Source: Cyanobacteriota bacterium (GTDB taxonomy: Bacteria; Cyanobacteriota; Cyanobacteriia; PCC-6307; Cyanobiaceae). Taken from it: DNA of 35,865 nucleotides. The translations under genes and the position numbers were made by a program. The DNA lies in the NCBI GenBank assembly GCA_026389285.1, contig JAPLID010000170.1, positions 1-35,865 of the forward strand. The letters run 5' to 3'. The notes below the pieces were generated by a model. That model saw only the letters and a program-made list of their open reading frames with translations. It had not been told where the DNA came from and made no database searches. Below are positions 1 to 35,865 of the stretch, piece after piece. Position 1 is the stretch's first letter. Every line of letters starts with the position of its first letter.

Positions 1-175
1 AATTGCGGGAGCTGCGGCCGATCCGCTCCCGCAGACTGGCCAACTCGGTGGCCAGGGCGGTGAGTTGGTTGCGGAGTTCGTCGTTCTCCTGCTGCTGAGC
101 CAAGATGAACGTCCTGGCACCGGCTGGCCACGTCAACCAGCCCGCTTCTGAAATCCCAGCTGGTGGGGTGCCCAT
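1..175 (-). CDS. IS66-family transposase, N-terminal fragment (runs off window)
   Basis: Reading leftwards from ATG at 175-173, the product begins MGTPPAGISEAG, continues through a Gln/Glu/Leu-rich coiled-coil segment (AQQQENDELRNQLTALATEL), and reaches RERIGRSSRN at the window edge. This N-terminus, with a leucine-zipper-like helix followed by a 'R-x-S-R-N-S-S-K-P-P-S' type motif, is typical of IS66 transposases (TnpC). Only 58 codons are present; the catalytic DDE domain would lie beyond the left edge. Codon 12 is Gly (GGC) here, whereas the right copy reads GA- at the same codon, so the two copies are not identical beyond the shared end. Confidence 0.75.
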   Translation of the reverse strand, partial: MGTPPAGISEAGWLTWPAGARTFILAQQQENDELRNQLTALATELASLRERIGRSSRN

Positions 176-279
176 CACAACCAACCTCTGCTTGAGATGC
201 AAACGGGAATCAGGCCGCCGTCAAGGGTTCAGCAGGGATGAAGTTTACGGAGAGCTGTCCCGACCCCTGAATGGGTACC
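1..279 (-). mobile_element. IS66-family element, outer end, left copy (partial)
   Basis: The stretch 142-279 is repeated base for base, inverted, at 35727-35864. Both copies contain the start of the same transposase reading frame, so the shared part is the 5' end of an insertion sequence that leaves the window on the left. The outer boundary is placed at 279 because identity with the right copy stops there; the sequence just inside begins GGTACCCATTCAGGGG. Only this end is visible, so terminal repeats and target duplication cannot be tested. Family assignment rests on the encoded transposase N-terminus. Confidence 0.8.
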
Positions 280-461
280 TCCAACTTGAGGGATGGCGGC
301 GCATCGCCGTACGAGCCCGTTCCAATCAGCAGTTGATGGAAGCCCAGAAAAGTGGGGTGCCGAATAAGCAGCTGGTTGAGATGTGGATGGATTCCCAGCG
401 CTCCTTGCTCGACCTGGCCTATGAACATGATTGCGACGAACCCCATCACGCCAAGTCCTGA
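280..461 (+). pseudogene. 3' remnant of an unidentified gene cut by the IS element
   Basis: Directly beside the IS boundary a plus-strand frame stays open to TGA at 459-461. It encodes about 60 residues, hydrophilic and probably helical (LEGWRRIAVRARSNQQLMEA at the start, YEHDCDEPHHAKS at the end). Third codon positions are moderately G/C-rich, as expected for host coding DNA. The frame has no start of its own outside the IS, so it looks like the C-terminal stub of a gene truncated by insertion. The opposite strand (210-521) is also open but starts with TTG and has weaker codon bias. No family was recognised. Confidence 0.3.
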
Positions 462-577
462 ATAAATAGCAGCGATGTTGTTCTGGGTTGAACCTCGCAA
501 AGCCGAATATTCCCGATCCAACTCTGTCCGGAAGCTTGCTCAAGGATGTTGAGCCTCTGCGTCCATTTCACGGTGCA

Positions 578-814
578 TCAGCTCTTCTGCTGGGGCCCTG
601 GCTTCTCATTCAGGAGCGGAAACAGGCGAGGGGCGGCCAGGATCAGCAGCCAGGCCAGCGTGAAGCACGTACCCGCCAGCCACTGCTGACGCAACAACGC
701 CACCAAGGCCACGGTGCTGGCACTGATGCGCAAAGCACGCACCGCGAACCGAGCCAAGGCCAACGCCCGGGTCGGTTGCTGCTCAGAGGTTGAGGTCCCG
801 GACGGTTCAGGCAT
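578..814 (-). CDS. small hypothetical membrane protein (78 aa)
   Basis: A 78-residue product starting MPEPSGTSTSEQQPTR. After a polar N-terminus of about 25 residues it has two hydrophobic stretches, roughly residues 30-42 (ISASTVALVALL) and 47-68 (WLAGTCFTLAWLLILAAPRL), and a short charged tail (NEKPGPQQKS). Third codon positions are very strongly G/C (long runs of gcc, ctg, gcg, atc), which separates it from noncoding frames here. The ATG at 814 was preferred over a longer frame to 901 because the extra residues lack this bias. No Shine-Dalgarno sequence is evident. The family is not recognised; a cyanobacterial inner-membrane hypothetical is the best description. Confidence 0.55.
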   Translation of the reverse strand: MPEPSGTSTSEQQPTRALALARFAVRALRISASTVALVALLRQQWLAGTCFTLAWLLILAAPRLFPLLNEKPGPQQKS

Positions 815-1082
815 GAGAGACAGGCTCGCTGGCAAAGGGAGCAACGGCTGAAGAAGTCCCGGTCGAGGAGATTCTGATCGGCTGAGGCAGCCCCCGTGCA
901 CGCCCTCGGGTCGGCACCAAAGGCTCCAGCGCCGCCGGCGACATCCATTGAACGTCAGGGCCGAATTCCCGGCAGCACTGACCCAATGGGGTTACTGGGA
1001 TGCTTGGTTAGCACTGCCAGGCGCGGTGCTTCGATCGCGTGCCGGCCGCCATCTAAACTGACCAAGGGCTGCATTTGCCCAG
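815..1082. other. intergenic spacer upstream of tRNA-Thr
   Basis: About 270 bases with no frame showing coding bias. It should contain the promoter of the tRNA gene, but no clear -35/-10 pair can be asserted. Confidence 0.4.
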
Positions 1083-1154
1083 GCCGGCTTAGCTCAGTGG
1101 TAGAGCAGCGCTTTTGTAAAGCGAAGGCCATCGGTTCAAATCCGTTAGCCGGCT
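1083..1154 (+). tRNA. tRNA-Thr (UGU)
   Basis: The 72-nt sequence folds as a cloverleaf. The acceptor stem GCCGGCT (1083-1089) pairs with AGCCGGC (1147-1153), with U as discriminator. The D stem is GCTC/GAGC. The anticodon loop TTTGTAA has anticodon TGT, and the T loop is TTCAAAT. The outer anticodon pair (G-A) and one T-stem pair (T-T) are mismatched, but all invariant loop positions are present. CCA is not encoded. A run of eight T follows directly (1153-1160) and may end transcription together with the GC-rich acceptor arm. Confidence 0.93.
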
Positions 1155-1160
1155 TTTTTT

Positions 1161-1634
1161 CCCAGAACCCCTCTCGTCCGTACTGACATGGATGGGCAGG
1201 ATCCGCCTCGGTCCTGGCGGGACTCCCTGGGTTGATGAACAGGTTGATCAGGGAAAGCCAAAATGTTTTTGTTCATGAGAGGCAAGAGATCGTGATCACC
1301 GAGAACCGCAGACGGCGTTTGCCAATCACTAAGTCTGCATGGCACCAACTGGCGCTCTATCCGCGGACAACGATCCAATATGCCCAGCCATAGACCAGCG
1401 CAATCAGCGCAACCTGGTCATAACGGAGGGTCGAGCAGACAGCCTCTCATCACCAGATATCACAGGCAAAATCAAATAGCTTTTGATTCAAGGCCTCCTC
1501 ACCTGGACAGTCTTGTTGATCATCTCTTGCTCATGGATATGGAGATCATAGGCATCCTAAAAGCGATTACATTACAACAGAAAACCAGCGAGACCGCAGC
1601 CAAGACGTGATGCTTGGTCGGGAGATCAATCAGG
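1161..1634. other. AT-richer spacer, no confident gene
   Basis: This stretch of about 470 bases has clearly more A/T than the flanking genes. The frames open here (for example 1380-1610 on the plus strand) have no coding bias. One short plus frame, 1235-1393 (52 codons, MNRLIRESQN...), contains HERQEIVITENRRRRLPI, faintly like the centre of Phd/YefM antitoxins, but it lacks the usual start and length and no toxin gene is adjacent. I treat the region as noncoding or decayed. Confidence 0.4.
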
Positions 1635-2960
1635 TTATGGCCCAACCGCTCGCTCTCCGATTGCAGGAGCCTGCCGCTGTCTGAGCGGAGCCGGCAGCCG
1701 GGTGCTCACCAGGGCAGCAGCGGCCACTAGAAGCGAGGAGGTCCAGAGACAGGCGGTCATCCCGCCCAGCAGAAACATCGCACCAGAGAGCAACGTGCCC
1801 ACCAGCCGGCCGGCGGCATTGGCCATGTAGTAGAAACCCACATTGAGGCTCACCGCTTCGGCATCGGAATAGGCCAGGATCATGTAGCTGTGGATCGAGG
1901 AATTCATGGCGAATACCACACCGAATACCGCCAGGCCTGCCACCACAGCCACGCCGGGCTGCCCCACCTGACGCCAAAGGGCGATGGCGATTAAGGCAGG
2001 AATGGCCGTGAGCACCGCGCTCCAAAACTGCACCGCCGCAACGCCTGGAGCTGCGCTCTGCCCCCAGGCCCGCCGCAACGCCGGCGCTGCGCCCTGCACG
2101 ATCCCGTAGCCGATCACCCACAGGCCCATGAAGCCGCCCACCTCCCAGAACCGCCAGCCCAGGGCGGCCTCCAGAAACACCGGCAGTGCCACCACGAACC
2201 ACACATCGCGTGCCCCGAACAGAAAGAAGCGCGCCAGCGACAACACATTGATGCCGCGACTCTTGGAGAACAGGGCGCTGAAGCCAGGTTTCTGTTTCAT
2301 GCGGCCCATGTCGGCCGGCAGCACCAGGGTGCAGCAGAAGGCCAGCAGCAGGCCTGCCGCCATCACCGCAACGGCCGCATTGAAGCCGATCGTGGCCAGC
2401 AGCACACCACCGAGGAAGAAACCCACCCCCTTGAGGGCGTTCTTGGAGCCGGTGAGAATCGCCACCCAGCGGAATAACCGTTGTTCGCCCTGCTGTTGGT
2501 TATCCGGTGTTTCCGGCACCACGGTTTTGATAGCGCTCTTGGCGCTCATCTTGTTGAGATCCTTGGCGATGCCGCTGATCGCCTGGGCCACCATCACATA
2601 GGCCACGCTCCACCATTTGGGCCAGCTGTCGGCCACCGGGATCAACAGCAGCAGCGCCGCCACCTGCAGCAACGTGCCACTCCAGAGCGTGAGCCTGAGC
2701 CCGAAACGCCCCCCGAGCCAGCCGCCGTAAAGGTTGGTGATAATCCCGAAGAACTCATAAAAGAGAAACAGCAACGCAATCTCCAGCGTGCTGTAGCCAA
2801 GCGCATGGAAGTGGAACACCACCAGCATCCGCAGCGCTCCATCGGTGAGCGTGAAGGCCCAGTAGTTGGCCGTCACGATCATGTACTGCTGCAAGGCCGT
2901 CAGTCTTCGCATGGCCGCCCTGTTTTCCGAAAGCGGCGGGGTGGGTCTCGGTGTTGTCAT
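1635..2960 (-). CDS. arsJ: ArsJ, organoarsenical efflux MFS transporter
   Basis: ArsJ belongs to the major facilitator superfamily and exports 1-arseno-3-phosphoglycerate, which then breaks down to arsenate outside the cell. The 441-residue product has about 12 hydrophobic segments and the family's signature N-terminal region: NYWAFTLTDGALRML, then HFHALGYS, FLFYEFFGIITNLYGGWLG. A Lys/Asn/Ser-rich loop (SGIAKDLNKMSAKSAIK) follows the first helices. The gene lies 29 nt downstream of the GAPDH gene on the same strand, the arrangement described for the arsJ-gapdh pair. ATG at 2960 was chosen because the longer frame would overlap the GAPDH stop; ATG at 2912 is also possible and sits closer to the first conserved residues. 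No ArsR-type repressor gene is present in the window. Confidence 0.9.
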   Translation of the reverse strand: MTTPRPTPPLSENRAAMRRLTALQQYMIVTANYWAFTLTDGALRMLVVFHFHALGYSTLEIALLFLFYEFFGIITNLYGGWLGGRFGLRLTLWSGTLLQVAALLLLIPVADSWPKWWSVAYVMVAQAISGIAKDLNKMSAKSAIKTVVPETPDNQQQGEQRLFRWVAILTGSKNALKGVGFFLGGVLLATIGFNAAVAVMAAGLLLAFCCTLVLPADMGRMKQKPGFSALFSKSRGINVLSLARFFLFGARDVWFVVALPVFLEAALGWRFWEVGGFMGLWVIGYGIVQGAAPALRRAWGQSAAPGVAAVQFWSAVLTAIPALIAIALWRQVGQPGVAVVAGLAVFGVVFAMNSSIHSYMILAYSDAEAVSLNVGFYYMANAAGRLVGTLLSGAMFLLGGMTACLWTSSLLVAAAALVSTRLPAPLRQRQAPAIGERAVGP

Positions 2961-2989
2961 GGTGGGGAAGCGGCGGCGATCAACCGGGA

Positions 2990-4033
2990 TCAGCGCGCAT
3001 CCAGCAAGGCCACATGGCTCACCAGATCGGCCATGCGGCAGCTGTAGCCCCACTCGTTGTCGTACCAGGCATACACCTTGAGCTGGGTGCCATTCACCAC
3101 CATCGTCGAGAGGCCATCGACGATCGCGCTGCGCGGATCGTTGACATAGTCGACCGACACCAGCGGCCGGGTTTCGTAGCCGAGGATCCCTTGCAAGGGC
3201 CCATCAGCTGCCTCCTCGAAGGCCCGGTTCACCTCCTCCACACTGACGCTGCGCCTGAGCTCGAACACCGCATCGGTAAGCGAGGCATTAAGTAGTGGCA
3301 CCCGTACGGCGTGGCCGTTCAACTTGCCTTGCAGCTCCGGGAAGATCATGCCGATCGCCTTGGCTGAGCCGGTGGTGGTGGGGATCAGGCTCTGGCCGGC
3401 GGAACGAGCCCGGCGCAGATCGCTCTTGAAGCCATCCACCACCACCTGGGTGTTGGTCAGGTCATGCAGGGTGGTGATCGAGCCGTGTTCGATACCGAAG
3501 CTCTCCTGCACCACCTTCACCACCGGCGCCAGGCAGTTGGTGGTGCAGGAGGCGGCGGTGATTAGGCGGTGGAGGTTGGGGTCATAGAGGTGGTGGTTGA
3601 TGCCGAAGACGATGTTGAGCGCCTCGGCGCCGGCGATCTCGCCCTTCACCGGGCAGGCCACCACCACCCGTTTAAGGCCCACCGCATCGAAGTAGGGCTG
3701 CAGGGTTTCCGGTGTCTTGAACTTGCCGCTGCATTCGAGCACCATCTCCACTCCGGCCGCGCGCCAGGGCACGGCGGTGGGTTCTTTCTCCTGGCTGTAG
3801 CTCACCGGGGTGGTGCCCACCAAAAAACCATGCCTGTTGCCTGGCAACTCGCTGTTGCCCTGCACCGCCTGGTGCCAGCGGCCATGCACCGAGTCAAACG
3901 CCAGCAGATGGGCAGCGGCCTGGGCGTCACCGCCCGGGTCATTGACGTGGACGAGTTCGATGCCCGGGCGCCCCCAGAGGGCCCGGAACACCAGGCGGCC
4001 GATGCGACCGAAGCCGTTGATGCCGATCTTCAT
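2990..4033 (-). CDS. ArsJ-associated glyceraldehyde-3-phosphate dehydrogenase
   Basis: This enzyme forms 1-arseno-3-phosphoglycerate from glyceraldehyde 3-phosphate and arsenate, supplying the substrate of ArsJ. The 347-residue protein has the NAD-binding Rossmann start [19 protein letters not shown] and the adenine-side HVNDPGGD. It also has the active-site segment [13 protein letters not shown] with the nucleophilic Cys, the [12 protein letters not shown] stretch, and the C-terminal [12 protein letters not shown]. Length and motifs are those of a complete GAPDH. The divergence from housekeeping Gap1/Gap2 and the tight linkage to arsJ indicate the dedicated arsenical version, not a glycolytic one. 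Its start faces the channel gene, so the promoter should lie in 4034-4132. Confidence 0.9.
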
Positions 4034-4132
4034 GGGGATCAGGGGCCGAATCGGCGAAGCAGGCCGGAACCATAGATCAACCGAAGTTGATTGGACTGGT
4101 GCTCTGCGTCACGTCTGCGGCCTCGGCGCTGC

Positions 4133-5014
4133 ATGAGCAAGGGATTGGGAGGGTGGAGGAGGGCCCGATCCCAGCGCGATCAGGCTGCTCCACAGCGCCC
4201 GACAATCAGCTGCCGCCCGATCTGTGACACTGCCCCCCAGGATCCGCAGCTCCTGGCAAAGAGTGAAACAATCAAACCAGCCAACGCATCGTCAGTGCAG
4301 AGAATTTATTTCTATAAGCGATTGCTGATCTCCTGTATCGCCCTCATGGTCTGCTTTGGCCTGCCCGTACCTTGGAGTCGGCTGGCCTCCGTTGGTTATT
4401 TATTACTTGGGCTAGTCCTGGTTCAAGGATTATGCAGCGAACCCACAGAGACTGCGACGCGTGGCACACCGTCAAGATCCTATCGAATACTCGGCATCAG
4501 TGCAATCGCATTCTGGTTGCTGTGGACGCTGACTCCGGTCGAGATGCCCAACACCGGGATTCCGGTCATCCTGCTGTGGACGATCTTCGGTGGCTGGAGC
4601 GCCATTCGACTGATCCGGCGACTGGCCAGTGAGCGCAAGGTGAATGGAGCCGTGCTGCAGGGAGCTCTGGCGGGATACCTGATGCTCGGACTGGCCAGCG
4701 GCCTGTTGCTGTGCAGCCTGGAAACCATCCAGCCTGGCAGCTTCCGGGGTATCGACATCGGCAGCGAGGCCGCCGGCCTGACGCATTCGGTGTGGGGCCT
4801 GAACTTTGTGGGGTTGAATTACTTTGCCTTCGTCAGTCTGACCACCATGGGCTATGGCGATGTCGTGCCGATGACAGCGGCAGCCAGCATGATCTGCGTG
4901 ATGATCGCCGTGACCGGAACCTTCTACATCGCCGCGATCATGGGGATCCTGATCAGCAGGCTCACCATTCAAGAAACCGAGCAGGCGCGCCAGTCATCCC
5001 GCAACAAGCAGTAG
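4133..5014 (+). CDS. two-pore-domain-like potassium channel protein (Ion_trans_2)
   Basis: The C-terminal half is a K+ channel pore module. A pore helix NYFAFVSL leads into the selectivity filter TTMGYGDVVP and is followed by the inner helix MICVMIAVTGTFYIAAIMGILISRL. Upstream are four hydrophobic segments (around LLISCIALMVCFGLPV, VGYLLLGLVLVQG, ILGISAIAFWLLWTL and IPVILLWTIFGGW) and a fifth before the pore (LMLGLASGLLLCSL). No RCK/TrkA-N domain follows; the tail is about 20 polar residues. The start is uncertain: ATG 4133 gives 293 residues with a basic leader, while GTG 4295 would begin just before the first membrane segment. ATG 4346 would cut that segment and was rejected. Confidence 0.8.
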   Translation: MSKGLGGWRRARSQRDQAAPQRPTISCRPICDTAPQDPQLLAKSETIKPANASSVQRIYFYKRLLISCIALMVCFGLPVPWSRLASVGYLLLGLVLVQGLCSEPTETATRGTPSRSYRILGISAIAFWLLWTLTPVEMPNTGIPVILLWTIFGGWSAIRLIRRLASERKVNGAVLQGALAGYLMLGLASGLLLCSLETIQPGSFRGIDIGSEAAGLTHSVWGLNFVGLNYFAFVSLTTMGYGDVVPMTAAASMICVMIAVTGTFYIAAIMGILISRLTIQETEQARQSSRNKQ

Positions 5015-5031
5015 CGCCAAGCAGCGCTACT
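5010..5031. terminator. hairpin at the 3' end of the channel gene
   Basis: AGTAGCGC (5010-5017) and GCGCTACT (5024-5031) are perfect 8-base complements around a 6-base loop. The left arm contains the channel stop codon. There is no T run, so the termination role is inferred from its place between two converging genes. Confidence 0.45.
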
Positions 5032-5191
5032 CGCCCTGAGCGCCGCCGCGGGCCACCGCTGAGGAGGCAGGATCGCCGCATTGAGGATGTTGATCGTCGT
5101 CACCTCCTGGCGGAAGGAGGCGGGGCTGACCGCGATCGTGTCGACCGGCAGGCGCCAGCAATGCGAAGTTTTGCCCAGCACGCGCAGCGGA

Positions 5192-5470
5192 TCAGGCTGG
5201 CCAGGGCAGAGGGCAGAGCAACTGCACCGGTCTGCGGATGGTGCGCCAGTCGCCATTGCTGGTGCTCACCTCCAGACCGATCGAAGCCTGGCTGGCATCG
5301 GGCTCGGGATCAAGGCCATCCAGCCAGCCGACGGCATCGCAAATGGCCTCTTCGATCGAGTCATAGAGACCGTCGAGGTGGGGATGGGGCTGGAGGAACG
5401 CGTCAATCAACCGGTAAGCCCGGGTCGCAGGCTGGGACGTCAAAAGCAGATGAGCATTCAGGGATTCCAT
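5192..5470 (-). CDS. hypothetical protein, probably truncated by a frameshift
   Basis: ATG at 5470 has a GAGGG-type ribosome-binding site about 8 nt upstream. The 92-residue product begins MESLNAHLLLTSQPATRAYR and ends at TGA after LLCPLPWPA. From about 5215 leftwards the coding signal moves to another frame: the sequence reading PDPLRVLGKTSHCWRLPVDT and onward to about 5065 uses almost only G/C-ending codons without a stop. This suggests one gene whose second half is out of frame, through a real indel or a sequencing error. The product is soluble and acidic in its middle (EEAICDAVGWLDGLDPEPD). I do not recognise the family. Confidence 0.5.
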   Translation of the reverse strand: MESLNAHLLLTSQPATRAYRLIDAFLQPHPHLDGLYDSIEEAICDAVGWLDGLDPEPDASQASIGLEVSTSNGDWRTIRRPVQLLCPLPWPA

Positions 5471-5736
5471 CACTCGACCCTCATGGGAGATGCATTCTGG
5501 ACGCTGTGCCAGATGCAAGACTGTCATCCATAACACCGTCAACTGTGCTCGCAGCCCTCTGAGCGGATCTGCATCAGTCCATGGCCTGAGATTCGGACTG
5601 GCGGACCTTGCTCCATCACCCTGGCGGCCTCAACTCCTGCAGGAGGACAAGTTCAATCTCAGGGATGATCGATCAGATGCTGATGATGCCCTGTCCATCC
5701 AGACCCAGGCAGAACGATTGCCCATGCCTGGCCCCC
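5471..5736. other. intergenic spacer downstream of the polyketide synthase
   Basis: About 265 bases between the type III polyketide synthase stop and the hypothetical gene start. No reading frame with codon bias and no strong hairpin was seen. The promoter of the hypothetical gene should lie at its left side. Confidence 0.3.
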
Positions 5737-6870
5737 TCACACGAGCAGGGCCACCTCGACGCAAAGGCCCGGCCCGAAGGCCATCGCCAGGCAGGGGCCG
5801 GTAGCGCCGCTGCGCCGCAAGCGCTCAAGGATGAACAGCAAGGTCGGCGAGGACATGTTGCCGCAGTCCCGCAGCACCGAGCGGGAGGGCTCGATCAGGG
5901 CGGGATCGAGCCCCAGGCTCTCCGTCACCGCCGAGAGGATGCGGGGGCCTCCGGGATGCACCGCCCAGCAACCGATGGCCGCGAGCGTGAACCCTTGCTT
6001 TGCCAGCCACCGTTCCAGCCAGGGCCTCAGATGCTCGGCAATCAGATCGGGAACCTGGGGGGACAGACCCATGACGAAGCCGTGATCCTCGATCGCCCAG
6101 GACATGGCGCCGGAGCTGGCGGGCACCAGCAGCGAACCGCTGGCGATCAGTCGCCGCAGCCCCGGCGCGGCCGGAGCCGCGATTGCCGACAGCTTCGTTG
6201 CCGACATCTCGGTTGACGGCGCCCCAACGGAAGCCACCAGGGCGGCGGCGCCGTCGGCGAACAGGGCATTGGCCACGATCCGCTCCCCCTCCCAGCCGTA
6301 CTGCAGATGCAGGCTGCAGAGTTCAACCGCGCAGAGCAGCACGCAGGCCCCGGGATCGGCGCCGGTGAAGCCGGCCGCCACCCGCAGACCGTTGAGGGCG
6401 GCGTGACACCCCATGAAGCCCACGTGGGTGCGGGCCACGTCAGCGGGCAGCGGCAGGGCGGCCATCAGGGCAAGATCGACGCCCGGGGCATGGAAGCCGG
6501 TGCAGGAAACCGTGATCAGATGGGTGATCCGTTCGGGGGGAACCTGCGCCTGCTCCAGGGCCGCCCGCACGGCCCGCAGGGCGAGGGGCGGGGCCTCCTG
6601 GCTGTAGCGGCGCATGCGCTCGCCGGTGCCGGGGCTGGTGGGGCCGAAAAAGCTCTGCTCACTGCCGGAGTTCAGGCCGGTGAGGTCCTCCAGCACGACG
6701 TGGCGTGCGCCGACCCCCGAACGGCGATGCAGGGTCTCCAGCAGCCGGTATCTGGAGGGGGAAGGCACCTGCTCGGGCAGGGCCACCCGGGCCGCAATCG
6801 CCGTGGCATCCCCCTGGTTGAGGCGATGGGGGGGCAGGGCCGTGCCCAGGCCGTGAATCGTCAGGGACAT
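5737..6870 (-). CDS. type III polyketide synthase (chalcone/alkylresorcinol synthase family)
   Basis: This homodimeric, ACP-independent ketosynthase condenses an acyl starter with malonyl-CoA. The 377-residue product has the family length and all three catalytic residues: Cys in TVSCTGFHAPGVD, His in WAVHPGGPRIL, Asn in RDCGNMSSPT. The C-terminal GFGPG-like loop reads AFGPGLCVE. ATG at 6870 overlaps the stop of the upstream oxidoreductase gene by 10 nt, indicating translational coupling. Together with that gene and the methyltransferase it matches the three-gene hierridin (hid) loci of picocyanobacteria and, in content, the Streptomyces srs phenolic-lipid operon. The product is therefore probably an alkylresorcinol made from a fatty acyl starter, but starter specificity cannot be read from sequence. 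Confidence 0.92.
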   Translation of the reverse strand: MSLTIHGLGTALPPHRLNQGDATAIAARVALPEQVPSPSRYRLLETLHRRSGVGARHVVLEDLTGLNSGSEQSFFGPTSPGTGERMRRYSQEAPPLALRAVRAALEQAQVPPERITHLITVSCTGFHAPGVDLALMAALPLPADVARTHVGFMGCHAALNGLRVAAGFTGADPGACVLLCAVELCSLHLQYGWEGERIVANALFADGAAALVASVGAPSTEMSATKLSAIAAPAAPGLRRLIASGSLLVPASSGAMSWAIEDHGFVMGLSPQVPDLIAEHLRPWLERWLAKQGFTLAAIGCWAVHPGGPRILSAVTESLGLDPALIEPSRSVLRDCGNMSSPTLLFILERLRRSGATGPCLAMAFGPGLCVEVALLV

Positions 6871-8015
6871 GGCTCTGGGGTGCTCCGTTGCAGGGTGGCA
6901 CCATCGAGATGCTGGAGCAGGGGTGCGGCCGCGGCCGGCCAGCGCCCGGCCGCGGCCAGCAGGGTCCGGCTCAGGCCGGGTCGCCGCAGGGCGAAGGCCA
7001 GGCCATGGCAGAAGCGCTGCCGCGTCCCGATCCGCAGCGCATGGCGGCGGGCCCATTGCCGCTCGAGCCCCCGGCTCCACTCGCTTTGCCCCTGCAGCAC
7101 CAGGGGTACGACCGCCAGAGCCCCCACCAGGGCCCAGCCCATGCCCTCGCCGGTGAACGGCTCCACATAGCCGGCGGCATCACCCAGCAACAGCAACCGC
7201 TCGGCGGCTGGGGGCGTGCTGCGGCGGGTGAGGGCCGGGGTGGCCCGCCAAGGCGCAGCAGCAAGCTGGGGGAGCGGATCGAAGCCAGCTTCGGCCAGCA
7301 CGTCGGCGGCGCTGGCGGCTGGACCGCCGGCCGCGATCAGCTGGGGCCGATCGAAGGCTGCCGCCAGGTTGAGCGCGCCCGCTTCGTTGCGCACCAGGCC
7401 CACGTAGCCATGGCGGCCGATGGCCATGTGAATCGTGCCCCCGCCGTAGCCCTTCACGCCGGCATCCAGCTCGCAACCGGCGCCGATCCTGGCCCGGGGG
7501 TTGATCCGCATCCGGATCGGCAGATCGGCGGCCAGGCCGGGACTGCCCAGCCCCGTGGCCACCAGCACGACCCTGGCACTGGTGGTCTGAAGCCCGGCAC
7601 CGGAGCGCAACAGCACCTCCCGGCCCCCGGGACAGGTCCCAGCCACGGTGGCTTCGGTCTGCGCGTACAACACGGCGCCAGCGGCGACGGCGGCCTCGCT
7701 CAAGGCCAGGTCAAGGCGGCCCCGGGACAAAGAGCGGCCCGCCGGCAGGGCGAGCTCCACCTGAAGACCTGGCAGGCCGAGGCGGATGCGCTCCAGGGAA
7801 GCCGCCCCAAGGTCATCGACCAGATGGCCCAGTCCCGCCTGCTCCAGGGCCCTGAGGGCCACGCCATTAAGGCAGCTGCCGCAGATCTTCCAGCGAGGAA
7901 AGGCCCGCTTCTCCACCAGCAGCACCCGCAGGCGGTAAGACGCCAACTGGTGGGCGGCCAGGGCACCGGCGGGTCCGGCGCCGATCACGATCACGTCCCA
8001 GTCCGGAGCGCTCAT
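6861..8015 (-). CDS. FAD-dependent oxidoreductase of the phenolic-lipid cluster
   Basis: A 384-residue flavoprotein of the geranylgeranyl-reductase/PHBH-like superfamily. It has the N-terminal dinucleotide fold DVIVIGAGPAGALAAHQLAS, then VLLVEKRAFPRWKICGSCLN, where the Cys-containing motif replaces the usual PR-x-K-x-C-G. The C-terminal FAD motif is LLLLGDAAGYVEPFTGEGMG. By analogy with SrsC or the hid oxidoreductase it probably hydroxylates or otherwise modifies the aromatic ring of the polyketide. ATG at 8015 overlaps the methyltransferase stop as ATGA, so the longer start at 8051 is unlikely. Its 3' end overlaps the polyketide synthase start. Confidence 0.85.
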   Translation of the reverse strand: MSAPDWDVIVIGAGPAGALAAHQLASYRLRVLLVEKRAFPRWKICGSCLNGVALRALEQAGLGHLVDDLGAASLERIRLGLPGLQVELALPAGRSLSRGRLDLALSEAAVAAGAVLYAQTEATVAGTCPGGREVLLRSGAGLQTTSARVVLVATGLGSPGLAADLPIRMRINPRARIGAGCELDAGVKGYGGGTIHMAIGRHGYVGLVRNEAGALNLAAAFDRPQLIAAGGPAASAADVLAEAGFDPLPQLAAAPWRATPALTRRSTPPAAERLLLLGDAAGYVEPFTGEGMGWALVGALAVVPLVLQGQSEWSRGLERQWARRHALRIGTRQRFCHGLAFALRRPGLSRTLLAAAGRWPAAAAPLLQHLDGATLQRSTPEPCP

Positions 8016-8746
8016 CGATCCTGGGGCAGGCCGTCCGGACGGTGCCAGCACAGCACGTAGCGCTCGGGCCAGCTGCGCCGGAGATCGGCCCCCACGAGGC
8101 CCGCCCGGACCGCCAGGGCCCGCACCTCCGCCAACTGAAAAGCGCCCTGCACCGAGACCGGGCCATCGAAATGAACGATCGGGGAGCGACTCAGCAAGCG
8201 GCAGCCCGCCCAGGCCAGCCCATAGCCCAGGGGACTACGGATCAGGTCATTAACCAACACCAGGCCACGGCTGACACGACCCATCCGCCCCAGCAGATCC
8301 ACCGCCTCCGGCTCGTCGAGATGGTGCAAGAACAGGGTGCAGAGAATGACGTCGTAGTCGTCGGGCAGGGGATCGTTGAGGGCATCAAGCTGAAAGAAAC
8401 TGGCGCCCAGTCCCCGCTCCTCGGCGCTGCGGGCGGCGATGGCCACCGCCTGCGCACTGAGATCGCAACCGTCGACCCGGAGGTCGAGTCCTGCGCGGAG
8501 GGCCCGTTCCGCCAGAGCGGTGGTGTTGTCGCCGCCGCCGCAGGCCAGATCCAGCACCCGCAGGGGGCGCCCGGAGCGCTCGCGGGCCAGGGAACGGATC
8601 GGAGCCAACAGGGAGCCAACGGCGCCGCTGAAGGCGTTGATCCGGCGCAGACCCTGCAGGGCCTGGCTATGGGCGACGGGATCAATGCCGGGCTGATCCA
8701 TCCACTCGGGTTGCCGGTGGCGCTGGGCCAGTGGCTGGGGAAGCAT
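8012..8746 (-). CDS. class I SAM-dependent methyltransferase of the phenolic-lipid cluster
   Basis: The 244-residue product has the class I methyltransferase core: motif I VLDLACGGGDNTTALAER, the acidic end of strand 2 (VDGCDLSAQA), the segment FFQLDALNDPLPDDYDVIL, and post-motif LHHLDEPEAVDLLGRM. It is the first gene of the cluster and would methylate a hydroxyl or ring carbon of the resorcinol, as SrsB and the hid methyltransferase do. ATG at 8746 was chosen because the 44 extra residues of the longer frame would run into the divergent cobL start region and lack conserved features. No Shine-Dalgarno is evident. The 144-base gap to cobL must hold two divergent promoters. Confidence 0.85.
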   Translation of the reverse strand: MLPQPLAQRHRQPEWMDQPGIDPVAHSQALQGLRRINAFSGAVGSLLAPIRSLARERSGRPLRVLDLACGGGDNTTALAERALRAGLDLRVDGCDLSAQAVAIAARSAEERGLGASFFQLDALNDPLPDDYDVILCTLFLHHLDEPEAVDLLGRMGRVSRGLVLVNDLIRSPLGYGLAWAGCRLLSRSPIVHFDGPVSVQGAFQLAEVRALAVRAGLVGADLRRSWPERYVLCWHRPDGLPQDR

Positions 8747-8890
8747 TAAGGGAGAACGCGGAGAAAGAAGAGGCCGGGGCAGCGAAATGGGCTCGAGCAG
8801 GTCCGTGGCTCTGGATATTGACGCTAAGGCCGCTTCCAGGATCCGTTGCCGGAAAAGATCAGCCCTGGCCTGGAACACGGCCTGGGCATC

Positions 8891-10249
8891 ATGGAGCCCC
8901 CGACAAGGGACACCCTGGCCAGCACGGTGACAGCGAACGAGACCGGAGTGATCAACGTGATCGGCACCGATGCCGGCGGCCTGGCGGGCCTGAGCGCTGC
9001 CAGGCTGGCCATGGTGCGTGATGCGCTCCTGGTGCTGGCGCCGAAGCGGCTGTTGCCGGAGCTAGTCCCCTGGTGGCAGGTTGAACAAGCGGCCGGACGG
9101 GTGCCTGCGGCGAGCCCCTGCCCGGAACAGCTGGCCAGCGACAAGCCCGAACGGATCTTCGAACCGCTGCGTTCCGCCCTGGCCGCAGGCCAGAGGGTGG
9201 TGCTGCTGGCCAGCGGCGATCCCCTCTGGTTCGGCATCGGCCGGCTGCTGCTGCAGGAGTTTCCGCCCGAACAACTGCGCTTCCACCCAGCTCCCGCCAG
9301 CCTGCAGCTGGCCTTTGCCCGCCTCGGGCGGCCCTGGCAGGACGCCAGCTGGATCAGCCTGCATGGCCGCGACCCCGAGCCCCTGGTGGCGGCCCTGCAG
9401 AAACGTCCACCGGCGCTGGCGGTGCTCACCGACCCCCAGCGCGGCGGCGCCCAGGCCGTGCGGCTGATGCTGCGCGCCTCAGGGCTGGAGGCCGCCTATG
9501 GGGTCTGGCTGGGCGAGCGGCTGGGCCATGCCGAGGAGCGGATGACGCGACTCGTCCCGGGCGATCCGCTGCCGGCTGATCTGGATCCCCTGCATCTGGT
9601 GTTGCTGGTGGCGGAGCCCGCCCCGGCACCGAATCCCGAGAAGCTGCCCCTGTTCGGCATCGCCGATGGCCTCTGGCTCCAACACGACGACCAACCGGGC
9701 CTGATGACCAAGCGCGAGGTGCGCATCCAGCTGCTGGCCGATCTGGAGCTGCCCGAGGCCGGTGTGCTCTGGGATGTGGGCGCCGGCGTCGGCTCGGTGG
9801 GGCTGGAGGCGCTGCGGCTGCGGCCCGGCCTGGCCCTCTGGGCGGTGGAACGCCGCGCCGGTGCCGCCGCCCTGATCAGCGCCAATGCCGAGCGGCTGGG
9901 GGTCACGCCAGCGGGAGTGGTGGAAGGAGCCGCCCCGGAGGCCCTGGCGGCCCTGCCGGATCCAGATCGGGTGCTGCTCGGCGGCGGCGGCCGCGATCGG
10001 GCCGCGCTGCTGGAGACAGTGCTGGGGCGGTTGCGGCCCGGTGGTCTGGTGGTGATCCCCATGGCCACCGTCGAGGCCCTGGCCGAGCTGCGGCCGCGGC
10101 TGGAAGCCGCCGGACTGACGGTGAGCGTTTCTCAGCACCAGGCCTGGCGCGGGGCGCCCCTGGCCGATGGCACCCGGCTGGCGCCGCTCAATCCGGTGCT
10201 GGTTCTCAGCGGGCGGAAGGGCCCGGTCCAGGGGAGCCAGCCGGCTTGA
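8891..10249 (+). CDS. cobL: precorrin-6Y C5,15-methyltransferase (decarboxylating), CobL/CbiET
   Basis: A bifunctional enzyme of cobalamin (in cyanobacteria usually pseudocobalamin) synthesis that methylates C5 and C15 and removes the acetate carboxyl at C12. The N-terminal CbiE-type half has VINVIGTDAGGLAGLS and VVLLASGDPLWFGIGRLL. The C-terminal CbiT-type half begins near LMTKREVRIQLLADLEL and has the SAM motif VLWDVGAGVGSVGLEALRL and the strand DRVLLGGGGRDR. The 452-residue length fits the fused form. Starts at 8846 and at an internal GTG near 8948 are possible. No other cob gene is adjacent. The last 44 bases overlap the 3' end of the converging DUF192 gene. Confidence 0.92.
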   Translation: MEPPTRDTLASTVTANETGVINVIGTDAGGLAGLSAARLAMVRDALLVLAPKRLLPELVPWWQVEQAAGRVPAASPCPEQLASDKPERIFEPLRSALAAGQRVVLLASGDPLWFGIGRLLLQEFPPEQLRFHPAPASLQLAFARLGRPWQDASWISLHGRDPEPLVAALQKRPPALAVLTDPQRGGAQAVRLMLRASGLEAAYGVWLGERLGHAEERMTRLVPGDPLPADLDPLHLVLLVAEPAPAPNPEKLPLFGIADGLWLQHDDQPGLMTKREVRIQLLADLELPEAGVLWDVGAGVGSVGLEALRLRPGLALWAVERRAGAAALISANAERLGVTPAGVVEGAAPEALAALPDPDRVLLGGGGRDRAALLETVLGRLRPGGLVVIPMATVEALAELRPRLEAAGLTVSVSQHQAWRGAPLADGTRLAPLNPVLVLSGRKGPVQGSQPA

Positions 10250-10850
10250 GGGATTCGATGCGAAGCGCCGTTCCCACCCCGATCCCCAGAGCCGCCGCCT
10301 GACCGGCGCCGATCTCCAGCACCCCATCCACCACCACATCGGGCCCGTAGCTGCGGCAGGGCAGGCGCATGCAGGGGGCCGACGGCGCCACGACCTGGAT
10401 CACCTTCCCCGCCCGGACGAACAGCATGTCGAGCGGTTCCGGGGTCTGGTGCATCCAGAAGCGAGCCACCGCCGGCGGCTGGTAGCCGAACCACATCCCC
10501 TGCAGCTGCGGCAGGGGGCCGCGGCGCTGCAGCCCCATGGCGTACTGCCGGTCGCTGCGGGGCACCTCCAAGGCGATGCAGACCGGCCGGACCGCCTGGG
10601 GTGCTTCCAGACAGGCGCGGGCCGTGATCGGCAGCTGCTGGGGCGGGGGGCCGTCGGCAGCGGCGGGGGGATTGGTAGCAGCTGGGGTCGCGGCCCTGGC
10701 GGCGGTCCAGGAACCGTCGAAGGGGGCGAGTGCCAGCAGGGAAGCAGAAACCAGCCAGAGAGGGGCGTTCAGCCGGAAGAAGTCCATCAACCAACTGTTG
10801 GGTGTCTGCTGCGAAGGAGCAGCTTTCTGAAAGGAATCGATCGGGCTCAT
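10206..10850 (-). CDS. DUF192 family protein, exported
   Basis: A 214-residue protein with a hydrophobic N-terminal signal/anchor (LWLVSASLLALAPF, after about 30 residues) and an Ala/Pro-rich linker. The DUF192 domain follows: CIALEVPRSDRQYAMGLQRR, then FWMHQTPEPLDMLFVRAGKVIQV, and finally DGVLEIGAGQAAALGIGVGT. Biochemical function of the domain is unknown. Start and the response regulator stop overlap as ATGA (10850-10847), so the two are translated together. The internal ATG at 10787, just before the hydrophobic segment, is an alternative start. Its 3' end overlaps cobL on the other strand. Confidence 0.85.
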   Translation of the reverse strand: MSPIDSFQKAAPSQQTPNSWLMDFFRLNAPLWLVSASLLALAPFDGSWTAARAATPAATNPPAAADGPPPQQLPITARACLEAPQAVRPVCIALEVPRSDRQYAMGLQRRGPLPQLQGMWFGYQPPAVARFWMHQTPEPLDMLFVRAGKVIQVVAPSAPCMRLPCRSYGPDVVVDGVLEIGAGQAAALGIGVGTALRIESLKPAGSPGPGPSAR

Positions 10851-11554
10851 GGTCGCTGCCGCGCAGGCTGCGTTTCCCCCAGGCAGTAGCCCTCGCCGCG
10901 CACGGTGTGGATCAGGCGGCCTTCACCTCCCTCCTCCAATTTCTGGCGCAGATAGCGCACATACACCTCGATCACATTGCTGGCGCTGGAGGGTTGATCG
11001 TCCCAGATCTGCGAGCGAATCTTCTCGCGGCTGACCACCTCACCCCGGTGGCGCATCAACAACAGCAGCAGCGCGTATTCCCGGGCTGTCAGCGCCAGCG
11101 CACGCAGGCCGCGTCGCACCTGGCGGCTGGTGGGAAGCAGCTGCAGATCACCGACCTGCAGAACGGCATCGGCACCGCCTGCGCCACGCTCCTTCAGGTT
11201 CAGATGCAACCGCAGGCGGGTGAGCAGGTCGCTGGGGCCCAGTGAGCAAAGCCAGAAGTCGTCGGCGCCACTGGTCAGGGTGCGGCAGCGGTTGACCACG
11301 GTGTCCTGATCGATGCCCAGCAGCAGCGGGATCGCCCCCCAGCGCTGCCGCAGGGCGGCGATCTGGCGATCGCTGCCGGGGGAGAGGATCACCGCCTGGG
11401 GCGCCGGGGGCTCCTGGGACTCGGCCGCGGCCGGAATCCCGGTGCGGGTGCCGCGGCTCAGCTGGGAAGCCTGCAGGGGGAAGTACCCGGAAAGCTCCAG
11501 CCGGGGGGCCAGCAGCTCCGCCTCGTCTCCGACCAGCAGCACCACCGGACTCAT
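10847..11554 (-). CDS. OmpR-type response regulator with degenerate receiver
   Basis: The C-terminal winged helix is canonical ([50 protein letters not shown]), so DNA binding is expected. The receiver domain is not canonical. The strand that normally ends in the phosphorylated Asp reads [10 protein letters not shown] with Ser at that place, and the conserved Lys of the last strand (K-P-F in relatives) is replaced in [12 protein letters not shown]. Phosphorylation by a histidine kinase is therefore unlikely, and no kinase gene is nearby. The start overlaps the nadK stop as ATGA and its stop overlaps the DUF192 start, placing it in the middle of a coupled operon. Confidence 0.85.
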
Positions 11555-12510
11555 GCCCTTGGCTCCTCGGCATCGAGGCCGTTACCCGGCTTGGCCACAT
11601 GGGGCAGCCCCCAGCCCAGCTTGTTGCGCAATACCTGGAAGAACTCATGATCCGCCAGCCGCACGAACCGCACCGGCTGCTCGCTGCGCCGCACCAACAC
11701 CCGATCCTCGGGCCAGATGTAACAGCCGGCACTGCCGTCGACCACCATCATCAGCCGCTCCGGCGTGGCGGGAAACACGGTGACCGGTTCGCGATCACTG
11801 AATACCAGGGCCCTCGAGGCCAGGGAATGGGCGGCGATCGGCGTGAGCTGCAAAACCGGGCAATCGGGGGAGATCACCGGCCCGCCGGCACTGAGGGCGT
11901 AGGCGGTGGAACCGGTGGGGCTGGAGAGGATCACGCCATCGGCGGCGATATCCACTGGAGCGTGGCGGCCGATGGCGATCTCGAAGTGACACATGCTGGT
12001 CAGGGGCTCCCGGTGCAGGGCCATCTCGTTGAGGCAGAGCACCTCCCAGCGCCGCTGGTCTCCCCGCATCACGCTCACCACCAGCAGCGAGCGTTCCTCC
12101 ACGCTCCAATCGGAGGCGATCACCTGATCGAGGGCCCGGTCCAGATCCTTGAGGTAGGCCTCGGCCAGAAAACCGAGATGGCCGGTGTTGATCGTCAGGA
12201 TCGGTACGCCGATCGGGGCGGTCATGCGGGCCGCCGAGAGCACGGTGCCATCGCCGCCCAGCACGATCGCCAGGAGCATCGCGGCGTCGAAACCGGCGGG
12301 AACGCAGGCGGCGTACCCCTTAGAACGCAGATGTTGATCCGGATTGGCGAAGCCCACCACCCCAGCGGAACTGCTGGCCCGGACCACCTCAAAACCCGCC
12401 TCCTGCAGGCGCTCTTCGATGGTGGCGGCGGTGGCCAGTGCCAGCTCCTTGCCGTCGTTGACGATCAGTCCGACACGGGGCACCGATCGCGGCCGGGGAA
12501 GAGCTTTCAC
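11551..12510 (-). CDS. nadK: NAD kinase
   Basis: It phosphorylates NAD to NADP. The 319-residue protein carries the diagnostic GGDGT motif ([16 protein letters not shown]), then [12 protein letters not shown], the NE motif ([11 protein letters not shown]), and the substrate-side stretch [19 protein letters not shown]. The frame starts with GTG at 12510 ([20 protein letters not shown]). It is 63 nt after the pheS stop and overlaps the following regulator by 4 nt, so all may be one transcript. Confidence 0.95.
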
Positions 12511-12573
12511 TTTATCGGCAGCCCTGGAGTAGGAGGCCAGCCGGCTCGGGTGTCGAACCGCAGGGTAGGGGCA

Positions 12574-13596
12574 TCAGAACTGTTCCAAAAAGCGCAGATC
12601 GCTGGTGTAAAGCCGGCGGATGTCATCAATGCCATGGCGCACCATGCAGAACCGCTCCACCCCAAGACCGGCGGCGAAGCCACTCCAGCGCTGCGGATCA
12701 AGGCCCAGACCCTCCAGCACCGCCGGATCGACCATGCCGCAACCCATCACCTCAAGCCAGCGGCCGCGCCACTGCACATCCACTTCCGCCGAAGGCTCGG
12801 TGAAGGGGAAGTAGCTGGCCCGGAACCGCACCGGCAGATCACCGAAGAAGCGCTGCAAAAAAGTGGTGACGGTGCCGCGCAGATGGCTGAAATCGAGGCC
12901 TTCATCAAGGGCCAGCACCTCCACCTGGTGGAACACCGGCGAGTGGGTGGCATCGACCGCGTCGCGGCGGAACACCCGGCCGGGCGCCACGATCCGCACC
13001 GGCGGTGGATTCTGCTCGAGATGGCGGATCTGCACCGGTGAGGTGTGGGTGCGCAGCAGGCGCTCACCGCCATCAGCCCCCGGCGCCAGATAAAAGGTGT
13101 CCTGCATGTCCCGGGCCGGATGGTGCGGCGGGATGTTGAGGGCGGTGAAGTTGTAGTGATCGGTCTCGATCTCGGGGCCTTCGGACACCCGGAAACCAAG
13201 GCCGGCAAAGATGTCGACGATCTCTTCGGTCGTGCTGATCAACGGATGGCGATGGCCCGGCGGCACAAAGCGGCAGGGAACGGTCACATCCAAGCGCTCC
13301 CGCTGCAGCCGCTCCGCCATCGCCGCCGCCTTGACGCTCTCCAGCCGTCCGGCCAGCAACGTCTGCACCGACTCCTTGAGCACGTTGGCCCGCTGACCCA
13401 CCAGGGGGCGCTCGTCACCGGGCAACTTGCCCATCGCTCCCAGCACCGCGGAAAGACGGCCTTTTTTGCCCAGCAGTCCGACCCGCAGCTCCTCCACCTC
13501 GGCCGCGCCCGCTGCGGCGGCGATGGCGGCTTCGGCTTCGGCCTCCAGCTGCGTCAGCTGGTCGGTGAGGTCCTGGAGGCTGACGGTGGCGCTCAC
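12574..13596 (-). CDS. pheS: phenylalanyl-tRNA synthetase alpha subunit
   Basis: The catalytic subunit of the heterotetrameric class II synthetase. The N-terminal coiled coil (residues about 5-90) includes [22 protein letters not shown]. Class II motif 2 lies at [24 protein letters not shown] and motif 3 at [31 protein letters not shown] and EVMGCGMV form the amino acid pocket. GTG at 13596 ([14 protein letters not shown]) gives 340 residues, the usual length; the longer frame to 13701 would overlap the surE start. The beta subunit gene is not in the window. The gene is divergent from surE across 104 bases. Confidence 0.96.
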
Positions 13597-13700
13597 GGGC
13601 TGGGGCTGTTGCAGGGCTAAGACCGACTGTAGGCAGGAGCCCCGGGCAGGCCCCGTTCTGTCCACCCCTCGGTAGCGTTGAACCAGTGCCGCCCGCCGCA

Positions 13701-14501
13701 ATGGCTCCGCTCCGCATCCTGATCAGCAACGACGACGGGGTGTTCGCCGACGGCATCCAGGCCCTGGCGGCCGAGGCCGCAGCCCGGGGACATCAGGTGA
13801 CGGTGGTCTGCCCCGACCAGGAGCGCTCGGCCACCGGCCACGGCCTCACCCTGCAATCGCCCCTGCGGGCCCAGCGAGCCGACGAACTGTTCGCGGATGG
13901 GGTCAAGGCCTGGGCCTGCAGCGGCACCCCTTCGGACTGCGTCAAGCTCGCCCTGTTCAGCCTGCTGGAGGAGCCGCCAGATCTGGTGCTCTCCGGCATC
14001 AACCACGGTCCCAATCTGGGCACCGACGTGTTGTATTCCGGCACCGTGGCGGCGGCGATGGAGGGCACGATCGAGGGCTTCCCGGCGCTGGCGGTGAGCA
14101 GTGCCGATTTCCAGTGGCGCCACTTCGAGCCGGCGGCCCGCCTGGCCCTGGAGGTGGCTGAGTCCATGCACCGGGCCGGCTGGCCCGAAGGCCTGCTGCT
14201 GAACCTGAATGTGCCGCCCCTGCCCGCTGAAGCGATCGGCCCATTGCGCTGGTGCCGCACGGCGGTGCGCCGCTACATCGATCAGTTCGACAAGCGCGTC
14301 GATCCCCGCGGCCGCACCTACTACTGGCTGGCCGGCGAGGTGGCCAATGATCTTGAGGCCCAGGTGGCCGGCCCGGCTGACTGGCCGATCGATGTGGCCT
14401 GGATCGATGGCGGCGGCGCCTCCCTGACGCCGCTGCAACCGGAGCTGCTTTGGCGCGGCCTGGCCCAGAGCCTGCCGGCGGCGGAGAGCCTGGGCGGCTG
14501 A
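13701..14501 (+). CDS. surE: 5'/3'-nucleotidase SurE
   Basis: A metal-dependent nucleoside monophosphate phosphatase involved in stress survival. The 266-residue product has the metal-site N-terminus [19 protein letters not shown], then [17 protein letters not shown] and [25 protein letters not shown], all characteristic of the family. ATG at 13701 was preferred over the upstream GTG at 13686 because the conserved ILISNDDG follows after six residues. It converges with the DUF3611 gene. Confidence 0.95.
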
Positions 14502-14523
14502 GGCGGCTCACCCCGGCGCCTCA
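14499..14523. terminator. hairpin spanning both stop codons of surE and the DUF3611 gene
   Basis: TGAGGCG (14499-14505) and CGCCTCA (14517-14523) are complementary over 7 bases with an 11-base loop. Each arm contains the stop codon of one of the two converging genes. A bidirectional terminator is plausible, although no T tract follows. Confidence 0.45.
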
Positions 14524-15102
14524 AGCCCGCCGGTGCACCCGCTGCAGCAGCCAGAGGCTGATCCAGAGGCCGATCAGGTGGGCGAACAACACCTGGGTGT
14601 TGCTCAGCACCGAGAGCATCTCGATCGAGGTGATCGGCAGACCGATCACCCGGCCGGCCGTTCCAGGAGCCTGCTGAATCTGGGCGCCGAAGAAGCCCGG
14701 AACCTGTTGCGAAGCCTGCACAAACAAGCTGCCCGCCATCGCCTGATAGCCGATCACCGCCAGGGTGACGCCCACCAGATCGGCCAGCACGCCGCGCTTG
14801 ATCAGGCGGGCCGTCTCGCCCTTACTGGGCCGTACCGGGCTGGCTAAGGCCCTGCCGCAGCGGATCACCAGGCCGCTCTGCCAGATCGACCAGAGCAGCA
14901 GGAAGAAGGCCAGGGTCGTAAGCGAGAGGCCCGGGCCCAGACCCAGGGCCCGGGCTGAGTTGGCCGCCAGGCGCCCGCCGATGTTGTTGAACAGCAGCAC
15001 CCCCATCACCACCACCGCCATCACCACCTGGGCCCAGAGACGGATCCAGCCCATGCGGCGCAAGGCCGCCGAGATCAGTTGCAGATCGAGGCGATCAGCC
15101 AT
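14521..15102 (-). CDS. DUF3611 family membrane protein
   Basis: A 193-residue protein starting MADRLDLQLISAALRRMGWI. It has four hydrophobic segments: AQVVMAVVVMGVLLFN, LSLTTLAFFLLLWSIW, GVLADLVGVTLAVIGYQAMAG, and the C-terminal LFAHLIGLWISLWLL. The family is found in cyanobacteria and plastids, and its function is unknown. The conserved Arg-rich entry (LRRMGWIRLWAQVVMA) and the long loop before LPITSIEMLSVLSNTQVL fit it. ATG 15102 was chosen because the extra residues of the 15180 frame are unlike the family start. It is divergent from ribF over 80 bases. Confidence 0.8.
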   Translation of the reverse strand: MADRLDLQLISAALRRMGWIRLWAQVVMAVVVMGVLLFNNIGGRLAANSARALGLGPGLSLTTLAFFLLLWSIWQSGLVIRCGRALASPVRPSKGETARLIKRGVLADLVGVTLAVIGYQAMAGSLFVQASQQVPGFFGAQIQQAPGTAGRVIGLPITSIEMLSVLSNTQVLFAHLIGLWISLWLLQRVHRRA

Positions 15103-15182
15103 CGCGAGGGAGTTGGGCCGTCGGGCGACCTGTTGGCACCCAAACTTGCCATGGGAGGATCGGGAGGGCGAGGCCCGCATCG

Positions 15183-16448
15183 TTGATTCCGCTCCACAAT
15201 CCCAGCGATGCCCTGCGCCCCACCGCGATCGCGCTGGGCAGTTTCGATGGACTCCATCGCGGTCATCGCCGTGTGATCGCCGCCGTCGTGCCGCCCCAGG
15301 CGGCCCCGGTGCTGCAGAGCGGCCCTGCAGGCGACGACGACGCTGACCAGGCCAACCCCCAGGCCCCTTGGGATACCAGCGACCTGAACGCAGCTCGCCG
15401 GATCAACCCAGGCTGGAGCGATGGCACCCTGACCGGCGTCGATCGCGCCGCCGGAGCGAGGCTCCAGCCCGAACTGATCCCCACGGTGGTCAGTTTCTGG
15501 CCCCATCCGCGCGAGGTGCTGCACGGCGAACCGCGGCTGCGACTGGATCTGCCCGCCGAGAAACTGGAGGCGCTCGAGCCGCTCGGCATCCGCCAGCTGG
15601 TGCTGGTGCCCTTCGATCTGGCCCTGGCGGCCCTGACCCCGGAGCAGTTCGTCGAGCAGGTGCTGGTGGGGCAACTGCAGGCCCGACAGGTCGCCGTCGG
15701 CGACAACTTCCGCTTCGGGGCCGGCCGCTGCGGCGATGCCGCCGAACTGGCCCGCCTCGGCCAGCGCCACGGCATCGCCGTGACCGTGCTGCCGATGTTA
15801 TTTGACGGGGCCGAACGGGTCAGCAGCAGCCGCATCCGCCGGGCCCTGGCCGCTGGCCGGATCGCCGAGGCGCGCCGGCTGCTGGAGCGGCCCTATCGGT
15901 TCAGTGGGCAGGTGGTGCAGGGCCGCGGCCTGGGTCGCCAGCTGGGCTGGCCCACCGCCAATCTGCAGGTAGATGGCCGCAAGTTCCTGCCCCAGGAGGG
16001 GGTCTATGCCGCCCTGGCCTGGCTGGAGAGCGGCGAGGCGGGGGTGGCCTGCGGCGAGGCGATGGCGGCGGTGATGAACCTGGGCCCCCAGCCCACGGTC
16101 GATCCGCTCGCCCCCTCGGCGGTGGAGGTGCACCTGCTCGATCGGCAGATCGAACTGGACGGATTGCGGCTGCGGGTGGAGCCCTGGCAGCTGCTGCGCC
16201 AGCAGCAGCGCTTCGAGAGCCTGGAGGCCCTGAGCGCCCAGATCGGTGCCGATGCGGAAGCAGCCCGCCGGTTGCTGGCCGGACTCGCCAAAACTCCCCT
16301 AACCGCCGGGATAGGCGTGGGTGAGACCCCAGCCGATGAAGACCGGATGCCCCCTATCAGCAGGATGCCTGACACCAGCACCAGCATCGGGTTGTCGGAT
16401 CCATTCGGGTCGCTCGCCATGGCCCAGCCGCAAACGGCAACACCCTAG
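15183..16448 (+). CDS. ribF: bifunctional riboflavin kinase / FAD synthetase RibF, with insertion and altered C-terminus
   Basis: It converts riboflavin to FMN and FAD. The nucleotidyltransferase half has TAIALGSFDGLHRGHRRVI and VGDNFRFGAGRCGD, plus the SSSRIRRALAAGRI signature. The kinase half has GRGLGRQLGWPTANL and MNLGPQPTVDP. Two oddities stand out. About 55 residues rich in Asp/Ala/Pro/Gly separate VIAAVV from TVVSFWPHPREVL, where relatives have a short linker. Also, the last 45-50 residues after LAGLAKTPL are not family-like and arise by reading antisense through a small gene; a base missing near 16343-16347 would account for this. Without that indel, ribF would end at a TGA near 16369. 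Confidence 0.9.
   Translation: MIPLHNPSDALRPTAIALGSFDGLHRGHRRVIAAVVPPQAAPVLQSGPAGDDDADQANPQAPWDTSDLNAARRINPGWSDGTLTGVDRAAGARLQPELIPTVVSFWPHPREVLHGEPRLRLDLPAEKLEALEPLGIRQLVLVPFDLALAALTPEQFVEQVLVGQLQARQVAVGDNFRFGAGRCGDAAELARLGQRHGIAVTVLPMLFDGAERVSSSRIRRALAAGRIAEARRLLERPYRFSGQVVQGRGLGRQLGWPTANLQVDGRKFLPQEGVYAALAWLESGEAGVACGEAMAAVMNLGPQPTVDPLAPSAVEVHLLDRQIELDGLRLRVEPWQLLRQQQRFESLEALSAQIGADAEAARRLLAGLAKTPLTAGIGVGETPADEDRMPPISRMPDTSTSIGLSDPFGSLAMAQPQTATP
16299..16420 (-). pseudogene. small single-TM membrane protein gene, frameshifted, antisense to the ribF 3' end
   Basis: Leftwards from ATG 16420 the frame encodes MASDPNGSDNPMLVLVSGIL followed by LIGGI, a convincing small membrane protein start. 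It then switches to low-quality sequence. In the next frame the stretch VFIGWGLTHAYPGG runs straight to TAG at 16301-16299. Joining both parts across about position 16344 gives a compact protein of roughly 40 residues with one membrane helix, resembling the many small thylakoid/membrane proteins of cyanobacteria. The break requires one missing (or two extra) bases and also explains the odd ribF tail. No specific family name can be given. Confidence 0.5.
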
Positions 16449-16455
16449 ACAGGGT

Positions 16456-17577
16456 GTGAAAAACAATTCTGCCAGCGACGTGACGACCCGGCCTGCCGCC
16501 AGCCTGCGCCTGCTCGACGCCAACCTCGACCGGGCCCGCGAGGGGCTGCGGGTGCTGGAGGACTGGTGTCGTTTCGCCCTGGACCGCCCTGATCTGGTAG
16601 CCCGCACCAAGGATCTGCGCCAGCGACTCGGGCGCCAGCATCACGAGCGCTTCAAGCTGGCCCGCCACAGCGCCAGCGATCCGGCAGCTGGGCTGAGTCA
16701 CCCAGCCCAGCAGGAACGCCTGGACGACGCCGCGATCCTGGCCGCCAATGCCGCCCGCGTGCAGGAGGCCCTGCGGGTGCTGGAGGAGTTCGGCCGCCGC
16801 GACGAACCGGAACTGGCCCGGGAGGCCGCGGCCCTGCGCTACCTCGTCTACGACCTGGAGGTGGATCTGATCCAGGCCTCAAGGCTGGGCCTGGGGCGGC
16901 GCGAGCTGCTGCGCCAAACGCACCTCTATCTGGTCACCAGTCCGGTGCCGGATCTGGAGGAGGTGGTGGCAGCGGCGCTGGCGGCGGGGGTGCGGCTGGT
17001 GCAGTACCGGGCCAAACCGAGCCAAGGCCAAGGCCCCGGCCCCGGCCCCGGCCCCGGCCCGCTGCAGCACGCCCCCGCCGACGATCAACAGCGACTGGAG
17101 CAGGCCCGCCGCCTCCGAACCCTCTGCGCCCAGGCCGGCGCCCTGTTCCTGGTCAACGACCGCATCGACATCGCCCTGGCCGTGGAAGCCGACGGGGTGC
17201 ATCTGGGCCAGGGGGATCTGCCGCCGGCGGTGGCGCGCCGCCTGCTGGGGCCCGAGCGCCTGATCGGCCGCAGCACCCACCGGATCGAGGACCTGCGGCA
17301 GGCGGTGAGCGACGGCTGCGATTACGTCGGGGTGGGACCGGTCCATGCCACCCCCACCAAGCCGGGCCGCGAACCGGTGGGTCTCGCCTACGTGCGCCAG
17401 GCGACGGCCGAAGCGCCGATCCCCTGCTTCGCCATCGGCGGCATCGACCACCACAACCTGGCGGCGGTGCGGGCAGCAGGCGGCACGCGGGTGGCGGTGG
17501 TGCGCGCGATCACCGAGGCCCCCGATCCCGGCGCCGCCACGGCGGCTCTGCTGGCGGGCCTGGAGGCCGAAGCATGA
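16456..17577 (+). CDS. thiE: thiamine phosphate synthase ThiE (long cyanobacterial form)
   Basis: It joins the thiazole and pyrimidine phosphates into thiamine monophosphate. The first ~150 residues are the helical N-terminal extension known from cyanobacterial ThiE (SLRLLDANLDRAREGLRVLE and, repeated later, RVQEALRVLEEFGRR). The TIM-barrel part starts at THLYLVTSPVPDLEE, with VRLVQYRAK, LFLVNDRIDIALAVEADGVH, LGQGDL, YVGVGPVHATPTKP and CFAIGGI. Within the barrel, after QYRAKPSQ, a Gly-Pro repeat (four PG units from GCCCCG-type tandem repeats, 17030-17062) enlarges a loop. GTG at 16456 is the likely start; GTG 16480 is possible. The end overlaps thiS as ATGA. Confidence 0.93.
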   Translation: MKNNSASDVTTRPAASLRLLDANLDRAREGLRVLEDWCRFALDRPDLVARTKDLRQRLGRQHHERFKLARHSASDPAAGLSHPAQQERLDDAAILAANAARVQEALRVLEEFGRRDEPELAREAAALRYLVYDLEVDLIQASRLGLGRRELLRQTHLYLVTSPVPDLEEVVAAALAAGVRLVQYRAKPSQGQGPGPGPGPGPLQHAPADDQQRLEQARRLRTLCAQAGALFLVNDRIDIALAVEADGVHLGQGDLPPAVARRLLGPERLIGRSTHRIEDLRQAVSDGCDYVGVGPVHATPTKPGREPVGLAYVRQATAEAPIPCFAIGGIDHHNLAAVRAAGGTRVAVVRAITEAPDPGAATAALLAGLEAEA

Positions 17578-17915
17578 CCGGCGAGCAGGCCAGCGGTGCT
17601 CAGGAACACAAAGCCCTTCAGAACGCTGCCACCAGTCAGGCAGTAACCACCCAAATCAAGACCACCGAAATCAAGACCACCGAAATCAAGACCTCCGAAA
17701 CAACGACCACCCTGGAGATCCAGGTGAACGGGGAGCCGCGCCGCTGTGGAGCCGGGCTGACGCTGGTGCAGGTGCTCGAAGGCCTCGGCTACCGCCCCCA
17801 GCTGGTGGTGGTCGAGTTCAACGGCGCGATCCTGCCCCGTCAGAGCTGGGGCACCCAGGCGGTGGTGGAATCCGACGTGCTCGAAGTGGTCACCATTGTC
17901 GGGGGCGGTTCCTAG
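17574..17915 (+). CDS. thiS: sulfur carrier protein ThiS with N-terminal repeat extension
   Basis: A ubiquitin-like carrier that delivers sulfur for thiazole formation. The ThiS domain covers the last ~67 residues: LEIQVNGEPRRCGAGLTLVQ, VVVEFNGAILPRQSW, ESDVLEVVTIVGGGS. The tail ends in Gly-Gly-Gly-Ser, so the reactive C-terminal Gly would need the final Ser removed or tolerated. Before the domain lies a ~45-residue Thr/Lys-rich leader with the repeated unit IKTTE (15-base tandem repeats near 17655-17700), not part of normal ThiS. The first four bases overlap the thiE stop. The domain itself could start at a codon near LEIQVNG if the leader is not translated. Confidence 0.9.
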   Translation: MTGEQASGAQEHKALQNAATSQAVTTQIKTTEIKTTEIKTSETTTTLEIQVNGEPRRCGAGLTLVQVLEGLGYRPQLVVVEFNGAILPRQSWGTQAVVESDVLEVVTIVGGGS

Positions 17916-17942
17916 ATTTTATCCATTGTTTGGGCTCTGCTC

Positions 17943-18923
17943 ATGGGTCTTCGCGAGCTGCGGCGAACCCTCAGTCTCCTGGTGGTGCCGTTCCTGGTTG
18001 CCGGGATGCTGGTGATCGCTCCCCATCCCGCCTCGGCGGCCAGCGGCGGTCGCATCGGTGGGGGGAGCTTCCGCTCCGCTCCCTCGATGCCCCGCAGCTA
18101 TGGCGGCGGTGCCTCCCGCGGCTCCTACGGCGGAGGCTATGGCGGTGGGGGTTATTACGGCGGTGGCGGCGGCTACCGCGGCGGTGGCATGGGCTTTCCC
18201 TTCATCGTGCCGATCTTTGGATTCGGCGGTGGTGGGCTGTTCGGCTTCCTGATCCTGATGGCGATCGTCGGGATGCTGGTCAACGCCGTGCGCGGAGCCG
18301 GCGGTGGCGGTGGTCCGCAGCTGCGATCCGACGACGACGACTACGGGGCGATCCGCGCCGATGGACCGGTGTCAATCGCCCAGATCCAGTTGGGCATGCT
18401 CGCCACGGCCCGCGACGTGCAAGAGGACCTGCGCCGCATGGCCAGCACCTCCGATACCTCCAACAGCGAGGGCCTGCAGCGGGTGCTGCAGGAAACCACC
18501 CTGGCGCTGCTGCGCCGCCCGGAACTGTGGGTCTACGCCAACGGCGAGGTGGGCCAGATTCCTTTCGCCAGCGCCGAATCCACTTTTAATCGCCTCTCGA
18601 TGCAGGAGCGCAGCAAGTTGCAGCGCGAACTGACGGCCAACGTGGCGGGACGCCGCTATAGCGAGCCTTCGGTGGTGGCCGCCGGCACCAGCAGCGGCGC
18701 CAGCGATTACATCGCCATCACCCTGATCGTGGCTAGCCGCCGCGGCCTGCCCCTCAAGGGCACCGCCACGGCCGAGGCCCTGCGGGACAGCCTGCAGCAA
18801 CTCGGCGCCCTGGGCGCCAACGATCTGCTGGCCCTGGAAGTGATCTGGCAGCCAGAAGGCGCCGGCGAAGTGCTGAGCAGTGAAGAGCTGATCACCGCCT
18901 ATCCCGATCTCCAGCATCTCTGA
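17943..18923 (+). CDS. DUF1517 family protein, secreted/membrane-anchored, Gly-rich
   Basis: The 326-residue product has a signal peptide (LSLLVVPFLVAGMLVIAPHP with cleavage likely after ASA). A Gly/Tyr/Ser-rich low-complexity segment follows at residues about 35-85 (SYGGG, GGGYYGGGGGYRGGG), then one transmembrane helix (GLFGFLILMAIVGMLV). The C-terminal soluble domain is DUF1517-like, from VSIAQIQLGMLATARDVQED through YIAITLIVASR to LALEVIWQPE. The family occurs in cyanobacteria and chloroplasts, where its role is unknown. It sits 27 nt after thiS but may have its own promoter. Confidence 0.88.
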   Translation: MGLRELRRTLSLLVVPFLVAGMLVIAPHPASAASGGRIGGGSFRSAPSMPRSYGGGASRGSYGGGYGGGGYYGGGGGYRGGGMGFPFIVPIFGFGGGGLFGFLILMAIVGMLVNAVRGAGGGGGPQLRSDDDDYGAIRADGPVSIAQIQLGMLATARDVQEDLRRMASTSDTSNSEGLQRVLQETTLALLRRPELWVYANGEVGQIPFASAESTFNRLSMQERSKLQRELTANVAGRRYSEPSVVAAGTSSGASDYIAITLIVASRRGLPLKGTATAEALRDSLQQLGALGANDLLALEVIWQPEGAGEVLSSEELITAYPDLQHL

Positions 18924-18963
18924 AGCCTCAGCCCATCGACCACCCGGCCTCTCTCACGGCCCC

Positions 18964-19017
18964 CCTTGCCCTCGGTCCGGGCGATCGGGACACTGATCGC
19001 CCGGACCGAGGGCAAGG
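18964..19017. terminator. long perfect inverted repeat between converging genes
   Basis: Arms 18964-18986 and 18995-19017 are perfectly complementary over 23 bases, with an 8-base loop GGGACACT. It lies 41 bases after the DUF1517 stop and 32 bases beyond the larB stop. No T tract flanks it, but a 23-base GC-rich stem of this kind is a strong candidate for a shared bidirectional terminator or mRNA 3'-end stabiliser. Confidence 0.65.
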
Positions 19018-19048
19018 CCGATGGGCTCCCGTCCGATGCATTGGGTCT

Positions 19049-19840
19049 TTAGTGCGGTCCTGCTTGAGGCGAGCGAGCGTTATGAGCAGAGCCGACTGCC
19101 CCATTCGCACCCAGGATGCGTAACGCAGCCATCGCCGCGCCGTAGCCGTTGTCGATGTTGACCACGGTGAGCCCCGGAGCACAGCTGGCGAGCATGCCCT
19201 GCAGGGCCGCATGGCCCCCGGCGCTGACGCCATAGCCCACCGACACCGGCACGCCGATCACCGGCTGGGGCAACAGCCCAGCCAGCACGGTGGGCAAGGC
19301 CCCCTCCATACCGGCGCAGGCGATCAGCACCCGCGCCTGACGCAGCGCCTCCAGCTGGCCCAGCAGGCGGTGCAGCCCCGCCACCCCTACATCCAGCAGC
19401 AGGTCGCAGGCCACCCCATGGCACTGCAGGGCCAGCTGGGCCTCGGCCGCCACCTTGAGGTCGCTGCTGCCTCCCGCCAGCACCGTCACCCGGCCCAAGG
19501 CCGGATCAGGGTCCGGCAGGGCGCCCACCGTCAGGCAGAACGCATCGGGATGGTGCCTCAGGCCGTTGGTCAGGCCGTTGGTCTGGGTGTTGGTCTGGGT
19601 GTTGGTCTGGCCAGTGCTCTGGTCAGCGGGCTGGTCAGTTTCCAGGGCCTGACCCAACAGTTCAGCCACCGCCAGAACCTTGGCGCCATCCACCCGAGTC
19701 ACCAGGGCCAGCTCGCCGGCCCGGCCCAGCTCCTCGATGATCGCCGCAATCTGACGGGGGGTCTTGTGCTCCCCCCAGATGGCCTCGACCATGCCCAGCC
19801 GGCGACGGCGATCGAGATCGAGCCTGGCGCCAGGATCCAT
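19049..19840 (-). CDS. larB: LarB family protein (NCAIR mutase/AIR carboxylase-like)
   Basis: LarB carboxylates and hydrolyses nicotinic acid adenine dinucleotide in the synthesis of the nickel-pincer cofactor of lactate racemase. The 263-residue protein has the DNA-end-like N-terminus RLGMVEAIWGEHKTPRQIAA and the PurE-like domain VTVLAGGSSDLKVAAEAQ, with CAGMEGALPTVLAGL, GVPVSVGYG and TVVNIDNGYGAA, matching LarB. Residues about 69-95 are a repeat-rich insertion (TNTQTNTQTNGLTNGL) encoded by short tandem repeats near 19560-19610. larC and larE are not in the window, so lactate-racemase function is only inferred from family. Its ATG shares one base with the preceding stop codon (TGATG). Confidence 0.85.
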   Translation of the reverse strand: MDPGARLDLDRRRRLGMVEAIWGEHKTPRQIAAIIEELGRAGELALVTRVDGAKVLAVAELLGQALETDQPADQSTGQTNTQTNTQTNGLTNGLRHHPDAFCLTVGALPDPDPALGRVTVLAGGSSDLKVAAEAQLALQCHGVACDLLLDVGVAGLHRLLGQLEALRQARVLIACAGMEGALPTVLAGLLPQPVIGVPVSVGYGVSAGGHAALQGMLASCAPGLTVVNIDNGYGAAMAALRILGANGAVGSAHNARSPQAGPH

Positions 19841-20328
19841 CAGGTTGCGGGCGCTGCCTGCGCCTGCTCACCCTGAGACGGAGCGGGCAACTCGCCCTCG
19901 TAGACCAGCGGGAACGGATTGCCCCACGGACTCTCCTGATCCTCCGGGAGAGATATCGCCCCGAGCCGCACCAGGGCCGCCTGGGCGAGCCGTTCAAAGC
20001 GCTCCTGTACGACCTCGAGCTCCTGGCGGGAGATGGCGAGCCATTGCTCGCGGCTGGCCCAGTGGATCAACAGCTGTCCCTCTTCCTTCTCGCTGTCCCA
20101 GTGCAGATCGCGGCCCAGAAAGCCGCCCTGGCGCTGCAGCCAGGGTTCCCAGCTGCCCTGTTCGGCCTCCAGCCAAGCGGCCCGGGCGGCCGCCGGCACT
20201 CGCACCCTCAGGTGCTCCACCACCGCCACATCGACCTGGCCATCGGCGTTGGCAACGCCGCTGATGCTGCCGTCGATCGCGGCGATGCCGGCGAAGTCGA
20301 GGGGAACCGGCTGGCCGTTCAGATCCAT
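19840..20328 (-). CDS. TIGR03792 family protein
   Basis: A 162-residue soluble protein. The core VVEHLRVRVPAAARAAWLEA, then EPWLQRQGGFLGRDLHW and LLIHWASREQWLAI, resembles the small antibiotic-biosynthesis-monooxygenase-like (ferredoxin-fold) domain of the cyanobacterial family TIGR03792, whose function is unknown. The C-terminus is Pro/Gln/Ala-rich. ATG 20328 (MDLNGQPVPL) was preferred to 20370. It precedes larB with overlapping stop/start and lies 92 nt after ispF, so it is part of the era-trmD-ispF unit. Confidence 0.7.
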   Translation of the reverse strand: MDLNGQPVPLDFAGIAAIDGSISGVANADGQVDVAVVEHLRVRVPAAARAAWLEAEQGSWEPWLQRQGGFLGRDLHWDSEKEEGQLLIHWASREQWLAISRQELEVVQERFERLAQAALVRLGAISLPEDQESPWGNPFPLVYEGELPAPSQGEQAQAAPAT

Positions 20329-20420
20329 CGGCCGAAGGCTGCAGGAAGGCCAGGGTAGACAGCGCTCCACGGCGGCGGCAGGAGAACGAGCCCACGGCCT
20401 AGCAACGCTAAGCGCCGAAC

Positions 20421-20906
20421 TCAGGCCTGCTGCAACAGGGCCACCGCATGGCAGGCGATGCCCTCCTCACGGCCGGTTGGGCCCAGCCCTTCATTGGTGG
20501 TGGCCTTGACGCCCACCTGAGAGGGGTCCAGGCCCATGCGACCGGCGATGGCAGCACGCATGGCCTCGATGTGGGGCTTGAGCTTCGGCCGCTCCGCCAC
20601 CACCACCGTGTCGACGTTGATCACCACCCAACCCTGCCGGCTGATCAGCTCCATCACGTGCTCGAGCAGCACCAGGCTGTCGGCCCCTTTCCAGCGGGGA
20701 TCCTCGGGGGGAAAGTGGCGGCCGATGTCGCCAAGGCTGAGGGCCCCGAGCAGGGCGTCCATCACGGCGTGCACCAACACATCGGCGTCGCTGTGGCCAT
20801 CGAGACCCAGACCCTCGGGATGCTCCAGCACCTGGCCGCCGAGGATCAGCGGCCGCTCCGGCACCAGGCGGTGGATGTCATAGCCGTTGCCGATCCGTAG
20901 CTTCAT
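20421..20906 (-). CDS. ispF: 2-C-methyl-D-erythritol 2,4-cyclodiphosphate synthase
   Basis: It forms the cyclic diphosphate in the MEP isoprenoid pathway. The 161-residue length is typical. Zinc ligands are visible in [11 protein letters not shown] (Asp, His) and [20 protein letters not shown] (second His). The flexible loop ERPKLKPHI and the C-terminal [20 protein letters not shown] complete the family signature. It lies 42 nt after trmD on the same strand. Confidence 0.97.
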
Positions 20907-20948
20907 GGGGATGTCCTGCCGAGCTCCATTGTCCCTGGAACGCGGAGA

Positions 20949-21662
20949 TCAGCCTTTGGGTTCAGGCTGCAGCCGCTGCCAGCGGGCATACAGATCGGGC
21001 CGGCGCTCGGCCGTGCGCTCCTGTTGCTGCTGCAGGCGCCAGCGGGCGATGGCGCCATGGTCGCCGCTGCGCAGCACCGCCGGCACTTCCAGGTCCCGGA
21101 AGCTGGCGGGGCGGGTGTAGTGCGGATGCTCCAGCAGCAGGGCGCTATGGCTTTCCTCCTCCAGGCAGGCCTCGCTGCCCACAGTGCCGGGCCGCAGCCG
21201 CACGACGCCGTTGATGATCACCGCCGCCGGCAGCTCGCCACCGGTGAGTACGAAGTCGCCGATCGAGACCTCCTCATCAGCCAGGGCGCGGATGCGTTCG
21301 TCGAAGCCCTCGTAGTGGCCGCAGAGGAACAGCAACTGGTCGTAGTCCGTGGCCCAGCGGCGCAGATCGGCCTGCTGCAGGGGCTGCCCCTGGGGACTCA
21401 TCAGCAGCACCCGACGCCGCGGCAGCACCGGGATCGCCTCCACCGCGGCATAGACCGGCTCCGGCTTGAGCACCATGCCGGAGCCGCCGCCATAGGGCTC
21501 ATCGTCGACCTTGCGGTAGCGATCGAGGGCGTATTCGCGGGGGTTGTGCAGGTGCAGCTCGGCGATACCGGCAGCAAAGGCGCGGCCGATCACCCCGAGG
21601 TGCAGCAGCGGTGCAAAGGCCTCCGGCACCAGGCTCACCACATCGAGGCGCAGGGCGCTCAT
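20949..21662 (-). CDS. trmD: tRNA (guanine-37-N1)-methyltransferase
   Basis: It makes m1G37 in tRNAs to prevent frameshifting. The SPOUT-fold protein (237 residues) has LRLDVVSLVPEAF, DDEPYGGGSGMVLKPEPV, FLCGHYEGFDERI and SIGDFVLTGGELPA, which together form the trefoil-knot SAM site. The C-terminal helical part has HPHYTRPASFRDLEVPAVL. ATG 21662 overlaps the previous stop as ATGA, so the frame extension to 21809 is not used. Confidence 0.97.
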   Translation of the reverse strand: MSALRLDVVSLVPEAFAPLLHLGVIGRAFAAGIAELHLHNPREYALDRYRKVDDEPYGGGSGMVLKPEPVYAAVEAIPVLPRRRVLLMSPQGQPLQQADLRRWATDYDQLLFLCGHYEGFDERIRALADEEVSIGDFVLTGGELPAAVIINGVVRLRPGTVGSEACLEEESHSALLLEHPHYTRPASFRDLEVPAVLRSGDHGAIARWRLQQQQERTAERRPDLYARWQRLQPEPKG

Positions 21663-22234
21663 CGGCTGGATGGAGCCCCGGTGGCAGCGGGCCGGCTGAC
21701 CCGACGAATCTCGGAGCTGAAGCTGGCCCGGCCCGGGGTGCCACCGGCGCGGTTCTCGACCGTGCTGCGCAGCCGCAGGTTGGGCTTGGTGAACCAGATG
21801 CGCTCCCACACCTCCAGTCCATCGGCCGCGATCAGCAGCTCGAGGCTGCCATCGGGGCCCAGCTGCCAGCAGCCCTGTTGCCAGCGGCCCTCCCGATCGC
21901 CGCTGCGGAAGCCGCCCTCGGCATCAAAGAGCAGCTGGCGGGACACACCACCATCCTTAAGGCCGAAGCGCAGGCCGCCTGGGCCGCCGTTGCCATCCGG
22001 CTCGACAAAGGCGACCACCAGCTCACCGCGCTCGCTGCTATGCCACGCATCCCCCAGCTCAGAGCTCAGCTCATCGCCGGCACCGGCACCGGCATCCGCG
22101 GATTTTTCAACCGCGTCGAGGTCGCCGAGGGCGAACTGGCTGCGCAGGCTCATCCATTCACCAGCGCAGTGCCGCAGAAACTGCGGCAGGTCGGCGGGAG
22201 GAAAGGGGGGCAGCTCGCTGCTGGTGTCGTTCAT
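21659..22234 (-). CDS. CpcS/CpeS-family phycobiliprotein lyase homologue
   Basis: The 191-residue product matches the lipocalin-like CpcS/CpeS lyases that attach bilins to phycobiliprotein cysteines. It begins with FLRHCAGEWMSLRSQFAL, corresponding to the family's FL-x-x-S-x-G-x-W-x-S-x-R start. It ends with the hallmark ERIWFTKPNLRLRSTVENRA and RASFSSEIRRVSR. The middle is shorter and more divergent than in canonical CpcS, and the specific bilin or subunit cannot be deduced. The stop overlaps the trmD start. Its setting between era and trmD, away from any phycobilisome operon, leaves its partner open. Confidence 0.75.
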   Translation of the reverse strand: MNDTSSELPPFPPADLPQFLRHCAGEWMSLRSQFALGDLDAVEKSADAGAGAGDELSSELGDAWHSSERGELVVAFVEPDGNGGPGGLRFGLKDGGVSRQLLFDAEGGFRSGDREGRWQQGCWQLGPDGSLELLIAADGLEVWERIWFTKPNLRLRSTVENRAGGTPGRASFSSEIRRVSRPAATGAPSSR

Positions 22235-22280
22235 GAACCGATTCTCTCAGCTGCCGATCCAGCCCATCGGGAGCGGCCCC

Positions 22281-23306
22281 TCAGTCACCGCGATAACCCA
22301 GTTCCGTCAGGCGCCCCGGATGGCTGCGCCAGCCCGGCACCACCTTGACGAACAGCTCCAGATAGACAGGTCCGTCGAACACCTTCTGCATCTGCAGGCG
22401 AGCACCCTTGCCGATCTCCCGCAGCATCTGCCCCCCCTTGCCGATCAGGATGCCCTTCTGGCTGGAGCGCTCCACCATCACCGTGGCCAGCACGGCGGTG
22501 CGCGGGCCGTCCTCGACGATGCGCTCGATCTGCACCGCCACCGAGTGAGGAATCTCCTCGCGGGTCTGGTGCAACACCTGCTCCCGGATCAGCTCGGCCA
22601 ATAGCAGCTGTTCGGGCTGATCGCTGATGGCGTCGGCCGGATACAGATGGGGGCCGGGCGGCAGATCGGCGACCAGGGCCGCCACCAGCTCGCTGCAGCC
22701 CTCGCCGGTGAGGGCACTGAGGGGATGCAGTGGCCACGGCAGATGCTGAACCTGAACCGGCTCCAAGCCAAGCGCGTCGACAACGTGGACCGAGCTAACG
22801 GGCCAACCCTCGGAGCCGCCGGCAGGCCTGATCACCAGCAGCTCTCGATAGCTAGCGGCCAGGGCCTCCACCTGCTGCGGATCGACCTGATCACACTTGT
22901 TAAGGGCAATATGCACGGGTACGCGGCAATGGCGCAGCAGCTCGACGATGAAGGCATCGCCACGACCGGCGGGCTCACTGCCATCGACCAGCAACAGCAC
23001 CACATCGACTTCGCCGATGGCACTGCGGGCGCTCTGCACCAGGCGATGGCCCAGGAGATGGTGGGGCTTGTGGATGCCCGGGGTGTCCAGCAGCACCAGC
23101 TGGGCCTCGGGGGTGGTGAGGATGGCCCGCAGCCGGTTGCGCGTGGTCTGGGCCACCGGCGAGGTGATCGCCACCTTTTCGCCTACGAGTTGGTTGAGCA
23201 GGGTCGATTTGCCCACATTGGGCCGGCCGATCAGGGCCACGAAGCCCGAGCGATAGCCCGGCGGCGTGTCGGAGCCGAGGGAAGCGGCAGGAGAAGGGGC
23301 TGTCAT
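22281..23306 (-). CDS. era: GTPase Era
   Basis: A ribosome-assembly GTPase that binds the 3' end of 16S rRNA. G1 is ALIGRPNVGKSTLLNQLVG, G2 is TSPVAQTTRNRLRAI, G3 is LVLLDTPGIHKPHH and G4 is ALNKCDQVD. The C-terminal KH domain has ERSSQKGILIGKGGQMLREI and LFVKVVPGWR. The 341-residue length is slightly above average because of an N-terminal extension (MTAPSPAASLGSDTPPGYRS) and a loop in the G domain. It is the first gene of the six-gene leftward unit ending with larB. Confidence 0.96.
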   Translation of the reverse strand: MTAPSPAASLGSDTPPGYRSGFVALIGRPNVGKSTLLNQLVGEKVAITSPVAQTTRNRLRAILTTPEAQLVLLDTPGIHKPHHLLGHRLVQSARSAIGEVDVVLLLVDGSEPAGRGDAFIVELLRHCRVPVHIALNKCDQVDPQQVEALAASYRELLVIRPAGGSEGWPVSSVHVVDALGLEPVQVQHLPWPLHPLSALTGEGCSELVAALVADLPPGPHLYPADAISDQPEQLLLAELIREQVLHQTREEIPHSVAVQIERIVEDGPRTAVLATVMVERSSQKGILIGKGGQMLREIGKGARLQMQKVFDGPVYLELFVKVVPGWRSHPGRLTELGYRGD

Positions 23307-23448
23307 CGCTCAAGCCTGGCAGCTGACGGGCATGACGGGCACAGGAGCTGGGCGGAGCCCTGTTGATGGGAACCGCCGCGGGGTCAGCGCAGGGTCGGCG
23401 CAGGGTCGTTCAATTGTCCATAACCTTCGGGGACGCCAACGTTTGACC

Positions 23449-23976
23449 ATGTCCGCCTACGAGCCCCTGCAACCCAGCTTTCCCCAGGCGATCGAGATCA
23501 GTGGCCAGTGGCTGACGCTGTGGGAAACCGGCGAACTGAGCGACGAGGTGCTAGCCGACCGGGTGGCGGAACTGGTGGCCAGCCGCGATGGCGCTCGCGG
23601 TTTTTTTGTGGTGGCCCTGGCCGGCGATTCACCGCTGATGGACCGGCTGCCGGAGCCAGTGGCCCTGCAACTGCGGCTCGCCGGTGCGCCGGTGGTCGAT
23701 CTGATGGTGCGCAACCTGGCGATGAGCACGGCGATGGTGCAGCACCATCAGCGCAGTGGTGATGCCGAACAACAGGCCGGATCCGAACGGGTGCAACATC
23801 GCTCCACCGAGCTGCTGCGGCTGCTGGAGCCGGTGGCGGTCAAAGGAAGGCTGGAAACGCTGCTGGCTGCGGCCAGAGAGGGAGCCGGCGAAGACGTGGC
23901 CTTTCTGGAGCGCTGGGGCTACGACGCCCAACAAAAACAAGCGATCTGTGACGCCATCGACGCCGTGGCTGATTGA
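23449..23976 (+). CDS. conserved hypothetical protein (cyanobacterial type)
   Basis: A 175-residue soluble protein starting MSAYEPLQPSFPQAIEISGQ. It contains ELSDEVLADRVAELVASRDG, RGFFVVALAGDSPLMDRLPE and VVDLMVRNLAMSTAMVQHHQ, and ends in a helical segment to ICDAIDAVAD. Third-position G/C is high throughout, so it is certainly coding. I do not recognise a characterised domain. It is divergent from era across 142 bases, and the ATG at 23449 follows an in-frame region without bias, so the start is secure. Confidence 0.75.
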   Translation: MSAYEPLQPSFPQAIEISGQWLTLWETGELSDEVLADRVAELVASRDGARGFFVVALAGDSPLMDRLPEPVALQLRLAGAPVVDLMVRNLAMSTAMVQHHQRSGDAEQQAGSERVQHRSTELLRLLEPVAVKGRLETLLAAAREGAGEDVAFLERWGYDAQQKQAICDAIDAVAD

Positions 23977-24146
23977 TCAATTCCTCGCTGACAGACACGG
24001 ATCGTCAACGCGGCGCCAGGTAAAATTTTCAAGAAGATTCATCCTTGGCGGCGCTCCAGCTTTCAGGGAGCAGCAACCGCAACCGCAGCAGCAGGAGCCA
24101 CGCTGGGCATTGGAACAGCGGCCATAGGCGCGGCGGCAGGCGCTGG

Positions 24147-25193
24147 CTAGGAAACGGGTATAGCAGCGACCGGGGCCGCAGGTGCTGCCGGCAAAGGCGC
24201 CTCGGCCATCGGAGCGGCCGGTGCCTGAACCGGTGTCACTGCCGAAGGAGATTGAGATGCCGGCTCTGCCGCAGGAGCCGTGACCTGCATCGGAGGTTGA
24301 GGTGCTGGCCTGATTTCAGGGGTGAGAACAGGAGCTGGCTCCAGGGGATGGAGATGGATCACCGCCGGCACGACCGATCCGACAGCGGGCCTCTGTTGGT
24401 GCCTGGACCAAGTATCGATCTCCTTGATAACGGAGGGGTTGTCGGGGGTCTGAAGAATGTCGACGCTGCCGTCGCTCTGGATCGCCAGGGGCACCTCAGT
24501 GCTGCGGCTGACACTCAGCGAGGGCACATGGATCACCCGGGCCGTGGCGATGCGGCGCGGAGCTCCTGGCAACTGGAGGATCGCCTGACGCATGGGATCG
24601 CGCCAAAGAATGGGCAGAGGGCCCATCGGATCGCCACTGCTCAGCGAAGCAGCCCGTTCGACCAGCGCCAGAGGCGACATCGGCCCTTCCTGCAGATCGT
24701 TGAGGTCAAGGCTGCCGCCCAGAAGCTGGGCGCGGCTGGAATGTCTGGTGAGCCAGTTGGTGGCGGGGGCGGAGCCCAGGGGGCCAGCGGCCTGAGCCTT
24801 GGGCTGAAAACCACCACCATCAGTCTGTGCAACCTCGGCGGCAGGGCCGTGCCTGTGGGGCAACAGCTCTTCGATCGAACGGCTTAGGGGCCGATCCAGC
24901 AGGGAGGCGGCACCGGATCCGGCGGTGCTGAGCAGCACTCCGGTGGAGGCGATCGCATTGCTGGCCAGCTGCTGCACCGGTTCGGTCGCGGCCAAAAGCT
25001 TGTCAAGACTCAAAGCCGGTGCCCGGGCGATCTGCCGATCGAGCTCGGCGCTTCGATGCGGCGGCGTGATCTGCCGCAAGTGGGCCACCCAGCGATCACG
25101 CAGGTCAATCGCCACCAGGGGCAGCCAGAAAACCTGGCTGAGCAGGGCCCAGGCAATCGCCCTGGGGTTGATGTTGGATGCTTGGGGGTTCAT
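24147..25193 (-). CDS. hypothetical protein, membrane-anchored, Pro/Ala-rich tail with possible premature stop
   Basis: A 348-residue product with an N-terminal hydrophobic segment (AIAWALLSQVFWLPLVAIDL). A polar Ser/Ala/Leu-rich middle follows, with a possible beta-rich region around RIATARVIHVPSLSVSRSTE and VPLAIQSDGSVDILQTPDN. The tail from residue ~270 is almost only Pro, Ala, Val and Glu (APAAPMAEAPLPAAP). The frame ends at TAG (24149-24147). The same frame then continues for 27 more codons of identical Pro/Ala/Val composition to a TGA at 24065-24063, as if the amber codon were a recent change. No family recognised; it precedes the polysaccharide export gene on the other side of a 227-base gap. 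Confidence 0.55.
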   Translation of the reverse strand: MNPQASNINPRAIAWALLSQVFWLPLVAIDLRDRWVAHLRQITPPHRSAELDRQIARAPALSLDKLLAATEPVQQLASNAIASTGVLLSTAGSGAASLLDRPLSRSIEELLPHRHGPAAEVAQTDGGGFQPKAQAAGPLGSAPATNWLTRHSSRAQLLGGSLDLNDLQEGPMSPLALVERAASLSSGDPMGPLPILWRDPMRQAILQLPGAPRRIATARVIHVPSLSVSRSTEVPLAIQSDGSVDILQTPDNPSVIKEIDTWSRHQQRPAVGSVVPAVIHLHPLEPAPVLTPEIRPAPQPPMQVTAPAAEPASQSPSAVTPVQAPAAPMAEAPLPAAPAAPVAAIPVS

Positions 25194-25420
25194 GCGAATG
25201 GGCTCTCAAGGGAACAGAAAATTAACGGATCGCGGCCTGGGGATCTGTAGCGTTCACACACTTTCTGCCACGGCTCGCCCCTGATCGCCAGACCAAGACT
25301 GACTGATTCGAATCGATCGGCCGATCGCTGGGCCAAAACATAAGCTTGAAACACCGTGCAACAAGAAGGAATGGCGGGATGTCCAGCATCCCACGCAAAG
25401 AACCGCCGGATGCAAACCAT
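25194..25420. other. intergenic region with a 14-base palindrome
   Basis: No coding frame with bias. A perfect palindrome CGATCGGCCGATCG lies at 25314-25327, about 120 bases upstream of the Pro/Ala-rich gene and about 95 bases beyond the export gene stop. It could be an operator or a chance GATC-rich site. Confidence 0.35.
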
Positions 25421-26468
25421 TTAGTTGCGGTTGTAATTCCCCAGATAAAAGAACGTTGAACCCAGTGAACTGAGCGGAGCAACCACCTGGTTGATCAGAT
25501 CGACAGCTTTACCATAATAACTACGCCTTACAATGATCATGTCGCGATCCCGGAGGGGTGGATTGAACCCCTTGGAAATATCTTGGCCAGGTTGATAGCT
25601 ATAATATTCAGTGGTGGTGGTGCCATTGCGATTGAGGCGCACCAGTTCGATATTGGTTTTTTTGGCACGCCAGGGAACCGGACCACCGGCGCGCAGTAGG
25701 GCCTCTTGGAGAGGCGTATTGGCAGGGACCGCCAAGGTTCCTGGCGATTTCACCTCACCAACCATGGTCACACTAATGGAGGTCGGTGAGAGATTGGAGA
25801 GGCCGATCTGGATCACTTCGCTCGGTACAGGAGTCTCCGATCGCGTGACGATGACCGTGTCGCCATCGAACAGAATCGGGTTCTGGCGCTGATTGCCCGC
25901 CTGAAGCAACTGGGCAAGATCCAGAACGGTCTGCTTCTCGAAGCCGCCGGAGCCTGCGGGGCGCCTCAAAACGATCTTGCGGATGTCGGCATTGAGGGTG
26001 ATGCCTCCAGCCGTCTGGATCGCTGAAACGGGGGTGGAATACGAGGGGAGCGGATAAAGGCCGGGACGTCCCACTTCACCGAGCACGCTCACCTGAACCG
26101 GGCGTGGCCTGATCAGGTTGAGGTTGAGCTGGGGTCGGACCAGCTGCTTGCCGTAGAGGGAGGTGAGCCAGCGACTGGCCTGGCCGAGGGTGAGGCCGGT
26201 GAGCTGCACCGATCCCAGGCACATATAGGTCGCTGTAGACACTCGGCAGGGAGAGGCGCTCCACAACTGCAGGTCGGGAGAGAGCCGACCCGGCCAGACC
26301 CTGACCCTGTGAAATGGCCTGGGCGATGGTCAGGTCGACGGGCCGTCCTGAGGAGGTTTGCGGCTGATCCGCCCGCAGCGGCAACAAAGGTGTGAGCGCG
26401 AGCAGTGCGCCCAGCGCAACAGCCCCCGGGGCCCTGGACTTGAGACGGAGAAAAAGTGGATGCGTCAT
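25421..26468 (-). pseudogene. Wza-like outer-membrane polysaccharide export protein, frameshifted near its 5' end
   Basis: The intact 3' part (from about 26235) encodes GSVQLTGLTLGQASRWLTSL, then NLIRPRPVQVSVLGEVGRPG (poly-export and SLBB domains), then a second SLBB (ITVMVGEVKSPGTL-like, read as ISVTMVGEVKSPGTLAVPAN), and DRDMIIVRRSYYGKAVDLINQVVAPL near the end. The proper start is in another frame: ATG 26468 gives MTHPLFLRLKSRAPGAVALG and a signal peptide (ALLALTPLLPLRA), then runs to about DLYVP before shifting. The two parts meet near 26215-26230. The usual PGD motif of the export domain is not visible, so sequence may also be missing. Read without the break it would be about 349 residues. 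Function: exit pore for a capsular or exopolysaccharide. Confidence 0.65.
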
Positions 26469-26620
26469 AGGGCAGCGGCAAGCTGCGGGGAGACGGGAAC
26501 GATGAGGGACCTCCACGGGCAGCAGCGACGGGCCAGGCAAGACCACACCCTACCCATAACCGCCAGGAATCCACCTAGGGACGGTTCAGCCAGAGGATCG
26601 GACCCGGAATGCGTTCGAAG

Positions 26621-26647
26621 ACAAGATCTCTAGAGTAGGGATCTTGT
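26621..26647. promoter_or_regulatory. inverted repeat upstream of the tyrosine kinase gene
   Basis: ACAAGATC (26621-26628) is complementary to GATCTTGT (26640-26647) with an 11-base spacer that itself contains CTCTAGAG. It lies in the divergent region between the exporter and the kinase, about 97 bases before ATG 26744 and only 3 bases before ATG 26651. It could be an operator for a dimeric regulator or a leader hairpin. Confidence 0.4.
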
Positions 26648-26743
26648 AAGATGCGCAGAATGCTCCCCTCGGACGTCATCTCTGATTCAGCGTCCGTTCC
26701 GGGTAGGAGCGGAACCCTGTCGGCCAGGGATCCAGCCGCTCTG

Positions 26744-29299
26744 ATGTCCCAGAGTCCTGCCCAGGTCAGCGCCAACCCGTTTGATCCCCAATCCTTCATT
26801 TCGCCGCTCGCCGGCGGTCAGGAATCCGGCGGCGCTGGCCTGGGAGGTCTCATCCGAACCGTCAAGCGGCGCCAGGGCCTGTTTTTGTTCACGTTTGCGG
26901 TGGTCACCGGAGCACTGGCGATCAACACCCTGCGACAGCGCATCTTCTCGCCGGTCTACGAGGGCGGCTTCCAGATGCAGATCACCAACCCCTTCGAAGG
27001 ACGGGCCGGCAGCGGAGGTGCCAGTGGCTCTTCTGTTGAGGCTCTGGCCCGCAGCAACTTCAACTTTGATGTGCCAAGCCTGGTGGTGCTGCTGCGCAGC
27101 CCCCTGCTGATCAAGCCCATTGCCGAAAAAGAGGGAGTCGGTGTCGGCGCAGTGGTTGAGAATCTTTCCGTCGGCGCTGCTTCAGAAACCGTTCAAAACG
27201 TGCTGAACGTTTCCCTGCGTTGGTCCGACCCAATCAAAGGACGGGCCATTCTCAATCAGCTTTCCCAGGCATACACACGATTTTCGCTGACCCAGCGCCA
27301 AGCGGCGATGGCATCAGGAGTGAAATTCCTGGATCAGCAGGCCCCAGACATCATGCGTCGGGTGGAGGGACTTCAGAATGAGATGCTGAATTTCCGCAAG
27401 CGTAATAACAACCTCGATCCAGCGGACAATGCAAAAAGTATTCTTGGGGCACGCGAAGGTCTGATCGGTAATTTGCGAGAGTTGCAAAACCAGCAAGTGC
27501 AGCTCACTAGTCAGCTGGCCTCTATTCAATCCGGCAAGTTGCAATGGAATCCAAGTGGTGCACCAACGGCGATTGAGCAACTGGGGCGTTCAGGTGTGCT
27601 GGTGCCTGGCAGGGGAGATGGAGCCGAAGTGGCCAGGGGAATCAATACCCCATTAGAACAATTCAATAAATTTGAAACCGACCTGGCTGATGCCAGAGCC
27701 ACGTATCGCGAAGATTCGCCGATTGTTCAATCAATTCTCGCCCGCCGCAACAGGCTTCTGCCCGTTGTCCAGCGCCAAGGCGCCGATCGCGTGCGCGCTG
27801 ATTTGTTAGCCAACGTTGCTCAGCAAGATGAGATCAATCGTCAGATCATGTTGCTGAACGAGAACTTCCGCAATAATCCCACCAAGATGAAGGAGTTTGA
27901 CGACCTTCAACAGCGTCTGTCGATCGCCCGTGAACATTATTCTTCGTACATCCAGGCTCGCGAAAACTTCCGCCTTGAACTCGCTAGGTCCACGTCACCC
28001 TGGCAAGTGATCAGCCCGCCCGAGTTCGCCGATCTTCCAGTGGAACCCAACCTTCAGAAGAACTTGTTGCGAGCTCTGATGATTGGTTTGTTGGCCGGCC
28101 TTGGGGCAGCAGTTCTTCGTGAGCGCACTGACAACGTTTTCCACACGCCAATGGATGCGGAACGGGAACTTCAACTTCCCGTGCTCGGTCTGATTCCCTA
28201 CCTACCCCTGGAGCCAGGTGTGGAAATCTCCAGCAGCATCGCGAAGATGTCAGCCAGCGAGCGCTTCGCCATCAAGGAATCTTTGCGCAGCCTGTTCACC
28301 ACCTTCCGGCTGCTGCGGGCTGACCGCAACATCCGCATGGTCGGCGTGACCTCCTCGACGCAGGGGGAAGGTAAATCCACCGCTGTCACGATCTTTGCCC
28401 GCACGCTCTCTGATCTGGGCTTGAAGGTGCTGATTGTCGACGCCGACATGCGCTTACCCATGCAGGCTCGCTACCTCGGTGTCGAGCAGGGCGAGGGACT
28501 TTCGACCCTGCTTTCGGATTCCAAAGCGAAGGCTGCCGAGCTGATTCGGAACGTCTCCGACAACTTTGACCTACTCCCATCCGGACCGAAGCCTCCGGAC
28601 CCAGCCAAGCTTCTCAATTCAAGCCGCTGCCAGGAGGTGGTCGATGAGGTGCGAGCCCTACCCGGTTACGACATTGTTCTTTGGGATGCTCCACCCTGCC
28701 TGATGCTCTCCGACCCGATCCTGCTGGGCGAAAAGCTTGATGGCATTCTCTTCCTTGTCGGCCTCGGCAAAGTGAGTCGCGAACTGGCTCCCCAGGCCTG
28801 TCGCCGCATCAAGGCCACCGGTGTGGATGTGCTCGGCCTGATCTGCAACCAGGTGTCCTTCCCAAGTCGACTCAACGACTACGGCTACGAATACGGTTAT
28901 TACTATCACTATGCTTATGCCGGAGCCTATGGCAGGGAAGGAAAAGAATACGGCAAATACGGTCGCGGCCTGAAGGGCTACATCAAGCGTTATCGCGATT
29001 CCTATCTGCGTGGGGGCTATGCCGGTTCCTACGCCAAAAACTCCTATCGAAACTCCTACGTTGCCAGCAACTATGTTCGCGATGGTCATGTTGCCCAGTC
29101 CTATCAGGATGCTGCTGTCAGTGATAGCAATGGCAATGGATCCGGGAGCGGTAAGAGCATGAGTTCATCCATGGATGCTCGGAAATCTCAAGGAATCGGC
29201 GTCAGCGAAGATCAACCCAGAACCAGGCGCTCAAACGGTCCTTTGGGATGGATTGGACGGCGCCTTCCTTGGCCCTTCGGCCGCAAACCGAAATCTTGA
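26744..29299 (+). CDS. Wzc-like polysaccharide chain-length regulator / tyrosine autokinase (BY-kinase)
   Basis: An 851-residue polysaccharide co-polymerase. A Wzz domain begins near LGGLIRTVKRRQGLFLFTFA (first membrane helix). A long periplasmic coiled coil follows, and a second helix LLRALMIGLLAGLGAAVL. The cytoplasmic BY-kinase domain has Walker A TSSTQGEGKSTAVTIFAR (residues ~530-545), Walker A' VLIVDADMRLP and Walker B YDIVLWDAPPCLML. The tail carries about 20 tyrosines in 80 residues (EYGYYYHYAYAGAY, then EYGKYGRG and SYRNSYVASNYV), the likely autophosphorylation cluster, followed by a Ser/Gly-rich end. ATG 26744 (MSQSPAQVSANPFDP) is preferred; ATG 26651 adds 31 residues. Codons are richer in A/T endings than in the core genes. 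Confidence 0.88.
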   Translation: MSQSPAQVSANPFDPQSFISPLAGGQESGGAGLGGLIRTVKRRQGLFLFTFAVVTGALAINTLRQRIFSPVYEGGFQMQITNPFEGRAGSGGASGSSVEALARSNFNFDVPSLVVLLRSPLLIKPIAEKEGVGVGAVVENLSVGAASETVQNVLNVSLRWSDPIKGRAILNQLSQAYTRFSLTQRQAAMASGVKFLDQQAPDIMRRVEGLQNEMLNFRKRNNNLDPADNAKSILGAREGLIGNLRELQNQQVQLTSQLASIQSGKLQWNPSGAPTAIEQLGRSGVLVPGRGDGAEVARGINTPLEQFNKFETDLADARATYREDSPIVQSILARRNRLLPVVQRQGADRVRADLLANVAQQDEINRQIMLLNENFRNNPTKMKEFDDLQQRLSIAREHYSSYIQARENFRLELARSTSPWQVISPPEFADLPVEPNLQKNLLRALMIGLLAGLGAAVLRERTDNVFHTPMDAERELQLPVLGLIPYLPLEPGVEISSSIAKMSASERFAIKESLRSLFTTFRLLRADRNIRMVGVTSSTQGEGKSTAVTIFARTLSDLGLKVLIVDADMRLPMQARYLGVEQGEGLSTLLSDSKAKAAELIRNVSDNFDLLPSGPKPPDPAKLLNSSRCQEVVDEVRALPGYDIVLWDAPPCLMLSDPILLGEKLDGILFLVGLGKVSRELAPQACRRIKATGVDVLGLICNQVSFPSRLNDYGYEYGYYYHYAYAGAYGREGKEYGKYGRGLKGYIKRYRDSYLRGGYAGSYAKNSYRNSYVASNYVRDGHVAQSYQDAAVSDSNGNGSGSGKSMSSSMDARKSQGIGVSEDQPRTRRSNGPLGWIGRRLPWPFGRKPKS

Positions 29300-29319
29300 A
29301 TCGGGGATTGAATCAAGAT
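29293..29319. terminator. hairpin between the kinase and phosphatase genes
   Basis: ATCTTGA (29293-29299) and TCAAGAT (29313-29319) pair over 7 bases with a 13-base loop. The left arm contains the kinase stop codon, and the right arm adjoins the phosphatase stop. No T tract; termination is inferred from the converging genes. Confidence 0.35.
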
Positions 29320-29843
29320 CAAGAGTTTCTGAGCACCTGGTCCATCAATTCAAGATGCTCGTAAATCGGTGAAGCAGGAGGGTGGCAGCGTCGCACCCAA
29401 TCCAGAGCGGCATACAGATCAATTCGACGGCTGCGCGCCGTGAGACCGACAGCCAGAAGCGGCGAACGTTCAATGCCGGCAAAACAGTGCAGATAGATCG
29501 GTGCGCCTTGCTCCATCAGTTGCTCCGCAGCCGTAAGAGCTTCGATCAGGCGCTCCGATCGAAGAACTTCCTGCTTGCGGTGATCGGGAAGAGACACGCC
29601 AGCGCTGATCCAACCTGGGGGAGGCAGCAACATTTCCTTCTCCTCCGGATAGCAACAACTGAAACGTCCACGCAGACCGGCCGCCTCCAGTTGCTGCCAA
29701 TGAAAAGGAGTGATGGGGCGGGGACCGATCGCCAATTGGTTGGTGAGAATCCAGCTGTAAGGGAGGGGTGGTCCTGAAGGCGCAACTGAGGCAACAACGG
29801 ATTGCGGCTGACCAAGCCAGCGCCATAGGGGATTCAGGATCAT
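29319..29843 (-). CDS. dual-specificity/tyrosine protein phosphatase
   Basis: The 174-residue product has the cysteine-phosphatase active site YLHCFAGIERSPLLAVGL (His-Cys-x5-Arg-Ser) and an Asp-containing loop upstream (VSLPDHRKQEVL) that can supply the general acid. The N-terminus includes SWILTNQLAIGPRPITPFHW, typical of DSP-type phosphatases. ATG 29843 overlaps the previous stop as ATGA, so it is the last gene of the exosortase unit. The closeness to a BY-kinase with a tyrosine cluster suggests it dephosphorylates that kinase, replacing the LMW-PTP (Wzb) or PHP (Wzh) enzymes used elsewhere. The pairing is inference from context. Confidence 0.8.
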   Translation of the reverse strand: MILNPLWRWLGQPQSVVASVAPSGPPLPYSWILTNQLAIGPRPITPFHWQQLEAAGLRGRFSCCYPEEKEMLLPPPGWISAGVSLPDHRKQEVLRSERLIEALTAAEQLMEQGAPIYLHCFAGIERSPLLAVGLTARSRRIDLYAALDWVRRCHPPASPIYEHLELMDQVLRNS

Positions 29844-30517
29844 CGCCTGGAAAAATCCTGCAGGTTGGAGGAAACACTTGCCAGAACCTGGCGCCAGATC
29901 GCGACAGGAGGAGGGTTCTTGTTCTGACTGCGAAGGCTGACCAGAATGCAACCAAAGCTGCGGGTCGGCTGCAGACCTATGAGCCCCTTGAGTGTCTCAA
30001 TCCGACCAGCGACACGCTGATCTGCAGCCTTCCCCAGCGCCTGTGCAGTAACGGCCATGCCATCAGGAGTAAAGATCTCGGGGACAAGACAAGATTGGTA
30101 AGACTGCCTCCCCTGAATCAATCCAGCGACGCTACCGGCCATCGGGACGTTGAGGCGACGTTTGGTCAATGCCAAATGAGGTCGATCACGGCCGATGAAA
30201 GCGGCCTGAAAGCTATCGCGCTGACGCACGCTGGCCCGGGCCAGACGCAGCTCCAGCCCTCCTGCCAACTGCCAGCCCAAAACGGCTGATAGAGACCGCT
30301 CATAGCTGCGTTCAGCGGGGAGGGTCGGCAGCGGCCTGGGATTGAGGCCAGCTTCTACAAGAGCTGTAGCCAGCCGGGCAGCCGCAAGATCTGGTGAACG
30401 GGGCCAGCGAGGCCATACCAGCGCCTGGAGAGCTGCGAGAGAAGCCACCAAAACCAGGAAACCGAGCCAGCGCTCCAAGAAAGGATGACGATCCCGCTCT
30501 ACCATTCCCTGACTCAT
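29840..30517 (-). CDS. cyanoexosortase system-associated protein (EpsI-like)
   Basis: The 225-residue product has an N-terminal membrane helix (WLGFLVLVASLAALQALVW). A soluble domain follows, with RSYERSLSAVLGWQLAGGLE, LELRLARASVRQRDSFQAAF, CLVPEIFTPDGMAVTAQAL and FGCILVSLRSQN near the C-terminus. The size, single anchor and place directly after the exosortase gene match the companion proteins found with cyanobacterial exosortases. The companion's exact activity is unknown. Its start overlaps the exosortase stop (ATGA, 30517-30514) and its end overlaps the phosphatase start. Confidence 0.75.
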   Translation of the reverse strand: MSQGMVERDRHPFLERWLGFLVLVASLAALQALVWPRWPRSPDLAAARLATALVEAGLNPRPLPTLPAERSYERSLSAVLGWQLAGGLELRLARASVRQRDSFQAAFIGRDRPHLALTKRRLNVPMAGSVAGLIQGRQSYQSCLVPEIFTPDGMAVTAQALGKAADQRVAGRIETLKGLIGLQPTRSFGCILVSLRSQNKNPPPVAIWRQVLASVSSNLQDFSRR

Positions 30518-31563
30518 GACTCGGAATCCTCGAGAGCTGTGGGCTGGGGAGCCAACTCCCGTTCCAGAAGGTTGATGTAGAGCAATCCATAGACGAACAC
30601 CGCGACACCGGAGAACACCAGGGAGCCCGTTTCATCATGAAAAAAGGTGAACAACGGACTGCCCTTGCCCTGGCCAACACTGGCGCAGCCAGCAAGCAGT
30701 GCGATACGAATGGTGTTGGCGACCAGACCGATGGCTGGAGCAGCTGTGAACAGTAACAAGCGACTGACCCAGGAATTAATCCGGAACGCCAGCATGAAAA
30801 TCAGACCGACACAAAGAATCTGGGCCATCATGTCCAAGCCATTGCAGGCGGCCAGCACCTGCACACCACCACCAGGCAACATCACGCTGCGCCCTTCGAC
30901 CGCTACATCGAGACCCAGGATGGACAACCAGAAACCAGCTCCACGGGCTGTCAGCAAACTGAGGGGCTCCTCCGGCAACACACGCATCAACAGAGCGAAG
31001 GAAGGCAGCAGCAACAGGCAAAGGAGCGGATCGCGAAAACGACCTAGCTTTGAGAGCGGCAGACAGAGCAGCGAAAGGGCCAACCCCGCAAGCGGGGCAA
31101 GCATATAGATCAAGCCATCCCAATGAAGGATGACCGCTGTGCGTGCCAGGATCCAGAGCAACAGAGTCGAGCCGACCAGAAGTCCGAACAGTCCAGGACT
31201 CGGCTCCAGGTCATCGAGTTGATCCTCGATGCAGATCAGGGCACCGCCCCAGATCATCACGGCCAGCACGGTGACATTGGCCGACTGACTGGTATGAAAG
31301 ACCGCACTGTTCTGAGTTGCCACCAACAACGCCAGAAGCAGCCAGAGATTCCGCAGCGTCGGTGGTGGGATCGAAGGCAACCAGGATTGCAGGGAAGGAG
31401 GCAGTCGCTGACGCCAGGAATCTAGACGCCGATTGATCGGACCTACAGACAGGGAATGACGTGCCGGCGAACCGGTCGTGCTGAACCCTGGAGCTGAATC
31501 GTCAGCCGCTGACAAGGGCCCAGCAGACTGGGTCACAGAATCCGATCCTTGATCAACTGTCAC
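30514..31563 (-). CDS. cyanoexosortase (exosortase/archaeosortase family)
   Basis: A multi-spanning membrane transpeptidase that cleaves and anchors proteins bearing PEP-CTERM-like tails. After a ~70-residue hydrophilic N-terminus there are about eight hydrophobic segments. The catalytic residues are in place: Cys in LAACNGLDMMAQIL, Arg in GLVANTIRIALLAG, His in FTFFHDETGSLVF. The arrangement Cys...Arg...His is diagnostic for exosortases. The frame starts with GTG at 31563, six bases after the glycosyltransferase stop. No protein with a PEP-CTERM sorting tail is encoded in the window, so the substrates lie elsewhere. Confidence 0.88.
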   Translation of the reverse strand: MTVDQGSDSVTQSAGPLSAADDSAPGFSTTGSPARHSLSVGPINRRLDSWRQRLPPSLQSWLPSIPPPTLRNLWLLLALLVATQNSAVFHTSQSANVTVLAVMIWGGALICIEDQLDDLEPSPGLFGLLVGSTLLLWILARTAVILHWDGLIYMLAPLAGLALSLLCLPLSKLGRFRDPLLCLLLLPSFALLMRVLPEEPLSLLTARGAGFWLSILGLDVAVEGRSVMLPGGGVQVLAACNGLDMMAQILCVGLIFMLAFRINSWVSRLLLFTAAPAIGLVANTIRIALLAGCASVGQGKGSPLFTFFHDETGSLVFSGVAVFVYGLLYINLLERELAPQPTALEDSES

Positions 31564-31569
31564 AACAAC

Positions 31570-32973
31570 TCAACGCTTTGCTTGCATCCTGAGTTCGATT
31601 CCCAGAAAGTCTGCGCTCTGGGGAAGGGGCAAGGCATCAGGCTCAACTGGTGGAGCATAGGACTTCTGAAGCAGGGGGAGATGGCGGCACAGCAGGTCGG
31701 CATAAGCCTGCACGACCAGGGCAGGGGTGGCGGTCGCCTGCAGATAGCGACGGCCGGCCTCACCGAGCTGCCGAGCGCGGGCTGGATCCGCCGCCAGGGA
31801 TCGAATGAAGTCGGCCAGGGGTTGGGCCTCCCCGCTGGAGAAGGCACTGCCACAGCCGGCACGAGCAATTTCTGTACGCAGATAGGAATGGGGAGCGCAG
31901 ATCGCCGCCACGGGGGAGGCTGCAGCCAGATGGCCATAGAGCTTACTGGGGGCTACCTGACCCTCCGCGGCCTCAAGCAGGCTGACAATCGCCAGATCGC
32001 CTGCAGCCAGGAGCTCAGGTAGGACTTGGACATCCTGATAGGGCAGAAAACGCACATTCGAAAGCCCCCAGGCCTCGGCCTGCTCCACCAAAAAGTGATG
32101 CTGGGCTCCGCCTCCGACGATCAACACTTGGATGAGGGAATCATGGCGCAGTAGCCTGGCTGCTTCGAGGAGAGTGTCCAGGTCGTGACAGCGTCCCTGG
32201 TTGCCGGAATAGAGAACGGTGAAGCCTTCGCTGAGCCGGTGGGTCTGAACAAAACTGTTCTGAGGTTTGGGAATCGGCGTGATGGCAGCAGGATCGGCCC
32301 AGCTGGGGATCACCGTGATCGGGGTGAGAAATTCTGGATAGTTCCTGCGGAGATGGTCCTGCATGGTGGTGCTGAGGACCACAATTTCAGAGGCAGCCGC
32401 GAAGCTGCTGGCCTGTAGAAGGCGCCAGAGACGGGCAACCGGATGATCGGCTGCCACGACGCCAAGCGAGATCGCAATGTCCGGATACAGGTCGTAGACC
32501 AGGACCACGTAGGGCGCGCGAGTGAGCAAATGGCATAGCCAACCGACGATCGGTAGGTAGGCCGGCTCGGTGGTGAACAGCAGCAGATCACCGCGCCGGC
32601 CCTGGCGCAGCAGCCGCAGCAGAGTGCGCAGACAGAACAGCAGGCTGTTGACCACTCGGCCACGAATGCGCTCGGGCCAGAAGCGGGAGGTGGAGGTGCG
32701 TCGAATGCAGCGGTTGGGCAGGAACTCAATGCGCTCGGCCTGCTGCGCCTGGAAGGCGTAGCCGGGCTGACCGGTCAGCACCAGATTCTGCAGGCCCCGT
32801 TCGGCCAGCCTCCGCGACAGATCCTCGATGAACTGGCCCGTGGCGGCGAAATCGGGGGGAAAGTACTGGGAGACGATGGTGAGACGGGCCAGCCGTGAGC
32901 GCTCATCCCGCCATCGCAGGCGATCCGCCAGCTTTCGCAGGGGGAGGCGGGAGGAGAGGGCGAACCAAGGCAT
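31570..32973 (-). CDS. glycosyltransferase family 4 protein (WcaI-like)
   Basis: The 467-residue GT-B enzyme starts, after a short basic leader, with LTIVSQYFPPDFAATGQFIEDLSRRLAERG, the WcaI/WbuB-type N-terminus. The C-terminal nucleotide-sugar domain has FTVLYSGNQGRCHDLDTLLE, VLIVGGGAQHHFL, VRFLPYQDVQVLPELLAAGD and the acceptor EX7E-like EGQVAPSKLYGHLAAASPVAAI. It would add a sugar to a lipid-linked polysaccharide intermediate at the inner membrane. ATG at 32973 is used; the codon before it is TTG. The last 30 residues after CRHLPLLQKS are poorly conserved. Confidence 0.87.
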   Translation of the reverse strand: MPWFALSSRLPLRKLADRLRWRDERSRLARLTIVSQYFPPDFAATGQFIEDLSRRLAERGLQNLVLTGQPGYAFQAQQAERIEFLPNRCIRRTSTSRFWPERIRGRVVNSLLFCLRTLLRLLRQGRRGDLLLFTTEPAYLPIVGWLCHLLTRAPYVVLVYDLYPDIAISLGVVAADHPVARLWRLLQASSFAAASEIVVLSTTMQDHLRRNYPEFLTPITVIPSWADPAAITPIPKPQNSFVQTHRLSEGFTVLYSGNQGRCHDLDTLLEAARLLRHDSLIQVLIVGGGAQHHFLVEQAEAWGLSNVRFLPYQDVQVLPELLAAGDLAIVSLLEAAEGQVAPSKLYGHLAAASPVAAICAPHSYLRTEIARAGCGSAFSSGEAQPLADFIRSLAADPARARQLGEAGRRYLQATATPALVVQAYADLLCRHLPLLQKSYAPPVEPDALPLPQSADFLGIELRMQAKR

Positions 32974-33203
32974 CAACTGTTTGTATGCGTTTTACGCAAA
33001 GATTTCAACCCGGGAGCGCCGCTTTGTGAAGTTGACCATGGGAGACACGCTGTTGCTGCTCACTAACCAGTGTCGCGCATCAACACCGTTCCAAACGGAT
33101 CCACAGAGGCTTCCGATCAGCTGTGATGCCGCGGTTACTCAAACTAATTGCTGCAGAGGTGGCCTGGCGCAAGGGTCGGCGAGTGCCGACGGGCGAACAT
33201 CGC
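32974..33203. other. 230-base gap inside the polysaccharide gene row
   Basis: The other genes of this leftward row touch or overlap, so this gap stands out. It has no frame with codon bias on either strand. It may hold a promoter for the glycosyltransferase-exosortase genes or be the scar of a lost gene; short open pieces such as KPLWIRLERC (minus strand, about 33080-33110) are too small to identify. Confidence 0.35.
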
Positions 33204-33767
33204 TCAATCAAACCTTTCGAAACGGGCTCCAGTTGGCAGGGCGGGATTGCCGCGGACGACGGTGGCGGCAGGGACGATGCCACTGGCGACGGCAGCGAGG
33301 CTCACCACGGCTGCCTCGCCGACACAGGTGCCTGGGGCCAGCACGGCGCAGGCACCGATCCAGGCATCGGATCCGATCGTGATCGGCCCCAGTCGCAAGC
33401 CGAAATCAGAGGAGCGGTAGTCATGGTTGCCAGTGCAGAGGTAGGCACCCTGGGACAAGCAGACCCGATCGCCCAGGGTAACGCTGGCAAGATTGTCAAT
33501 CCAGACATCTTCACCCAGCCAGCAGTGATCGCCGCAGCTCAACCGCCAAGGAAACTTGACCCTCAGTCCAGGCTTGAGTCGACAGCCTCGCCCCAGACTC
33601 GCACCGAAACGACGGAGTAGTTGCACCCTCCAAGCAGACCCCGGCAGCCAGGAGGCCCTCAACAAAGGACTGCCCAAAACAAACCAGAGGCTGAGGACAA
33701 GACGAGATCGGCCTGGGCTGAAGTCAGCAGGAAGGCGGTACTGGTTAAGGTTCTGGGTTATCGCCAT
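33204..33767 (-). CDS. WcaF-type O-acetyltransferase (left-handed beta helix)
   Basis: A 187-residue hexapeptide-repeat acyltransferase. The repeat part runs from LGRGCRLKPGLRVKFPWRLS through LGEDVWIDNLASVTLGDRVC to ITIGSDAWIGACAVLAPGTC. It contains the typical YLCTGNHDY loop (catalytic His) and ends with VVRGNPALPTGARF, as in colanic-acid WcaF. The N-terminus holds one hydrophobic stretch (LVLSLWFVLGSPLLRASWLPG), again as in WcaF. It would O-acetylate a sugar of the exopolysaccharide using acetyl-CoA. It follows asnB by only 5 bases. Confidence 0.9.
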   Translation of the reverse strand: MAITQNLNQYRLPADFSPGRSRLVLSLWFVLGSPLLRASWLPGSAWRVQLLRRFGASLGRGCRLKPGLRVKFPWRLSCGDHCWLGEDVWIDNLASVTLGDRVCLSQGAYLCTGNHDYRSSDFGLRLGPITIGSDAWIGACAVLAPGTCVGEAAVVSLAAVASGIVPAATVVRGNPALPTGARFERFD

Positions 33768-33772
33768 GGCAC

Positions 33773-35587
33773 TTAATCAAAGCCGTGCGATTCAAGGGGT
33801 TGGAGAAGATGCTCTTGAAACCAGTGCTGCAACACCATTAGAGCCCAGCGTCGGTACCAGGGACGAAGATCAACTCCCGATGGAGCGGATGGTAAACCCA
33901 GAGACAGCGGCGAAGCCGGATCATCCAGCCAAAGCTGGAAGGGAAAGCGAAAGCCTTGCTTGGGCCGATCAAGGAACCAGTTCGGCAGCTCCGGGACAGC
34001 TCTTCGTAAGAGCTCCTTACCGGGGGCCAGCCTCAGAGGAGCAGGCAGGGGGGCAAGTTCACGCTGGAGCGAGGCATCCACCAAGGGAAGACGCAGTTCC
34101 AGCCCATGAGCCATGGCCATCACGTCAGAGTCGGGGAGGAGCTGATTGCGTAAATAGGTGGTTCCCTCCAGCCAAGCCACGCCATCGGCGCTGCACAGGC
34201 CCGGGGGTTCGGGTTTGATCCCAGAGGAGAAATCGGAGTCATCAAGGCCCCAGTGGCTCATCAACCTGGCAATTTCCCTGGGGGCAAACAAACCACGGAA
34301 GCATCGGTGGGCTGCCGCCTCAGAAGAATCATGCTCCAGCCAGTCGGCCAGTCGCTGCTGGCGGGACTGCTGGCCGTTGGGCAGTCGGCGCAGGGCATGG
34401 CCAGCCATTGGACTGAGGGAACCCAGTCGCCGATGCCAGCGCTGCATTCTTGGGATCTGACGGAAACTGGGATAGCCGCCAAACAGTTCGTCTCCACCGA
34501 GCCCGGAGAGCACCACCTTGATGCCCTGAGCCCGGGCCAGACGCGACACGCACCAGGTGTTAAAGCCATCGATCGAGGGTTGATCCTGGCTTTTCAGGAA
34601 ATCAGGTATCCAGGCGCGAGCTTCGCTAGCCGTGAGCGCAAGTGGCGTGTGATGGGCAGAGAACTGCGAAGCGATGCGGGCTGCAGGACCGGCTTCATCC
34701 AGAGCCTCAGCACCCTGCTCGGGAAAGCCGATGGTGAACGTGCGCAGACCGCGTGGGGCGAGGGCCAGAAGACTGGCTGAATCCAACCCCGCACTGAGAA
34801 ATAACCCGACGGGCACGTCGCTGACCATATGGGCCGCGACGGAAGACTCAAGGGCCTCCCTGGTGCGGGCGACCGCAGCAATGCTGAGAATGCTGCTGCC
34901 GTCTGCACTGAATGGAAGAGACTCGGGGATCGGGCACCAGGGCTCGATCTGCAGCTCACCGGCCCGCCAACGGGCCAGATGTCCAGCGGGAAGACGCCGT
35001 ACACCGGCCACCAGCGTGGCTGGTTCAACAACGGAACCGGTGGCAAGGAAATGACAGATGGCCTGGACATCCGGCTGGCGCGGAATCAGGTCACTGGCAA
35101 GCAGGGCCCGAAGTTCCGAAGCAAAGGCCAGCTCACCGGAGTCTCCCTGCCAGTAATAAAGGGGCTTGATGCCGTTGGGATCCCGGGCCAGCAAGGCCGT
35201 TCGCTCCTGGCGATCGAAAAGCGCCAAAGCAAACATGCCTCGCAGGTCGTCGAGCCCGGCGGAACCGTGACGGATCAGCCAGGCCAACAGAACTTCTGTG
35301 TCACTACTGCTGGTGAAGACAAGGCCCAGCGCTTCAAGCTGCCGGCGCAGTTGAATGTGGTTGTAGATCTCACCGTTGAACACCAGCTGCCAGCGACCGC
35401 AGGCGGATGCCATCGGTTGGTGACCGGCAGGGGAAAGATCAAGGATCGCCAGGCGACGATGCAACAGACAGGTGCTCTCGTCATGCCAGAGGCCCGCACT
35501 GTCAGGCCCGCGGTGGGCAAGCTTCGGGCCGACCCGGACAGCAAAATCACCAGGGGAGCGACCGATCAGGCCAGCTATGCCACACAT
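33773..35587 (-). CDS. asnB: asparagine synthase (glutamine-hydrolysing) / AsnB-type amidotransferase
   Basis: The 604-residue protein has the class II glutaminase domain with Cys2 as nucleophile (MCGIAGLIG), then LAHRGPDSAG, LVFNGEIYNH and TEVLLAWLIRHG. The synthetase domain has the PPi loop VGLFLSAGLDSASLL, GLGGDELFGGYP and a C-terminal LELRLPLVDASL...GKELLRRAVPELPNWFLDRPKQGF segment. All catalytic elements are intact. In exopolysaccharide and exosortase loci such proteins often amidate a uronic-acid or other carboxylated sugar instead of making free asparagine, and the setting here favours that role. It is the first gene of the leftward row; its promoter should lie in 35588-35726. Confidence 0.9.
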   Translation of the reverse strand: MCGIAGLIGRSPGDFAVRVGPKLAHRGPDSAGLWHDESTCLLHRRLAILDLSPAGHQPMASACGRWQLVFNGEIYNHIQLRRQLEALGLVFTSSSDTEVLLAWLIRHGSAGLDDLRGMFALALFDRQERTALLARDPNGIKPLYYWQGDSGELAFASELRALLASDLIPRQPDVQAICHFLATGSVVEPATLVAGVRRLPAGHLARWRAGELQIEPWCPIPESLPFSADGSSILSIAAVARTREALESSVAAHMVSDVPVGLFLSAGLDSASLLALAPRGLRTFTIGFPEQGAEALDEAGPAARIASQFSAHHTPLALTASEARAWIPDFLKSQDQPSIDGFNTWCVSRLARAQGIKVVLSGLGGDELFGGYPSFRQIPRMQRWHRRLGSLSPMAGHALRRLPNGQQSRQQRLADWLEHDSSEAAAHRCFRGLFAPREIARLMSHWGLDDSDFSSGIKPEPPGLCSADGVAWLEGTTYLRNQLLPDSDVMAMAHGLELRLPLVDASLQRELAPLPAPLRLAPGKELLRRAVPELPNWFLDRPKQGFRFPFQLWLDDPASPLSLGLPSAPSGVDLRPWYRRWALMVLQHWFQEHLLQPLESHGFD

Positions 35588-35726
35588 TCAAGCAACATTC
35601 ATTGATTTTTCGGCCTTGATCAGCATAGATTTCCACAATCCAGGGAATCGTCCTGTCCCATTAAAACTCAGTGGGGTGAAGCCACCTGCTCAACGAGCTG
35701 TGTCAGGGTCATCCTGGAAAAGAATT
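35588..35726. other. spacer between asnB and the right IS copy
   Basis: AT-richer 139 bases with no coding frame. It should contain the asnB promoter unless the IS insertion has replaced it. Confidence 0.35.
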
Positions 35727-35865
35727 GGTACCCATTCAGGGGTCGGGACAGCTCTCCGTAAACTTCATCCCTGCTGAACCCTTGACGGCGGCCTGATTCC
35801 CGTTTGCATCTCAAGCAGAGGTTGGTTGTGATGGGCACCCCACCAGCTGGGATTTCAGAAGCGGA
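35727..35865 (+). mobile_element. IS66-family element, outer end, right copy (partial)
   Basis: 35727-35864 is the exact inverted copy of 142-279. The outer boundary is at 35727 (GGTACCCATTCAGGGG inward). Base 35865 already differs from its partner at 141, so this is a slightly different copy. The element continues beyond the window. Confidence 0.8.
35831..35865 (+). CDS. IS66-family transposase, first codons (runs off window)
   Basis: ATG at 35831 begins MGTPPAGISEA, identical to the left transposase start; the frame is cut by the window end after 11 full codons. The twelfth codon begins GA, consistent with Asp or Glu where the left copy has Gly. Confidence 0.6.
   Translation, partial: MGTPPAGISEA

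Follow-up and report, generated by a model that had tools for sequence, protein, structure and literature searches.

A probable hierridin-type operon with a resorcinol-type polyketide synthase in a Cyanobiaceae genome

The window considered here, the whole stretch of 35,865 nucleotides analyzed from a Cyanobiaceae genome (contig JAPLID010000170.1), carries three adjoining genes that most probably form an intact hid-type (hierridin-type) operon with a resorcinol as its product, a reading to which we assign a probability of roughly 0.88. That the methyltransferase and the flavoenzyme perform exactly the steps of the hierridin B pathway is a separate proposition, which we favor with appreciably less assurance. 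The likeness to hierridin loci remarked on in the earlier note is borne out, as the gene set, the gene order, the overlaps, and the PKS residues equal those published for hidABC (PMC8086630, PMC10896814). The operon type has thus already been described, and the copy reported here is an ordinary one that extends a widespread picocyanobacterial lipid pathway by one species.

The operon consists of three complete open reading frames in the order methyltransferase, FAD-dependent enzyme, and type III polyketide synthase (PKS), referred to below as A-B-C (Table 1), and their coordinates and Pfam matches confirm the earlier description of three genes joined by overlaps of 4 and 10 bases. Longer frames with GTG starts are possible for the FAD and PKS genes; in the alignments of relatives the conserved starts are ATG. 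According to locus coordinates, the 4-base overlap is common to ten of the closest loci (L033, L034, L037-L044), and the 10-base overlap is found in 38 of the 53 Cyanobiaceae loci with A-B-C order, a recurrence indicating that the arrangement is not due to chance. The HidA-like protein scores 234 bits against NF004851, for which the cut-off is 243, and is 52–84% identical to the HidA proteins of Cyanobiaceae relatives with A-B-C order and 32% identical to that of the divergent locus L081.

Table 1. Genes of the hid-type operon and their overlaps, in window coordinates.
Feature	Coordinates	Strand	Pfam match (E-value)
HidA-like class I SAM methyltransferase, 244 aa, first operon gene, ATG start	8012..8746	-	Methyltransf_25 (3.2e-17)
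HidB-like FAD-dependent enzyme, 384 aa	6861..8015	-	FAD_binding_3 (9e-13)
HidC-like type III PKS, 377 aa	5737..6870	-	Chal_sti_synt_N/C (5e-21 and 8e-23)
hidA-like/hidB-like stop/start overlap, 4 bases (ATGA)	8012..8015	-	
hidB-like/hidC-like overlap, 10 bases	6861..6870	-	

A residue test on the PKS provides a direct sequence reason to expect resorcinols rather than pyrones across the whole operon family. The catalytic triad is intact, as had been stated previously, with Cys155, His305, and Asn338 invariant in the aligned relatives. Cyclization is controlled by ArsB Trp281 in resorcinol formation versus ArsC Gly284 in pyrone formation, and exchange of these residues is instructive: in ArsB W281G resorcinol formation is lost and pyrones appear, and ArsC G284W acquires the ability to form resorcinols (reviewed in PMC6274091). 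Alignment to wild-type ArsC (3vs8, Gly) and to the G284W enzyme (3vs9, Trp) places Trp258 of the window PKS at this position, and a resorcinol product was predicted from the same Trp by workers on Streptomyces (PMC9927152). Met267 aligns with CHS Phe265, where Met is a conserved mark of the HidC clade, clade 3.2222 (PMC8086630). Of 60 PKSs encoded in Cyanobiaceae genomes, 59 have the Trp and 59 the Met; among the 80 named relatives, Trp is universal and Met is present in 76. The single Cyanobiaceae exception (L085) represents another PKS, which the tree places with PKS18. The PKS of a Gimesia relative (L096), 49% identical to the window PKS, shares both residues. In a tree of 102 PKSs built without HidC and SrsA, the window PKS is nested in a Cyanobiaceae clade of 29 sequences (SH-aLRT 100) that sits inside a wider group of A-B-C operons including Gimesia; the placements of ArsC and plant CHS, both on very long branches, are unsafe and were disregarded.

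For the flavoenzyme, the evidence from sequence models and from predicted structure points in different directions. The earlier note had assigned this protein to the geranylgeranyl-reductase-like group and regarded it as not clearly a classical hydroxylase. The first assignment holds insofar as the best sequence model belongs to the geranylgeranyl reductase superfamily, and all 18 aligned HidB relatives match the same models; the match is nonetheless weak, since TIGR02032 scores 90.8 bits and its curated cut-off of 158.8 is not reached. The second is weakened by the predicted structure (pLDDT 86.8), whose closest folds are flavin halogenases and aromatic hydroxylases (TM about 0.6–0.8), among them protocatechuate and p-hydroxybenzoate hydroxylases, with 3-hydroxybenzoate 6-hydroxylase also listed. 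The TM score to PHBH-type enzymes is about 0.7, and no geranylgeranyl reductase appears among the best 50 fold matches. Class A aromatic hydroxylases have GxGxxG, DG, and GD motifs and a two-domain fold. The window HidB contains GAGPAG and the GD motif; the aspartate position of the DG motif (154) is Thr, and only 23 of 102 relatives have Asp there. Wherever the alignment covers them, a Lys43-x-Cys45-Gly46 motif, Arg98, and Asp102 show no variation. Taken together, we infer that ring hydroxylation is the likeliest reaction of HidB.

A pathway can be proposed from the residues and from the relatives. HidC would take a long fatty-acyl thioester, carried by ACP or CoA, and three malonyl units. 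A C2-C7 aldol condensation, accompanied by release of CO2, would close the ring to give a 5-alkylresorcinol. HidA would then methylate the ring, presumably by O-methylation as in hierridins, and HidB, in what is the least certain step, may, with reduced FAD and O2, introduce a hydroxyl group into the ring beside the alkyl chain. The outcome would be a methoxy-hydroquinone lipid, for example hierridin B or a homologue. Formation of hierridin B itself would require that a single methyltransferase supply two O-methyl groups, which counts against this best explanation. Chain length and ring decoration are not readable from the sequence, and nothing in the analysis shows the difference in starter chain or ring pattern that the earlier note had envisaged for this strain. 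The structure model of the PKS gives an rmsd of about 16 Å to all type III PKSs despite E-values of about 1e-29, and its domain placement is therefore too unreliable for cavity size or chain length to be deduced.

Alternative products must be weighed against this proposal. One is that the PKS makes alkylpyrones in the manner of ArsC or PKS18 and that the other two enzymes decorate a pyrone. Pyrones are the products of many bacterial type III PKSs, and PKS18, a pyrone synthase, is among the closest solved structures by sequence; a pyrone-type PKS was also one of the findings that the earlier note considered fatal to its phenolic-lipid proposal. Trp258, however, is the resorcinol-type residue, the clade excludes both PKS18 and the Ectocarpus enzyme (SH-aLRT 96), and relatives with the same operon type make alkylresorcinols (PMC10896814), so that pyrone formation appears very improbable. 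A more serious competitor, although we consider it unlikely, accepts the alkylresorcinol and differs in the later steps, with HidA a C-methyltransferase, HidB a dehydrogenase or reductase, or both, giving a C-methylated resorcinol or a quinone in place of a hierridin. When the methyltransferase and FAD genes of G. maris were added in C. glutamicum, one methylation was obtained that was probably C-linked, no hydroxylation was demonstrated, and the authors assigned no definite role to the FAD gene (PMC10896814), such that neither O-methylation nor hydroxylation follows from family membership. The superfamily of the best HidB sequence model and the degenerate DG motif are in keeping with this competitor, whereas the predicted fold argues against a reductase, and the operon of a picocyanobacterium has been tied to hierridin B, a compound with a pair of O-methyl groups and an additional hydroxyl on the ring (PMC8086630, PMC10896814).

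The predicted fold of HidB also raises the question of halogenation, as Bmp2, PltA, and ChlB4, all flavin-dependent halogenases, are among its top matches. The motif of flavin halogenases is WxWxIP. This motif is absent from the window HidB and from all 102 A-B-C relatives; the corresponding stretch is taken to be YVGLV, in which Tyr204 and Gly206 are invariant in relatives. A halogenase would account for the chlorine of hierridin C, the source of which is unknown (PMC8086630), yet hierridin B, likewise attributed to that operon, is an oxidised, unchlorinated compound, and we consider halogenation by HidB extremely improbable. A broader conjecture, to which we give little credence, is that HidB represents a flavoenzyme subfamily chemically distinct from known hydroxylases, halogenases, and geranylgeranyl reductases, with an invariant KxCG motif and with Tyr204-x-Gly206 in place of the Trp-containing motif of those families, and that its lipid quinol is a picocyanobacterial membrane redox carrier like the actinobacterial polyketide quinones and not an allelochemical. 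We retain the hierridin-type resorcinol pathway as the preferred reading.

A PKS match is present in 72 of 201 genomes of the family. The A-B-C order is kept by 53 of the 60 Cyanobiaceae loci and by 46 of the 80 named loci, several of the latter being truncated at contig ends. The three proteins diverge in step, their pairwise identities correlating with r of 0.89–0.96, as expected if they were inherited together. The nearest named relatives of the window PKS come from a Synechococcaceae MAG (85% identity) and a Lake Pavin cyanobacterial MAG (84%), with Aphanothece cf. minutissima CCALA 015 at 78%, and suggest a freshwater-type picocyanobacterium as host, whose family was taken to be Cyanobiaceae from these same relatives. 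The host genome itself (3.0 Mb in 223 contigs, 88.5% complete) shows a single type III PKS; a second match on contig C178 (31% identity, partial, E 1.4e-4), which received no score from the type III PKS C-domain family, was taken as chance. At locus L086, another genome of the same genus (G090) encodes a second type III PKS, which is ArsC-like and has both the diagnostic Trp and the diagnostic Met.

The genomic site of the operon was not encountered in 62 related loci. The operon is bordered by an ion-channel gene and a cbiET-like gene (window 4091-10250), and its flanks include genes for an MFS transporter, GAPDH, NAD kinase, and a tRNA synthetase, in addition to the ion-channel gene and the cbiET-like tetrapyrrole-methylase gene with DUF192 and a response-regulator output domain. 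No obvious extra tailoring gene is present among the flanking genes. Across 62 cyanobacterial loci, none of six flanking genes was located at 5 kb or less from the operon, the cbiET-DUF192-regulator block is itself conserved in the genus but does not adjoin the operon there, and a sister group (L037-L044, L094) has one common operon site on both sides. The unshared flanks and the common site of the sister group indicate that the operon moved in the lineage of the window or that its surroundings were rearranged.

Degenerate copies occur as well. In genome G175, of the same genus, a hidA-like start is fused in frame to the middle of a hidC-like gene from residue 103 (L045:4930-5800), a deletion scar from which hidB is gone. 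Two further copies (L078 in genome G108 and L084 in G124) are broken by frameshifts or a stop, which suggests that the pathway is being lost in some relatives. Close-spaced A-B-C operons are also found at seven loci (L111, L119, L128, L130, L135, L126, L138) labeled Elusimicrobia, Acidobacteria, Omnitrophota, Gemmatimonadetes, Halomonas, and cyanobacterial MAG SZAS LIN-3; these are mostly MAGs in which binning errors are possible, and they suggest a wider spread than the picocyanobacteria and planctomycetes of the literature. Hymenobacter and Pontibacter loci (L146, L148, L156, L157, L161, L162, L169) have the same three gene types in the order B-C-A, with the Trp and Met of the window PKS.

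Among known systems, the closest parallel is hidABC, the hierridin operon of Cyanobium sp. LEGE 06113 (Costa 2019, as described in PMC8086630 and PMC10896814), which shares the three-gene order, the HidC-clade Met at the CHS Phe265 position, and a picocyanobacterial host; the strain is different, and the likeness is drawn from the published description rather than from identity to HidC (QBC65480). The mtr-fdo-t3pks operon of Gimesia maris has the same order and proteins, an order reported for 58 planctomycete PKS genes, and the PKSs of G. maris, R. baltica, and S. maiorica produce pentadecyl- and heptadecylresorcinols in C. glutamicum; the G. maris operon belongs to another phylum and encodes what is apparently a C-methyltransferase (PMC10896814). 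By published description, the phenolic-lipid operon of Streptomyces griseus and the pkq operons of mycobacteria and Streptomyces also combine a type III PKS bearing the diagnostic Trp with a methyltransferase and an oxidoreductase and yield methoxylated alkyl hydroquinones and quinones, but their gene order is PKS-first and pkq uses a methylmalonyl extender (PMC9927152). SrsA and HidC are placed in separate PKS clades, 2.22 and 3.22, respectively (PMC8086630).
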